A stretch of DNA of 55,688 nt, from IMG/VR virus record IMGVR_UViG_3300029952_000027, positions 1 to 55,688 of that record. The stretch is one strand, 5' to 3'. The notes under the pieces were generated by a model. The model was not told the origin of the DNA, searched no databases, and saw only the letters and a list, made by a program, of their open reading frames with translations. Shown here piece after piece: positions 1 through 55,688 of the stretch (positions are counted from its first letter, which is position 1; each line of letters opens with the position of its first letter). The translations under genes were made by a program, and so were the position numbers. Source of the stretch: a virus.

Positions 1-99
1 CTGAACTTCGGGGGTCGGGGTTGGCTGAACTTCGGGGGTCGGGGTTGGCTGAACTTCGGGGGTCGGGGTTGGCTGAACTTCGGGGGTCGGCGTGTCCAT
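1..99 (-). CDS. 5' part of junction-spanning Pro-rich repeat protein
   Basis: This is the amino-terminal part of a gene that continues at 55688 and stops at 55294 when the ends are joined. ATG is at 99..97 with GGAG seven bases upstream. Residues 1-33 are Met-Asp-Thr followed by four copies of an 8-residue unit (PTPEVQPT), each encoded by a 24-bp DNA repeat. The last 41 bases of the window equal the first 41, and closing the circle with that overlap (or with 17 bases) keeps the reading frame. The body of the protein is described under its other half. The gene lies downstream of the small genes at 147-469 in the late leftward transcript. The repeat number is uncertain because the assembly closed inside the repeat. 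Confidence 0.75.
   Translation of the reverse strand, partial: MDTPTPEVQPTPTPEVQPTPTPEVQPTPTPEVQ
1..99. repeat. 24-bp tandem repeat at the left end
   Basis: Four direct copies of a 24-bp unit starting CTGAACTTCGGGGGTCGG occur at about 1, 25, 49 and 73, and two more at 55648 onward. They encode the PTPEVQPT units of the junction protein. The window starts and ends within this array, so it is the point where the assembly was cut. Confidence 0.85.
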
Positions 100-146
100 G
101 TGTGTTCTCCATAAGGTTGGTGGGTGTGTGGTGCGTAACCAGCGCG

Positions 147-335
147 CTATTTGTTTTTCCGGTTGCGAGCGATGACCTCAAACCCTTTAGCGAGATCGGC
201 TTCGCGGCCCAGCTTGCCCGGCGCACCAGCTTTCTCGGCTGCGAACTGCGCAACCGATTTGCCTGCGGCTTTTGCTTTGGCAGTAAAGGCACCTTTTTTC
301 AAAATAGTGCCTGTGATTTCGTTTTTCTTCGCCAT
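147..335 (-). CDS. small basic hypothetical protein (62 aa)
   Basis: Unrecognised 62-residue protein, rich in Lys and Ala, starting MAKKNEITGT and ending in a basic tail. Its ATG overlaps the stop of the upstream 44-codon gene (TAATG), so translation is probably coupled. It sits in the late leftward operon between the coiled-coil/membrane protein and the junction-spanning Pro-rich protein. A small nucleic-acid-associated or virion protein is possible from the charge, but that is only inference. Confidence 0.6.
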   Translation of the reverse strand: MAKKNEITGTILKKGAFTAKAKAAGKSVAQFAAEKAGAPGKLGREADLAKGFEVIARNRKNK

Positions 336-469
336 TATTTTTTACTGGGCTTACCTTTCGGCATATCTTTTTTGACCACGGATTTCATGAGCTTGGCATC
401 CTGCTTCTGGTCCTGCTTCATGAAGTCTTTCTCGGCGCGGGCTGGAAGGCTGCTGGATTTTTTGCCCAT
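335..469 (-). CDS. small Lys-rich hypothetical protein (44 aa)
   Basis: A 44-residue open frame, Lys-rich (begins MGKKSSSLPARAEKDF, ends KPSKK). ATG at 469..467 is preceded by AGGAG with a 7-base spacer, and its TAA overlaps the ATG of the next gene by one base. The good ribosome site and the coupling support a real gene. No family recognised. Confidence 0.6.
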   Translation of the reverse strand: MGKKSSSLPARAEKDFMKQDQKQDAKLMKSVVKKDMPKGKPSKK

Positions 470-523
470 AGGTGCTCTCCTGTTCTAAATGTAGTCAACA
501 TTAAATAGCTAAATTGTCAATGG

Positions 524-931
524 TTAATGTGCAACCAGTGTAACCAGGTGGAAATGCGCCTGCCCTAGCACCCCAATAAGTACCCCAATAGCCGACACAA
601 TAAGTGCCCAGCGCGCGAGCCGGATGTTCTCTTTGCTGAAAAACGCATTGCGCACGGCATCTTGCGCACTTGCGGCGGCTTCCCTATCCGCTTCTTTCTG
701 GGCGCGCGCACCGTCCTCGTGGTCCAGTTTGCTCTCGATGCTGTCAATTTTAGCGCCCAGAGCACTGTGGCTCATACGGGTTTCAGTCGTAAAGCGCTCA
801 ATCTGGCCGCCGAACCGCTCTAGCGCAGCACCAACTACATTCTCATGCCTGTCCAACCTCTGTTCCACGGCACCTACGCGCCCCTCAAGAACACCAAGTT
901 TGAAAGAAGTTGCATCTGGAGCAGCGTCCAT
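524..931 (-). CDS. coiled-coil protein with C-terminal membrane segment (possible lysis accessory)
   Basis: 135 residues. Residues ~10-95 look like a long helix/coiled coil (EGRVGAVEQRLDRHE and later heptads), followed by one hydrophobic span near residues 108-125 (ALIVSAIGVLIGVLG) and a short tail. This architecture resembles XhlA-type or holin-accessory proteins and some spanin subunits. It lies a few genes upstream of the lysin in the circular late transcript, which fits a role in lysis, but there is no decisive motif. Confidence 0.6.
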   Translation of the reverse strand: MDAAPDATSFKLGVLEGRVGAVEQRLDRHENVVGAALERFGGQIERFTTETRMSHSALGAKIDSIESKLDHEDGARAQKEADREAAASAQDAVRNAFFSKENIRLARWALIVSAIGVLIGVLGQAHFHLVTLVAH

Positions 932-1023
932 TTGTGCGGTCCAATGTTAATCTAAGTTGGCTTGTTGCGGGCGGCACCCAGAGATTACTTTCTATCCACC
1001 GCACACTTTACTGCAAGTTGTTT

Positions 1024-1977
1024 TTACGTTTCAACCCATAAAGTAAGCGAAACTGATCCAGATGTTGTGACTTTATATGTGGCACCAGCAGGCACTATGG
1101 CGCTTAGCGTTTGTGAAAAATTACCATTGCCAGCCTGAAGTTGCGACACGGTTACACCATTTACTTGCATTGACATTGACCATGTAGAAGACGATGCGAA
1201 CAACGTGGCTTGCACAAAAATGGCGCGCTGCGCCGAATTTGTAAATGTGGTGCCGATACTTCGTGACCCCGTAATAACATTTGGGCCCGCGCCATTTCCA
1301 GCTAATACTTGTTGCGCTTGCGGGGCCTGGGTTGCGGCTGTAGCTGGGCCGACACTAAATGGTTGCGTGGCCGAACCCGCCAGCGCCGCATAACTTGCCA
1401 ACGCGGTCGTCAACGCCGTCATCGAAACATACGAAGACAGTGCTGATGAAATAGACGACGATACTGACGCGGATGTTGCGTATGAAGCGAGCAGCGCACT
1501 CACTGCTGCGGAGGTCGTGTAGCCATACCCAGCCAAGGTTGCCGCCGTAACATATGACGACAACAAACTATTAAGTTGCGAAAGCGGAACTGCGCTCGCG
1601 CTTGCCACTGCGTTTGCCACGGCAAATTGGTTTGCGGCGTTGCCGGTCGGGCTGGCATAGTTGGCTGAGTATGCCTGAATGAACGCATTAAGAACGGCTG
1701 CTGTGAACCGCATCTCAATAACCGTGTTCGATGCAAATGCTTGCGCCGTGGTGCCTTCTTGTGCCCGCGTAACAGTTAAAATATCGCTGCTATTGCCCGT
1801 GCAAAGCACGCTCTCCCACACGCTGCCATTTTGCAGCACTGCGTAAAATGCCTGCCCCGCGCTAGGTGCAGGAAAATTAGCGCCTTGGCCGCTCGTAAGC
1901 TGGAGCGTGGTAGCTGTGCTGCTGCAAGCAATAGCCAGCGTACCTATGGCATTATTGGCAAAAAGTAATTGGGTCAT
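1024..1977 (-). CDS. putative tail fibre / appendage protein
   Basis: 317 residues from ATG 1977, which overlaps the stop of the upstream gene (ATGA); a start at 2007 is open but less likely. The N-terminal part (MTQLLFANNAIGTLA) continues into a stretch with ILTVTRAQEGTTAQAF, a motif common at the base of phage fibres. The middle is a low-complexity Ala/Ser/Thr helix-rich shaft (residues ~120-210) and the C-terminal ~90 residues are beta-rich. Composition and location at the end of the head-tail adaptor genes support a virion appendage or fibre. Receptor unknown. Confidence 0.6.
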   Translation of the reverse strand: MTQLLFANNAIGTLAIACSSTATTLQLTSGQGANFPAPSAGQAFYAVLQNGSVWESVLCTGNSSDILTVTRAQEGTTAQAFASNTVIEMRFTAAVLNAFIQAYSANYASPTGNAANQFAVANAVASASAVPLSQLNSLLSSYVTAATLAGYGYTTSAAVSALLASYATSASVSSSISSALSSYVSMTALTTALASYAALAGSATQPFSVGPATAATQAPQAQQVLAGNGAGPNVITGSRSIGTTFTNSAQRAIFVQATLFASSSTWSMSMQVNGVTVSQLQAGNGNFSQTLSAIVPAGATYKVTTSGSVSLTLWVET

Positions 1978-2705
1978 CCTGAGCGCACTCCTTTGCCCCA
2001 GCCCCATAGATTAGCGCCGGAGCCATTGGCAAAATAGGGGAAGCTCCACGGCGCCCCGCCGCGCCCAAAGCCACGGTTAGCAATATCGCGCGCTTTGCTG
2101 ATCCGCGCCCTGAACCTCTTCGCGTGAACCATCGCCAACGCGGCATTGCTGAAGGGCTTACCCGGCTGCTCATAAAGACGTGTCAACGTGCCGTCCAGCA
2201 ACCCGTCAAACCATTGACTAAGTTGCACATCCGGTATTACCGGCGTGACAATCGTTGGCCGCAGCCCCACAAATATATGCAGCGTGCCACCTGCGCTATT
2301 CGGTTGTGGCACGAGTGTTATGAGCCCCGACAGGTTGAACGTGTACACTTGCGGTGTGTTGACTTCCGCAGCCGCCGTATCGGAGACTGCTGCCACGGGC
2401 GCCAGTGATATATCGTTGAACCGCACGTCCAGAGGCGCCACGACTTCAGCCCCTGTGATCACGGTGCCACCAGCGAGCCACCCCGCTGTGCTAACGGTCG
2501 TAGTTGGCGCCGCGATGGCTAGGCTCTGGTCATTTTGCCACGCCAAGCTCTCAGAGAAGAAGTCACGGGCCGCTTGCAAAAACTCTATCTGCATTTGCTC
2601 GTCGGTCACACCAGCGGCGCGTACCCGAATGGTATTCCACATCTGCTGGAGTGTGGCTGATGGCGATGCACCAAATAGCGGCGGCGATGAAATTACCCCG
2701 CTCAT
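1974..2705 (-). CDS. putative neck/tail-adaptor structural protein
   Basis: 243 residues. It follows the 125-residue adaptor with a 4-base ATGA overlap and precedes the fibre gene with the same overlap. The N-terminal third contains a helical segment (QMQIEFLQAARDFFSE) seen in podophage neck proteins; the C-terminus is Gly/aromatic-rich (NRGFGRGGAPWSFPYF). Operon position between the capsid/adaptor genes and the tail fibre suggests a head-tail joining role. No enzymatic motif. Confidence 0.5.
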   Translation of the reverse strand: MSGVISSPPLFGASPSATLQQMWNTIRVRAAGVTDEQMQIEFLQAARDFFSESLAWQNDQSLAIAAPTTTVSTAGWLAGGTVITGAEVVAPLDVRFNDISLAPVAAVSDTAAAEVNTPQVYTFNLSGLITLVPQPNSAGGTLHIFVGLRPTIVTPVIPDVQLSQWFDGLLDGTLTRLYEQPGKPFSNAALAMVHAKRFRARISKARDIANRGFGRGGAPWSFPYFANGSGANLWGWGKGVRSG

Positions 2706-3079
2706 CTAGCTGCTCCTGCCATGCCAGTCAGCCGCTGCACGAACCGTCCCATGAAGGTGGCTGCCCGGCTATCATCCGTGTAGGTGTCATCGCGGCTCTC
2801 CGCGCGCCCTATGACATAATCAATGAACGCCGGTACATACTGCCAAGCGATCGGAAACTGAGCATTGGCGAGCGCCGATGTCACCAGAAACGGCGTTGTG
2901 TCGAGCCCCATCGCCAAAAACAAATCCGGCCTCAACGCACGCGCATCGGCCATGGCTTCTGTCAGCGCAAAATAAAGCTCAGCATCCTGGTAGCGATATG
3001 GCGTTGCCTGGTCCTGCACAATGGTGCGAACCTGGGTAAGTATTTGCCCATAGGTGAAGCCACTCTGCGAGCCCGACAT
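2702..3079 (-). CDS. head-tail adaptor protein (DUF6682-like)
   Basis: 125 residues. The pattern ILTQVRTIVQDQ, then PYRYQDAELYFALTEAM and DARALRPDLF, matches the helical adaptor family of podophages (DUF6682/gp6-like), which joins portal and tail. It lies immediately downstream of the major capsid gene. The start is preceded by an AGGA-type ribosome site. The family assignment is by eye. Confidence 0.6.
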   Translation of the reverse strand: MSGSQSGFTYGQILTQVRTIVQDQATPYRYQDAELYFALTEAMADARALRPDLFLAMGLDTTPFLVTSALANAQFPIAWQYVPAFIDYVIGRAESRDDTYTDDSRAATFMGRFVQRLTGMAGAAR

Positions 3080-3150
3080 GGTTCATTTCCTTTCCTGGTG
3101 GGTCTCACGAAGCGGCTGCATCCGTGAGGTTTCGGCCCCCTGGTGGAAAG

Positions 3151-4119
3151 TTAGAGCGCGCCGGTGTTCGGCGTGGCGTAGAGGCAGGCGATGGCCGTGC
3201 CATCCACCACCTTCGAGCCGTAAATCTGCAAACCGCGCAGCAGCGTGCCAAAGGTCTGTTCGGAGCGCAGCGTCTCGATCTTGCTGATCTGCGAGGCGAA
3301 CGTCAGCCCATGGCTGTGCCCGGCGAAGACATACCAAGCGTTGTCCACCGAGGAGGTGGGCAGCAGGTTGGACGAATACAGCGTAAAGCGGTCGATCATG
3401 CCCAGCAGCCCGTTGCGCAGGATACTTACGCCATCGCCGGAAATGGATACTTGGCGCAAATCAGACTTCTTGATGAAGCCTGCCATCCACGAAGGGATGA
3501 CCAACCAGCGACCCTGCTCGGGGATATTCTGCTCGTCAAGAACCGTCCCAAGGTCGATGATGTAGTTCAGAATGTTCGTGTTATCCATGATCACCGGGTT
3601 GCCCGCGAGTGTGGGGTTGGCGTTCGGGGCACCGAGGTTGAATTTGCCCGTGATCTTACCGGCGGTGAGGCCGGTATTATACGAAGAAATACCGGCATAA
3701 ATGGTTGCCAGCACAGCGGTGTCGATGGTGATTTTCAACTGCTGCGCCGCGTCGTCCGCCCACATGCTCATCATGTTGATGTCGGATTGCACCGCGTACA
3801 CATCATCTTCAACCAGGTTGAAGTAATAACCGTTGGAGATTGAGAGCACCACTATGTTGCTGGACGGGCGCTGAACCACCAACGCCTGATCCGCCGAATA
3901 GGCGTTGATCGTGATGGTGGGTTTGGTGCGGATGTTAACCGTATCGCCCTGGTTCTTGATTTCGCCTTCGTAATCGGTGTTGCTGATCGCGGCCAGAACG
4001 GTCGCGTTATAGAACTTCTCAATCAGCTTGCCCGACCAAATCTGCGGGATGAAGGTGCCGGAGTAAGCCGGGCTCGCGGCGGAACCAAGATACGGGCTGC
4101 CACTTACGGGATACGCCAT
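3151..4119 (-). CDS. major capsid protein
   Basis: 322 residues, the size of a compact HK97-fold coat protein. The order portal - small proteins - scaffold - this gene - adaptor is the classical head module. Sequence features of phage coat proteins include the N-terminal FIPQIWSGKLIEKFYNATVL, the central NTDYEGEIKNQGDTVNIRT and the WLVIPSWMAGFI segment that is typical of P22/N4-like coat families. There is no separate protease gene, so assembly probably relies on the scaffold. Confidence 0.85.
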   Translation of the reverse strand: MAYPVSGSPYLGSAASPAYSGTFIPQIWSGKLIEKFYNATVLAAISNTDYEGEIKNQGDTVNIRTKPTITINAYSADQALVVQRPSSNIVVLSISNGYYFNLVEDDVYAVQSDINMMSMWADDAAQQLKITIDTAVLATIYAGISSYNTGLTAGKITGKFNLGAPNANPTLAGNPVIMDNTNILNYIIDLGTVLDEQNIPEQGRWLVIPSWMAGFIKKSDLRQVSISGDGVSILRNGLLGMIDRFTLYSSNLLPTSSVDNAWYVFAGHSHGLTFASQISKIETLRSEQTFGTLLRGLQIYGSKVVDGTAIACLYATPNTGAL

Positions 4120-4166
4120 TGAAAGCTCCTGTGTTTGCAGGAGCCCTCAACGGGGCCCCCTGCTGA

Positions 4167-5243
4167 TTACTGTTTAATGCGGCCTTCGGCTTGCGCCATC
4201 ATGAGGTCCGCCTCGTATGCCCGCTGCTCGGCTTCGCGCCCGACAAATTTGCCGCGCCGCACGTCATCGTAAAAGCGGGTGATGTCTTGAGAAGACCAAA
4301 TGTTCTTCGGCTCTTCCACCTTAGCGGAAGCAGAAGCCCCCCGTCCGGGGGCGGCAAGGGCTTCGAGCGGCAGTTTTGGGGGCTGGTTAGCGCCCGGCGC
4401 ATGCGGCACACCGGCTCTTGCGTTTGGTGCTGCGCCATTATTAACAAAAAGTTTGAAGAATGCAATAACTCTTTGTGCATCATTTTTGTTAAATGCGTCA
4501 ATGAGTAAGTCGCGCCGGGGTTGCCCGCTCAACACATCGGTTTCGCCGCACCAGTTTAGGAAGCCCTGATCGGTATTGATGAACTTCCAATCTGGCATAA
4601 GCGCGTCCATGTCAGCGTAGAACATTTCCTTTGTCGCAGCGGCACGGGTCTGCGTGGTCGCGGTCATACCCGCCTGAAGCGCCTGCATCTGCATCTCAAG
4701 CCGGGCGGTTTCCTGGCGGGCAATGATAGCAGCGCGGCGGTTCACCATGTTCAGCAGGTCAGGGCCAAGGGTTTCAACCTCTTCCGGCGTCAAATCGGGA
4801 AGCGGGCCAAGCGGCGGGGGTGCCGGATTGCGCGCCGCATTCTCCAGAAGCACGAGCCGCGAGGTCAAGTCGGCCAGTTGGGTTTCAGCAGCCTCGGCGC
4901 GGCGCAGGTAAGCGCGGGCCCGCCCCTGCTCGGAACGGAACTGGTGCTCCCAGTTCTGGTCGCCCGGTGGCGTCTCGATGTTACTCTGCGGAGTAACCGG
5001 CGGGGGCGGTGGTTCGATGCCAGGGAGGTTGGGCTGGAGCGGTGGTTCGACAACGGCGGCGGGGGCTGTCGGGAGCGCGTTGGGGTCCACTGGCGGCGCT
5101 GCATTGGCAGCAGCCACCGCCGCATAGTGCGCTTCAATCTCGGCGGATGCTGCCAGCAATGCTTTCGGGCGGTGCTGGGTGATAACCACCGGCGGCAATG
5201 CTGCATCGGTTCCGGCGGCGTAGTCTGATTTAGCTTGCGACAT
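4167..5243 (-). CDS. scaffolding protein
   Basis: 358 residues, Pro/Ala-rich and disordered N-terminus (1-110), coiled-coil helix (~125-200) and a C-terminal segment with FYDDVRRGKFVG and a final EGRIKQ, matching phage scaffold C-termini that contact coat protein. It is directly upstream of the major capsid gene. The start has AGGAG eight bases upstream. The disordered linker holds one copy of the genome-wide 18-bp palindrome, read as VTPQSN. Confidence 0.75.
   Translation of the reverse strand: MSQAKSDYAAGTDAALPPVVITQHRPKALLAASAEIEAHYAAVAAANAAPPVDPNALPTAPAAVVEPPLQPNLPGIEPPPPPVTPQSNIETPPGDQNWEHQFRSEQGRARAYLRRAEAAETQLADLTSRLVLLENAARNPAPPPLGPLPDLTPEEVETLGPDLLNMVNRRAAIIARQETARLEMQMQALQAGMTATTQTRAAATKEMFYADMDALMPDWKFINTDQGFLNWCGETDVLSGQPRRDLLIDAFNKNDAQRVIAFFKLFVNNGAAPNARAGVPHAPGANQPPKLPLEALAAPGRGASASAKVEEPKNIWSSQDITRFYDDVRRGKFVGREAEQRAYEADLMMAQAEGRIKQ
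4980..4997. repeat. 18-bp palindrome TTACTC-N4-GAGTAA (site 1, inside scaffold gene)
   Basis: GTTACTCTGCGGAGTAAC. On the coding (minus) strand it reads V-T-P-Q-S-N in the disordered linker of the scaffold. It is one of about ten dispersed copies. Confidence 0.85.
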
Positions 5244-5258
5244 GGTATGCTTCTCCTG

Positions 5259-5468
5259 TTAGGCTTTGTTGAGCGTGACGTTAATGTCACGGATCATCTG
5301 CGCACGGCCTTGCACCCTGGTCAGTTGATCTTGTGGCGACCGAACGAGCGCCTCGGCGGCTTCGGTCTCCACCGCTTTCAAAGCGGTTAAAAATTCCTTC
5401 CATTGGTCGCCAGCAACGAAGTGAAGGCGCTTCGCCACTTCCAGTAATGCAGTGTCAGCATTGGCCAC
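5259..5468 (-). CDS. small helical hypothetical protein (69 aa)
   Basis: 69 residues predicted largely helical (begins MANADTALLEVAKRLHF). It lies just upstream of the scaffold gene in the head operon. No motif recognised; it may be a minor head component. Confidence 0.6.
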   Translation of the reverse strand: MANADTALLEVAKRLHFVAGDQWKEFLTALKAVETEAAEALVRSPQDQLTRVQGRAQMIRDINVTLNKA

Positions 5469-5756
5469 TTAAATGGGCACAATGCTGGGCTGGCTGCTGT
5501 CAATGGCCGGGCCGCTGGGGTCCACCGGCGGCGTAATCTCTGCGGGTGTGGGGCGGATCGGCGGCGAGCCGTTCTTCGCATAGATATTGCGCGTGCGCGC
5601 TTCCTGCGAGCCGCCGGTCGTCTTGGCCATGGGGTTGCCCATGTAATTCAAAACCTCCTGCGTGCTGCCCTTGCCGGTCAGCGCGATGTGCTTTTCGGGG
5701 AAGTTGGCACTGTGGCCATCTCCCGTTTTTGGGTAAGAACGTAAACTTTCAACCAT
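5469..5756 (-). CDS. small hypothetical protein with R-x-Y-P-K motif (95 aa)
   Basis: 95 residues from ATG 5756, which overlaps the stop of the upstream gene as TAATG; a longer frame from 5834 would run back into that gene and is rejected. The N-terminus (MVESLRSYPKTGDGH) shares an R-x-Y-P-K-[ST] motif with the proteins at 6063-6281 and 54050-54235. The C-terminal third is Pro-rich. Function unknown; head-operon position suggests a minor virion protein. Confidence 0.6.
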   Translation of the reverse strand: MVESLRSYPKTGDGHSANFPEKHIALTGKGSTQEVLNYMGNPMAKTTGGSQEARTRNIYAKNGSPPIRPTPAEITPPVDPSGPAIDSSQPSIVPI

Positions 5757-6058
5757 TACGGCATCTCCACGATTAGCGAGCCTGTCCCCCCAACGGAGAC
5801 ACGGGCACGAATTTTTTTGTATTTGTAATTGCATGCTACCATTGCAGGCGCAGTTTGAGTGGTAATTGTGTGCCAGCGGCTGGAACTATCGGCAACCGAT
5901 AGTGGGTCCGGTGAGCACTCAACCACCACGGTTGCGCCTGAGAACGTGCCATCAATATAGATGGTCGGGGTGTAGTCCTTCCACAAACTAGACACATCGT
6001 TGTATTTTGCCGATGTGCCAGTTTGTGCTGACGCGGTAGGTACGTTAAGAAGCTGCAT
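5756..6058 (-). CDS. hypothetical beta-rich protein, possible minor virion protein (100 aa)
   Basis: 100 residues with alternating beta-strand character (YTPTIYIDGTFSGATVVVE, later YKKIRARVSVGGTGSLIVE), resembling small capsid-decoration or fibre-base domains. It lies in the portal-to-scaffold interval, where decoration proteins often occur. No specific family recognised. Confidence 0.6.
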   Translation of the reverse strand: MQLLNVPTASAQTGTSAKYNDVSSLWKDYTPTIYIDGTFSGATVVVECSPDPLSVADSSSRWHTITTQTAPAMVACNYKYKKIRARVSVGGTGSLIVEMP

Positions 6059-6062
6059 CGTA

Positions 6063-6281
6063 TTAGAATGGTTTCAGCGTGTCGCCGCGCACGTCATCCG
6101 GCAGCGAGGATAGGCCCACTTTGGGTGGCAGACCATTACCAGACTTCGGGTAGGTGCGGCCACTCATCGCGGCCCCGTTGTGCTCCTTGACTGCCGGGCC
6201 AACCGGCTTGCCACCGCCCTGGATCATCTCAAGCGGCTTATCGGTTTCTTGTTTGTTATCAAAGGTTTCCATTTTCGCCAT
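6063..6281 (-). CDS. small hypothetical protein with R-x-Y-P-K motif (72 aa)
   Basis: 72 residues, hydrophilic, Gly/Pro/Lys-rich and probably unstructured; contains SGRTYPKSGNG, the same short motif as two other small late proteins. Located between the portal gene and the beta-rich 100-residue protein. Function unknown. Confidence 0.6.
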   Translation of the reverse strand: MAKMETFDNKQETDKPLEMIQGGGKPVGPAVKEHNGAAMSGRTYPKSGNGLPPKVGLSSLPDDVRGDTLKPF

Positions 6282-6297
6282 TTTAATCTCCTATTGG

Positions 6298-8427
6298 TTA
6301 CACGCCACCATTTTGTGCTGTCCCACCCGCGTTGGGGCTGACTGTGTTCGTGCCTTGCGGCTGCGGGTTGGGGTTCTGCGGCGGCTGCGCGCCTTGAGCA
6401 GCCGCGCCGGGGGAAGGGGGTTGCCCTGGTGCGCCGGGGGGCTGCGTCGGGGGCATATTTGCCATAGCCGCCATCTTTGCCTTGATCTGTGCTTCGCTGG
6501 GGACGATCTGCTCGCCGTCGAGGCCAATGGTGCTGGCCACGGAGCGCAGCACATTGGCACGGCCCTCCGGCCCCATAATGGGTGCGTCGATCGGGTTGGC
6601 GGTCGCCTGAAGGAACTCAATCTGGCGTTGGCGTTGGGTCTCGCGCTGCACCGCAACCTGCACACCCATGACGCGCACATCTTCGTCGCCGCGCAGCATC
6701 CCGGTCGTGTCGGTCATCATAATCAAGTCATACAGGGAATTCAGCAGCCCCTCGATAATGTCGCGGTCAATGTTTGCCGCGACAGTCTGAAGAATTTTAT
6801 TCGCCTGCTGCATGAGCATGGAGAGGCCGGAGGCGGTGCGCCCAGCGCCGCCGGAGAGGCTGTTGCCAGTGATATATTTCGGAATGCCGGAAAGATCATC
6901 CGCCATGGTGCTAAACGCTTGATACACCCCAAGCAATTTCTCAGAATTATCCTGCGGATTAAAAAAGGAGACGGCAGGCTGCTGGGTGTTGGAGCCGGTC
7001 GGATCATCCTGCGTGTGCCAGCGCTTCCACGGGTACAGGCTGTTGCCATCCTCGGTGTTCGCCAGGCGGCTGTCATTTACCACCACCTGGGGCCCGGATG
7101 CGATGGAGAGATTGTTGACCAGGCTGCGCAGGGTGGAGTTGCACACCTCCTGCACATCGGCGAGGATATCGGGAAGGGCATTCCCTACGATGCTACCTGG
7201 AACTTTCTCAAAGCTGGTGACATAGAACGGATGGCGCTTGCGCGGGTTGGGTACGATCTGGCACTTAATGGTGAAGTGCCCGATGATCCATGCCTGCACA
7301 TAGACATCAAGCTCTGGCTCCGGCACCTGATCCGAGGTGAAGCCACGATCCAGCAGCATCTGCCCCATCACGTTGCCGTTCCACTCCAAGCAGTCAATCA
7401 TCCCGCTCTCGTTCATCTGCGGGTTCTCGCGGCGCTCGGAGACCGCGCGTTCCGCGTCTGTCACGTCGATCCAATCCACCAGGCCGCCGCGCCCGTGGAG
7501 CGCCAGCACCGCCTTGATGGCGTCGCTATCAAAACCCGGAAGGCCAATCAGGTTATTCAAATCGGCGCGGGTCAGGCGCTGGCGCTGGATCACATCAGCG
7601 TCTTCGATGCGGCTCACGCCAGGCGTGAAATAGAAGTCGAACGGGCTCACGCGCTCCCAATACATCCGGGGGAACCGCGCCTGCGTTAACTTGCCGTTCT
7701 TCCATTTAATATCTTCGACCATCCGCACCACGGGGCCTTTCATGACCGCGAAGGGGAACACCGGAAGATCAACCAAAAATTCCGCCAGAGCCTGGTAGAA
7801 ACCGCCCTCATCCAGAATTGTATCAATACGCTCCTCGGCCAGCTTGGCAGCCTCGCGCGCCTGGGTCTCGGCTTTGCCCAGGGCTTCCATGCGAAGTTCC
7901 TGAAGCCGGTCCTGCACGTTTTTAAGCTGTGGCTTGGCACCCTGCGCCATGGCCATCGTAAGCTCGGTGCGGACCTGCTGCTGTATCTGCGCATCTGCGT
8001 TGTCAGGTATGGAGGGGGTGGGTGTCGGGCTTATGCCCCATGGCCGGTCAGACCCCAGATACACGTCCCGCAGCAAGCTGCTGGCGCCACGGCATTTGAC
8101 CGAGATGATGCGGGCATAGACATCGGAGCCCTCAAACAGCTTAATCGCAGCCAATTTCTCCGGGTCATACTGCCCATTGAACACCCGAAGTGCCTTCAGC
8201 ATCCGGTCATTCCAGCCCTGAACCGTGTTGCGGTGCCGCGAGAAAATCCAATACTGGCGCGTAATATACGCGCTAAGTCCTTGTAATTGCATACTATTTG
8301 GTTCTGGTATGGCGTTCTGTGCGGCTTTGGTCGCAACCTGCTGCGCCTCGGCGTCAGCCGCGCTGGCAACCCGGAGCAGGCCGTGGCCGCGCGGCGGCGA
8401 AGAAAGCGTTTGGCTCATTGACACCAC
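6298..8427 (-). CDS. portal protein
   Basis: 709 residues, the length of podovirus portals. After a disordered N-terminus come segments typical of the family: helical crown (NTVQGWNDRMLKALRVFNGQ), the wing region around YWERVSPFDFYFTPG, and a C-terminal helical barrel followed by a Pro/Gln-rich tail. It forms the DNA entry ring and docks the terminase. ATG 8427 and an in-frame ATG at 8418 (MSQTLSS) are both possible and neither has a strong ribosome site. It is the first gene of the leftward late operon, divergent from the terminase genes 46 bp away. Confidence 0.85.
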   Translation of the reverse strand: MVSMSQTLSSPPRGHGLLRVASAADAEAQQVATKAAQNAIPEPNSMQLQGLSAYITRQYWIFSRHRNTVQGWNDRMLKALRVFNGQYDPEKLAAIKLFEGSDVYARIISVKCRGASSLLRDVYLGSDRPWGISPTPTPSIPDNADAQIQQQVRTELTMAMAQGAKPQLKNVQDRLQELRMEALGKAETQAREAAKLAEERIDTILDEGGFYQALAEFLVDLPVFPFAVMKGPVVRMVEDIKWKNGKLTQARFPRMYWERVSPFDFYFTPGVSRIEDADVIQRQRLTRADLNNLIGLPGFDSDAIKAVLALHGRGGLVDWIDVTDAERAVSERRENPQMNESGMIDCLEWNGNVMGQMLLDRGFTSDQVPEPELDVYVQAWIIGHFTIKCQIVPNPRKRHPFYVTSFEKVPGSIVGNALPDILADVQEVCNSTLRSLVNNLSIASGPQVVVNDSRLANTEDGNSLYPWKRWHTQDDPTGSNTQQPAVSFFNPQDNSEKLLGVYQAFSTMADDLSGIPKYITGNSLSGGAGRTASGLSMLMQQANKILQTVAANIDRDIIEGLLNSLYDLIMMTDTTGMLRGDEDVRVMGVQVAVQRETQRQRQIEFLQATANPIDAPIMGPEGRANVLRSVASTIGLDGEQIVPSEAQIKAKMAAMANMPPTQPPGAPGQPPSPGAAAQGAQPPQNPNPQPQGTNTVSPNAGGTAQNGGV

Positions 8428-8473
8428 ATAGCCTATGTTGCGAAGACATTACCACAACTTATTGAGAGGCGCC

Positions 8474-8959
8474 ATGGGCACTGTGCTCGATACCCCCGCC
8501 AGTCCGCTCCAAATCATGAGCAGCCACCTGGCGCAAATCGCCAACGAAATCGCGCTGGATATTCTGCCGGTCGAAGACATCAAGAAGCTCTACGGCCTGG
8601 ACGACGCCGCATGGGATGCCATGCTGAAGCACCCCACTTTCGATGCTATGCTTACCGACGCCATCAAAGAATGGAACGGCGCCAGCAACGTGGAGAAGCG
8701 CATCAGGCTTAAAGCCAAAGCATCCATCGAAATGAGCTTGCTGCGGTTCCATACCGACATGAACAACCCCGACATCACCCTGGCCTCACGCACCGAAGCC
8801 CTGAAGACAATCATGAAGCTGGCTGGCATGGACCAAGCAGCGCCGGTTCAGGTTGGCGGCACAGGGGGCTGGTCCCTCCAAATCCACATTGGCAATCAGG
8901 TTGTTGGGGTGACGCCCAGCGGGCCTGCCTCACCAATTATTGAAGGTGAAGCTGCATGA
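8474..8959 (+). CDS. terS: putative terminase small subunit
   Basis: 161 residues from ATG 8474, chosen because GAGAGG lies just upstream; an upstream start at 8435 has no ribosome site. The protein is helical with KKLYGLDDAAWDAMLKHP and a segment of basic helices, resembling podophage terS/DNA-recognition proteins, and it is directly upstream of and overlaps the large terminase gene (ATGA). It likely recognises the packaging site and loads the large subunit. Assignment rests mostly on context. Confidence 0.65.
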   Translation: MGTVLDTPASPLQIMSSHLAQIANEIALDILPVEDIKKLYGLDDAAWDAMLKHPTFDAMLTDAIKEWNGASNVEKRIRLKAKASIEMSLLRFHTDMNNPDITLASRTEALKTIMKLAGMDQAAPVQVGGTGGWSLQIHIGNQVVGVTPSGPASPIIEGEAA

Positions 8960-10356
8960 TTTACACGGCACCCACCACTGTCGCTAAATTTATGCTGAAC
9001 CCCAACTTTGCCAGGTGGATCATCGGACCGCTCGGTTCCGGCAAGACGGCTGGTATCATCATGGATTTAACCAGGCATATGCGCGAACAGGAGCCAGACG
9101 CGCAAGGAGTGCGCCCCACCCGCTTCGCCGTGGTGCGTAACACTCTTCAGCAGCTTCGCCAGACGGTGCTTCCCGACATCATGACGTGGCTCGGCCCCGT
9201 CGCCCAGTTCAAATTCACGGATAGCACCATCCATTTTAATTTCCCCCTGGATGATGGCACGCGGGTAAAAAGTGAATGGCTACTGATCCCGCTCGATAGC
9301 CCCGAAGATCAAAAGCGCTTGCTCTCGCTCCAGCTTACTGGCGCATGGCTGGCCGAGTTCCGCGAATTGCCATATCAGGTGTGCGCTGCCGTCATGGGCC
9401 GCGTCGGGCGCTACCCGTCACCTGCTGTGGTCAAGCCCACCTGGCAGGGCATCGTCGGCGAGAGCAACCCCTTCTCCGAGGGCTCAGAGTGGTTCGAACA
9501 CCTGGTCATGGACCTGCCCGATGGCTGGAGCTTTTTCAAACAGCCAGGCGGCCTGTCACCAGAAGCCGAAAACCGCGAGAACCTGCCCGCCAATTATTAC
9601 GAGCGTTTGTCTGGCGGCCATTCCGACGAATGGAAAAAAGTACATATCGACGGTCTTTATGGCGACGATCTATCCGGCCAAGCCGTGTTTCGCGCCAGCT
9701 TCAACCCGCTCATCCATTGCTCGCGCAGCACGCTCACCGTAAACCCGCATCGGCCCGTCATGGTTGCTCTAGATTTTGGGCGCACACCCACGGCGCTAGT
9801 GTGCCAAGTGGACACCATAGGGCGCCTCATAGTGTTTCAGGAAATAACCTCCGTTGATATGGGTCTCGCCAAATTCATTCAAAGCCTACTCACTCCGGCA
9901 TTGCAAGGCGAGCGTTACGGCGGCAGGCGGGTGTTTGTGGTGGCGGACCCGGCGGGCAACATCAAGAGCCAAGACACTGAGAACTCGCTGTTCGACGTGC
10001 TGCGGAATAATGGCTACGTCGCCTTTCCGGCGCCAACCAACGACATATCCAGGCGGCTTACGGCGGTAGAACAGCTTCTTATCGGGCGGCGCGGCGACCA
10101 GCCGCAGGCGCTCCTTATTGATGCGCAGCACTGCCCAATGCTGGTCAAGGCGCTTCTGCACAACTATAAGTACAAACGCCGGGTTGATGGCAGCACCGAA
10201 GACAAGCCGGAAAAGCTGCATCCGTGGAGTGATTTAGCTGATTGTTTGCAATACGCCTCGCTAGGTGCCCAAATAGACGCCACAGGTAAGATCATGGCAA
10301 AATTCACAACTAAGCAAAACGTGAGGCCAAGGATACCCGCTTCGGCTTGGACCTAA
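8956..10356 (+). CDS. terL: terminase large subunit
   Basis: 466 residues. The ATPase domain has Walker A GPLGSGKT at residues 24-31 and a Walker-B-like LTGAWLAEFREL near residue 130. The nuclease domain shows the three acidic clusters of the RNase-H fold: MVALDFGRTP, VVADPAGN and a C-terminal HPWSDLADCLQY. It translocates DNA through the portal and cuts it. The gene starts within the stop of the small subunit and its stop overlaps that of the convergent gene at 10353. Confidence 0.9.
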   Translation: MIYTAPTTVAKFMLNPNFARWIIGPLGSGKTAGIIMDLTRHMREQEPDAQGVRPTRFAVVRNTLQQLRQTVLPDIMTWLGPVAQFKFTDSTIHFNFPLDDGTRVKSEWLLIPLDSPEDQKRLLSLQLTGAWLAEFRELPYQVCAAVMGRVGRYPSPAVVKPTWQGIVGESNPFSEGSEWFEHLVMDLPDGWSFFKQPGGLSPEAENRENLPANYYERLSGGHSDEWKKVHIDGLYGDDLSGQAVFRASFNPLIHCSRSTLTVNPHRPVMVALDFGRTPTALVCQVDTIGRLIVFQEITSVDMGLAKFIQSLLTPALQGERYGGRRVFVVADPAGNIKSQDTENSLFDVLRNNGYVAFPAPTNDISRRLTAVEQLLIGRRGDQPQALLIDAQHCPMLVKALLHNYKYKRRVDGSTEDKPEKLHPWSDLADCLQYASLGAQIDATGKIMAKFTTKQNVRPRIPASAWT

Positions 10357-10628
10357 GCGCGGCCCAAAAGTGTCTCAATAATACGCGCGTCAAGCAGCTT
10401 GTTGCTGATTTCTTTTGAAGTGGCAATTTGCAAATATGGCGCGCTGGCAGCGGTCTGGCGATCAATCGGCCTGAGTGGTGCTCCCAGATCGAACCGATCA
10501 ATCGCCGCGTAGATAGCCTGCCGCGACACATTGAACTTGTCAGCAATATCCGTTTTCTCATGGCCGGTGGCCAGAAGAATGCGGATGGTTTCGATGCGCA
10601 AAAGCGAAGTGTGAACAGGCAGTATCAT
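10353..10628 (-). CDS. helix-turn-helix DNA-binding protein (91 aa)
   Basis: 91 residues with a clear HTH at about residues 24-48 (HEKTDIADKFNVSRQAIYAA), of the type found in transposases, small terminases and small regulators. Last gene of the leftward cluster; it starts within the stop of the 182-residue gene (ATGA) and converges on terL. It could be a regulator or an alternative DNA-recognition (terS-like) protein; the sequence alone does not decide. Confidence 0.65.
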   Translation of the reverse strand: MILPVHTSLLRIETIRILLATGHEKTDIADKFNVSRQAIYAAIDRFDLGAPLRPIDRQTAASAPYLQIATSKEISNKLLDARIIETLLGRA

Positions 10629-11173
10629 TGCGCAGGCTTTTGCCCGATTGAGCTACCAACCTTAGCAGCTTCCCAGTCCTCCGCAAGTTTATCGAAGTGG
10701 TTTGGAAGTGCAGGTGCGGTTTCCCCCAGCTTGGCGTAGTCCACACCAACCGCGTTTTGCAGTGTGCTCGTGCTCGTCATCTCGTCGGCGTTATTGCCGG
10801 TGGCGCGCGCCATGTTCGTTTCGACTTTGGGAGTTGTAACCGGCACGAGAGAGGGACCCGCTACCTGCTCAAATAGGTTCGGGGCTTCAAGCGCCACCAG
10901 CAGCCGCAAGGCTTCCACCAAATGGGCCATTTCCATACGAGCGATGCGCCCGGCCACGGAGGAAAAACCAGTGAATTGCTTGAGTGCGTCCGAGGTCGCA
11001 TTCGCCATAGCCGCGTGCACCGCGCCAAGTGCCGCACCAGCGACGGGTGCGGCATAAATCTCGGTCGCTTTGGCGTAAATCTGTTTTGCCACTTTGAGCA
11101 CATCGGCGCCCACGTCCTCGCCGTCCACGGCGTAGAGCTTGTCGATGCGTTGTTTCAGCCATGAAAGTATCAT
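10625..11173 (-). CDS. hypothetical helical protein (182 aa)
   Basis: 182 residues, Ala-rich and helical in the first 110, with a polar Thr/Asn-rich linker and an acidic end. Start and stop overlap neighbours by 4 bases on each side, so it is translationally coupled within the leftward cluster. No recognisable family. Confidence 0.6.
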   Translation of the reverse strand: MILSWLKQRIDKLYAVDGEDVGADVLKVAKQIYAKATEIYAAPVAGAALGAVHAAMANATSDALKQFTGFSSVAGRIARMEMAHLVEALRLLVALEAPNLFEQVAGPSLVPVTTPKVETNMARATGNNADEMTSTSTLQNAVGVDYAKLGETAPALPNHFDKLAEDWEAAKVGSSIGQKPAQ

Positions 11174-11442
11174 TGTGCTTTTCCTTTTGTTTTGGTTGGG
11201 GTGATTTTGTCTTGGGGGTTTGCTGCGGCTGGCGCTTCAAAGATGTTGGGCACAGCTTCGTAGACGCGCTTTATGCGCACCAACTCATCGATAATGTCCG
11301 ACATCACGGCGCGGGGAGATGCGTTATCCACGTTTATGTTGGGGGCGTGGTACAGCACCGTTGCAACACCGACCGCCCTGGCGATCAGGGTGTTCAGGCG
11401 CCGGATATGGTCATCATTGGTTTCGGGCAGCGGTTGGGGCAT
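11170..11442 (-). CDS. hypothetical protein (90 aa)
   Basis: 90 residues from ATG 11442 (MPQPLPETNDDHIRRL), which has a GAGTG ribosome-site-like run upstream. The frame is open to an ATG at 11517 but the added residues look unlike protein and lack a ribosome site. Helical core, Pro/Lys-rich tail. It overlaps the next gene by 4 bases. Function unknown. Confidence 0.55.
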   Translation of the reverse strand: MPQPLPETNDDHIRRLNTLIARAVGVATVLYHAPNINVDNASPRAVMSDIIDELVRIKRVYEAVPNIFEAPAAANPQDKITPTKTKGKAQ

Positions 11443-11592
11443 GGCACTCACTCTGGCGCTGGTTGGCAGGTTTGTCAACAGGAAGGTTGCACCGCAAAGG
11501 GTTGTTGCATTACCCAAAATTTATGCTATATGTAGTGCGGGGTTGTCCTTGGATGGTCCTGCCGTACGTTTGGTTTTCCTCCCTGAACTTGG

Positions 11593-11622
11593 CGGCTCTG
11601 GCTTAAGCCAGAGCCGTTTTTT
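11593..11622 (+). terminator. rho-independent terminator, rightward
   Basis: Perfect 10-bp stem CGGCTCTGGC / GCCAGAGCCG with a TTAA loop, followed by TTTTTTC. The T-run is on the plus strand, so it stops rightward transcription, presumably from the terminase operon after crossing the convergent cluster antisense. The loop also contains the stop codon of the leftward gene at 11603. Confidence 0.75.
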
Positions 11623-11821
11623 CTTTGGGCTTGCGGCTGCCCATCTTCTGGCCATGCCCCACAAACAGCACTTCCTTGACGTGCTTGCTCCAGCACAGCC
11701 TGCAGGTGGCGCAGCAGGCTGTTTTGTCGGTGCTGGTCGGGCACAGCACCGTAGTGGGGGAAGTATCCTGCGGCGTCGGCTGGGGGTTTTTATAGTTAAG
11801 GGGCGGTGCCGTGGGTTTCAT
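11603..11821 (-). CDS. small Cys-rich protein (72 aa)
   Basis: 72 residues. The C-terminal half has a cysteine cluster (ACCATCRLCWSKHVKEVLF) followed by FVGHGQKMGSRKPK, which looks like a small zinc-binding knuckle. The N-terminus is Pro/Thr-rich and disordered. It overlaps the upstream gene by 4 bases (ATGA), and its stop falls inside the loop of a terminator hairpin. Role unknown; small zinc proteins of phages often bind host polymerase or DNA. Confidence 0.6.
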   Translation of the reverse strand: MKPTAPPLNYKNPQPTPQDTSPTTVLCPTSTDKTACCATCRLCWSKHVKEVLFVGHGQKMGSRKPKEKTALA

Positions 11822-12045
11822 TTGTTTATTTCCCGCATCATGAAGTGCTTGCGCCCGTGCTCGTCAGGGCATGGTTTAGCCGTGTCACAGTGCAGCACGT
11901 AGCTGCGGCCCGCTGGCTCATTGAAGTTCATCCGCAGGTGAAGCGCATCTCGCTCCATGCCGCCGGGCACACAGCACAGCAATATGGTTGGTGATAAATA
12001 TTGGTATCCAATGGTGAATTCTTCCTCGAACTGGCCCTGCTCCAC
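11818..12045 (-). CDS. hypothetical protein, GTG start (75 aa)
   Basis: 75 residues; the start is GTG at 12045, overlapping the upstream stop as TAGTG. The sequence is well mixed, with HCDTAKPCPDEHGRKHFMM at the C-terminus (two Cys and two His that could bind metal). Part of the tightly overlapping leftward cluster. No family recognised. Confidence 0.55.
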   Translation of the reverse strand: MEQGQFEEEFTIGYQYLSPTILLCCVPGGMERDALHLRMNFNEPAGRSYVLHCDTAKPCPDEHGRKHFMMREINK

Positions 12046-12248
12046 TACACCGATGCCCCGGCTTCCGCCCCCGCGTATTCTTCTACTTTGCGTTTAAGCT
12101 CTGTTATCTCGTGCTGCTGGAGCACAATAAGCTGCTGCACTAAAATAAGGTCAATGTGCATCGAATGGTCACGCAGTGTGGGGTGGTTGCGGTCGTTGAT
12201 CCGTAGGTTTATGCGCCCGAGAAGCGATGCGATCTGGTTGCTGGTCAT
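12045..12248 (-). CDS. small coiled-coil hypothetical protein (67 aa)
   Basis: 67 residues from ATG 12248, which overlaps the upstream stop (ATGA); the longer frame from 12431 is a shadow of the upstream gene. The C-terminal half is a probable coiled coil (LQQHEITELKRKVEEY). Function unknown. Confidence 0.55.
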   Translation of the reverse strand: MTSNQIASLLGRINLRINDRNHPTLRDHSMHIDLILVQQLIVLQQHEITELKRKVEEYAGAEAGASV

Positions 12249-12427
12249 TGGGCTTTTCCTTGAGCGGGTGTTTTTTGGGTCTGGGTGGCATTCGTGCCGA
12301 TGGGCAGAGCAGCGATGAACTTCCGGTCGCGCTCGGCCTTGGCACCGCGCCAGCCGTCTTGTAGCGCCTCTGCGATGCGGGTGTGAAAGGATTTTAATTC
12401 GGGTTGAGGGAGAATTTTTAAGGGCAT
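12245..12427 (-). CDS. small basic hypothetical protein (60 aa)
   Basis: 60 residues, basic and helical (AEALQDGWRGAKAERDRKF). First gene of the leftward small-gene cluster, about 63 bp downstream of a good sigma70-like promoter on the same strand. The amino-terminal LKSFHTRIAEAL segment may be amphipathic. No family recognised. Confidence 0.55.
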   Translation of the reverse strand: MPLKILPQPELKSFHTRIAEALQDGWRGAKAERDRKFIAALPIGTNATQTQKTPAQGKAQ

Positions 12428-12489
12428 GCACTGAAGCTTTCTTTTGTTTGTGTGGGAAGTTTCAAAGGTTGCCGTGGTGTCATGAGTGG

Positions 12490-12518
12490 AGTGTAATGTG
12501 ACTGCTTCCGGTTGTCAA
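12490..12518 (-). promoter_or_regulatory. sigma70-type promoter for the leftward small-gene cluster
   Basis: On the minus strand TTGACA (12518..12513), a 17-bp spacer and TACACT (12495..12490). The -35 box is perfect, the -10 has 4/6 matches. It lies in the gap upstream of the 60-residue gene and points into the cluster that runs to 10353. Confidence 0.5.
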
Positions 12519-12555
12519 ACTATTTTTTCGTGGTTCCGTATGTGGCTGCTCTAAA

Positions 12556-12603
12556 GGCCGGGCCGGGGGGTGGTGGCGTGTCCAGCTACCCCCCGGCCCG
12601 GCC
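12556..12603. repeat. GC-rich 16-bp perfect inverted repeat (hairpin)
   Basis: GGCCGGGCCGGGGGGT (12556-12571) and its exact complement (12588-12603) flank a 16-base loop. It has no T-run, so it is not a simple terminator. It abuts the perfect palindrome at 12605 and sits between two divergent transcription units. Confidence 0.8.
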
Positions 12604-12604
12604 G

Positions 12605-12622
12605 GTTACTCCGCGGAGTAAC
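12605..12622. repeat. 18-bp palindrome TTACTC-N4-GAGTAA (site 2, intergenic)
   Basis: GTTACTCCGCGGAGTAAC, a perfect 18-bp palindrome and the most symmetrical copy of the family. It lies two bases after the large GC-rich hairpin in the divergent intergenic region. Confidence 0.9.
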
Positions 12623-12670
12623 GATCAACCACGCAAAAACAAACGCAGTTAACTAGACCATCCCTTAGTA

Positions 12671-12693
12671 GGGGAGCAACCATGCGGCTCCCC
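12671..12693 (+). promoter_or_regulatory. leader hairpin of the 12725 gene
   Basis: GGGGAGC (12671-12677) pairs with GCTCCCC (12687-12693) about 30 bases before the start codon. Probably a 5' UTR stem that stabilises or regulates the mRNA. Confidence 0.4.
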
Positions 12694-12724
12694 CGCTCTT
12701 AAACAACCGAATAGGATTATCATC

Positions 12725-13510
12725 ATGACACAAGTTACCGACTTGATTGATTACGCGCGCGCGCAAGGCGTTGCGTTTTTCCAGGGCAAAATCGCCACGG
12801 GGAATGACTTGAATAGCGCGCGAGTGCTGGCCATTGTTCCGGCCATCAAAGCCATCGAGGCGCAAGAAATTGAGTTTACCACCGAATTGCCCGGCCTTAT
12901 CACGCGGGCATACATTGACGGCACGCAAGCAACCGTGAGTGACGCCAGCATGTCGTCCGCTATCTCGAAAACCGCAAGGTTTCTCAAGGCGGCCGATATT
13001 GGTTTTGCATGGCCAACCATTGAAATGGTTGGCGCCGTCATTCGCGAAACGAATGACAAGGCGGCGCGTGACGTCATGGCCAAGCGCGCGTTTGAAAAGC
13101 TTCTGACCCTCATGGGTGAAGTCATCGCACGCAAAGCCATGCCGCCGCGCGAAGTCATCTTGGCGACGCTTAACCCGCAAGCGGTTGATCCATCCAAGAA
13201 TGAAAAGCTTGCTGCGCTTTTCAGCAAGCTTGGAAAGCTTGCGAAAGAAACCGCCACCATGGACATGAACCGATACAGCGCCATGGCGGTGGAGGGTTTG
13301 CGGTATGAGCGGCTCGCAGGCGAGCATAAAGCACTTGCGGCACGTGAAGCCGAGCACGCCAAGCCGGCGGCGCCTATAGAAGCTGTTACTCCACAGAGTA
13401 ATGAGCCGGTAAGCATGCCACAAGCCTGCGCGGAAGCACGCGGCTTAGTACACGAGGAAGTGGTCGAAACCACGGAACAAGATGGCGTGGATATGATCCT
13501 TGCAGCGTAA
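12725..13510 (+). CDS. hypothetical protein in a solo transcription unit (261 aa)
   Basis: 261 residues, mostly helical, no recognised domain. Residues ~1-190 look globular; a Pro/Ala linker (~205-225) contains VTPQSN, encoded by a copy of the dispersed palindrome, before an acidic C-terminus. The ribosome site is AGGA. The gene stands alone between a long structured leader and a run of hairpins ending in a strong terminator, unlike the packed operons either side, suggesting independent and probably early or high expression. An early host-takeover or regulatory protein is conceivable but unsupported. Confidence 0.7.
   Translation: MTQVTDLIDYARAQGVAFFQGKIATGNDLNSARVLAIVPAIKAIEAQEIEFTTELPGLITRAYIDGTQATVSDASMSSAISKTARFLKAADIGFAWPTIEMVGAVIRETNDKAARDVMAKRAFEKLLTLMGEVIARKAMPPREVILATLNPQAVDPSKNEKLAALFSKLGKLAKETATMDMNRYSAMAVEGLRYERLAGEHKALAAREAEHAKPAAPIEAVTPQSNEPVSMPQACAEARGLVHEEVVETTEQDGVDMILAA
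13385..13402. repeat. 18-bp palindrome TTACTC-N4-GAGTAA (site 3, inside 12725 gene)
   Basis: GTTACTCCACAGAGTAAT, read on the coding strand as V-T-P-Q-S-N in the linker of the 261-residue protein. Confidence 0.85.
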
Positions 13511-13545
13511 CTCTATGAGTTTTCGTTTTAAGCCCAAGCAAGCCC

Positions 13546-13571
13546 CTACACCGCGCCGTAGCGCGGTGTAG
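13546..13571 (+). repeat. 11-bp perfect hairpin after the 12725 gene
   Basis: CTACACCGCGC / GCGCGGTGTAG around the loop CGTA, 35 bases after the stop. No T-run. First of three stacked hairpins ending in a terminator. Confidence 0.7.
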
Positions 13572-13589
13572 GTTGAGCTAATCTTATAT

Positions 13590-13664
13590 TTGGTTTTGTT
13601 TTACGCCGCTGGCATCGCGCTTACGGCAACTGTTATAGGCCTCTTTGCAGGCCTATTCCGCTAG
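13590..13664 (+). CDS. possible 24-aa hydrophobic peptide
   Basis: A short frame with TTG start gives a peptide that is one membrane span (YAAGIALTATVIGLFAGLF) ending in Arg and stopping 12 bases before the terminator hairpin. No convincing ribosome site or ATG, so the start is uncertain and the region could instead be structured RNA: part of the frame is a perfect hairpin at 13635-13656. Reported because composition and position are suggestive. Confidence 0.3.
   Translation: MVLFYAAGIALTATVIGLFAGLFR
13635..13656 (+). repeat. 8-bp hairpin ATAGGCCT / AGGCCTAT
   Basis: Perfect stem around CTTTGC, between the 11-bp hairpin and the terminator. May form part of a structured 3' UTR or small RNA. 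Confidence 0.5.
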
Positions 13665-13670
13665 TGGTGC

Positions 13671-13705
13671 AAAAAACCCCGTGGCTCGACGCCACGGGGT
13701 TTTTT
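13671..13705 (+). terminator. strong (bidirectional) rho-independent terminator
   Basis: AAAAAA, then stem CCCCGTGGC / GCCACGGGG around TCGAC, then TTTTTT. The A-run and T-run on both sides allow it to act on either strand. It closes the 12725 transcript. Confidence 0.9.
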
Positions 13706-13761
13706 GCGCTTATTTTTCGCGCCATCTCACGTGCGCCATAAGTAAATAACTACACTTGTGT

Positions 13762-13811
13762 TTATTCAACCATCGCGACCCGCCGCATATGGCAACCCGA
13801 TGGTTGAATAA
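13762..13811. repeat. 14-bp inverted repeat TTATTCAACCATCG
   Basis: TTATTCAACCATCG (13762-13775) and its exact complement (13798-13811) separated by 22 bases. No gene covers it. Confidence 0.75.
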
Positions 13812-13889
13812 CTGCACGCTAATAAGCATGATGTGGTCTTTTACATTGTAAATCAGGCTGATTGCGCCGCAAATAAACTGTGGCTGTTT

Positions 13890-13913
13890 GCGTGGTTATT
13901 ATAATAACCACGC
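13890..13913. repeat. perfect 24-bp palindrome
   Basis: Arms GCGTGGTTATTA and TAATAACCACGC meet without a spacer. Perfect two-fold symmetry of this length suggests a dimeric protein site or cruciform. Confidence 0.8.
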
Positions 13914-14227
13914 GAATATATTTTGAACATTATCGCGTGTTTTTGCCCGTTTTTTGGTTAGTGGGGCAGGGGTACAGGCGAGATCACTAGGCAGTTGGCG
14001 GCACTTTATCTGTCACAAGTAAATTACTACGTGTTTAAGCTATTGATTTCTTAGTGAGTTTTTTGGTTTAGATATATCAATGGCAAAACCGCTGGTGAGT
14101 TTTCGGCAGTTGTTGTTTAACTTATAACTTATTGATTTCTTATATATATTTTATTGAATTGTTAGTTTACACTGTACATTTTTATATTGGTTTAGATTTG
14201 GCTAGCTACGCGTTTAAAAAAAATAAT

Positions 14228-14275
14228 TTGACATACGGGGGGTATAGGTATATGGGGGGTATGTTAATTTATTTT
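14228..14275 (+). promoter_or_regulatory. possible early promoter/operator
   Basis: TTGACA at 14228-14233 is followed by GGGGGGTAT repeated twice 17-18 bases apart and an AT-rich tract, about 115-160 bases before the first gene of the rightward operon. No -10 box is clean at the usual spacing, so only a possible regulated promoter. Confidence 0.3.
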
Positions 14276-14388
14276 TTATAAAAAAGGTCTCGTGTACCTA
14301 AAACCAAAAAATAACCGCTAAACCACGCAATACGCAGCAATTTCAACGTCTTACACTGGCGTTTTCACAGCCCGAAAGTACCCCTCCC

Positions 14389-14958
14389 ATGCAAAAACCA
14401 GACTACGCGCAATACCTCGCCGATATGTCAGCACTAGATGGCCAAAAGGCTGAGTGGCATAAGCAATACCTCGCCGATATGTCAGCACTGGGCGCCCAAA
14501 AAACCGAGCGGCAACGCCGTTACACTGCCGAACTTGCAGCCTATAGGCTATCCCAACCCACGGCGGCGGAAACCCAGCAGGACAAGCAGGCTGCAACACT
14601 CGCACGCTTGGCATGGCTGAAAAAAGACGCCGCACGCATAGACGACGCGCGTGCCGCACTCACTGCGAGCCCAGACCCTCAATCCACGCTGCGGCTTTCC
14701 GCCCTCAATAGCGAGCGGAAGAGTACCCAAAAGCGCATTGACGCGATAGAGCGCAAGATAGAGCGCGAAAACCCTGCACTCGTTAACGCGCTGACTGGGC
14801 GCGCCACACTGGAAGGCGAAGTGGGCGGCCTCCTCGCCGAGATTATGAAAGCGCAAGCCGCGTTCTCTGCCGATGAGCTTAAACACCTCGCATGGTATCA
14901 GACCAAAAAAGCGCGGTATATTGAGCTTGTCAACCACCTTACGGGGTCGGAGCCGTGA
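14389..14958 (+). CDS. coiled-coil protein with N-terminal duplication (189 aa)
   Basis: 189 residues, almost entirely helical and charged. Residues ~8-25 and ~26-43 are tandem copies of an 18-residue unit (QYLADMSAL...), encoded by a 27-bp identical stretch at 14409 and 14463. The rest resembles a coiled coil (SERKSTQKRIDAIERKIERE). First gene of the long rightward operon; no clear ribosome site precedes the ATG. No family recognised. Confidence 0.6.
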   Translation: MQKPDYAQYLADMSALDGQKAEWHKQYLADMSALGAQKTERQRRYTAELAAYRLSQPTAAETQQDKQAATLARLAWLKKDAARIDDARAALTASPDPQSTLRLSALNSERKSTQKRIDAIERKIERENPALVNALTGRATLEGEVGGLLAEIMKAQAAFSADELKHLAWYQTKKARYIELVNHLTGSEP

Positions 14959-15704
14959 CCCGCCTATCTCGTAAATTCCGCTTCCCGGCCAAGTCATCCT
15001 ATCTGGCCAAGCGCCAGCTTTTGGAGGCTGCCGGGTGGCGCTGCCACCCAGACATGCCGCCCAACCACCACTATGCCGCTGCAATGGCATTAAAAGGGCT
15101 GTGTGAAGCATCTGGGCTGCCGTTCACCAGTTACCGCTTATCCCGCGTGCTTCGTATAAACGAGGACACCGCTATGGAACTGATGGCGCGCCACACCGCG
15201 TTCCGGGCTGCTTATGGTGAACTGGCGGCATCGCGGTGGGGACTGCTGCGCGCAGAGAAAGAAATAACTTCCTTCGCCGAGCAGATTGCGCCGCTCAGAA
15301 TACCCACGCCAAAGCAATTATGGTTACTCTACGGAGTAATTCAGCACAGATGCCTGTGGAGCGCCGCTGAAGCGGCCGATTTAATGGCGAATTACATCCA
15401 GCGTGCGCTTCTGGCGCAGCGCGAACGCCTCGCCAGCACATGGTGGACCAAGCACGACACCATTGAAGACGACTACCTCACGATCGCCGCGCTGATACTA
15501 CGCGAGGGCGCCGCCAGGGAGCATTACGAGCTACCCATGCCGGGCGAACCGGCGCAGTGCTTCAATGGCGTGGGGTTTTTTATTGATGAGCGGCCCTTCC
15601 CGGCGCTGAAGGATCATTTGGTGGCACTGGGGCGTAATTTAGGCGCGGGCGTTAAGCTCACGCTGCAACCGGATGTGCTGGAGATTGTCTCCACGCGCGT
15701 GTGA
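14955..15704 (+). CDS. hypothetical protein, GTG start (249 aa)
   Basis: 249 residues from GTG 14955, overlapping the upstream stop by four bases. Mixed helix/strand sequence with many Trp and His and no known motif. Near residue 125 the stretch LLYGVI is encoded by a copy of the dispersed palindrome, in a different frame and opposite orientation from the VTPQSN copies. Confidence 0.6.
   Translation: MTRLSRKFRFPAKSSYLAKRQLLEAAGWRCHPDMPPNHHYAAAMALKGLCEASGLPFTSYRLSRVLRINEDTAMELMARHTAFRAAYGELAASRWGLLRAEKEITSFAEQIAPLRIPTPKQLWLLYGVIQHRCLWSAAEAADLMANYIQRALLAQRERLASTWWTKHDTIEDDYLTIAALILREGAAREHYELPMPGEPAQCFNGVGFFIDERPFPALKDHLVALGRNLGAGVKLTLQPDVLEIVSTRV
15323..15340. repeat. 18-bp palindrome TTACTC-N4-GAGTAA (site 4, inside 14955 gene)
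   Basis: GTTACTCTACGGAGTAAT; here the coding frame reads L-L-Y-G-V-I, so conservation is at DNA rather than peptide level. Confidence 0.85.
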
Positions 15705-15721
15705 AACAGAGGGGAATAACC

Positions 15722-15955
15722 ATGACAACATACGAGGATATGCGGAAGCTAATCGGCAAGTGCGTCGAAATACCAGCCCACTATTATACGTGGATGCAAG
15801 GCGCGCGGTTTGGGGTTGTGACTAGCGTTCGGCCCGCCAAACCAGGAATTTCAGCGTGCATTTGCGTGCGGATGGATAACCCGCGCATTACAAAGCTGGT
15901 CCGCGTCTGGCGGCTCGATGTTGAATACTGTAAGGTATTGGGGGATGTGCTATAA
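15722..15955 (+). CDS. small hypothetical protein (77 aa)
   Basis: 77 residues from ATG 15722, chosen for its GAGGGG ribosome site; a GTG at 15701 is in frame but lacks one. The sequence suggests a small beta-barrel (KCVEIPAHYYTWMQGARFG, later RVWRLDVEYCKVL). Overlaps the next gene as TAATG. No family recognised. Confidence 0.6.
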   Translation: MTTYEDMRKLIGKCVEIPAHYYTWMQGARFGVVTSVRPAKPGISACICVRMDNPRITKLVRVWRLDVEYCKVLGDVL

Positions 15956-16203
15956 TGGTTATAACATACACGGAAACTGACCGAGCCGCAGTGTCCGTAT
16001 TGTCGGATATAGAGCGCGCATGGGCAATTCACTACGCGCTGATGAGTATCCACGCCGAGTTAGGGCGGGAAGGGCTGAGCCTGAGCAACTGCCACGACTA
16101 CATAATTGCGGTTGTAAATGTTGTGGAGCATTTCAATGAAGCCACGCTCATGCCGAACACGGCATCTATCCGCGCGATGATCGGTAAGGGCGTAAAACCA
16201 TGA
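15955..16203 (+). CDS. small helical hypothetical protein (82 aa)
   Basis: 82 residues, helical (SDIERAWAIHYALMSIHAEL). Start overlaps the upstream stop (TAATG) and stop overlaps the next start (ATGA), so it is translationally coupled on both sides. Function unknown. Confidence 0.6.
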   Translation: MVITYTETDRAAVSVLSDIERAWAIHYALMSIHAELGREGLSLSNCHDYIIAVVNVVEHFNEATLMPNTASIRAMIGKGVKP

Positions 16204-16436
16204 ACGCCGTCGAAACATCCCAACTCGCTGCCGCGCTGAGAGCCCGTGGGCTGATCGTTGGCAAGCGCGACTATAACCGCAACACAGCTTTCCAGGGCTG
16301 TTGGATGGTGGCTGAGCCCATAGCAAGATCAAAACTCCCTACACACGACGCCAGCGACGGCGCTTATTGTGCGGTGGGGTTCAACCTCGTACTTCTTATG
16401 GAAGAGGCACAAATTTATTTTGAGGTGGAGTATTAA
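16200..16436 (+). CDS. small hypothetical protein (78 aa)
   Basis: 78 residues beginning with a helix ([20 protein letters not shown]) that resembles a small HTH or helicase-adaptor fold, ending in strands ([18 protein letters not shown]). Coupled to the upstream gene by ATGA. Immediately followed by the first Gly-X repeat gene. Function unknown. Confidence 0.55.
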
Positions 16437-16437
16437 A

Positions 16438-16920
<483 letters not shown>

Positions 16921-16936
16921 CAGGATATGCTGTGTT

Positions 16937-17185
16937 ATGAGCTTAATTACCAACCACAAACCGCGCTGGAACATTATATTTCGTGCCAAAAATATCCGCC
17001 ACGTCGTAGATGGCTCTTTGCTGGGGCGCGAGTACAGCGCTAATGATGCTGCTTCGGCGATCCTTATGTTCAAAATGAGTATGTATCAGCATTGTGAGTT
17101 CATAAAGTGCGAGCAGATATTTGAAAACCGTTTTGGTTATGACAACCAAAACACAGATGTATCAAAACCAAAGCTAATAAAATAG
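16937..17185 (+). CDS. small hypothetical protein of a local paralogous family (82 aa)
   Basis: 82 residues from ATG 16937 after an AGGA site. The beginning (IIFRAKNIRHVVDGSLLGRE) followed by YSANDAASAILMFK resembles a strand-loop-helix pattern seen in several other small genes here (20676, 20872, 21184, 22878, 23134). In particular F-[RK]-A-K ... G-S-L-x-R-E-Y is shared with 20872. Function unknown. Its stop codon touches the left arm of a 52-bp hairpin. Confidence 0.6.
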   Translation: MSLITNHKPRWNIIFRAKNIRHVVDGSLLGREYSANDAASAILMFKMSMYQHCEFIKCEQIFENRFGYDNQNTDVSKPKLIK

Positions 17186-17236
17186 TAATTGCTGGGTGGT
17201 GCTTACTTCGCAGAGTAAGCACCACCCAGCAATTAC
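17185..17236. repeat. 52-bp perfect inverted repeat centred on the TTACT/AGTAA motif (site 5)
   Basis: Two exactly complementary 23-base arms (17185-17207 and 17214-17236) around TCGCAG. The centre GCTTACTTCGCAGAGTAAGC is a variant of the dispersed palindrome (TTACTT-CGCA-GAGTAA). It fills the gap between two genes and has no T-run. Strongest hairpin in the window. Confidence 0.9.
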
Positions 17237-17260
17237 GCTGATAACACAAAGGAAAAGCAC

Positions 17261-17579
17261 ATGACAAAAGACAACGGTATGGAACAAGTAATGGCTGCGC
17301 GGCTGAGTGAGCCAAACCACAAGCACCCTATGGTGGGGCGCCGCTGCTTGGTGCGCACCTATTCCGCAGGCGTGCATATCGGCGACGTGTTGCACGTGGA
17401 TGGCATGGAGGTTCATCTTATGAACGCGCTACGCTTGTGGAAGTGGGAAGGTGGGGGGCTCTCATTATCGGCTGTGGCGAACAACGGTATTAAGGGTGGC
17501 CGACTTAACTACACACATGAAGTGTACCTAACAAACGCCATCGAAATAATCCCCACCACAGAAGTTGCCGAGGCCAGCT

Positions 17580-17608
<29 letters not shown>
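17261..17608 (+). CDS. hypothetical protein (115 aa)
   Basis: 115 residues with a good ribosome site (AAAGGA) after the 52-bp hairpin. Beta-rich middle ([20 protein letters not shown]) suggests a small barrel. The last 29 bases overlap the start of the second Gly-X repeat gene, and that same 3' segment reappears as the leader of the third copy. Function unknown. Confidence 0.6.
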
Positions 17609-18038
<430 letters not shown>

Positions 18039-18045
18039 GACCCTT

Positions 18046-18067
18046 CCCGATGGTACAAACCATCGGG
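18046..18067 (+). repeat. intercistronic hairpin
   Basis: CCCGATGG / CCATCGGG around TACAAA, followed by only three T, between repeat copy 2 and the AAA+ ATPase gene. Weak terminator or mRNA-processing stem. Confidence 0.5.
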
Positions 18068-18109
18068 TTTGGCCTGTGGTTGTCACAGGAAGTAGAGGAG
18101 AAAAACCAA

Positions 18110-19213
18110 ATGCGAGCACCAATGGGCTTAAAACTTTCGCAGATTGCAAAAGAAGCCCCCAAACTTATCCAGGCGGGTGTTTCCGTCGAACTGATCGGCC
18201 CACCAGGCTGCGGCAAAACGGAACTGGTGGAGCAGATTGTCAGCGAAATGGCAAAGCGCACGGGCACCCCTTGGGGTTTCGCGGTGCTGAACGCCAGCAC
18301 CGCTCTGCCGATAACCGTGCCGGGCTTTCCCTTGTTTTCGGGCAAGAACGAACGCGGTGTGCGCGTCACGGAGCACACAGAGCCCGTGTGGATGACATGC
18401 CGCAATGGCAAAAGTGTGCATGAATACACACATGGTATTCTGCTGATAGATGAGCGTCGAAGCGCTGAGGGTGATATCAAGAAGCAACTGGCTGACTTGC
18501 TTTTGAATGGGCGTTCCGGCAACCACGCCTTGCCACCCGGCTGGGTGGTGTGGTCAACAGGCAACCGCACGGTGGATCGTTCGGGCGCTACAAAGGATTA
18601 TGACTTCATCATCAACCGGCACGTCGAAATCCATGTACGGCAGGACATTGAGGACGTCGCCGACCACTACGCAACGATCGGCGTGCATCCGGCTGTCATC
18701 GCATTCTGCCTGCAAAACCCGCAGATCATCATGCACGATAGCGTGCCGGAGATACAAGGGCCGTGGGCCACGCCACGCTCCATGGTGCTGGCCGATAAAA
18801 TACTGCGGCAATATGCTGACCCGGCGGACCCCGACAGGATACCGTATAGCCCCGTGCTAATGGGCATCACGGCGGGCATTATCGGCGAAGGCGCGGCCAA
18901 CCAGCTTGCTACGTTCCTGAAAATGGCGAACTCGGCAATCCAGTTTTCGGACATCATTGCAGACCCAAAAAACTGCCCGCTGCCGGAGAAGCCTGACATG
19001 CAGATGCTTACATGCTATATGTGCGCATCACGCACGGACATGAAGAATGTGGACGCGGTTATTAAATACATATCACGGCTACCTGAAGAGTTTGCCGTGA
19101 TGTTTATTAAGTCCGCGCTGAAGCGGGACGGGAACATCATCAACACGAAGGCGGTGGGCGATTGGTGTGGTAAAAACGCCACGCTGATGGGTGTGGTGGT
19201 GAACTTGGGGTAA
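18110..19213 (+). CDS. MoxR/CobS-like AAA+ ATPase
   Basis: 367 residues from ATG 18110, chosen because AGAGGAG lies upstream; an ATG at 18050 has none. Walker A is GPPGCGKT (30-37), Walker B ILLIDE (110-115), sensor-1-like VVWSTGN around residue 150. MoxR-type ATPases act as chaperones with VWA-domain partners to assemble or activate complexes, and the next gene is such a partner. Viral examples are often annotated CobS-like. Substrate unknown. Hairpins lie in the gaps on both sides. Confidence 0.85.
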   Translation: MRAPMGLKLSQIAKEAPKLIQAGVSVELIGPPGCGKTELVEQIVSEMAKRTGTPWGFAVLNASTALPITVPGFPLFSGKNERGVRVTEHTEPVWMTCRNGKSVHEYTHGILLIDERRSAEGDIKKQLADLLLNGRSGNHALPPGWVVWSTGNRTVDRSGATKDYDFIINRHVEIHVRQDIEDVADHYATIGVHPAVIAFCLQNPQIIMHDSVPEIQGPWATPRSMVLADKILRQYADPADPDRIPYSPVLMGITAGIIGEGAANQLATFLKMANSAIQFSDIIADPKNCPLPEKPDMQMLTCYMCASRTDMKNVDAVIKYISRLPEEFAVMFIKSALKRDGNIINTKAVGDWCGKNATLMGVVVNLG

Positions 19214-19220
19214 AACCAAG

Positions 19221-19243
19221 AGTGCGGGGATAACCCCCGCACT
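19221..19243 (+). repeat. intercistronic hairpin AGTGCGGGG / CCCCGCACT
   Basis: 9-bp perfect stem with 5-base loop, extended by imperfect CCAAG/CTTGG pairing, eight bases after the ATPase stop. No T-run. Confidence 0.65.
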
Positions 19244-19250
19244 CCCCTTG

Positions 19251-19280
19251 GAAAACCATATGGAGCCACGTATGGTTTTC
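19251..19280 (+). repeat. second intercistronic hairpin GAAAACCATA / TATGGTTTTC
   Basis: 10-bp perfect stem, 10-base loop, ending just before the AGGAG ribosome site of the VWA gene. The placement could make it a translational control element or a processing site. Confidence 0.65.
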
Positions 19281-19295
19281 TTTGAGGAGTAACCA

Positions 19296-20594
19296 ATGAC
19301 ATTCACAACAGCAAAAGACCTAACCCACGAGGAGAAGAATGCTTTAACAGAGCTTCGAGCGGGGGTCATGTGGGCGCAGCCGTTTTTTAGCCATTTATTG
19401 CTGGACCAGTGCAACCTTGTTCCGAGCCGGGATATACCCTACGCCGCGACAGACGGAAAAAACATCTATCTTAACCCGGCAAAATTCGCCGAGTGGGACT
19501 TGCAGCAGCGCCTCTACGTGCTTTGCCATGAAATATGCCACGTCATGTGGGAGCATTGTGAGCAGGCATACACCATGCGGGATGGTATTTTTGGCCCCAA
19601 CGGCATGCTGCCGGTTGATCTTGAACTGGTTAACAAGGTGCAGGATTGGACTATCAACGCCTTTCTGGACGAGTGCAAAATAGGTAAGCACCCGAAAGAG
19701 GGCCATTTTAACCCGCGCATCAAAGGTGGTGAAAGCTGGGTTGGCATATACGCCGAGGAATATGCCAAGGCGCAGCAGAACAGCGGTAAAGGGCACAACC
19801 AACAGCCTGGGAACGGGCTGCCGCCGCTGTCCGGTCAGGGAAGTGATCCACCACCCAACCCAGGTGGCTTCGACAACCACCTGCCGCCTGGTGCTGGTGA
19901 GCCAGGCAAGACCCCTGCACAGGCGGTCCAAGAGCGCAAGGATAATCAGTCTGCAATGGCGCAGGCGATCAACCAGGCGCTCCAGGTGGCCAAGGCGCGC
20001 GGCAAAGTGCCGGATGCCATTCAGCGGCTCGTTGACGCGCTGCTTGAGCCCAAGGTGGACTGGAAGGACAAATTGGCGACGCTGGTGACAAAGACGATCG
20101 GCGGGGGCAATTATGACTGGAAGAGCCCCGACCCGATAATGCTCATCTTTGCCGATCCGGTGTACACACCAAGGCGCGCGGGCATCGGAGTGGGCACAGT
20201 GGTGGTTGCAGTCGACACCTCTGGGTCTGTTGGCCAACGCGAAATGAACATCATGGGGGGTGCCATGGCGGGGATATTCGAGCAGGCGATGCCCGAAACC
20301 GCGCATGTAGTTTTCTGTGATGCTAAAGTGCACGGTGTGCATGAGCTAGATGATCCCACTGACATCGACGCGGTGCAGGTTGTGCGCGAGGCCGTAGGTG
20401 GCGGTGGCACAATGTTTTCGCCAGTGTTCGACAAGCTGGATGAACTGAACATCATACCTGATTGTTTGGTTTACCTCACTGATGGGTATGGCTCGGCGCC
20501 ACAGCACGCGCCGACCTATCCTGTGGTCTGGGCCATCACGCCAGGGGGGAGTAATTCTTGCCCGTGGGGAGACACCGTAGAACTAGAAGTGTAA
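19296..20594 (+). CDS. metallopeptidase-like / VWA-domain protein (DUF2201-type), MoxR partner
   Basis: 432 residues. The N-terminal domain has a zincin-type motif HEICH (78-82) with a further His (MWEH), as in DUF2201_N proteins. A Pro/Gly/Gln-rich linker (~170-215) leads to a VWA-like domain with the MIDAS signature D-T-S-G-S at 307-311 (VVAVDTSGSVGQ) and YLTDGYG near residue 395. It pairs with the upstream MoxR ATPase. Known MoxR-VWA pairs modify or assemble protein complexes; the phage target is unknown. AGGAG precedes the start. Confidence 0.8.
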   Translation: MTFTTAKDLTHEEKNALTELRAGVMWAQPFFSHLLLDQCNLVPSRDIPYAATDGKNIYLNPAKFAEWDLQQRLYVLCHEICHVMWEHCEQAYTMRDGIFGPNGMLPVDLELVNKVQDWTINAFLDECKIGKHPKEGHFNPRIKGGESWVGIYAEEYAKAQQNSGKGHNQQPGNGLPPLSGQGSDPPPNPGGFDNHLPPGAGEPGKTPAQAVQERKDNQSAMAQAINQALQVAKARGKVPDAIQRLVDALLEPKVDWKDKLATLVTKTIGGGNYDWKSPDPIMLIFADPVYTPRRAGIGVGTVVVAVDTSGSVGQREMNIMGGAMAGIFEQAMPETAHVVFCDAKVHGVHELDDPTDIDAVQVVREAVGGGGTMFSPVFDKLDELNIIPDCLVYLTDGYGSAPQHAPTYPVVWAITPGGSNSCPWGDTVELEV

Positions 20595-20618
20595 CGCTTA
20601 TTTGGGTGATTATCTGTA

Positions 20619-20636
20619 TTTACTCTGCGGAGTAAT
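20619..20636. repeat. 18-bp palindrome TTACTC-N4-GAGTAA (site 6, intergenic)
   Basis: TTTACTCTGCGGAGTAAT, in the gap after the VWA gene. It sits at the tip of a longer imperfect inverted repeat in which GGTGATTA and TAATCATCC flank it. Confidence 0.85.
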
Positions 20637-20675
20637 CGGGTAATCATCCTGATAAACGCTATTAGGACTTAAACC

Positions 20676-20870
20676 ATGAGATATCGTGCACGCTACAGGA
20701 AAGAAGGGTACGCGACTAATTTTGGCACACTCTTTGATGCGGCCAATCCAATGGATGCGTTGTCGAAAGCAAAACTAGCACCACCAGATTGGGATGTGTA
20801 CGAGATTGAGGGGTTTAATTATAATCTCGATTGGGTAGTCGTTTGGCACGCGAAAAACAACGGAGAATGA
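20676..20870 (+). CDS. small paralogous-family protein (64 aa)
   Basis: 64 residues after AGGAC. Pattern: strand (YRARYRKEGYATNF), loop, AANPMDALSKAKLA helix, then strands (WDVYEIEGFNYN). The x-A-x-[ND]-x-x-[ED]-A-x-x-[KA] helix recurs in neighbouring small genes, suggesting a diverged family. Function unknown. Confidence 0.6.
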   Translation: MRYRARYRKEGYATNFGTLFDAANPMDALSKAKLAPPDWDVYEIEGFNYNLDWVVVWHAKNNGE

Positions 20871-20871
20871 T

Positions 20872-21183
20872 ATGCCAGCACATATTTGTTTTAAGGCTAA
20901 AATAAGACAATCTTACAACGTGGGTGGTAGTTTGCATAGAGAATACGCCCAGGTGCCTGTGTTCACTAGCGCACACTATAGTATTGCCAAGTTTCGCACG
21001 CGCCCAAAATATGCTGGAATAGCAAACTCTGCGCTGTTTTCATCTGCGCTAAAGCGCATTAGGCGTAGCATTATAGGTTCTGACTGCCGAGAGCACATCT
21101 ATATGGATGCGCTGCCAGAAAACGTAGCGGTTGATCGAAGCGGGTTTTTAGCCGTTTTTACTATTGTTGTGGCAGATAGATAA
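20872..21183 (+). CDS. hypothetical protein (103 aa)
   Basis: 103 residues with GGAG seven bases upstream. N-terminal ICFKAKIRQSYNVGGSLHRE resembles the 16937 protein (F-x-A-K ... G-S-L-x-R-E-Y). The middle is basic (ALKRIRRSIIGSDC) and the end is a hydrophobic strand. Function unknown. Confidence 0.6.
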   Translation: MPAHICFKAKIRQSYNVGGSLHREYAQVPVFTSAHYSIAKFRTRPKYAGIANSALFSSALKRIRRSIIGSDCREHIYMDALPENVAVDRSGFLAVFTIVVADR

Positions 21184-21417
21184 ATGCTCCGTTTTAAAGT
21201 GCAAGCGGGCAAAACCCCCTTCAAAAATCCTTGGGGTGACGAAACTAGCTGGATAGAAATAGAGGCTGCAAACTTGCAGGAGTGCCTGATAAAAACCAAG
21301 GTTAAGCACCCAGGCGTGCCCATACTCATGGTGTTCATGATGAAGCGGCGGCTTTCCGGCGAAAGATCGTTTGCCGTGGATGAGCTTGTGTTCTCAACAT
21401 TTGAAGAGATGCCATGA
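21184..21417 (+). CDS. small paralogous-family protein (77 aa)
   Basis: 77 residues directly after the upstream stop. FKVQAGKTPFKNPWGDETSW, then IEAANLQECLIKTKV and PILMVFMMKRR give the same strand - helix - strand order as its neighbours. Stops one base before the third Gly-X gene starts. Function unknown. Confidence 0.6.
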   Translation: MLRFKVQAGKTPFKNPWGDETSWIEIEAANLQECLIKTKVKHPGVPILMVFMMKRRLSGERSFAVDELVFSTFEEMP

Positions 21418-21418
21418 C

Positions 21419-21883
<465 letters not shown>

Positions 21884-21895
21884 CAGGAGATTAAA

Positions 21896-22819
21896 ATGGA
21901 CATTGACACCACAACAAAAGCTGACCTTATTTCCGCTTTGCAGAATACGGCTTTGCTGTGCGGCCTGCGGACGCGAGCACTTGGCCTTCAACGCACGCAC
22001 AAATCCGCCAGTGCGGAAGTCACCACGCAACACAAAGCCACAATAAATGCGGTGACCGTGCGCGTGAACCGGCTGGCCGACGCTGACACTTACCACCGCA
22101 AGCTGGTGGGCCTTCAGAACAACATGCGTAAGCTGTTTGAAACACACACACTGCCGTGGGATGGCGCGGGCGGCTGGCGCCTACTGCCCAATGCCAGCTT
22201 CCTCAAGTTGGCCGGGCTGGTGAACCCACTCCAAAAGGAGATCGCCCTTTGCATTGAGGAATACCGCGAGAAGGCGCCGGAGATCATCGCCAAGGCGCGC
22301 GCCAATCTTGGCGACCTGGCGCTGGAGATTGCGTTGCCGACCGTGGAGGAGCTTTCCACGGCCTATGAAGCGCGGCTGGAGTTCGGGTCAATCCCCGATA
22401 CCAAGGCGCTGAAGAACCTGCCACCGGCAATCACTGGCAAGCTGGCGCAGCATATGCAGACACGCGCCCAGACAGCCTACGATGCAGCCCTGGACGACAT
22501 AAACAACCGCATGGTTAAGCCGCTGCAACATCTGATCGAGCGGCTGGATGCTTTTGAGGAGCGTGAAGGCCGCGAGAAGATGGAAGGTGTGCGTGACCTT
22601 CAAGGCGTGTTCCGCGATACCACGGTGAGCAATATCACGGAACTGGCGGATGTGCTGCCAACCCTTAATGTGCTCGGCGACCACAACACAACGGAGGCAG
22701 TCAATGCGGTTGTCGAACTCGCAGGTTCAATCACTGCTGAAAGCCTGCGCGCGTCACGCGAGCGCCGCGATGCTGCAAGAGCTAAAGCAGCATCTATTCT
22801 CGCTGGAATGGGCTCCTGA
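21896..22819 (+). CDS. DUF3150-like protein
   Basis: 307 residues. The segment ETHTLPWDGAGGWRLLP followed by a helical stretch and EIIAKARANLGDLAL matches the DUF3150 pattern (small residue - TLPW - GxRLLP, then xYxxxxxxAxxxLG). DUF3150 genes commonly accompany MoxR ATPase and VWA genes in phages and plasmids, as here, with only the third Gly-X gene and three small genes in between. Role unknown. Ribosome site CAGGAG. Confidence 0.6.
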   Translation: MDIDTTTKADLISALQNTALLCGLRTRALGLQRTHKSASAEVTTQHKATINAVTVRVNRLADADTYHRKLVGLQNNMRKLFETHTLPWDGAGGWRLLPNASFLKLAGLVNPLQKEIALCIEEYREKAPEIIAKARANLGDLALEIALPTVEELSTAYEARLEFGSIPDTKALKNLPPAITGKLAQHMQTRAQTAYDAALDDINNRMVKPLQHLIERLDAFEEREGREKMEGVRDLQGVFRDTTVSNITELADVLPTLNVLGDHNTTEAVNAVVELAGSITAESLRASRERRDAARAKAASILAGMGS

Positions 22820-22877
22820 ATGGGAGAAAACAGCCGCTATTATTGGCGGGTTTGGTAGCCATCTAAGGAGCTTAATG

Positions 22878-23165
22878 ATGGAAGAAAAGCCAACACACAC
22901 GGTTTTTATCGCCCCCGGCAAAGGTGGTAAAAACATTCTGCATAGCCTCACTGCTAAAAACAGCAGTGAGGCTATGATAAAAGCCAAGCTGTGGCAGGTG
23001 GAAAGTGATAATCCTGGCAGAATTAAAATGGTGGTTGAACACGCCGAAGGGCCGGGCGCCACTGGCCACAGCAGCATTACATTCAATGCTGACCAGATTG
23101 ACCCCGCAGCCGAAGAAATAATGGAGGATTTAGATGGCCAACAAGCCGAACGAAGCGGGAGGTAA
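22878..23165 (+). CDS. small paralogous-family protein (95 aa)
   Basis: 95 residues; AAGGAG is seven bases before ATG 22878 (a second ATG lies three bases earlier). HTVFIAPGKGGKNILHSL, then NSSEAMIKAKLWQ and RIKMVVEHAEG fit the local strand-helix-strand pattern. The codons around HSLTAKNSSEAM form a perfect 15-bp hairpin. Overlaps the next gene by 32 bases. Function unknown. Confidence 0.6.
   Translation: MEEKPTHTVFIAPGKGGKNILHSLTAKNSSEAMIKAKLWQVESDNPGRIKMVVEHAEGPGATGHSSITFNADQIDPAAEEIMEDLDGQQAERSGR
22942..22977 (+). repeat. intragenic perfect 15-bp hairpin
   Basis: CATAGCCTCACTGCT and its exact complement around AAAAAC, inside the coding sequence of the 95-residue protein. No T-run. Could be a regulatory or processing stem in the mRNA. 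Confidence 0.8.
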
Positions 23166-23421
23166 AAATGCTTATTTCGTGGTTTTTGAGACGAGAATAC
23201 CCATCGAAGAAGCCGCACGCAAAAATCCATGGTGCACTCCCTATAACCATGAGCAAAAAATAAATGCACATACATATTGCATGTATGTTAGCGCACTAAA
23301 TGACCACGAGGCGCTATTTGCGGCGCGCGCCACACTGGCGTTAAACAACCAGGCGCACACACTTATTACCCATGTGGAAGTCACCGAGGATAAAAAATTC
23401 CGAACCATATTGAAAGGATAA
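23134..23421 (+). CDS. small paralogous-family protein (95 aa)
   Basis: 95 residues with GGAGG six bases upstream; begins inside the previous gene. YFVVFETRIP, then YCMYVSALNDHEALFAARAT and HTLITHVEVTED give the same fold pattern as neighbouring small genes. Function unknown. Confidence 0.6.
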   Translation: MANKPNEAGGKNAYFVVFETRIPIEEAARKNPWCTPYNHEQKINAHTYCMYVSALNDHEALFAARATLALNNQAHTLITHVEVTEDKKFRTILKG

Positions 23422-23426
23422 CCGGC

Positions 23427-24311
23427 ATGAAACGCAGAGAGCCGCCAAACAAAAACACCAGCCGTGTGCGCGGGCTGTGCTCCAACCAGTGGCAAGGGCT
23501 GCGAAGCTGGCTGCAAAACCGACGCTCGCTCGTGTGTAGGGCCGAAGAAGAAGTTCCGATGCTGGACTTTCTCGACCTGATCTATGAGCCGGAGGCCAAA
23601 ACGCACTGGCTTGCCAACCACTATTATTTCGGCTCGCGCTGGGTTACGGGCCACCCCGCCAACTTGGCCAATACTTTGGTAGCAACTGTGCGCCCGCGTG
23701 CCGCCTCAAAAAATTACACGCTGCGTATATTCACTGGCGGCAACAGCGGCAGTACGCAATGGTGCCCATACACACCAGAGATAGGCGGCGACCGTCTTTG
23801 CCGATCCTTGGAGTTTACACCATTGGACATGCTTAGTGGCAGCGGATTGCCTGAACGCATTCGGCCACTGCACGAGAAATACGGGCGCCACATCGTGCGT
23901 TGCGCCCGTGAGAACGAAGTATTCAACATGGCGATGCGCAGTGTGGCGTACCTATTTGAGAATGCAGTATGCACGCGGATGATTGCGCATTTTTTCCCTG
24001 AGATAATTCCTTACGTGCCGCATGGCAAACTAACTTATTGGGCGAAGACAAAAACCAATAGTTTCGCTGGTAAGTACAAAGAGGATAAATACGCGCTGGA
24101 TAATATGGCGGTTGGGCTGGGGCAAAACTGGGAAATATACAAAAAATTTATTATGTCGTTGGTTGCGCGGGCGCTTATTGTGGAAGCCATTGACCGCGAG
24201 CGCGGCACCGACCCAGTTGATGGATGGGCGGAGCGCGGCTGGTACGAGACGCCGGAAAATGGCGGCAAACCAATAGAAGATTGGCGCGTCCGGCTGGTGT
24301 TTTCACCTTGA
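23427..24311 (+). CDS. hypothetical protein (294 aa)
   Basis: 294 residues, basic N-terminus then a mixed alpha/beta body with many aromatic residues (HWLANHYYFGSRWVTGHPAN). Residues ~150-250 are mostly helical. No recognised motif or family. AAGGA ribosome site; six bases after the upstream stop. Confidence 0.6.
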   Translation: MKRREPPNKNTSRVRGLCSNQWQGLRSWLQNRRSLVCRAEEEVPMLDFLDLIYEPEAKTHWLANHYYFGSRWVTGHPANLANTLVATVRPRAASKNYTLRIFTGGNSGSTQWCPYTPEIGGDRLCRSLEFTPLDMLSGSGLPERIRPLHEKYGRHIVRCARENEVFNMAMRSVAYLFENAVCTRMIAHFFPEIIPYVPHGKLTYWAKTKTNSFAGKYKEDKYALDNMAVGLGQNWEIYKKFIMSLVARALIVEAIDRERGTDPVDGWAERGWYETPENGGKPIEDWRVRLVFSP

Positions 24312-24473
24312 TTGATTACCGGCAATGTGTAAGTATGGAGTTGTCACAGCCAGCTATGGGGCGGAGAAATAAGACGAGGTCAGAGATCATCAGCGACGGC
24401 CGTCTCATTGTACCTGTGTGGCGTCTTAATATTAAAGATCATCGCTTACCGCCAACAGACTACACCGTGGCAC

Positions 24474-24569
24474 ATGACGAGCCGATACTATGTCTCTGTC
24501 GGCAGCATCTTCGTCACTGGTGTTATGGCTGCGTTTGCCACCGCCCTTGCGATAGGAGTTATTAAATGA
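24474..24569 (+). CDS. possible 31-aa membrane peptide
   Basis: ATG 24474 opens a 31-residue frame with one hydrophobic span (VGSIFVTGVMAAFATALAIG) whose TGA overlaps the ATG of the next gene (ATGA), the coupling used throughout this operon. A competing 76-codon frame (24335-24565) crosses the same DNA but ends in a Cys/His/Arg-rich stretch that looks like a shadow. No clear ribosome site. The rest of the gap 24312-24473 shows no convincing gene. Confidence 0.35.
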   Translation: MTSRYYVSVGSIFVTGVMAAFATALAIGVIK

Positions 24570-24871
24570 GCATCCTACAGGAGCTAAAGAGCTACGTCGA
24601 TGACATCATGGTCGACAAATACGGGCGCCTAGACGGCCCCCTGCCGTGGCCCGAAGAACCTACCGTTTCTGAGGATCACGTTGGGAAAGAGTTCACGCTT
24701 GGGCCGAAATATGCTCCGCTCGACGGATGCGCGGTGCGGATCATGGCTCTAACCGGCTACGAACGTATGTGTAACTCATACACGGCTGTTATTCTGGATG
24801 GACCTTATAAGGGTAGTGACATTAGCACCACCCCGCGCGAGCCCGCATTAAACGATGCGATTAGCAAATGA
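24566..24871 (+). CDS. hypothetical protein (101 aa)
   Basis: 101 residues with AGGAG eight bases upstream. Helical N-terminus then a beta-rich part (FTLGPKYAPLDGCAVRIMAL, later YTAVILDGPYKG) like a small barrel. Overlaps the polymerase start by four bases (ATGA). Function unknown. Confidence 0.6.
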   Translation: MSILQELKSYVDDIMVDKYGRLDGPLPWPEEPTVSEDHVGKEFTLGPKYAPLDGCAVRIMALTGYERMCNSYTAVILDGPYKGSDISTTPREPALNDAISK

Positions 24872-27633
24872 GGCGGGCGTATTTGGATTTCGAGACATAT
24901 TACTCGAACGAGTATTCACTGTCGCGCATGACGCCTGCCGAATACATCAACGATCCGCGTTATGAAACACTGGGCGCTGCGTGTGCATTCAACGACGAGC
25001 CCGGTGTGTGGCTGGAAGACCAAGACCTGGCTAACTGGATCGCCAGCGTGGGCAACGAGCCGACCATCATCTTCTCGCACAATGCGCTGTTCGATGCGGT
25101 CATCATGGCGTGGAAATACGGGCTCAACCCCACACTATGGGGCGACACGCTGGGGATGGCGCGCGGCGTGCTGAATGGGGTGCTGAAGCGGTTCAGCCTG
25201 GCGTCTGTGAGCGAGCATCTGGGGCTTGGGCACAAGGGCGGCACGGTGTTGAGTATGAAGGGCTACAACAAAGCAGCTTTGCATGCCAACACCGCGCTTT
25301 ACGCCGAAGCTAAGGCATACGCCATCAATGACATGGACCTATGCCGCAAGATCGAGCGCGCTCTGGCACCGAGCTTTCCGGTGGAGGAATATCTGACAAT
25401 AGACACGCTCATTAGAGCCGTGACTGAACCGATGCTAATGCTGGACATGCCGTTGGTGTACACGCACATCCAGCAAATACAGCAGCGCAAGCTAGAACTG
25501 CTCCAAGCAGTTGCGTTAGACGTGCCTGCTACTCTGATGAGCAACCAGAAATTTGCGGAGGCTTTGGAAAATCTCGGCGTTGAGCCACCCATGAAGATTT
25601 CCAAAACCACCGGCAAAGAGACCTATGCGTTTGCCAAGACCGACCTCGCCATGGAAGAACTTAGCGAGCACGAAAACCCGAAGGTTCAGGCGCTGGTGGC
25701 GGCGCGGCTTGGCCACAAATCCACACAGGAAGAAACCCGCAGCCATCGGTTTATCGCCGTGGCGCAGGCGTGCAATCAGATGATGGTGGCGCCCATGGCG
25801 TTCTCGGCGGCGCACACGCACCGCTTAGGCGGGACGTGGAAGATGAACATGCAGAACCTAGGCCGCGATAGCTTGTTGCGCAAGGCGCTGGTGGCGCCTC
25901 CGGGCTACAAGGTGGTGTCGGTTGATGCGTCCCAGATCGAGGCGCGGCTGGGTGCATGGCTGGCCGGATGGGAGTGGCTGCTTGACCAGTTCCGTGACCC
26001 AACACAAGACCCGTATTCAAACTACGCCACCATGCTCTTTGGTTTTCCCGTGTCGAAGGCCAACAAGTTGGAACGGTTCGTGGGCAAGCAGAGTATTTTG
26101 AGCTTGCAGTATGGCGCTTCGTGGCGGTCTTTCCAGCGCATGTGCCGCGTTATGGGTGGCATTTACATTACTGAAGAAGAAGCAAAAAAGTATGTGTCTG
26201 ATTATCGGCGGCTTGCTAAACCCATAACAAACTACTGGAAAGTTGGCGGTAGTTTTATTGAGGCAATGCACGCTGGCAACACGATAACGCACAAATGTTT
26301 ATTCACTTCCAAAGAAAAAATACACTTGCCTAGCGGATTGAGTTTGCGCTATCCTGATCTATGGTATGAGAAGGTTGCCCGTGGCGAACAAATGTTCGGG
26401 CAGTCGCAAGAAGGCACAGAGCAGCTTCAAAAGTTTTCGGGGTGGCGCTATGGCGACGGCATAGGGTTGTTCGGCGGCAAGGTCATGGAGAACTGTATTG
26501 GCTATGGAACATTAGTTCTCACGCAACGCGGTTGGGTGGCAATACAATCAGTTGGCAAGCAGGATATTTTATGGGATGGTTGTGCGTGGGTAGGGCACGC
26601 TGGCGTGGTCTGTAAGGGCGTTCAGGACGTGCTCTTTGTAGATGGTGTGAGCATGACGCCAGACCACGAAGTAGCAACCGAGAAAGGGTGGGTTAATGGC
26701 GCCGCGTGCGAAGGACTTATCAGGGAAGGTATCACACTTCCTTACTGCCATAAGCCCCGCTGGAACGAACGGGGCCAAGCGGATGTGGTTGGTTCGGTGC
26801 GTGTGTGGTGCACAAAAGATAATGCCCGGAACGGACTTCTTGAAGGGCAAAGCGAAACCGTGTGGCTGCAAGCGCACGGAGCTAATCAGCTTAGCCAACT
26901 CAAGCCACGGCATGTCGAAGCACCCGGCATATTGGGTATGGCGGTCGATGCACGACAGGTGCAGGCTGCCAACACATCAGGCTTGGGCAAATTACGGCGC
27001 GCGTGGTATACGGGTGTGCTCGCGGTGGGGAAAATTCTCAACCTTTTGGCAAGACATGGGGCAAACATACACACCAGGGCTGACCTTGGAGCGACTGAAC
27101 AACAACGGCCACTACACACCGGGAAACTGTCAGTGGGCCACACATCGCGTTCAGGGGAACAACAAACGCAACAACCACACCATAGAAACCCCGTGGGGCT
27201 TGCTGACAATATCGGAGGCAGCACGCCGTTCTGGAATAGGCCGGAGCACACTAGCCAACCGAGTAGTAACGGCTCCCCCCTCTGCGTGGTTCACCAAGCC
27301 GGACGTAAGGAACAGGTTTTCGATGTCCTAGACGCTGGGCCGCGCAATCGGTTCGTGGTGCTGGGCGAAACAGGACCGTTTGTGGTTCATAACTGCTGTC
27401 AGGCACTGGCTGCCGTGATCGTGAAGAGCGCGGGCGCCCGCATCCGGCGCAAGCACAAGATACCCTACAAGTTACAGGTCCATGACGAGCTTGTTTACGT
27501 GGTGCCGGAAGAGCAGGCGCAGTGGCTCAAAGAAACCGTGATCGCGGAAATGAGTGCGTCACCGCCGTGGGCACCCGACATACCCCTTGCTGCCGAAGGT
27601 GGCGTGGGCGACAATTATGGGGAGTGCAAATAG
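24868..27633 (+). CDS. family-A DNA polymerase with 3'-5' exonuclease, interrupted in frame by an intein
   Basis: 921 residues, ~621 after splicing. Exonuclease motifs: Y-L-D7-F-E9-T, FSHNALFDA and YAINDMDLC. Polymerase motif A VSVDASQIEARLG (~residues 350-362), motif B RFVGKQSILSLQYG, motif C KLQVHDELVYVV after the intein. The intein occupies residues 543-842, between M-E-N and C-C-Q-A-L, in the helix just before motif C, a strongly conserved site. The spliced enzyme would be the phage replicative polymerase. Starts within the upstream stop; a 46-codon gene follows. Confidence 0.9.
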   Translation: MRRAYLDFETYYSNEYSLSRMTPAEYINDPRYETLGAACAFNDEPGVWLEDQDLANWIASVGNEPTIIFSHNALFDAVIMAWKYGLNPTLWGDTLGMARGVLNGVLKRFSLASVSEHLGLGHKGGTVLSMKGYNKAALHANTALYAEAKAYAINDMDLCRKIERALAPSFPVEEYLTIDTLIRAVTEPMLMLDMPLVYTHIQQIQQRKLELLQAVALDVPATLMSNQKFAEALENLGVEPPMKISKTTGKETYAFAKTDLAMEELSEHENPKVQALVAARLGHKSTQEETRSHRFIAVAQACNQMMVAPMAFSAAHTHRLGGTWKMNMQNLGRDSLLRKALVAPPGYKVVSVDASQIEARLGAWLAGWEWLLDQFRDPTQDPYSNYATMLFGFPVSKANKLERFVGKQSILSLQYGASWRSFQRMCRVMGGIYITEEEAKKYVSDYRRLAKPITNYWKVGGSFIEAMHAGNTITHKCLFTSKEKIHLPSGLSLRYPDLWYEKVARGEQMFGQSQEGTEQLQKFSGWRYGDGIGLFGGKVMENCIGYGTLVLTQRGWVAIQSVGKQDILWDGCAWVGHAGVVCKGVQDVLFVDGVSMTPDHEVATEKGWVNGAACEGLIREGITLPYCHKPRWNERGQADVVGSVRVWCTKDNARNGLLEGQSETVWLQAHGANQLSQLKPRHVEAPGILGMAVDARQVQAANTSGLGKLRRAWYTGVLAVGKILNLLARHGANIHTRADLGATEQQRPLHTGKLSVGHTSRSGEQQTQQPHHRNPVGLADNIGGSTPFWNRPEHTSQPSSNGSPLCVVHQAGRKEQVFDVLDAGPRNRFVVLGETGPFVVHNCCQALAAVIVKSAGARIRRKHKIPYKLQVHDELVYVVPEEQAQWLKETVIAEMSASPPWAPDIPLAAEGGVGDNYGECK
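26494..27393 (+). mobile_element. intein in DNA polymerase (300 residues)
   Basis: Residues 543-842 of the polymerase frame. Block A starts with Cys (CIGYGTLVLTQRGWVAI); block B is GVSMTPDHEVATEKGW with T-x-x-H; block F is VFDVLDAGPRNRFVVLG; block G ends VVHN with Cys as +1 residue. All residues for class-1 splicing are present, giving ...VMEN-CCQALAAV... as the mature joint. The middle in this frame looks like nonsense (Gln/His/Gly-rich) because it is the shadow of an HNH endonuclease in another frame. Confidence 0.9.
26696..27331 (+). CDS. HNH homing endonuclease encoded out of frame inside the intein
   Basis: 211 residues in frame 2 relative to the polymerase/intein frame. N-terminal zinc ribbon (C35-x-C37, C56-G-C58) after DLSGKVSHFLTAI, central YWVWRSMHDRC...NYGARGIRVC, then the conserved HNH-family block LERLNNNGHYTPGNCQWATH (131-150) with NNKRNN, and a C-terminal HTH-like segment (LLTISEAARRSGIGRSTL). 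The order and length match complete free-standing phage HNH endonucleases. GAAAGGGTGGG precedes the ATG. It overlaps intein residues 610-822, running into block F, so both frames are coding. Confidence 0.85.
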   Translation: MAPRAKDLSGKVSHFLTAISPAGTNGAKRMWLVRCVCGAQKIMPGTDFLKGKAKPCGCKRTELISLANSSHGMSKHPAYWVWRSMHDRCRLPTHQAWANYGARGIRVCSRWGKFSTFWQDMGQTYTPGLTLERLNNNGHYTPGNCQWATHRVQGNNKRNNHTIETPWGLLTISEAARRSGIGRSTLANRVVTAPPSAWFTKPDVRNRFSMS

Positions 27634-27634
27634 C

Positions 27635-27775
27635 ATGGGTATGCTATGGCTGTTAAAAAATTTTTCGGAATACTATCTAGTGTGGCGCTTATGCAAAGGT
27701 GCGTGGGCCATAGGGCGCATACTATGGGATGGGTTTAGACCTTACACAAACAGAGGATACGCCGATGAAGACTAA
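27635..27775 (+). CDS. small hypothetical protein (46 aa)
   Basis: 46 residues starting one base after the polymerase stop, with GGGGAG upstream. Hydrophobic/aromatic (LWLLKNFSEYYLVWRLCKG) then basic; may be membrane-associated. Overlaps the next gene by 11 bases. Function unknown. Confidence 0.5.
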   Translation: MGMLWLLKNFSEYYLVWRLCKGAWAIGRILWDGFRPYTNRGYADED

Positions 27776-28169
27776 CGAAGATATTGCGAAGTGGATCGAA
27801 AACACCATGCTGGAACGCTATAAGCATGACAGCACGGCGCCGCTGCGCAAGGACGATGCAGAGTGGCTCCGCGCCGCCGCCAGCGCACTGCGGCGCCTGG
27901 ACGCTCAGACCGACGCTGACAACAGCGTGTTCCATGTGGCGTTCGACACAGGCACGATACCCGGATCATTCATTGTGACGACCGTGCGCATCGGATGCGA
28001 AGTTATGGGCGACAACGCGGCAAGAGTAAAAAAATTCAACATCGGGCTGTGCAACCATCCTTCATACCAAAATTTGCGCCAATACATCCTCGCCAACCCC
28101 GAAGCAAACCTCAAACTACCGACATCATTACGCATCGGAGGCGAAGACGATGGCGCAGCAGGGTCTTGA
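27765..28169 (+). CDS. hypothetical protein (134 aa)
   Basis: 134 residues from ATG 27765, which has GAGG upstream; the in-frame ATG at 27729 lacks one. Helical N-terminus (DIAKWIENTMLERYKHD) and a beta-rich C-terminal half. Overlaps the next gene by 20 bases. No family recognised. Confidence 0.55.
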   Translation: MKTNEDIAKWIENTMLERYKHDSTAPLRKDDAEWLRAAASALRRLDAQTDADNSVFHVAFDTGTIPGSFIVTTVRIGCEVMGDNAARVKKFNIGLCNHPSYQNLRQYILANPEANLKLPTSLRIGGEDDGAAGS

Positions 28170-28362
28170 CCGCGTGCGCGACTGGGCTTCGCTATGGGCC
28201 TGGGTGCGTGACAATAAAATTCCGGTGGGAAAGTGTGGCAAGCATTGCGTGCTGGTGGTGGGCGGCAGTAAGGTTTTTGTATCGCGCACGCCGGGCGACC
28301 GAAGAAGCGCGCTTAACGCGTGGTCAGACATAAGGAAGGCACTGAAGCGTGGTCAGACATAA
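28150..28362 (+). CDS. small hypothetical protein, C-terminus altered by a tandem duplication (70 aa)
   Basis: 70 residues with GGAGG upstream; pattern KCGKHCVLVVGGSKVFVSRT. The last codons lie in a 29-bp tandem duplication (28320-28377). Because 29 is not a multiple of three, the second copy is read in a new frame and stops at once; without it the protein would continue about 11 residues further (R-S-K-G-S-S-Y...). Function unknown. Confidence 0.5.
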   Translation: MAQQGLDRVRDWASLWAWVRDNKIPVGKCGKHCVLVVGGSKVFVSRTPGDRRSALNAWSDIRKALKRGQT

Positions 28363-28377
28363 GGAAGGCACTGAAGC
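28320..28377 (+). repeat. 29-bp tandem duplication at a gene junction
   Basis: Two exact copies (28320-28348, 28349-28377) of a unit starting GTGGTCAGACATAAGGAAGG. It spans the end of one gene and the ribosome site (AAGGAAGG) and GTG start of the next, so both are duplicated. The perfect identity suggests a recent event. Confidence 0.9.
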
Positions 28378-28647
28378 GTGGACGATCTAAAGGTAGTTCC
28401 TATCGGAAAGCCAAACTTGGCTGATATTGCCGCCATGCTGGAGCACACAGCCAAACGCATCCGCAGCGGTGACATCGAGCCTGCTTCTCGCGCTGTTGTC
28501 GTGCTGCTTGTCGGTGGGCCAGGGGAGCACCGGGTGCAAGTTATGGATTTTGGGCCGAGCGGTGCCGACGACGCCAGCAGTACGATGCTTGGTGCACTGG
28601 GCATGATGGCGGCGGCACAATTTCAAATGTTGGGAGCAGCTAACTAA
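28378..28647 (+). CDS. hypothetical protein, GTG start (89 aa)
   Basis: 89 residues from GTG 28378, with AAGGAAGG upstream inside the duplicated segment. Helix (DIAAMLEHTAKRIRSGD), strands (RAVVVLLVGGPGEHRVQVM), then a Met/Ala-rich helix. Found beside replication genes, function unknown. TAATG overlap with the next gene. Confidence 0.6.
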   Translation: MDDLKVVPIGKPNLADIAAMLEHTAKRIRSGDIEPASRAVVVLLVGGPGEHRVQVMDFGPSGADDASSTMLGALGMMAAAQFQMLGAAN

Positions 28648-29333
28648 TGAACCAAGTTACCCCGCCGAGTAAACCCTTTAGCTATTCGTATTCGCGGCTG
28701 AAGACCTACGAAAGCTGCCCTAAGAAATACCTTCACACAATGGTGCTCAAAGATTTTGTTGAGCCGGAAAGCGAAGAGATGAAATGGGGCACGGCAGTTC
28801 ACAAGCAGATGGAGCGTGCGGTCATAACTGGCCAACTACCGCCAGAGTTTGTCTATGCCCCCGACGCGCAGCGGGTGCTCGACATCCTGGCGCGCAAGCC
28901 CGATGCCGAGGTGCTGGTTGAGCAACAGCTTGCCATCAACCGGCAGATGCAGAAGACGACATGGTTTGCGAAAGACGCCTACCTGCGCGTGATTATCGAC
29001 CTTGCCATACTCGAAGGCAAGGTTGGCGTAGCAATCGACTGGAAGACGGGCAAAGAAACCGAGGACAGCCCGCAGCTTATGCTCACGGCTCTCGCTATGT
29101 TTATTCACTCCCCCAAACTCCAGGCAGTCCGCACCGAGTTTGGCTGGTTGAAGACGCATCGCCGCACAGGTGACACCTACTACCGCGACAAAATCATGCA
29201 GCAGGTTCAGGCGTTTCAGCCGCGTGTGACGCGCATGGAGCAAGCGCATGTGGACGGTATCTACCCGCCGGTGCCGGGGGGTTTGTGCAGGCGCTGGTGT
29301 CCAGTTCAGGTGTGCCCGCACCATGGCGCGTGA
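28647..29333 (+). CDS. PD-(D/E)XK nuclease with Fe-S cysteines (Cas4/RecB-like)
   Basis: 228 residues. YSRLKTYESCPKKY, H52 in WGTAVHKQMERA, D118 (RVIIDLA) and D131-W-K133 (AIDWKTGK) form the RecB/Cas4 nuclease core. One Cys near the N-terminus (C24) and three near the C-terminus (C214, C218, C223) match the 4Fe-4S arrangement of Cas4/AddB-type nucleases. Likely a 5'-3' exonuclease for recombination or replication of phage DNA. No CRISPR genes are nearby. Residues 4-9 (VTPPSK) overlap a degenerate copy of the dispersed palindrome. Confidence 0.85.
   Translation: MNQVTPPSKPFSYSYSRLKTYESCPKKYLHTMVLKDFVEPESEEMKWGTAVHKQMERAVITGQLPPEFVYAPDAQRVLDILARKPDAEVLVEQQLAINRQMQKTTWFAKDAYLRVIIDLAILEGKVGVAIDWKTGKETEDSPQLMLTALAMFIHSPKLQAVRTEFGWLKTHRRTGDTYYRDKIMQQVQAFQPRVTRMEQAHVDGIYPPVPGGLCRRWCPVQVCPHHGA
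28656..28673. repeat. degenerate copy of the TTACTC-N4-GAGTAA palindrome
   Basis: GTTACCCCGCCGAGTAAA: one mismatch in the core (TTACCC for TTACTC). Read as V-T-P-P-S-K at the start of the Cas4-like protein. Confidence 0.5.
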
Positions 29334-29592
29334 TCTCTATGGCAACTGGTATGATGGCAAACCGTGCTTTACGCCAGCGGATGAGCGCAAGTGTGTGAAT
29401 TGCTTGTTCTGGAATGGGCGTATGCCGGACGGCGATTTGAAAAAGACCATGAGTGGCAAGCACCAATGCAACTGCCCCATGAAGCCCTGGAAAGCGCCAC
29501 GCGACACATCGGCGGCGCATAGTTGCGGCTTATGGGAGATGATACAAGAGCAACCGCCGCGTAACGAAACCGTGAGGATACTGGAAAATTGA
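29323..29592 (+). CDS. small Cys-rich hypothetical protein (89 aa)
   Basis: 89 residues from ATG 29323. Cysteines occur as CVNCLFW, HQCNCPMKPW and HSCGLW, so a zinc-binding fold is likely. Starts inside the nuclease gene and ends with a 4-base overlap with the VRR-NUC gene. Role unknown, but context is DNA repair/replication. Confidence 0.6.
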   Translation: MARDLYGNWYDGKPCFTPADERKCVNCLFWNGRMPDGDLKKTMSGKHQCNCPMKPWKAPRDTSAAHSCGLWEMIQEQPPRNETVRILEN

Positions 29593-29909
29593 GTGCCCCC
29601 GAAAGCAAAGTCAAAGCGCGCGTCTCGGCTGCGTTCAAGGCCATCCGCGCGTGGTACGTGATGCCGGTGCCCAATGGCTTCGGGCGGCCCAACATCGACT
29701 ATAATGCTTGTGTGCCATGCAAGGCTTGTGGCCGGGGTTTGTTTGTTGCAGTCGAAACGAAGAAGCCGGGTGCCAAACCGACGCCACAACAGGAAGCAAC
29801 GATCTCACGCCTGCGCGCAGCAGGTGCAGCAGTGTTTGTCATCGACGGCAATGTAGAGGAGTTGGACGCATGGCTCAAAGCAAATGCAGGGTATACACCT
29901 GATGCCTAA
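29589..29909 (+). CDS. VRR-NUC domain nuclease
   Basis: 106 residues from TTG 29589 (TTGA overlap with the upstream stop). PVPNGFGRPNIDYNACVPC and FVAVETKKPGAKPTPQQEAT give the VRR-NUC signature (PxxxGxxxxDY... E-x-K ... TxxQ), followed by RLRAAGAAVFVID. Such small phage nucleases are Holliday-junction-resolvase-like and act in DNA processing. Confidence 0.85.
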   Translation: MSAPESKVKARVSAAFKAIRAWYVMPVPNGFGRPNIDYNACVPCKACGRGLFVAVETKKPGAKPTPQQEATISRLRAAGAAVFVIDGNVEELDAWLKANAGYTPDA

Positions 29910-30195
29910 ATACCATGTTGCTCTGGCGCCGTTCACGGTGACTATAATGATCGGGGAACGTGTGGCCAGTACAGCACTACCCGACCAGGCTGCCGTGCTT
30001 GCGTTCATGAAAAAATTCGCCGGACGACTACCCAATAAAAGTGAGGGTATTACGCTGCTCGCCATGGCAGAAGACACACTGCAAAACCCGCTCCAGCATT
30101 ATTGGTGTGCCTCGGCAGACGGTTGGCGCTTTTCATTTTCTGGCAGCCTTGGTGAAGGCGCGGGCAAGTTACGGGAAGAAAAAACACATGCTTGA
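29902..30195 (+). CDS. hypothetical protein (97 aa)
   Basis: 97 residues from ATG 29902. Strands (YHVALAPFTVTIMIGE), a helix (QAAVLAFMKKFAG) and a Trp-rich C-terminal part. May belong to the same loose small-protein family as the 20.7-23.4 kb genes, but similarity is weak. Overlaps both neighbours by eight bases. Confidence 0.55.
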   Translation: MPKYHVALAPFTVTIMIGERVASTALPDQAAVLAFMKKFAGRLPNKSEGITLLAMAEDTLQNPLQHYWCASADGWRFSFSGSLGEGAGKLREEKTHA

Positions 30196-31747
30196 TGTCA
30201 TACTATCCGCGAAGCACCAAGCCCTTATTGTGCCATACTCCGACGAGATGGCGGCGGTTTTCACAGGCGTGGCGCGCGAGGTACAGTACCAAGGTTCGCG
30301 CCGCCTGGTGGTGCCGCACAACGCATTCAGCCACCGCGTGTTCCGCGAGCAAGGTGTCGCGCTAAAAACACCCATTGAAAATTTTTACGACTGGTGCGGT
30401 GGCACGCCCTTTGCTGTTCAGATCGCCAGCGCGGCGATGCTGACAACGCAGCAAAGAGCATATCTTTTGAACTCATTCGGGACCGGAAAAACGCGCACTG
30501 CTTTATGGGCAGCACACTTCCTAATGCTGCAAGGCCAGATCAGGAAGGTGCTGGTTGTGGCGCCGCTTAGCACGCTGCAATCCACTTGGGCGCGCGAGGC
30601 ATTCCGCACGGTGCCGGGGCTGCGCGTCAGTGTAGTGTACGGCACACGCGAGCAGCGGCTTAACGCGCTGAATAAAGACGCTGACATCTACCTCATTAAT
30701 CATGACGGCGTGGCCACGGTGCTGGCCGAATTGCGCGCCAAGAAAAATCTCGACCTAATCGTGCTGGATGAACTCGCGGTGTATCGCAACGGCAGCGCGC
30801 TGCGCACGAAGAACATGGGTAAACTCTGCACGCAAAACAAATGGGTCTGGGGCCTAACCGGCGGCCCGATGCCGAACGATGCCATGGATGTGTGGTCTCA
30901 ATGCCGCCTCGTGACACCATGGACGGTGCCGAGCACGCAGCGGGCATGGAAAGATCGCACCATGATAAACGTAGGTCAGTTCACATGGGTTGCGAAACCC
31001 AATGCCACGGCCCAAGCCTACGCCGCCATGGTTCCCTCCGTGCGCTACACGCTGGACGACATCATGGAGCTACCGGAACTTATCGAGCGCCAGGCGCAAG
31101 TCACACAGTCGGTGCAACAGGCCGACATATACAAAGAACTATGCCGCCGGTTGGTGGCAGATGTAAACCAGACGCAGGTTGAGGCCATCAATGAAGCGGC
31201 TAAAATCACAAAGCTGCTTCAGATTTCGTGCGGCGCCGTGTACACCAGCAAGGGTGCAGTAGAGCTTGACCCTGGCGACAGGCTAGATGTATTGCTCGAC
31301 ATAATTAGCGAAACACAAAATAAAATAATTGTGTTCGCCACGTATAAGCACGCCGTCGCAATGGTGGGCAGGCATCTCGACGCCAACCACATAGCGCATC
31401 GTACTGTCACTGGCGACACGCCGCATAAAGAACGCTCAGATATTTTCAATGAGTTTCAGGATAACCCATTCGGCCCGCGCGTGCTTTTAGCTCATCCCGT
31501 TTGCATGGCGCATGGCCTAACGCTCACAGCCGCCGACACTATCGTTTGGTATTCTGCTATATATGACCTGGAGATTTTTGACCAGGCTAACGCACGCATC
31601 CGCCGTGTTGGGCAGAAGCACAAGCAGCAGGTTGTCATGCTGTGCGGCACGAAGGCCGAGGCCGTGGCGTACAAGCGTCTTCAATTAAAGCAGAAGATGC
31701 AAGGGAGTTTACTCGAAATGTTTGAAAACAATACGAAAGGAAGTTAA
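30188..31747 (+). CDS. SNF2-type superfamily-2 DNA helicase
   Basis: 519 residues from ATG 30188; the frame extends upstream over the previous gene but that part is its shadow. Motif I FGTGKT (97-102), Ia VLVVAPLSTLQSTW, motif II DELA (194-197), motif III VWGLTGGPMPN, motif V/VI region AHPVCMAHGLTLTAADTIVWY and QANARIRRVGQKHKQ. These are hallmarks of phage SNF2-like helicases, which remodel forks or recombination intermediates. Sits between nuclease and ssDNA-binding-like genes. Confidence 0.9.
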   Translation: MLDVILSAKHQALIVPYSDEMAAVFTGVAREVQYQGSRRLVVPHNAFSHRVFREQGVALKTPIENFYDWCGGTPFAVQIASAAMLTTQQRAYLLNSFGTGKTRTALWAAHFLMLQGQIRKVLVVAPLSTLQSTWAREAFRTVPGLRVSVVYGTREQRLNALNKDADIYLINHDGVATVLAELRAKKNLDLIVLDELAVYRNGSALRTKNMGKLCTQNKWVWGLTGGPMPNDAMDVWSQCRLVTPWTVPSTQRAWKDRTMINVGQFTWVAKPNATAQAYAAMVPSVRYTLDDIMELPELIERQAQVTQSVQQADIYKELCRRLVADVNQTQVEAINEAAKITKLLQISCGAVYTSKGAVELDPGDRLDVLLDIISETQNKIIVFATYKHAVAMVGRHLDANHIAHRTVTGDTPHKERSDIFNEFQDNPFGPRVLLAHPVCMAHGLTLTAADTIVWYSAIYDLEIFDQANARIRRVGQKHKQQVVMLCGTKAEAVAYKRLQLKQKMQGSLLEMFENNTKGS

Positions 31748-31840
31748 TATGGGTACGGTTGTTTGATGATTGGCAAGTACTCGAACAAACTACTTGACGT
31801 GCCTGTAAGCATTCCGTAATAAAAAACCAGGAGAACCATA

Positions 31841-32239
31841 ATGGCTGAAGACTTGGAGAAACGGACGCAGCAATATATTGTGCTCCGTGACAAGATAAAA
31901 AGTATCGAAGAGCAACACAAGCTGGCGCTGAAGCCCTTCAAAGAGGCGCAGGAACGGCTTGAGAATTTGTTCTTCGCCGCGCTGAACGATGCCAACGTGG
32001 ACAGTATGAAAACTGCTGCTGGCACATTCTACAAATCCGTGCAATCATCGGCGTCGATCGCCGACAGTGCGGAGTTCCAACGGTTCGTTATCGGCAGTCA
32101 GGCGTGGGAGCTTCTTGATTGGCGCGCAAACAAGACCGCCGTGGCGGCGCTTGTCGATAGCTCCGGTGCCGCACCCCCCGGCGTGAACTTCAACACCCAC
32201 ATCAAAGTCAACGTGCGCCGTGCTGGCGCTAGTGAATAA
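31841..32239 (+). CDS. conserved phage protein of replication region (132 aa)
   Basis: 132 residues. N-terminal coiled coil (LRDKIKSIEEQHKLALKPF), then SMKTAAGTFYKSVQSSASI and a C-terminal PPGVNFNTHIKVNVRR. The pattern V/M-K/R-T-x-x-G-T-x-Y and PPGVN...VRR recurs in a conserved phage family next to ssDNA-binding-like proteins; biochemical role unknown to me. Ribosome site CAGGAG. The 93-bp gap before it shows no gene. Confidence 0.65.
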   Translation: MAEDLEKRTQQYIVLRDKIKSIEEQHKLALKPFKEAQERLENLFFAALNDANVDSMKTAAGTFYKSVQSSASIADSAEFQRFVIGSQAWELLDWRANKTAVAALVDSSGAAPPGVNFNTHIKVNVRRAGASE

Positions 32240-32255
32240 CCAAACGGAGATTAAA

Positions 32256-33335
<1,080 letters not shown>

Positions 33336-33362
33336 AAATCGGCCACAAGTATAGGATGACGA

Positions 33363-33387
33363 CCCCTCTGGCCATGCACCAGGGGGG
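33363..33387 (+). repeat. intercistronic hairpin before the primase gene
   Basis: CCCCTCTGG pairs with CCAGGGGGG (one G-T wobble) around a 7-base loop, 18 bases before the primase start. No T-run. Confidence 0.5.
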
Positions 33388-33404
33388 CATCTATCGGGGG
33401 CTCA

Positions 33405-36263
33405 ATGGATCAAACACAGGCGTATTTGGCGCGTGTGCTACCGTGGTCAGAGTACCCGGACGCATACCGTAATATCCACTTCAAAGGTCGCCCCACCGAA
33501 GACGGGCGCACAATGATGCCAGGCTCTGCCTGCTCGACCATAGAAGAAGCCCTTAAAGCCGTTGACTATATTTCCAAAAAATACATCGACACCTTCGTGT
33601 GTATGTCGCTCCAAGCCGAGGCAAAAACACGTGCCGAAACTGTCAATGGCGCGAAGTACCCACCTGGTGCGGTACGGCTGAAGAGAAACGCCGTAGGGTC
33701 CAAAGCATTCTATTTTGATATGGACGTAAAGCCTGGCGCCTACACCTCGACCGCCGAGGCTCTACGCGCGCTGACCGCGTTCATTGCCGGAATTTCATTA
33801 CCCAAGCCTACTACCATCACCGCTTCCGGCGGGGGTGGTATCCATGCAATATGGATTGTTGACAAGGTGGTGCAGCCATCTGAATGGCTCGTCATCGCCC
33901 GCGCGCTCTCCACTGCCGCCAACGCCGCTGGCCTGGCCAACGACGCTAATGTGACGGCGGACATCACCCGACTGCTACGCATACCCGGCACTTTCAATTC
34001 CAAATACACCCCGATGGCACCGTGCCGTACGCTCGGCCAGATCAACCAGCAGGACGTGCCGCTGGCCGAGTTCAAAAAAGCTTTGGCCCAACACCTGCCG
34101 GGTAACGTGGTTGCGTTCCCATCGCTATCGCCACTGCCCAAACAGTCGGAGTTCAGCGCAGGTATTACTCCGCAGAGTAATACTATCGAGATGGCGAAGC
34201 TGGCGGCAGCGTGCCCGATGATGGCCGAGGCTCTGGGTAATGGTGGCGCCCATCTTTCCGGCGGCGGCATCTGGCCGCTTGTGGTGCTGATGACGACCTT
34301 TGTTAAGGACGGAAGAGATTGGGCGCACGAGGTGTCGAAAGGCCACGCCGAATACACACTACAATCGACGGACCAAAAATTTGACGAGAAGCTTGCCGCT
34401 AGAAAGGGCATAAATGGCGGCGTCGGCTGGCCCGCCTGCTCGACCATCCACAACGCACTACCCGGCGGCGCGTGCAACACCTGCCCCCGTCGTGGCGCCA
34501 ACAAAACACCGTTTCATTTTCTCGATCCAGCATCACCCACGGCGACGAGCCTGCCGCACCCCTACTACCAAAATAAAGGCGGCGTGTGGCTCACGCTGGA
34601 GAAGGGCGACGAAACTGAGATTACCAATGTGTGCGCCTACCAAGTTGCCGATGCGTGGCTTGACAAAGCCATGGACGGCGCAGCCCAGATAAATTTTAGG
34701 TTTTTGTTGGACGGCAAGGGGGCTGGTATCGCCAGCATACCTGGCGACAAGATAACGTCACAAGCCATATCACCATTGATGGCGCGCCAGGATTTATTTC
34801 TTGACCCTAGCCAGATCAAAGTGTTCATGGGGTTCGTCATGAGTTGGATCAAGCAGCTACAAGCCGCCACCGGCAACGGTGAAAGCACGCCGCCTCTAGG
34901 TTGGGTTGGCACTGGCGATAAACCAATAGGTTTTGCCTACGATAATGTGGCATATACACCGACTGGCGAAGAGCGTGCATCGCGCTCTGACACGTCGATG
35001 CTATCCGCCTGGGCACCGCGCGGTAGCTTGGATAAGTGGGTTGAGGCCGCCAAGTTCATCACCGACCAACATCGCCCTGGCCTTGAGGCCATACTGGCCG
35101 CCAGTTTCGCCGGGCCGCTGGTGCGGTTCACCGGCCACAAGGGCCTGCTGGCGTCGGCCTACAGTCCGGAAACAGGCATTGGCAAGACGACTGCCATGAA
35201 CATCGCGGCAGCGGTATGGGGGCACCCCACGGATAGTGCCCAGGCGCTTGACGACACGCCTTTGTCATCACTCAAGCGTTTGGGCGCTATCCAGTCCCTG
35301 CCGTTCTTTTGGGACGAAGTGCGCCTTTCCAGTCAGGACAAGACTGACAAATTAGCCACCTTGATATTTGCGCTTACCACTGGCCGCGAGCGCACCCGGC
35401 TGAATGCCAACACCACCATGCAGATCGCTGGCAAGTGGCAAACCATGATGATGACTGCCAGCAACCAAAGCATTCTGGAGATCGCCAGAGAGGCCACCAA
35501 GGGAAGCGATGCTGGCGGGGTCCGTGTCTTCGAGTGGCGCGTTGCGCCTGCATCGCTTCAAACTATATCGTCGTCGGAAGCTACACGAGCAGCGGCAGTC
35601 GTCGGGGCCAACTACGGCAAAGCGGGTGCCTTGTACGCAGCGTGGCTCGGTAAAAATCATGACCAAGCCCGGCGCGTTGTTGAAACGCTTAGTGATGCAC
35701 TCAACAAAGAATGCAACGCTGTGCCCGATGAACGGTTTTGGGTTTCAAGCATGGCAGTATTATTAGCAGGCGCAGCCATCGCAAAAAAGTTAAACCTTGT
35801 AAGCTTTGATTTAATCGAATTGAAAAAATTCTGCCTCGAAACATTATCGGCGCTGCGGCTTGACCGCGTAACGACACCAGCCATCGGTGCCGAAAGTATG
35901 CCGCGCTTGACTGAGCTTTTGGGGATGTATCTCTCTGAGGCCAAGTATGACCGCACATTGGAGACTTCTGTTGGCAAGCCAGGAACAGGGTTTCTCGTTA
36001 ACATTGATCCAGGCGCAGAGCGCTTAAGGTTGCTGGATGTCCACATAGAAAACAATACTGGTTTCATCCACCTGCGTACCGCTGCGTTCTACACCTGGCT
36101 GCGCGAGCATGGCCTCCAAAGAAAGAGCACAGTGGAGGGGCTACACATGAACGTCGGCGCCTTTGAGCAGCGCATTGTCATGGGGGCACACACCTCGCAC
36201 TCGACGCGGGCTAAGGTCAGTGTAATCAGCATACCTATTAAGGCGCTAGGGGCGACACCATGA
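33405..36263 (+). CDS. primase-helicase (AEP-like primase fused to DUF927/SF3-type ATPase)
   Basis: 952 residues. Primase part: D-M-D at 105-107 (FYFDMDVKPG), SGGGGIHAIW (141-150) and DITRLLRIPGTFNSKY, as in archaeo-eukaryotic-type primases. A Cys-containing linker (ACNTCPRRGA) is followed by the ATPase: Walker A ETGIGKTT (~588-596), Walker B LPFFWDE, and ANTTMQIAGKWQTMMMTASN. It would unwind DNA and prime replication for the phage polymerase. The linker contains I-T-P-Q-S-N from a dispersed palindrome. Last rightward gene; convergent with the late operon, overlapping it by 26 bases. Confidence 0.85.
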   Translation: MDQTQAYLARVLPWSEYPDAYRNIHFKGRPTEDGRTMMPGSACSTIEEALKAVDYISKKYIDTFVCMSLQAEAKTRAETVNGAKYPPGAVRLKRNAVGSKAFYFDMDVKPGAYTSTAEALRALTAFIAGISLPKPTTITASGGGGIHAIWIVDKVVQPSEWLVIARALSTAANAAGLANDANVTADITRLLRIPGTFNSKYTPMAPCRTLGQINQQDVPLAEFKKALAQHLPGNVVAFPSLSPLPKQSEFSAGITPQSNTIEMAKLAAACPMMAEALGNGGAHLSGGGIWPLVVLMTTFVKDGRDWAHEVSKGHAEYTLQSTDQKFDEKLAARKGINGGVGWPACSTIHNALPGGACNTCPRRGANKTPFHFLDPASPTATSLPHPYYQNKGGVWLTLEKGDETEITNVCAYQVADAWLDKAMDGAAQINFRFLLDGKGAGIASIPGDKITSQAISPLMARQDLFLDPSQIKVFMGFVMSWIKQLQAATGNGESTPPLGWVGTGDKPIGFAYDNVAYTPTGEERASRSDTSMLSAWAPRGSLDKWVEAAKFITDQHRPGLEAILAASFAGPLVRFTGHKGLLASAYSPETGIGKTTAMNIAAAVWGHPTDSAQALDDTPLSSLKRLGAIQSLPFFWDEVRLSSQDKTDKLATLIFALTTGRERTRLNANTTMQIAGKWQTMMMTASNQSILEIAREATKGSDAGGVRVFEWRVAPASLQTISSSEATRAAAVVGANYGKAGALYAAWLGKNHDQARRVVETLSDALNKECNAVPDERFWVSSMAVLLAGAAIAKKLNLVSFDLIELKKFCLETLSALRLDRVTTPAIGAESMPRLTELLGMYLSEAKYDRTLETSVGKPGTGFLVNIDPGAERLRLLDVHIENNTGFIHLRTAAFYTWLREHGLQRKSTVEGLHMNVGAFEQRIVMGAHTSHSTRAKVSVISIPIKALGATP
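34164..34181. repeat. 18-bp palindrome TTACTC-N4-GAGTAA (site 7, inside primase gene)
   Basis: ATTACTCCGCAGAGTAAT, with symmetry extending to GTA...TAC (34162-34183). Read as I-T-P-Q-S-N between the primase and helicase parts. Confidence 0.85.
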
Positions 36264-36501
36264 CGCAGCCGTGCGCAGCGCCTTCGGTTGTTGGCGCCGA
36301 AGCGGCTTGGCGTTCAAGGTCAGCGGCGACTTCCGCCAGGGCCGTGGAGCGGAACATGCAATCTCCGCCCGCGTCTGTTGTGGCCATGGAGCGGCTGAAC
36401 AGGCCAGCGTAGCACATGAGGCGTTCGGATTCTGCGCGCAGGTAAATTGCGGCCAGCATGAGTTCAGCTTTGTTGGAGCTAGGCATCGGTGTGCCCCTCA
36501 T
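36238..36501 (-). CDS. small hypothetical protein (87 aa)
   Basis: 87 residues, helical Ala/Met/Leu-rich (KAELMLAAIYLRAESERLM). Start overlaps the stop of the giant internal protein (ATGA); an in-frame ATG at 36486 is an alternative. Last gene of the late operon; its end overlaps the primase gene antisense. Function unknown. Confidence 0.55.
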   Translation of the reverse strand: MRGTPMPSSNKAELMLAAIYLRAESERLMCYAGLFSRSMATTDAGGDCMFRSTALAEVAADLERQAASAPTTEGAAHGCVMVSPLAP

Positions 36502-39500
36502 TGGGCGGCGGGCAGGTTATACGCGCCCATCGGCGCCGCGAGAAACTGCTGCTTCTTCGTGAAGCCCACACCATCAACCTGCTGGTTGTTTTTATTTCCT
36601 GGGCGTGTAGCGCGCAGTGCCTGGCTGAAAGTGAGACGGCTGCCGTACGGCACCGTGGCGTTGAACTGCGCCAGCGCCTGCGATGCTGCTCCGAAATTGC
36701 CGCCTGCGTAAGCGCGCTTAAAACTATCAAGTGTAGCCGCGCGGCTCTCCTGATACTCGTGCTTCGCCGTAGTGCCAGCTTCACGCGCGCCATAGGCTTC
36801 TTCCACGGCATCGGGCTCCCAGCCCATCCACTGTGCAAGCACCTGGTTCCATGGTAGCGGCGGCACCATCTGGTTGCCTTCGGTGTCTTGCAGGCCGTGC
36901 TCGGCTTCGCTGATGGCCTTGATCTTGTTGCGGATGACAGCGGGCATAACCAACTCAGTCGCGCGCTTGAAATCACCGTGGCGCGCAGCCTGCATAGCTT
37001 CAACTGTACTACCAAGCATTTGCCCAGGCGCACCGATCATGGTGTTCCCTAGCCACTGTGTCCAGCTTGATACTGTGTTTTCTGGGGGCGCCTGGTCGAG
37101 CACAAGTGAAGACAACCCCATACGTCCGACCGCGTTGAAGCCAAGCTCGGTGGTCAGCCCGTTGGTGAACAGGTCTATTTCTTTCGCGTCAAGGCCCAGC
37201 TTCTGCCCGGTTTCGTGTAGCCATTGATCGTAGTTAAACGCCCGGTGGTCGCCAAAAACCAGCGAAGCAATACCTAGCATGGTAAGAGCCGCGCCAATCG
37301 GAAGCCCGTGCATTCCGGTGACAGCGACGTGAGTGGCCAGCGTGTTGAGCACGGTGTTGCGCGCAACCCGGCGCACCTCCTTATTCTCCCCGGCAAACGC
37401 CTCGAACGTGTGCCTGCCGATAAGGCTATATACCATCTGGGCATATTTTTTGAATGTGAAGAACGGCTGCAAGAATGGGTGCTTGCTACCCTGCATTAAG
37501 AGCGCGGTATTCGGTGGCGAGTAATCGGCTTGTGTCTCCTTGATCGCGGTGCGCGCAGCAATATACGCCTGCTCCTTGTCGCCGCTTTTTGCTTTCTCAA
37601 GCTCGTAGGCGGACGTGCCCAACATCAGCCGGTTGGCTACCTCGATTGCCGTGGGCATCGCCCGCGTGACTTCCTCAGCAGCGTGCAGCGTGCGCATGAA
37701 CCACCCCTTACCGGCAGCGTCTAAGGATGCGCGGACCTGTAGCCCGGCGCCATTATGGCCGATGGCGTTGTCAGCGGCCAGCCGTTCGATTAGGCTGATG
37801 TGCTCGGCGGCGCGGGCTTTATCCGCTGGGGTTTTGGCGCCGTCAGTAAGCATGTCCTTGTAAATTTGCACGTAGTCTTTCGGCGCGCGCACATCCTTTG
37901 ACAGTGCATTATGCACGCCGCTGTACATCTGCATGGCGCCCTCTTTGGCGGCGTCAACCCCGAAGCCCAGCCGCGCTATATTGCGGCCCATCTCGGCGAT
38001 GGTAGCGCGCTTGCCGTAGCGCGCGCCAAGGTAGGGCATCCCAGTCATCCATGGCTGGGCAAGCTGCACCATATTAAACGCGGCGTTACTCATGTCGTTG
38101 ACGAAAGTGTATTGCTGGATGCCCCGGATCGTTTGGTTAATGGCGCCGTTGCCAGGCGTGTCCATTGGCGCGGCCTGACTGCGCTGCTCGGCCAGCTTCA
38201 CCAATTCTTGCCGCACATGGTTCATGCCGTCTGACCCGGCAGCGTGCGTCTCCGTGTACTCGCGCATCGCTTCGAGCGCGTTGAAAGCTTCGTGGCCGAA
38301 CCGCAGCCTCGCCATCGTGTTTGCGGTTCCTAGAAAATAATCATGAAGCACCTGCAACGTATCCTGTGAAGCACCCATCACATTGCGGCGTCTTAGCGCG
38401 CCATACCGCACGGAGTTTGGCGGCAGAAGTTGTATGACAGCTTCATTGAGGGCGCGCTCAATCGCTGGTTTGCTGGCGCCGTCCTCGCTGGCTTTACCCA
38501 GGGCATGACGCAACACACTAAGCGCCGCCGGGCTGAGCGCGCCCCCTACCTTCGTGCTTTCCCTGGTGTGCTCGGCATCGGGCACCCAATATTTATTGGT
38601 GGGGTGGTTGCGCAGTTCCTCAACGCGGGCTTTAGCTTGATGCGGCTTGTCAAAAAACTCCAACCCCTCATTCTGTGTGCGCGCGGTAAATTCAGAGCGC
38701 ACCACCGGCTTGGCGGCTGGGTCGTTTTTATCTACCTCGTCGCCGTTGGCGTCGAAGTCTTTGCGCGAGCTTCCCTTAATGTACAGGTCAGTCGTCTTGG
38801 CGAAGTGCTCCATATCGGCTTCGCTGCTGAATGTGTGCTCTTCCGGGCGCAGGTCGCGGTATTGCACGGCCTGTTTGCCATAGCGCCGCGCTGGGAAATA
38901 ATTCTCAAACTCGTGGGGCGCACCGCGCTCTTTTGCAAGTAGCTTATGCGTTTCAGCACCCATGAAAGATTTGTCGTCGTCAGTCTCTTGCTTATTCATG
39001 TAGCGGTCTGTCTGGGCGTCAATCTCGGCGTGGTTGAGCCGCAGCGTCGTGTTGCCAGGCACCAACTTGCTGCCGCCAATCGCTTCGCGCGTTTTTGCGA
39101 GGTGAGCCTGCGCGACAGTGGAGCGCACAGCTTCACGCGCCACAGCAACCCGCGCATCATGCACGGCATCACGGGTATCCTTGAACAGTTTCTGGAGTTC
39201 GGGTGGCAGCTTTTTCATCATGGCGTAACCAACCCCGTGCTGGGCTTTGCGCTGTATCCCGTGCGCGCTGGTGGCTTTGCTCCTTGGGTCCGGCGCCTTG
39301 GTTGGGTCATAATTATAATGGGTACTGTGCGCCATTAGCTCTTGGAACGTCGCGGCGTCGTCAGGTTTTGCTTTGGACAGCAGCCATGCCATGCGATGCT
39401 GGATCGGCGCGAACGCATCCGCTATTTTAAGCGCATAACTCCCCGTGTGGTTAAGCGCATTTTGAAAAGTGTGGCTCGGCCCCTCAGTGCTTTCCGTGGC

Positions 39501-42500
39501 GATGCGGGTATTTGGTGTCCAGTCAAAAATGTTCTTGCCAGCTTCCGCCAAGTCTTGACCGTTGGCGAGCTTACCAAAACCAGCGCGTATGGCGTTCATC
39601 GCGCTTGTGTTTGAGAAGAACATATCGCGCAGCTTCTTAGCCACAGGATCATAGAAAGATGGCTCTACACTTTGGATAATATCTTCGGGCTTATTTTTGA
39701 ACACCTTTGAAAACTGCTCCGCGCCGTAAGCATCAAGCGCCTCCTGCCGATGCGAGAACTGCTGCTGGCGAAAGCCCTCATAGATGCGCCCGCTGGCTTC
39801 GCTTCCGAACACCCTGGCGATACGGTCTTTGATGCGCTGCACGAATGTATGGAGGTGCCCGATGATCGAACGCGCCCGCGCATCCTCCAAGTCGCGTTCA
39901 GCAAAGTGCCGGTCGGTCATGGTCTCGGCAAAATACTCGTTCCAGTTTGTGAAGCGGTAGTTGGCATTCGTGGGCCGCCACGACACAGAGCCATTGTCTC
40001 CCAGCTTTACCCGGTCCATGATGCGCGGATCGTTGCCGTATTTGGCGATGAACTCTTTTGCAGCAGTGCCTGTTAGCGTATCCTTGAGGCCACGCAAGTT
40101 CATCTTCGCGTCTTCGCCGCGCCATACGAACGCTTTCATCCATGGGTTCTTCGCCAGGAATTTATTCATCTGCGTGACGTGCTCTTTGCGCAGTGCAAAT
40201 TTGTCACGCAGCGTCAGCGCCGTCTCCACGCTATGCCAAAGCTCGTGGATCGCGGTGCGCGTAAGCTCGCCCTTGGCGATGGCGCTTTTGTAGATGTGCA
40301 CGATGCGGTCGCGCGGGTTGAAGCTACCATGCACGCCAGGCGGCCCGTTGCGCACCGATAAGCCCGTGTCTTTGGTGAGATGCGGGCCGAGGAAATGCAG
40401 GAAGTCTTCGACCTCGCGGATGTCATCTGAATGGATGCCGCTTTGCTTATCGAGCCCTTGCGCCAGCCGCAGCCGCCCCGTCATGGCGTCGGCGCCGCGC
40501 TTTATTTTTAGTGTGCCTGCGCGCTCTTGGGCGCTTTTCACACTCAGTGGCGCGGCACCATCTTCGCGCTTGAACATGTCCGGCAGGCTCTCATGACCCA
40601 GTGGCTTAATTTCGCCGGGGCCACCCATCTCGGCATGGCGCGCTATAAACTCTTCGCCACGCATCTCGTTAGTCAGCTTGCGGTTGGGGGTCGCATCGCG
40701 CACGCCACCGGCCCGTGCGTCATCCAAAAGCTTGCGAGCGCGGTAAAGAAACGTACCGCGTTTTATGAAGCTACCTGCATCCTCGCCCCGGCTGTGCGCC
40801 CGCTCCACCCGTGCCCAGAATGCGTGGTCGCTTTCAGGTCCAAGCGGCGGCGTCTCGTGCTGAAGAAGCTCATGCTCCAACGGCGGGCGCTGCCCTTGGT
40901 TGCGTGCGGCCTCGGCACGCAGATAATTTTGTTCAGCGGCCTTGGCGCGGTTCATCAATAGCTGGCGGGTGCGCACGTCGCCACCGCGCCGGTCCCGCAT
41001 ATCGAGTATGTCCTGATACACCGGGTGCGCATCGTCGCCGCGCCGCGCCACCATCTTCTCGGCGCGGGCGTAAGTGGTGCGGTTGTCTTCGTCAGGGTTG
41101 ATTTTCGACAGCAACAACCCCTCGTTGCCAGGCTCGTAGGCATCCCCGGCGCGCACGCGGGCTTGGGTGGCTTGCTCGTCAGGGTCCACCGGCGCCGGGC
41201 CGAATGCTTCATGTGGAGCATCGGGTTGGTCCAGCGCCTGGGCGCGCGCCTGGCGTGCGGTGCCCGCTGCCTCGGCGATGCGCTGGCGCAGCGGCTTGGT
41301 GGCGGCGAACTGGCGCAGCATCTCATCCACATCGCCGCCGTGGTACGGCAGCTCGTCGCGCGCCTGCTTGAGTAGGTCAGCCATGATCGTGCTGACCAAG
41401 CCAGTATCGGACGTACCCACATCACGCGCCACCAGTTTAGCCACATCTGACTGTGGCCCCAGCAGCTTGCGCGTGGCGTTGCCGACCTTCGCTGCCGAGG
41501 CCACAGGCACGCGGTCTTCATCGCTCTCGGGTGAGACGTAGGGCTTTGGCTGAGCCAAAGACGTGGGCTCTGGTTCCTTTGGAGCAGGCGCCGCTATATC
41601 GGCTGGACGGGCGCTTGCAGGCGGAACTTCAGGTGCGGCAACCCGTTCTGTTTCTGGCGCTGCCGTGGCCGCCGCAACCGCTTGGTGGGTGGCCTCATCG
41701 ACTGCTGGTGCTGGATTTTGGGGCTGGGCTTGCGCGGGCTCTTCATCCTCTTCTTCTTCTCCATGCTGCCTATCGTAGTCGATAGGCTCGCCCAGCGGCT
41801 CTGGTTTAGCGTGTATAGAAGGCAGCGCCTGCATACGGTCCATTTGGGCGCCGTGGATGCGCTCTGTTGGAAATAGCGGCTCAGCCTCGGCGCCAGGCAC
41901 TGTTGAAAGATCGGGGTGTAGCGCGGCGTTCACCGCTGCACCCTCTGGAGTATTGATGTGCTCCGGCTGCCCGGCGGCTAATTCTTCCGGCGCGTGGCGT
42001 GACACAGCGCCCACGAAGCTGCCCATTGACATCCCCATGAATGCGCCCTTGGCAGACTGCATAAGCACATCATGCCAATCTGCTTTGCCTCCGGTGAGGT
42101 TTGCCGCCGACTGGTCCGCCGCCGCTGCGCTGGAGCCCATCATGGCCGCGCCGCCCGCTGCATTCGCCAGACCTTCGGTTGCCGCGCGCCGCAATAGCCC
42201 CTGGGCTGCGTTCTTACCCAGCAACCGGCTTACCGTGCCGCCGCTGATGTTACCCGCCATGGCACCCACCGCGCCCGCCACAAGGGGCAGCACGCCGGTA
42301 ATCTTATCAACCAGCGCAGCCTTCGCCTGGTTAACTGGCATGCCTTTGGTGCGCATCGCCGCGTAGGTCGGGTTGAACAGCGGGCTTTTGGGGTTGCGCA
42401 GGTCCGCATCGGAACTGCTGTTCACCACGTCTGATGCCGCCGCCATGACAGAACCTGCATTGAGGGTGGCGTTTGTGGCTGCCCCGGTGGCCGCCACGGG

Positions 42501-43196
42501 TGCGGCAATCGCGGCAGCTTTTTCAGCAAGGCTGGCGCCTTGCAAGCCTTTGCCAACAATAGCTATTTTTGCAGCAAATGTTTCTGGTATCAGCGCAGCC
42601 AGCATGGTAGGCAGCACGTTGGCGCCTTTCACGAGTGCGGTCTGCACCAGCGGGTGAGTAAAGGCGCTGTCCTTTGCCCACGGGTTGAGCGGCGCGGCCA
42701 AATCGACCTGCCCCTGCGGCGACATGCGGCCAATAAGCCTTTGGTTGGTGCCAGACAATGACTGCTGTGTGTTCAACAGCGCCCCGGCGGTCTGGCTGTA
42801 TATCTGCTGCTCTTCATCGGCAGGTAGGTTCATTGACTGATCGAGCGCCGGATTGGGTGGCTGCTCCAAAGGTGGCAGGCCATTTAACGGCTTAGCGGCA
42901 GCCCGCGCCACACTCGGTACAGAGGGTGCGGGCTGCGCCAGCATCTGGAGTAAACCTACCCCCGTCTTGCCCAGGTCCACCCCACCAGCGGCGAACGAAA
43001 ACGCCATGTCGTGTGCGGTCTGAAGCACGCCGGTGGGGTTACTCTGTGGAGTAACCGGCGCAGCAGGATCATAGCTCGTGGTGAAGCCACCCCAGCTTCC
43101 ACTGGAGGGCGCTGGTGCTGGGGTGGCGCTCGCAGCGGGGGGCGCGTCGTAACTCGTGGTGAAGCCGCCCCAGCTACCGCTCATTGGTGCTGCCAT
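36498..43196 (-). CDS. giant internal virion / large polyvalent protein with HExxH motif
   Basis: 2232 residues. N-terminus has two copies of SGSWGGFTTSYD and a Pro-rich linker with V-T-P-Q-S-N (palindrome copy). Residues ~180-400 contain hydrophobic helices; 980-990 carry a zincin-like AIHELWHSVETAL (H984-E-x-x-H988); ~1400-1600 has EFENYFPARRYG and similar blocks typical of LPD38-type large polyvalent proteins; the C-terminal ~400 residues have membrane-prone helices (LPIGAALTMLGIASLVFG) and PLPWNQVLAQWMGWEPD. Probably ejected with the DNA to form a channel and act on the cell envelope. Confidence 0.8.
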   Translation of the reverse strand: MAAPMSGSWGGFTTSYDAPPAASATPAPAPSSGSWGGFTTSYDPAAPVTPQSNPTGVLQTAHDMAFSFAAGGVDLGKTGVGLLQMLAQPAPSVPSVARAAAKPLNGLPPLEQPPNPALDQSMNLPADEEQQIYSQTAGALLNTQQSLSGTNQRLIGRMSPQGQVDLAAPLNPWAKDSAFTHPLVQTALVKGANVLPTMLAALIPETFAAKIAIVGKGLQGASLAEKAAAIAAPVAATGAATNATLNAGSVMAAASDVVNSSSDADLRNPKSPLFNPTYAAMRTKGMPVNQAKAALVDKITGVLPLVAGAVGAMAGNISGGTVSRLLGKNAAQGLLRRAATEGLANAAGGAAMMGSSAAAADQSAANLTGGKADWHDVLMQSAKGAFMGMSMGSFVGAVSRHAPEELAAGQPEHINTPEGAAVNAALHPDLSTVPGAEAEPLFPTERIHGAQMDRMQALPSIHAKPEPLGEPIDYDRQHGEEEEDEEPAQAQPQNPAPAVDEATHQAVAAATAAPETERVAAPEVPPASARPADIAAPAPKEPEPTSLAQPKPYVSPESDEDRVPVASAAKVGNATRKLLGPQSDVAKLVARDVGTSDTGLVSTIMADLLKQARDELPYHGGDVDEMLRQFAATKPLRQRIAEAAGTARQARAQALDQPDAPHEAFGPAPVDPDEQATQARVRAGDAYEPGNEGLLLSKINPDEDNRTTYARAEKMVARRGDDAHPVYQDILDMRDRRGGDVRTRQLLMNRAKAAEQNYLRAEAARNQGQRPPLEHELLQHETPPLGPESDHAFWARVERAHSRGEDAGSFIKRGTFLYRARKLLDDARAGGVRDATPNRKLTNEMRGEEFIARHAEMGGPGEIKPLGHESLPDMFKREDGAAPLSVKSAQERAGTLKIKRGADAMTGRLRLAQGLDKQSGIHSDDIREVEDFLHFLGPHLTKDTGLSVRNGPPGVHGSFNPRDRIVHIYKSAIAKGELTRTAIHELWHSVETALTLRDKFALRKEHVTQMNKFLAKNPWMKAFVWRGEDAKMNLRGLKDTLTGTAAKEFIAKYGNDPRIMDRVKLGDNGSVSWRPTNANYRFTNWNEYFAETMTDRHFAERDLEDARARSIIGHLHTFVQRIKDRIARVFGSEASGRIYEGFRQQQFSHRQEALDAYGAEQFSKVFKNKPEDIIQSVEPSFYDPVAKKLRDMFFSNTSAMNAIRAGFGKLANGQDLAEAGKNIFDWTPNTRIATESTEGPSHTFQNALNHTGSYALKIADAFAPIQHRMAWLLSKAKPDDAATFQELMAHSTHYNYDPTKAPDPRSKATSAHGIQRKAQHGVGYAMMKKLPPELQKLFKDTRDAVHDARVAVAREAVRSTVAQAHLAKTREAIGGSKLVPGNTTLRLNHAEIDAQTDRYMNKQETDDDKSFMGAETHKLLAKERGAPHEFENYFPARRYGKQAVQYRDLRPEEHTFSSEADMEHFAKTTDLYIKGSSRKDFDANGDEVDKNDPAAKPVVRSEFTARTQNEGLEFFDKPHQAKARVEELRNHPTNKYWVPDAEHTRESTKVGGALSPAALSVLRHALGKASEDGASKPAIERALNEAVIQLLPPNSVRYGALRRRNVMGASQDTLQVLHDYFLGTANTMARLRFGHEAFNALEAMREYTETHAAGSDGMNHVRQELVKLAEQRSQAAPMDTPGNGAINQTIRGIQQYTFVNDMSNAAFNMVQLAQPWMTGMPYLGARYGKRATIAEMGRNIARLGFGVDAAKEGAMQMYSGVHNALSKDVRAPKDYVQIYKDMLTDGAKTPADKARAAEHISLIERLAADNAIGHNGAGLQVRASLDAAGKGWFMRTLHAAEEVTRAMPTAIEVANRLMLGTSAYELEKAKSGDKEQAYIAARTAIKETQADYSPPNTALLMQGSKHPFLQPFFTFKKYAQMVYSLIGRHTFEAFAGENKEVRRVARNTVLNTLATHVAVTGMHGLPIGAALTMLGIASLVFGDHRAFNYDQWLHETGQKLGLDAKEIDLFTNGLTTELGFNAVGRMGLSSLVLDQAPPENTVSSWTQWLGNTMIGAPGQMLGSTVEAMQAARHGDFKRATELVMPAVIRNKIKAISEAEHGLQDTEGNQMVPPLPWNQVLAQWMGWEPDAVEEAYGAREAGTTAKHEYQESRAATLDSFKRAYAGGNFGAASQALAQFNATVPYGSRLTFSQALRATRPGNKNNQQVDGVGFTKKQQFLAAPMGAYNLPAAQ
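43038..43055. repeat. 18-bp palindrome TTACTC-N4-GAGTAA (site 8, inside giant internal protein gene)
   Basis: GTTACTCTGTGGAGTAAC, with symmetry extended one base each side. Read on the coding strand as V-T-P-Q-S-N in the N-terminal linker. Confidence 0.85.
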
Positions 43197-45413
43197 TTAA
43201 GGAAGCGCCGCCATCGCCCGAGCGGCTGGCGTAACAGCGCCGCCCGTGGCCTTGGCCTGTGGCGCCACGAGCGCCTGTGCCCCCCACTTGCCAACCTGGA
43301 AGGTTTGGCCACCCAGCGTGACTGCGCCATTTTTAACCGCGCTGGGGTTGTTCAAAATATACCCTGCCACGTTCACTGCGGTTGTGGGGTCCATGGCGTT
43401 CGTGACACCGAGGCTGGTGGCAAGCTGCACAAGCTTCGTCTGCATGGCGGCCGGCGCATCGTTGTAGCCAACCGTCTGCCCAAATTGCCCAGACAAAACC
43501 CCGTTGCTGCCATCAATGGAATTTTGGTAGGAAGCGTAGGTCTGCGCAGTCGGTGTGCCACCAGCAGGCGCGCTGATTTCATGTTGCGTGCGCAGCGTGT
43601 CATCGGCAGTTGTTTTGTTCCGGTTGGTGATCTCGTTTCCTATGTTTGCACCTTCCTGGCTGACTTCCTGCGCGCGCAGCCCCGTTCCAGCGTTGCGGTT
43701 CTGCTCCTCATTGGCAATGTCACCGATCTGCGCGGCTTTCAGGGCCGCTGTCTGCGCCGCGTCAAGCGAAGCGTTGTACCCTTCAAAACTTGTGGTTCCA
43801 GCCACAAAAGCCGACAGGTCGCTTGGGGTGGCAAAGCTGCTGGTGTCGAGTACCTTACCATTGGGGTCTGTGCGTGTTGCCACCAGGCTGCTGCCCGGAC
43901 CCGGCTTCACAGAGACCTCGTTGCCGTCAGGGAAAAAGGCGTACGCCTGCTCCAGATAATGTGCGGCAGCGGGGAGGTTGCCGCTGGAGAACGATGCCTC
44001 GGCGGCACCACCATACATTATCATGTTGATGCGGTAGTTTTGAAGCAGCGCGAAGCTATCGGCTGCGGCTTCGGCAGGGCCGTGGTGCTCCATGTCGTAG
44101 TTATAAAGCTGGTTGGTCAGCAGCGCATTTTGAATGCCAAGCGGCGCGGTCTGCACCTGCGGGCCAAGAACCTTGTAGCGCGCTGCCTGCACGGTTGCAT
44201 TGCTTTCGGCTCCGGCACCGTGCTGAAGCTCGGTGTAATTGGCAGCCGATTGCGCGGGTTGCGCCTGGGGGTTCTGGCCGGGGTGCAGGCCGAACGCGAT
44301 CTGGCCATGTTTCATCGCGGCTTCGGCAGGGGTCGTGGCTTGTACGGCCTGCGGAGGCACGTTGAGCGGCGCGCTGGGGTTTGCCAACGGCTGAAGGCCA
44401 GGCGGGTGCATGTGCTGTATGCCACCGGGCGGTACAGGCGGTGGCGTTCCGGCGCCAGCTTGCGGCGGTGCGGGCTGTGGTACCGGTGTGGCGGCACCTG
44501 TTGCGGTGTAGCCGCCACCCGGCTCTGGCGGCGGTATTGGCGGCGCCGCGATGGGCGTGGCCGGACCTGCTGCGGTGTAAGAAGCAGGTGGCGTGGCCGG
44601 GGCTGGTATCGCGCCCTGCGCTGGTGAGGCCGGGGCCGGGACTGGCGCTGCGGCGCGCGGTTGCCCATTGGCTTGCGCTACGGCGGCGCTCACATCCGGG
44701 TCGATTGGACCACCCGATGCGTATTTTGTGCGGTAGTTGGGGACTGGCACAACACCGCCCCTGGCCTGCCCCGGTGGCTGAGCGGTTGACTGGCCAAGCG
44801 GCTGGCCATCCGGGCCATAGGCCAGGGGCATCATCGGGATGGCTGCTGCTACTTGGCCATTTTGGGGTCCAGCGCCTGGCTGTGCCGCTCCAGCTTGGCC
44901 GGGGTTAGCCTGCATGTCGGCCATGTACTGGTCCTGCTGGAGCGCCGCTGTCATATCAGGATTGTCACCGCTGCCGTCAGAGCCACCCGGCTGTCCGCTA
45001 CCGCCCGGCTGGCGCCCCAGCATACGGTCGATGTAGTTGCCCACCATCGTGCCAGCACCACGCTGGTTTGCGGTTTGCGGTGCGGTGTTCATCGCCTGCA
45101 TCTGCGCAGGCGTCCAGCCTTCGGTGGCAACCTTTGCAGCTAATTGCTGGTACGCCGGTGCGGGCAGGTTCTGGCGCGCCCAAGCAAGGTCGCCCGGCAA
45201 CACAGTGGTGCCGACTGGAAGCTGGCCCTTCATGGCGGCTGTATTGAATGAGGCGTAGGCTTTTGCTTGCGTATCGGCGTCGGCACTTTGCTGCTGGCGC
45301 GTCATATTATTGCGCATGTCGATGATGCTTTGCCGGTACGCATCGGCGCTGCTTATCTCGCGCATCCCCTCATAGCCCTGGACCGCGCCACCAAGAAACC
45401 CTGCGAGACTCAT
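43197..45413 (-). CDS. internal virion protein (738 aa)
   Basis: 738 residues: helical N-terminus (GFLGGAVQGYEGMREISSAD), a long Pro/Ala/Gln-rich disordered middle (~150-340), and a helical C-terminal half. Size and position between two other large internal proteins and the tail genes match podovirus ejection-core proteins. The start overlaps the upstream stop (TAATG). No enzymatic motif seen. Confidence 0.65.
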   Translation of the reverse strand: MSLAGFLGGAVQGYEGMREISSADAYRQSIIDMRNNMTRQQQSADADTQAKAYASFNTAAMKGQLPVGTTVLPGDLAWARQNLPAPAYQQLAAKVATEGWTPAQMQAMNTAPQTANQRGAGTMVGNYIDRMLGRQPGGSGQPGGSDGSGDNPDMTAALQQDQYMADMQANPGQAGAAQPGAGPQNGQVAAAIPMMPLAYGPDGQPLGQSTAQPPGQARGGVVPVPNYRTKYASGGPIDPDVSAAVAQANGQPRAAAPVPAPASPAQGAIPAPATPPASYTAAGPATPIAAPPIPPPEPGGGYTATGAATPVPQPAPPQAGAGTPPPVPPGGIQHMHPPGLQPLANPSAPLNVPPQAVQATTPAEAAMKHGQIAFGLHPGQNPQAQPAQSAANYTELQHGAGAESNATVQAARYKVLGPQVQTAPLGIQNALLTNQLYNYDMEHHGPAEAAADSFALLQNYRINMIMYGGAAEASFSSGNLPAAAHYLEQAYAFFPDGNEVSVKPGPGSSLVATRTDPNGKVLDTSSFATPSDLSAFVAGTTSFEGYNASLDAAQTAALKAAQIGDIANEEQNRNAGTGLRAQEVSQEGANIGNEITNRNKTTADDTLRTQHEISAPAGGTPTAQTYASYQNSIDGSNGVLSGQFGQTVGYNDAPAAMQTKLVQLATSLGVTNAMDPTTAVNVAGYILNNPSAVKNGAVTLGGQTFQVGKWGAQALVAPQAKATGGAVTPAARAMAALP

Positions 45414-47506
45414 TAACCTGCTCCCATCGGAATGGCACCCAGCTTAACCGGCGCCGGTGCTGCGGCGGCAAGTTGGTTGGCCGGTATTGGTGGCCCGTTG
45501 CCAGGGCCGGAGGGCTGCCCCGCCAGGCGCGCCTCAGCGGCCTGGCGGTCGGTGTGGTCGCCCTCTTTCGCCACTATTTTATCGAAGTGGTGCGTGCCCA
45601 ATTTATCGACCACGGATTTGGGCATGACGAACTCGCCGCCGCTGGTCTGGATTGGCGCGCCAGTTTGCTGGTCGTGCGCCGTGGAGATACCCTGGAGCCG
45701 CAGATGCGCGGCTGTTTTATCCTCGTGGTTGCCATGCTGCGCAATGATCTTGTCGAAGTGGTGACTACCTTTTTTATCCACCACGCTCTTCGGTATGATG
45801 TATGAGCCAGGCTTGACACGCATCGAGATGTTGTCGGCGCGGCCATAAGGGTCTTGCGGGTTCGACGGGATTGCGCCGCCCTCTGCAAATGCGCCAACCG
45901 GCGCAGAAGCGTCGCCCCCACTACCAGCGGGTAAGCCGCCGCTCTTGCTGTCGATGTTGGTGGGGATGCCAGCAAAGGCCGAGGCAGGCCGCGCGCCGTC
46001 GCCCGCCCCACGCACCCCCATCCCTGCGCTCATACGCGGCGAGCCGCCGGGCCCAACACTGATTTTTGAAGAGGTGTGCGGGTGCGAGTTTGTCATGAGG
46101 TGCGGCTTGAACACTTTCACGCCCATGCTGGGTACGTGGAACGCCGGTACGCGCCCGGCGCCGCGTGGCATGATCGGGCCACCCTTGGCCGCTGGCTGGC
46201 CGCTGGCGTTATAGTTCAGCGGGATCATGGCGATGGGCTGGATTATACCGCCTGGCTGGCTCGGTGCCCCTGACGTTGAAGCGGGAGACGGCCCCGTCCC
46301 ACCCATCGGAACCGCACCATACCCCGCGCCTTCGCCCCCGCCGCCAGCCTGGTTCTGCTGATAGCGAGCATTAATGGCGTCACCCACCATCGTGCCGCCG
46401 CTGCCATCTGCTACCTGGGGCGAGCCCATGGCGTTGTTGATGGCGTTTCCTACAATCGTGCCTTGGCCCTGGGGGGTGCCGCCTTGACGTGCTACGAGTG
46501 CTGCATCCGACGCACCATTGGGTTTCTCGGCGTTTACACTCGGTGATCCACTGCCATCAAACTTACCAATAAGGTTGCGGAATATGCCACCCGAAGCATA
46601 CCCAGCCGGGCGCACCGCGCCACCCCTGGCGTAGCTCAAATTGTCGGGAATGGCCATGCCACCATGCGCGTACCCTGGCACGCGTCCGCCCTTGGCCAGC
46701 GCACCCGTGACAGCACCAAATGCCTGGCCCTCTTCCTGCGCTTGCGCTTCAGCGATTGAAGCATCATACTCAGAGCGCGAAAGCTGTGCATTGTAGCTGG
46801 AGCTAAGGGTGTTGCCCCAGCTATTCAGGCTGTTGCCTTCAAGGCCCATGTACTGCGCAGACGTACCCATGGTGGATGCGCCGGAATTTGTCAGCCCCAG
46901 CGCGTTGCCAGACGCCGTGGACCCCGCCGAGTTGGCGCCGCCGTACTCTTCGGTGGACTGCCCTGGCAGGCCCGCCATCATATTCTCGGCGTTGCCTTGC
47001 AGGTTTAGCCCCGTCATGCGGGTGTTCTGCGTTGAGGCAGTAGCGGCAGCGGCCTTGGCGCCCGCTTCCTGGCTACCCAGCATGGCGTTGGTTGCGGTTG
47101 AGCGTGCAGTACCAGGATCAACCCCGTAGGTTTGAAGCTGCTGCATGTTGTTGTTGCGCGCGCCGGTATAAGCTTCGTCGGTATTCGCCACCGCCGTGCC
47201 AGCCTGCTGCTGCGCATAGGCTGGGTTATTGTATTGCTCGGCCTCTGCAAGATACTGATTTTGCAGCGGTATCTCGGTATTGGTGTAGCGGTTGTAGGAC
47301 GCTTGCGCCTGCTGGTTTTGCGCCGTAGCGGCTTGGGTTTCCTGTGACACAAGCGGCTGAATTTCCGCCTGGTTCTGGGCGAACTGCTGCTGCGCCCAAG
47401 CCATCTGCTGGTTTGCGGTGTTGGCCTGAAGCTGGGCCGCCTGCTCATCGGCAGTGGCGATCGGTTGATAGTTTGGCGCCGGGGGTGCCTTTGATTTCCC
47501 GCCCAT
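45413..47506 (-). CDS. internal virion protein with C-terminal duplicated motif (697 aa)
   Basis: 697 residues from ATG 47506, chosen for AGGAG nine bases upstream (a start at 47563 lacks one). N-terminal ~230 residues are Gln/Ala-rich helices (ANTANQQMAWAQQQFAQNQ), typical of ejection proteins. The middle is Gly/Pro-rich with repeated G-Y-A-x-G-G. The C-terminus has two copies of a P-K-S-V-V-D-K-x-G-x-H-H-F-D-K-I block about 65 residues apart. Probably part of the internal core with the two downstream genes. Confidence 0.65.
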   Translation of the reverse strand: MGGKSKAPPAPNYQPIATADEQAAQLQANTANQQMAWAQQQFAQNQAEIQPLVSQETQAATAQNQQAQASYNRYTNTEIPLQNQYLAEAEQYNNPAYAQQQAGTAVANTDEAYTGARNNNMQQLQTYGVDPGTARSTATNAMLGSQEAGAKAAAATASTQNTRMTGLNLQGNAENMMAGLPGQSTEEYGGANSAGSTASGNALGLTNSGASTMGTSAQYMGLEGNSLNSWGNTLSSSYNAQLSRSEYDASIAEAQAQEEGQAFGAVTGALAKGGRVPGYAHGGMAIPDNLSYARGGAVRPAGYASGGIFRNLIGKFDGSGSPSVNAEKPNGASDAALVARQGGTPQGQGTIVGNAINNAMGSPQVADGSGGTMVGDAINARYQQNQAGGGGEGAGYGAVPMGGTGPSPASTSGAPSQPGGIIQPIAMIPLNYNASGQPAAKGGPIMPRGAGRVPAFHVPSMGVKVFKPHLMTNSHPHTSSKISVGPGGSPRMSAGMGVRGAGDGARPASAFAGIPTNIDSKSGGLPAGSGGDASAPVGAFAEGGAIPSNPQDPYGRADNISMRVKPGSYIIPKSVVDKKGSHHFDKIIAQHGNHEDKTAAHLRLQGISTAHDQQTGAPIQTSGGEFVMPKSVVDKLGTHHFDKIVAKEGDHTDRQAAEARLAGQPSGPGNGPPIPANQLAAAAPAPVKLGAIPMGAG

Positions 47507-47517
47507 CAGATGTGCTC

Positions 47518-48006
47518 CTAACCAGAAACAATGCTGCGGGGGCGCAGCTTCAGCCACCGGCACTCATGCTTAAACATCTGTAATATCACAAGGTCGTCAC
47601 CTGGGTAAACAGCTTTTATGCGGGCGGCTTCCTTGAACCCATATTTGGCATTGACGGCCAGCGTGTGGCTGTGGCTGGCGCGGACGAGCCCCAGCACACA
47701 ATCGTAATCGAGTTGCACAAACGGATAGTGAAAAGCAGCCCAAAGCATATCCACGTCGATCCAGCGTGGAGTGGCACCCCACTGGTGCATCTGGCATGAG
47801 CGGCCAGTGTGCGCAGTATAAACCACACCGCCAACGAACTCATTGCCAACAGTACGAGATAGCACAGTGTCGAGGCCGGGCGTAAATGTGCCAAGGCATT
47901 CTTCCATGATGTAATGGCCATGTGCTTCTATTCCTGAGTGGATCATGACGCGCCTAGATTTATTAGTGGCACCAGTGTTAATTGTCATAGATTGAAAACT
48001 GCCCAT
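47518..48006 (-). CDS. GNAT-like acetyltransferase
   Basis: 162 residues if started at ATG 48006; a TTG at 48045 and later ATGs (47988) are also possible. The fold pattern fits GNAT: helix (YIMEECLGTF), strand GNEFVGGVVYTAHT, central WIDVDMLWAAFHYPF, strand LDYDCVLGLVRASHS, helix NAKYGFKEAARI and a final strand. Small acetyltransferases are common beside internal virion genes in podophages; substrate unknown. Confidence 0.55.
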   Translation of the reverse strand: MGSFQSMTINTGATNKSRRVMIHSGIEAHGHYIMEECLGTFTPGLDTVLSRTVGNEFVGGVVYTAHTGRSCQMHQWGATPRWIDVDMLWAAFHYPFVQLDYDCVLGLVRASHSHTLAVNAKYGFKEAARIKAVYPGDDLVILQMFKHECRWLKLRPRSIVSG

Positions 48007-48053
48007 TGCGGTGCCGTTTATTGTGAGCGGCACGCTCGGGGTCAATTCGATAG

Positions 48054-48209
48054 CTACGTGAGGTTGCCCACATCAACGTCGGGGTGCTGCACCTTGCTGA
48101 TACCAAACTGAGTTAATCCCCCGTCGGGATCGCTAGTCGTCGCATTGTTACTCATCGGCCCTTCTTCGAGCAACACGATGTTGACGGCACGTTGAAAGTC
48201 TGAACGCAT
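48054..48209 (-). pseudogene. truncated GH108-type lysozyme (51 aa)
   Basis: ATG 48209 has AAGGAG six bases upstream. The 51 residues (MRSDFQRAVNIVLLEEG, then TTSDPDGGLTQFGISK and HPDVDVGNLT) match the first ~50 residues of glycoside hydrolase 108 endolysins, including the catalytic-Glu E-G segment, but the frame stops exactly where the family continues with LTxxxAxxIYxxxYW. No continuation is visible downstream in any frame, so it is a deletion remnant, though still well set for translation. Confidence 0.6.
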
Positions 48210-48253
48210 AATAGTCTCCTTAGTATTGGTCAAAATGCTGGAAGAGGGTGACA

Positions 48254-49102
48254 CTAGTGCGTTAATTCTAACACGGCGGCATATGCGTGCGTTTGCGAGG
48301 GAGAGCGCAAAGCTATCTGCAAGGCGGGGTTGGTAACGGGGCATGGCACGCTATAAACACCAAAACCGTATGCTTGGTAACCGACTAATTGGCCACTTGA
48401 AAGCCATGCCACACCGGCTGGCGCGATCATGACGGTATCGTCATAGCTGCCCCCGTATGGCGCGGTCGCAAACAAAAGAATAGACCCAGCCGCAACGCTG
48501 ACGGTGCAAGATACTGTCTCACCATTCTTGGCCCCCATCGTAACAACCGAACTTGACTGCGAAGATGACCCGGATACTTCGACGATATAACCGTTGCCCG
48601 AGATTGCAGCGCTTGGGCCGGTGGTGCTGGTAGCCACCTGCCCGAATAGGAGAGCTTGCTGGGTGGATGATCCTGCGGTTTGTAGCAAAGGCACGCCGTT
48701 AAAGTTAGCCAACGCCGTGGCCTGATTTAAAAATACGGCTAGATAATTGCCCACCGTAACCGGTTCGGGCAGGGCAAGCGTACCACCAGCTTCAATCGAT
48801 GCGCTTTGCACGATTTGCGGATATGTAACACCGCTACTGCCGCCCGTGACATTCAACGTAGAACCCGAAATGCTAATCCCGGTGCCTAGAGAAATAGCAC
48901 CAGTTACGCCGCCAATCGAGGAAACACCACTACTGCCGCCCGAATATGCAACCCACGCGCTCCCGTTCCACAGCGACAAAGCACCCGTATCTGTCGCAAA
49001 ATAAACCCCCAACGCGCCTGGCGATAAGTCAAGCGTCCCCGGCCGCGCGCTCGCAAGCCCGCGGCCGAGATAATCAGAAAGTATCGTGCTTGTACCGGTC
49101 AT
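48254..49102 (-). CDS. tail fibre/appendage protein (282 aa)
   Basis: 282 residues. Opening LGVYFATDTGALSLWNGSAW is the short motif common near the N-terminus of phage fibre proteins, followed by Gly/Ser/Thr-rich beta repeats (GGSSGVSSIGGVTGAIS) and a beta-rich C-terminal domain. Directly follows the other appendage gene with adjacent start/stop. Likely part of the receptor-binding apparatus. Confidence 0.65.
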   Translation of the reverse strand: MTGTSTILSDYLGRGLASARPGTLDLSPGALGVYFATDTGALSLWNGSAWVAYSGGSSGVSSIGGVTGAISLGTGISISGSTLNVTGGSSGVTYPQIVQSASIEAGGTLALPEPVTVGNYLAVFLNQATALANFNGVPLLQTAGSSTQQALLFGQVATSTTGPSAAISGNGYIVEVSGSSSQSSSVVTMGAKNGETVSCTVSVAAGSILLFATAPYGGSYDDTVMIAPAGVAWLSSGQLVGYQAYGFGVYSVPCPVTNPALQIALRSPSQTHAYAAVLELTH

Positions 49103-50722
49103 TTAAGAAATCCTTACCATAATACATTGTCCGAAAGCATCAGTAACAAGACCTGGCCCTGGCAGGTCACCATTGACGAGTGGGGCATAAATGCCGCCGC
49201 CACCAGATGCAGATACGGTTAGAGTCCCACCGACCCCACCGCTAGGAATAATAGTGATATTAGAACCAGCAGCGAGGGTTGAATAACTTACACCACCATA
49301 AGTAATACCTCCTCCGCATATAGCCAGTGTGCTTCCTGCCGTTCCAGTTGTCAGGGTGGCTCCAGTGCCAGTAATGTTTATAGCGCCCGCTGCCGTAACA
49401 CTCCCCTGCACTAGACCCAGCACGCCAGTGTTGCTCAGCGTGGCAGAATTTGGGCCACCCGTCGCCTCCATACCGAGGCCCATACTAAGGGTCCACAAAT
49501 TATCACTCACCGTAGCGCCCGCACTAATGACCTCCAAAGGCGGCACAGTCACAGTTATATCGTTTGGGTTGGGGCCTGGTGGCGCTATAAGCATAGCACC
49601 CAAATACGCCGGATTTGAAAAGCTCATGCTGCTGGATATTGTCAGCGTAATAGTGCCAGCAACGCTTATGTCCGCGCCAAGCAGGACACCTGTTGGTGTA
49701 GGCTCCGTAGGCGAAGACATTGTACTTACAATCGAGGTATTAAATTCTTGGGCGCTCTGCACCGTTACTGGCACCGTAACATGCTGATCCACGATGGCAA
49801 CATATAGGCGCCCTTCGTTGACGGGCAATGAGATCGTGGAAGCAGCAAGCCCTGGCGTGAGCGGGCCAGAAAATGAGTTTAATAACACAGCAGGCGACGT
49901 GACGACACGTGCCACGCAATCACTTTCGCCATAGCTCGACAGCGTTATCGGATTTGCCACGCTGTTGTTTATTGTTGCCCAGTACAATTCACAGTCAGCT
50001 ATATTTTCAAGAACAGGGCCGTTGCCGTCTATCCAATAGGGTATGCTGCTGGTAGGCGCATTAAACTCAATGTAGAGAAAGCCGCCGCCATATTCTGCGC
50101 CACTTATGGTGAGCAAGGGCGTAGGCCCTGAATTGACGACACCAAGTTCTTCGATAAGTGGCCACGCCTGCAAAAAAGCGTTGCCCTCAAAATTTATAGC
50201 ATTAACGACCGGGGCATCTATCGTGCTTCCGTTTTCGGAATAACCTGATACGTCCAATGGGGGCACATACACGCTTACGCCAGCACTGCCACGCTGCGTT
50301 ACCACGGGCGCACCAGTGAATAAAAAATCATTCACATTCGGACTAACCACACCGCTTATATTTTCTACTTTTACTCCAGTGGAGTAAGTCACTGGAGTCG
50401 TCGTGCTGCTTCCTACAGTGCCAGCCGCAGCAGCGCTTAAAAACAAAGTGCCGTTATTTATGGACCCTGATATGGGGCCAGTTGCTACGACGCTATCTAT
50501 TAACTCGCCTGTAAACTCAAGCGTGGTGCCAGAGAAAGATAAATTATCGCCCAGAAACGAATTGTCGCACAGCATTGCCTGCGTGGTTGTATTACCGCGT
50601 TGCCCCACCAACTGTTCGACATTTTGTTTCAGTGCCATGACGGATGAATTAAGAGCGTTGACTTCGGGCCGAGGCATCGGCGCGCTGGCAAAAGAAGGCG
50701 GCTGGTTTATTTTACTGGGCAT
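49103..50722 (-). CDS. tail fibre/appendage protein (539 aa)
   Basis: 539 residues, beta-rich with Ser/Thr/Gly repeats. A helical N-terminal anchor (VNALNSSVMALKQNVEQLV) is followed by many short strands and a C-terminal Gly-rich segment (GGGIYAPLVNGDLPGPG). Its start overlaps the end of the tail-tubular-B-like gene by 11 bases. Probably a fibre or spike on the tail nozzle. Confidence 0.65.
   Translation of the reverse strand: MPSKINQPPSFASAPMPRPEVNALNSSVMALKQNVEQLVGQRGNTTTQAMLCDNSFLGDNLSFSGTTLEFTGELIDSVVATGPISGSINNGTLFLSAAAAGTVGSSTTTPVTYSTGVKVENISGVVSPNVNDFLFTGAPVVTQRGSAGVSVYVPPLDVSGYSENGSTIDAPVVNAINFEGNAFLQAWPLIEELGVVNSGPTPLLTISGAEYGGGFLYIEFNAPTSSIPYWIDGNGPVLENIADCELYWATINNSVANPITLSSYGESDCVARVVTSPAVLLNSFSGPLTPGLAASTISLPVNEGRLYVAIVDQHVTVPVTVQSAQEFNTSIVSTMSSPTEPTPTGVLLGADISVAGTITLTISSSMSFSNPAYLGAMLIAPPGPNPNDITVTVPPLEVISAGATVSDNLWTLSMGLGMEATGGPNSATLSNTGVLGLVQGSVTAAGAINITGTGATLTTGTAGSTLAICGGGITYGGVSYSTLAAGSNITIIPSGGVGGTLTVSASGGGGIYAPLVNGDLPGPGLVTDAFGQCIMVRIS
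50371..50387. repeat. odd-spaced variant of the palindrome (site 9)
   Basis: TTACTCCAGTGGAGTAA: the same half-sites with a one-base-longer centre. On the coding strand it reads T-Y-S-T-G-V, in the fibre gene. Confidence 0.65.
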
Positions 50723-53700
50723 TCTTTAGTTCTTTAGCCGAAGTCGCCATGGCAATGCTCCACACCGGCACGCTGGAGGTTATTGCAAACTGCCATAGCG
50801 TTGATTTGAAGCCCGCTGGTAGCCGCGTCTGCGCATTGCTATTGATGGCACCACGGTACACGGTTGAGCGGTTGGCGTAAACTTCCAGATACGCTTGCGC
50901 GCCATAAGGAAGTTGGGGCACGAGTTCCCAGTCAGGATCGGCACTCCCGCCTGGGCCTGCGCCACCGGCACCCGCGCTCGGGTCGAACACCAACAACCCT
51001 GGCCAGAATGGATACACAGGCGCGTTAGGGTCGCTACCCATCCCCGGCGGAACAGCGCCGGGGAGCACGCCGGACCCAATAAGGGCCGCGCCAATGATGG
51101 AGTAGCCGATGAGAGATGTTTCCGCGCCCATTGCCTCAAACTCTGTAGGTGTCGGCACTGAAGGGTCAGTTGGTATGTCGAACGCGACGGACGGCACCTC
51201 ATCGGTGTTCTGTGGCCCAGCCGTTGGAACATCCAAAGCGCATAAATATACTGCCATGTTAATCGGCTGCGACGAAGCAAATTCTTTGCTCTTGAACCGG
51301 CACGCCGTGGTGCCAGCTTTTGGGTCATCCCACATATATACGGTGCCGTTTGCCATCATGAATATGGCCGACGAGAATGGGTCTTGAAACATATTAGTGA
51401 TTTCTTCGGCCAACAAAAACCGCGATAGCGCGATGCGCACATTTTGCGGGTTGTCGAAGTAACCGCCAGTGTATCCTTGGATTGCTAAAATATATCCTTC
51501 GCCCGGCCCAACAAGACCCATGTAGGTATCTTCGTAGCGTACGCCAGCAATTATATTGCTGAAATACTCCTGGCGCCACACCTCAGTGCTGATTACCTTA
51601 TCGCTGATATTGACAAAACCAAGCGGCGAAGAATTTACGATGCCATTACGGGTGGCAAAATTTACGCCATCTATCGCCTGGCATACCGAGCCCCGCGATG
51701 TGCATGGGCTGAGCGTGCTGATCTTCACACTCGTCATCGCGCTGGGTATGGTGCCAGTTAACTGAAAAGGTGACGAAGTGGTAAGCACGACAATGGAACC
51801 ATCAAGGTAGCCCATTCCGACAATCTGTGCGTCCACTGACATTTGGTACGCAACCGGCCACGCCCATGGCGCGCCGGGCTGCGAAAAATAAATCTGATTG
51901 CCAGCCCAACCGCACAGAAACCCATTTGGAACCGATATAAAACCTTCCATAGCCACTGGCGGTATCCAGCCCACTGTCTGAAGCTGTACCGCCTCCAGTG
52001 AAAGCGTCTGGTCATCCGTAGTGTCGAGGAACGACGAACCGCTTGATATCCATGTTATCGTGAAGGTAGCGCCCGCACCATTGCCACTGGTCGACGCCTG
52101 CGCCGCCGGGTTGCCTGGAAACAATGTGTAGAGCCCAGGCACCAAAACTTCAAAAGCAAGAATGCCGCCGGTCATCGAAATTTCAGTGACCATAAGCTCA
52201 GCGGCCACAGAATAAATACCACCGGCCAGTGTCACCGTGTCGCCCACCGCGTAGCCGCTGCCAGCGGGCGCTGGCGCGCCGGATTGTGCACCAGCCACGG
52301 GCACCACACCAACAAAATAATAAGTCGCATCCGTCGCATTGACGGTGATGGTACGGTATAAGTTAATTCCCATGAGCGGCGCGCCGGGATTGCTGACTGG
52401 CATCGAAAGCGCCGTTATATTCCAGGTGCCATCTGTTTCGCCAGTGCCGGTGCCCCCGTTCGTGGGTGCGCTTTCCTGACCATAAATATCCACATAGGTG
52501 CAGACGTAAGCCCGTGTCTCAGTGGGGTTCTGGTTGCCCCAGGCGACGTTGAAAGTAGCGCCCGTACCTTTGCCGCCGGTAACTGCTACAGGGCTGGCAG
52601 GGTAGACCGTGTAGGCACCGGGTGAAGAAATCGTCACCGTCGCAACGCCGCTGACACTCAATGTCGCTACCGTAAATTCCGCTGCCTCGGTGAATGTTCC
52701 CCCAACCACGGTGAGCACGTCGCCGACAGCATAGCCCGAGCCTACATTCGCCGGGATGGCAATGACCGCTTGCTCAATGGTCCATGTTACATTGAACTCA
52801 GCCCCCACGCCGAGGCCACTGGTGCTGCCCTGCGCCACGGGATTTGTTGGGAGTGCTGCGTAGGCGCCGGGCGTCGAGACATACACACCCGTCACCACGC
52901 CGCCAACCGTCACCGAGGAGACCGTGAGCACCGCTGGAGTGGCCGCGCTTGTCAGCGTGCCGCCTACCAGCGTGATGGTATCACCAACTGCGTAGCCGCC
53001 ACCCCCTGAAGCGCCCGTGCTATACACAACCGCCGTGAGCCCCTGCTGGCCTGTAAATGTCAAATCAAAAGCCGCGCCAGTGCCAGCGCCGGAAGTGCTT
53101 TGCTGCGTAACGGGGTTGGACGGCAGCGCGGTGTAAATTCCGGGGATAAGCACGAACGCTGTCTGAATTGGCCCTGTGGTTGGCGGCACGCCGTTGACGA
53201 GCGCAGTGGCGTTAGCGAGCGTACCAACCTCAACGGTGCATTGCTGCGTGAACGTGCCGCCTGGAATTATGATGGTGTCGCCAGTGGCATAATTAGTACC
53301 CTGCGCGACAACAGTAGCTATCTCCGCGCCTTGGTTGCCAAACGTCAAGGTAAACCCGGCACCTAATCCTTGCCCGCTGGTGGTGGCTTGCAGTACAGGG
53401 TTCGGTGGTGTCACCGAGTAGCTGCCGGGGGTCTTTATCGTTACGCTTACAATACGGCCCGTGGCTGGTGTGTCAACCTCATCGACTTGCAACACCATAG
53501 GCTGCGTGAACGTGCCGCCTGCCAGCACAATGGTGTCGCCCACTGCATAATTAATCCCGGTCAGCGCACCAATCTGTTGCACCACGGCACTGGACGCACT
53601 GGGCACGGCGCCACCGGACACATTCACCACGGGCGTAAAAGTCGGCTGGACGACGCCTAGTTGGTAATCGGCAACGCCATTGCGGATGTTCGCCAGCGTG

Positions 53701-54044
53701 TTGTAGCGCGGCAGCACGGGGTTGAGGTAGTCGCCCTCGCAATAAACATACCGTTCGTACAGGTCGTCATTGATGGCCGGGCGCGAGAAGCTGAAGTTCA
53801 TACTCTTGCCGCCGAGCCAAGAAAAACCGCCATTGGCGGTATTCAGTGGGTCGGGGATGCGCACGGCGTAGTTTATTCCCGCGCCAGGCGGAAATACGTA
53901 CTGCTCGCTTAGCTGTTGGATAGGCGTGATCTTGCCTTCGTGGATGCGGGCATTCACCACATCCACAGCGTTGTTCGGGGGCAGCGACCTGCTACTCAAA
54001 GCAGGCACCATGCCCCCGAACATCTGGGCCTTAATGGCCACCAT
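50712..54044 (-). CDS. tail-tubular-B-like (nozzle) protein with five inserted beta-repeats
   Basis: 1110 residues. The family core is split: N-terminal ~130 residues (SLPPNNAVDVVNARIHEGKI), then YVCTYVDIYGQESAPT, GINLYRTI, and MEGFISVPNGFLCGWAGNQI to RGSVCQAIDGVNFATRNGI, typical of podophage tail-tube/stabilisation proteins. Five copies of a ~75-residue unit (G-Y-A-V-G-D-T-[IV]-x-[LV]-x-G-G-T ... PGxYxxxPxNPxxQxSTSGxGxGAxF) are inserted from ~150 to ~690, the last separated from the others by the core. The repeats may decorate the tail or bind host surface. Small genes follow upstream. Confidence 0.75.
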   Translation of the reverse strand: MVAIKAQMFGGMVPALSSRSLPPNNAVDVVNARIHEGKITPIQQLSEQYVFPPGAGINYAVRIPDPLNTANGGFSWLGGKSMNFSFSRPAINDDLYERYVYCEGDYLNPVLPRYNTLANIRNGVADYQLGVVQPTFTPVVNVSGGAVPSASSAVVQQIGALTGINYAVGDTIVLAGGTFTQPMVLQVDEVDTPATGRIVSVTIKTPGSYSVTPPNPVLQATTSGQGLGAGFTLTFGNQGAEIATVVAQGTNYATGDTIIIPGGTFTQQCTVEVGTLANATALVNGVPPTTGPIQTAFVLIPGIYTALPSNPVTQQSTSGAGTGAAFDLTFTGQQGLTAVVYSTGASGGGGYAVGDTITLVGGTLTSAATPAVLTVSSVTVGGVVTGVYVSTPGAYAALPTNPVAQGSTSGLGVGAEFNVTWTIEQAVIAIPANVGSGYAVGDVLTVVGGTFTEAAEFTVATLSVSGVATVTISSPGAYTVYPASPVAVTGGKGTGATFNVAWGNQNPTETRAYVCTYVDIYGQESAPTNGGTGTGETDGTWNITALSMPVSNPGAPLMGINLYRTITVNATDATYYFVGVVPVAGAQSGAPAPAGSGYAVGDTVTLAGGIYSVAAELMVTEISMTGGILAFEVLVPGLYTLFPGNPAAQASTSGNGAGATFTITWISSGSSFLDTTDDQTLSLEAVQLQTVGWIPPVAMEGFISVPNGFLCGWAGNQIYFSQPGAPWAWPVAYQMSVDAQIVGMGYLDGSIVVLTTSSPFQLTGTIPSAMTSVKISTLSPCTSRGSVCQAIDGVNFATRNGIVNSSPLGFVNISDKVISTEVWRQEYFSNIIAGVRYEDTYMGLVGPGEGYILAIQGYTGGYFDNPQNVRIALSRFLLAEEITNMFQDPFSSAIFMMANGTVYMWDDPKAGTTACRFKSKEFASSQPINMAVYLCALDVPTAGPQNTDEVPSVAFDIPTDPSVPTPTEFEAMGAETSLIGYSIIGAALIGSGVLPGAVPPGMGSDPNAPVYPFWPGLLVFDPSAGAGGAGPGGSADPDWELVPQLPYGAQAYLEVYANRSTVYRGAINSNAQTRLPAGFKSTLWQFAITSSVPVWSIAMATSAKELKNAQ

Positions 54045-54049
54045 ATATT

Positions 54050-54235
54050 TTAGAGCCGCTTGCGCGGGGTATCAGAAGCCGTGACGCCGGTGCCCAGGTT
54101 CTTCGCCGAAAGGTCGGACGCGCTGATGGCGATGTTCTTGCCGGGGCAATAACCCGCTTCGGCGCTCTTCGGGTATTCACGGCTGCTACCGCGGTCATTC
54201 TGCGCGGCGCCGCCATCACTGGTGCTTTTGGCCAT
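54050..54235 (-). CDS. small hypothetical protein with R-x-Y-P-K motif (61 aa)
   Basis: 61 hydrophilic residues; AGGAG seven bases upstream. SREYPKSAEAGYCPGKNIAI resembles the Y-P-K motif of two small proteins at 5.5-6.3 kb. Precedes the tail-tubular-B-like gene by five bases. Function unknown. Confidence 0.6.
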   Translation of the reverse strand: MAKSTSDGGAAQNDRGSSREYPKSAEAGYCPGKNIAISASDLSAKNLGTGVTASDTPRKRL

Positions 54236-54258
54236 TATACTCTCCTGCTGAAAATGAA

Positions 54259-54276
54259 GTTACTCGGTGGAGTAAT
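54259..54276. repeat. 18-bp palindrome TTACTC-N4-GAGTAA (site 10, intergenic)
   Basis: GTTACTCGGTGGAGTAAT, directly after the stop of the 110-residue gene and before the 61-residue gene. Confidence 0.85.
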
Positions 54277-54609
54277 TTACTGGATGCGGGTCCAGGCGTT
54301 GCCCTGCTTGATGTAACCCACCTGCGTGCCAGCGGTGACCGCCGTGACGGCGGAAGGGCCTGCCGTGATGGTCTGGCCAGACGGCGCGCTTACGGTGATG
54401 CCGGTAATGCCATAGGTCGCGGCAAGATAAATCTCATCGCCGTCGAGAGTGTTCTGCGGCAGTGTGATGGCGTTGGTGCCCGCAATCGCGGCGGCGGGCT
54501 GAAGCAGAATTGTGCCGACATTCGGGGGCAATACGAGGGTGAAGCTGGCGGCCACGACAAACGCCTGATATGGCCGCCAGTTGGTGTTGGTCTTCGGTAA
54601 TGCGGGCAT
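54277..54609 (-). CDS. small beta-rich structural protein (110 aa)
   Basis: 110 residues, Ala/Thr/Gly-rich strands (SFTLVLPPNVGTILLQPAAA, later GQTITAGPSAVTAVTAGTQ) ending in NAWTRIQ, a pattern of small fibre or decoration domains. GAGGA precedes the start. Lies between lysin and the tail-tubular-B-like gene; probably a minor virion protein. Confidence 0.55.
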   Translation of the reverse strand: MPALPKTNTNWRPYQAFVVAASFTLVLPPNVGTILLQPAAAIAGTNAITLPQNTLDGDEIYLAATYGITGITVSAPSGQTITAGPSAVTAVTAGTQVGYIKQGNAWTRIQ

Positions 54610-54688
54610 TGCAACGGTCCTCTGGTTCGGAGAATATGGTTGCTTCTAAACCATATTTAGCGCTGCGTCCACCATTTCGAGACTAGGT

Positions 54689-55210
54689 TTAGGAAGCCGC
54701 CAAAGCAACCCCCTGCTGCACCACAGCGCGCGGGTATGTGTAATTGGCGTTCTCCTGGGCAATAATCGCTGCTACCATACTTTCGCACAGCAGCGGGTCC
54801 GCTAGGTCAATGGGTACATTGCCGCTGACACCGACGCGGGCCGCCACAAAGGCTTGGTACGCTGTGGTGTTGTTTTCGACGGATGGTGCCCAACGGCCAA
54901 TCATTTCATTAATTGTTTTGAAGCCTTCCCGTTGATACGACTGAAGAATTTTAACCAGCGCGCGGATGCCGTATTCAGGAGTGGTAAACACGATAAAGCG
55001 CGGGTCGCTGGACTGGTCAGGACTCATGCCCTCCCATTCAGTGTTGTCGCGGTCGATGTTACCAGGGTTGTTGTTACGCACGCCGCGCGGTGCGGGCGGT
55101 GCGGGCGGTGCGCTTGTCGGCTCTGCCTCTAGCGGTGCGGACGGTACTGTGGTTTGCGCCATCGGTTTTGCTCCAAAAAAATAATTAAGCACAGAGTTAA
55201 ACCAACCCAT
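54689..55210 (-). CDS. lytic enzyme, transglycosylase/P5-like
   Basis: 173 residues. After a short hydrophobic start and a Pro-rich linker comes RGVRNNNPGNIDRDNTEWEG, FIVFTTPEYGIRALVKIL and MIGRWAPSVENNTTAYQ, the signature of a phage peptidoglycan-degrading family often labelled structural protein P5 or virion lysozyme. It would cut the cell wall for lysis or entry. GGAGG is six bases upstream, right after a terminator-like hairpin and T-run. Confidence 0.75.
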   Translation of the reverse strand: MGWFNSVLNYFFGAKPMAQTTVPSAPLEAEPTSAPPAPPAPRGVRNNNPGNIDRDNTEWEGMSPDQSSDPRFIVFTTPEYGIRALVKILQSYQREGFKTINEMIGRWAPSVENNTTAYQAFVAARVGVSGNVPIDLADPLLCESMVAAIIAQENANYTYPRAVVQQGVALAAS

Positions 55211-55220
55211 ACAAGCCTCC

Positions 55221-55259
55221 TAAAAAATTAGCGGCGCTACCCCCTTCGGGTAGCGCCGC
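55221..55259 (-). terminator. rho-independent terminator, leftward
   Basis: 12-bp perfect stem GCGGCGCTACCC / GGGTAGCGCCGC with 5-base loop, followed on the minus strand by TAATTTTTT. It sits between the junction-spanning gene and the lysin gene, whose ribosome site begins at once after the T-run, so it may attenuate lysin expression. Confidence 0.8.
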
Positions 55260-55293
55260 CTCGGCGTGGGTGCCACAGGGTCCACCCCCTGGG

Positions 55294-55688
55294 TTATACC
55301 CAACCGAAACCCGGAATTGCTTTCAAGCCAGCCAAAATGGTTTGCAGCAAATTGACACCGGCTTTCACAGAGGTTTGGTCAGCTTCGGGCAGCATGGCGA
55401 TCACTGGCGCCGCGTTGGCAGCCAGTGCCGTCACCGCACCAGCGGCGATTTCCAGCGGTGCCTGATGGCTGGCCGTGGACGCCAGAATGGTATTGGCGAC
55501 ACCTTCCGCTGCCGTGATACCGGCGGCGACGCCACCACCAATCGGGCCGCCGAGAGCCGTCAGCGGAAGAAATTCATTCACGATGCCTTCGACGGTGGTG
55601 GCCTCTTTTTGGGCACTCGTGGGCACGGGCGCCGGGGTCGGGGTTGGCTGAACTTCGGGGGTCGGGGTTGGCTGAACTTCGGGGGTCG
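55294..55688 (-). CDS. 3' part of junction-spanning Pro-rich repeat protein
   Basis: The C-terminal ~118-126 residues of the gene starting at 99. The end of the PTPEVQPT array leads through PTPTPAPVPTSAQKE into an Ala/Gly-rich hydrophobic domain (LTALGGPIGGGVAAGITAAE, later AAGAVTALAANAAPVIAML) and ends GLKAIPGFGWV. With the repeats the whole protein is about 150-158 residues. The hydrophobic helices and the following lysin gene suggest a holin-like or virion membrane role, but no family is clear. A GTG at 55626 could give a shorter form. Confidence 0.6.
   Translation of the reverse strand, partial: TPEVQPTPTPEVQPTPTPAPVPTSAQKEATTVEGIVNEFLPLTALGGPIGGGVAAGITAAEGVANTILASTASHQAPLEIAAGAVTALAANAAPVIAMLPEADQTSVKAGVNLLQTILAGLKAIPGFGWV
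55648..55688. repeat. 24-bp tandem repeat at the right end; terminal overlap
   Basis: The last 41 bases are identical to bases 1-41 (one full 24-bp unit plus 17 bases). This is either an assembly overlap in a circular contig or a very short terminal redundancy. Confidence 0.9.

Follow-up and report, generated by a model that had tools for sequence, protein, structure and literature searches.

A phage DNA polymerase intein that probably doubles, in a shifted reading frame, as an HNH homing endonuclease gene

The DNA polymerase A (PolA) gene of the phage sequence analysed here very probably contains a dual-coding mobile intein, that is, a splicing domain read in the polymerase frame whose DNA carries, one base out of phase, the gene of an HNH endonuclease. 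The sequence, referred to below as the window, is the whole of IMG/VR virus record IMGVR_UViG_3300029952_000027 (55,688 bases); the positions of the relevant features are compiled in Table 1. According to the model that we propose, the polymerase frame would specify the splicing domain of a mini-intein composed of blocks A and B, a roughly 175-residue unfolded linker, and blocks F and G, and this intein would excise itself after translation and thereby restore the polymerase. The linker DNA would be the homing endonuclease gene, equipped for separate translation with a start codon of its own, a Shine-Dalgarno sequence provided mostly by block B codons, and a stop codon provided by blocks F/G. 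The free HNH protein would cut intein-free alleles, the repair of which would copy in the whole intein.

Table 1. Features of the intein-interrupted polymerase gene and of the HNH gene nested within it.
Feature	Position in window	Strand	Details and evidence
Phage DNA polymerase A (3'-5' exonuclease/polymerase) ORF, intein-interrupted	24868..27633	+	921 aa; Pfam DNA_pol_A E=1.4e-28; PHROG 17 E=7.5e-69
N-extein, C-terminal end ..FGGKVMEN	24868..26493	+	Aligned through ..KVMEN with intein-free L179 (78% aa identity)
Predicted intein, polymerase frame, Cys1 to His-Asn, class 1 signature	26494..27393	+	300 aa; 36-copy alignment; PDB intein profiles; AlphaFold2/Foldseek
Block A (CIGYGTLVLTQRGW)	26494..26535	+	36-member alignment
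Block B (GVSMTPDHEVATEKGW)	26644..26691	+	36-member alignment; E-K-G-W codons double as HNH Shine-Dalgarno
Shadow linker, polymerase frame	26767..27294	+	Intein residues about 92-267; predicted unfolded, pLDDT about 35
Block F (VFDVLDAGPRNRFVVL)	27316..27363	+	36-member alignment
Block G (GPFVVHN)	27373..27393	+	36-member alignment
C-extein, first residue +1 Cys	27394..27633	+	Glu at matching position in empty L179
Predicted HNH endonuclease ORF	26696..27331	+	211 aa, ATG; PHROG 374 'HNH endonuclease' E=7e-54; AlphaFold2 pLDDT 91
Shine-Dalgarno-like AAAGGGTGGG of HNH gene	26683..26692	+	Duplex about -7.4 kcal/mol; just upstream of ATG
HNH zinc-ribbon-like N-terminus CxC...CxC	26798..26869	+	Cys35, 37, 56, 58 invariant or nearly so in A1/A3
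HNH core motif LERLNNNGHYTPGNCQWAT	27086..27142	+	Alignment
HNH helix-turn-helix-like C-terminal tail	27206..27265	+	HTH_8 E=0.006 (below cut-off); helices 172-179, 183-192

Sequence conservation and predicted structure identify the PolA insert as a class 1 intein that would be expected to splice. The initial annotation had placed the polymerase frame at 24868-27633, the HNH frame at 26696-27331 and the splice junctions at Cys543 and His-Asn842/Cys843, and all of these positions proved exact (codons 26494-26496 for Cys543, 27391-27393 for Asn842 and 27394-27396 for Cys843). Blocks A, B, F and G, including the TxxH motif of block B, are conserved in an alignment of 36 inteins, in which Cys1, T55, H58, D277, G282, F287, N300 and C301 are invariant. 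The intein ends with HN in 90 of 95 copies and with SN in five, and the +1 residue is Cys in 94 and Ser in one of the 95. A profile built from the intein alignment matched the solved inteins PI-MtuI, NEQ068 and Spl DnaX; seven intein members matched TIGR01445 (intein_Nterm), and the sister copy L051 scored above the cut-off for Pfam Intein_splicing and PT-HINT. The window intein alone matched no Pfam Hint model and received no intein call from Pfam or NCBIfam. Its AlphaFold2 model has a pLDDT of about 95 at residues 1-80 and 271-300 and of about 35 at residues 92-266, which agrees with the earlier proposal that the middle of the intein is a non-folding shadow of the other frame. The top 29 Foldseek matches of this model were inteins or Hint/Vint domains (probability of at least 0.92; best E=1.4e-3).

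The product of the nested ORF is predicted to be an HNH-family endonuclease, presumably able to cut DNA. Its ATG begins at the second position of a polymerase codon, and its stop codon, TAG, lies within block F. In addition to PHROG 374 the protein matched PHROG 3377 (E=2e-43) and, weakly, I-HmuI (E=0.035); a Foldseek search with the HNH model gave no useful match. The first residue of a canonical HNH catalytic core is histidine. Here the core reads L[DE]Rx[DN]N..Y...NC.W, with arginine at the usual position of the first histidine, as is also the case in the free-standing members of the family. Profile searches in both frames are in line with the description, given in the initial annotation, of a complete HNH gene located out of frame in a mini-intein.

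Codon shuffling indicates that the openness of the polymerase frame over the HNH gene is not due to chance. When the codons of the window HNH gene were shuffled synonymously, the polymerase frame was free of stops in 0.5% of the shuffles, with 4.9 stops expected and none observed; for 46 embedded HNH genes the corresponding figures were 283.5 and 0. The matching frame of 123 free-standing HNH relatives contains 1693 stops. Likewise, a third-position T preceding AA, AG or GA, which would create a stop, was found at 0 of 2059 sites in the 46 embedded genes, as compared with 26% in the 123 free-standing ones. Outside the HNH gene, paired relatives differ mainly at the third position of polymerase codons, and inside it mainly at the third position of HNH codons; this shift in the substitution pattern coincides with the HNH start and stop. 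The absence of stops and this switch substantiate the claim that 636 bp are dual-coding.

Within the overlap, changes that are synonymous for the HNH protein and nonsynonymous for the polymerase exceed the reverse type by 39:8, 55:15, 107:21 and 85:20, i.e., about four-fold in the closest pairs. Because of this excess, and because identity at 4-fold sites of the shadow linker is near saturation, the overlap is governed by the HNH frame, with the polymerase frame being held there only to staying open. Selection on the hydropathy or sequence of the shadow left no sign. The comparison by frame, which the initial annotation had suggested, shows what is under selection: the splicing blocks and the sequence of the HNH protein are maintained and the polymerase frame is kept open, while the amino acids of the linker are not preserved. 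All 66 distinct HNH ORFs detected through intein similarity were intact, a count based on loci that were ranked by intein similarity and that could therefore favour intact copies.

How the HNH protein is made can be judged from the region preceding its conserved domain. Ahead of this domain the HNH frame contains a stop codon, at a median distance of 10 codons. The gap between the two contains an ATG or GTG at 92 of 92 loci (33% expected) and a classic slippery heptamer at two of 92. With the start chosen as the best among up to four candidates, a Shine-Dalgarno sequence of -4 kcal/mol or stronger was present at 45 of 45 loci (29% background). This signal seems to be largely a by-product of the amino acids of block B (TEKGW in the window); its observed strength was -7.2, compared with -5.5 under a null of synonymous recoding. 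Start and Shine-Dalgarno sequence lie in or just past block B, and the stop of the HNH gene is found within block F or block G. Canonical inteins have their endonuclease fused to the splicing domain, and a programmed frameshift near block B, from the N-terminal half of the intein into the HNH frame, would yield just such an ordinary Hint-HNH fusion. The intervening stop, the universal presence of start codons and Shine-Dalgarno sequences and the scarcity of slippery sites argue against this possibility, which we regard as unlikely. Because of these same four observations, separate initiation at the gene's own start codon is the most likely mode of translation, as the initial annotation had envisaged.

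The arrangement is not confined to the window. Scans of IMG/VR and GTDB contigs and of named phages, followed by a strict recount, revealed the same layout at 128 loci, 126 of them in the phase of the window (phase 1; 93 distinct HNH sequences) and two in the other phase; as the relatives were gathered by similarity, these numbers describe a collection and not an unbiased survey. A count of 160 loci obtained with an intein profile was discarded, given that free-standing HNH genes are picked up by this profile too, through their shadow frame. Two of 48 initial open frames were likewise dropped, namely L060, which is devoid of intein motifs, and L106, which is decayed. The latter is an Arsenophonus prophage with an APSE-type element (3089-4237) in which the HNH frame is broken and the polymerase ORF truncated; it is the sole broken copy. 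The initial annotation had regarded as critical any relative that had lost the HNH frame but kept the polymerase frame; such relatives were sought, and none was present among those collected. A sequencing frameshift, the other concern raised there, is ruled out by the identical phase in unrelated phages and prophages.

Dual-coding inteins occur in PolA, in SNF2 helicases and in one terminase-like gene, and they are found in prophages as well; among plasmids no near DNA match was detected. In PolA, three insertion registers are used within a single motif (GGK/CxEN, GGKx/CEN and GGKxxEN/C). A tblastn search of named phages with the HNH protein uncovered the layout in Shewanella phage SFCi1, in Caulobacter phages GB2A, RW, RLK and KcrB, and in APSE phages. 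The polymerase alone is annotated in these genomes, except for a shortened P46 in APSE-1. P46 (L002, 3992-4642) is annotated from an internal ATG as a protein of 140 aa; the ORF extends up to a GTG following block B (216 aa). In a further relative, L008, the polymerase ORF (2192-4018) opens with a stretch (..VYDIKNCGPRHRFSANGRLVHNS) that represents the C-terminal half of another intein, and this polymerase may thus carry two inteins.

The first 46 embedded HNH proteins form one clade in the HNH tree (SH-aLRT 91; 87/82 in a smaller, careful tree). The elements of phase 1 most likely have a single origin, from which they spread between distant phages and between genes. The two loci in the other phase, L176 (Vibrio phage 97.13; 3022-3876) and L273, contain a related intein and are inserted in PolA at KVxELA/[CS]GYGG, which is different from the sites used in phase 1. 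That same site is occupied in L177 by a 140-residue mini-intein lacking an HNH gene. An AU test did not reject one clade for both phases; in this broader tree the phase-1 set requires two changes instead of one. Invasion of a mini-intein by an HNH gene is the likeliest polarity, rather than the opposite one.

Comparison of phages with and without the intein, as had been recommended, revealed empty sites. The intein-free polymerase of L179, 78% identical to that of the window, reads KVMEN/ECQALA, as compared with KVMEN/[CIGYG..VVHN]/CCQALA in the window; the alignment thus points to a precise insertion, along with which the +1 residue became Cys. The SNF2-like helicase gene of the window (30041-31747) has an uninterrupted KLLQISCGAVY at a site that is filled by the same type of element in L036, L038 and L056. 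Hence, the phage of the window has its PolA site filled and its SNF2 helicase site empty. The window HNH protein is 58% identical to copies in Alicyclobacillus prophages whose polymerases are only 26% identical; polymerases with 70% identity can carry elements with HNH proteins that are 47% identical and located at different registers. This mismatch between polymerase and HNH similarity and the empty sites are compatible with homing. Pseudomonas phage Rollin (L175) contains a free-standing HNH-like gene (5127-5768) directly after an intein-free polymerase, which is possibly aimed at neighbouring polymerase alleles.

An HNH gene hidden out of frame in another phage gene has been reported before. 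Arsenault, Gosselin and Gogarten (2025; PMC11855218; see also phage Applejack, PMC12613952) described the ShiLan domain and the Pacc40 insertion. The ShiLan authors found an out-of-frame HNH in a DNA methylase, could assign it to neither intein nor intron, and did not find a ribosome binding site. Common to these cases and to the elements studied here are an out-of-frame HNH within a stop-free insertion in a phage gene and a patchy, mobile distribution. By contrast, the ShiLan insertion is devoid of intein motifs and a Hint fold, whereas the elements described here have a complete predicted splicing domain and a ribosome binding site and reside in PolA, helicase and terminase-like genes. The precedent of an out-of-frame HNH without splicing motifs (PMC11855218) raises the question of whether the PolA insert, too, is a non-splicing loop which is tolerated by the polymerase and in which the HNH gene homes alone. 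We consider this very improbable, as practically every copy retains blocks A, B, F and G, Cys1, HN/SN and the +1 Cys/Ser, an intein fold is predicted at high confidence, and the insertion interrupts a conserved PolA motif, GGKxxENxxQA, in which the polymerase would probably not accommodate a loop of 300 residues.

Canonical inteins carry in-frame endonucleases, which frequently degenerate, and the HNH ORF could accordingly be the non-functional remnant of an in-frame endonuclease that was displaced by indels. The strong purifying selection in the HNH frame, the intactness of the 66 copies mentioned above and the absence of an in-frame relative from the collection make such an origin extremely unlikely. 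Phage introns carry HNH genes as well, but a group I or II intron with an ORF is practically inconceivable in view of an Rfam search without a match at E<=1, the intein blocks, and a polymerase frame in which no embedded copy has a stop anywhere along the element. The dual-coding intein is the favoured explanation.

Homing endonucleases are normally encoded in frame with an intein or inside an intron. Like large inteins such as PI-SceI and those bearing an HNH, the window-type element has splicing residues of class 1, encodes its endonuclease between blocks B and F, and has relatives with empty sites; it differs in that the endonuclease is a separate protein encoded in another frame and the in-frame middle is an unfolded shadow. 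The splicing fold is that of mini-inteins (Mtu RecA mini-intein, Spl DnaX, Ssp DnaB, L177), which, however, are endonuclease-free and have a short linker. Free-standing phage HNH proteins (PHROG 374) belong to the same family and have the same succession of zinc-ribbon-like region, HNH core and HTH-like tail, yet the corresponding frame of their genes has many stops, and they are not nested in an intein. In fractured genes, which Dassa et al. reportedly described in 2009, a free endonuclease gene is located between the halves of a split intein. There, too, the endonuclease is a separate protein between intein halves, but the host gene is split in two, whereas in the window a single ORF runs through and overlaps the endonuclease gene.

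The P45/P46 genes of APSE-1 (GenBank AF157835) represent the same element and are annotated as overlapping CDSs; no description of them as a dual-coding intein was found. Our literature searches yielded no paper on an out-of-frame endonuclease in a true intein, with priority being uncertain in view of a preprint that could overlap (10.1101/2025.01.02.630785, 'Actinobacteriophage Inteins: ... Non-Canonical Architecture'). Subject to that uncertainty, an out-of-frame endonuclease within a true intein is apparently an undescribed arrangement. The initial annotation had suggested a new arrangement on the basis of one phage; the true intein with its out-of-frame HNH stands, while the notion of a single case gives way to 128 loci, and the hidden HNH as such was already known from ShiLan (PMC11855218).

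Two further features of the window concern its repeats. Three similar genes (16369-16920, 17565-18038 and 21371-21883) contain long 6-base repeats of the CCGGAG type, which encode Gly-Ala/Asp/Arg runs, and have a common C-terminal tail. The same 24-base tandem repeat is present at both ends of the record (1-90 and 55634-55688), which suggests that the genome is terminally redundant or else circular and complete.

Beyond the window, we are inclined, with some reservation, to think that a large and old class of inteins divides its two tasks between frames: splicing would be assigned to the host frame with its meaningless linker, and homing to a separately translated HNH protein in a shifted frame, for which the splicing blocks would supply the ribosome binding site and the stop. 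The overlap would entrench the endonuclease and slow the decay usual for homing genes, since any indel that shifts the frame, or deletion that breaks it, would ruin the polymerase as well, and the arrangement would have arisen, or changed phase, at least twice. In an important phage gene, a selfish element is written in two reading frames; it has reached many phage lineages and has largely escaped notice, as in most annotations nothing but the polymerase is recorded. Its occurrence suggests that a long non-folding linker is tolerable in inteins. With about 90 natural variants at hand for the study of dual coding, it becomes testable whether a selfish gene is shielded from decay when it overlaps a frame that is essential.
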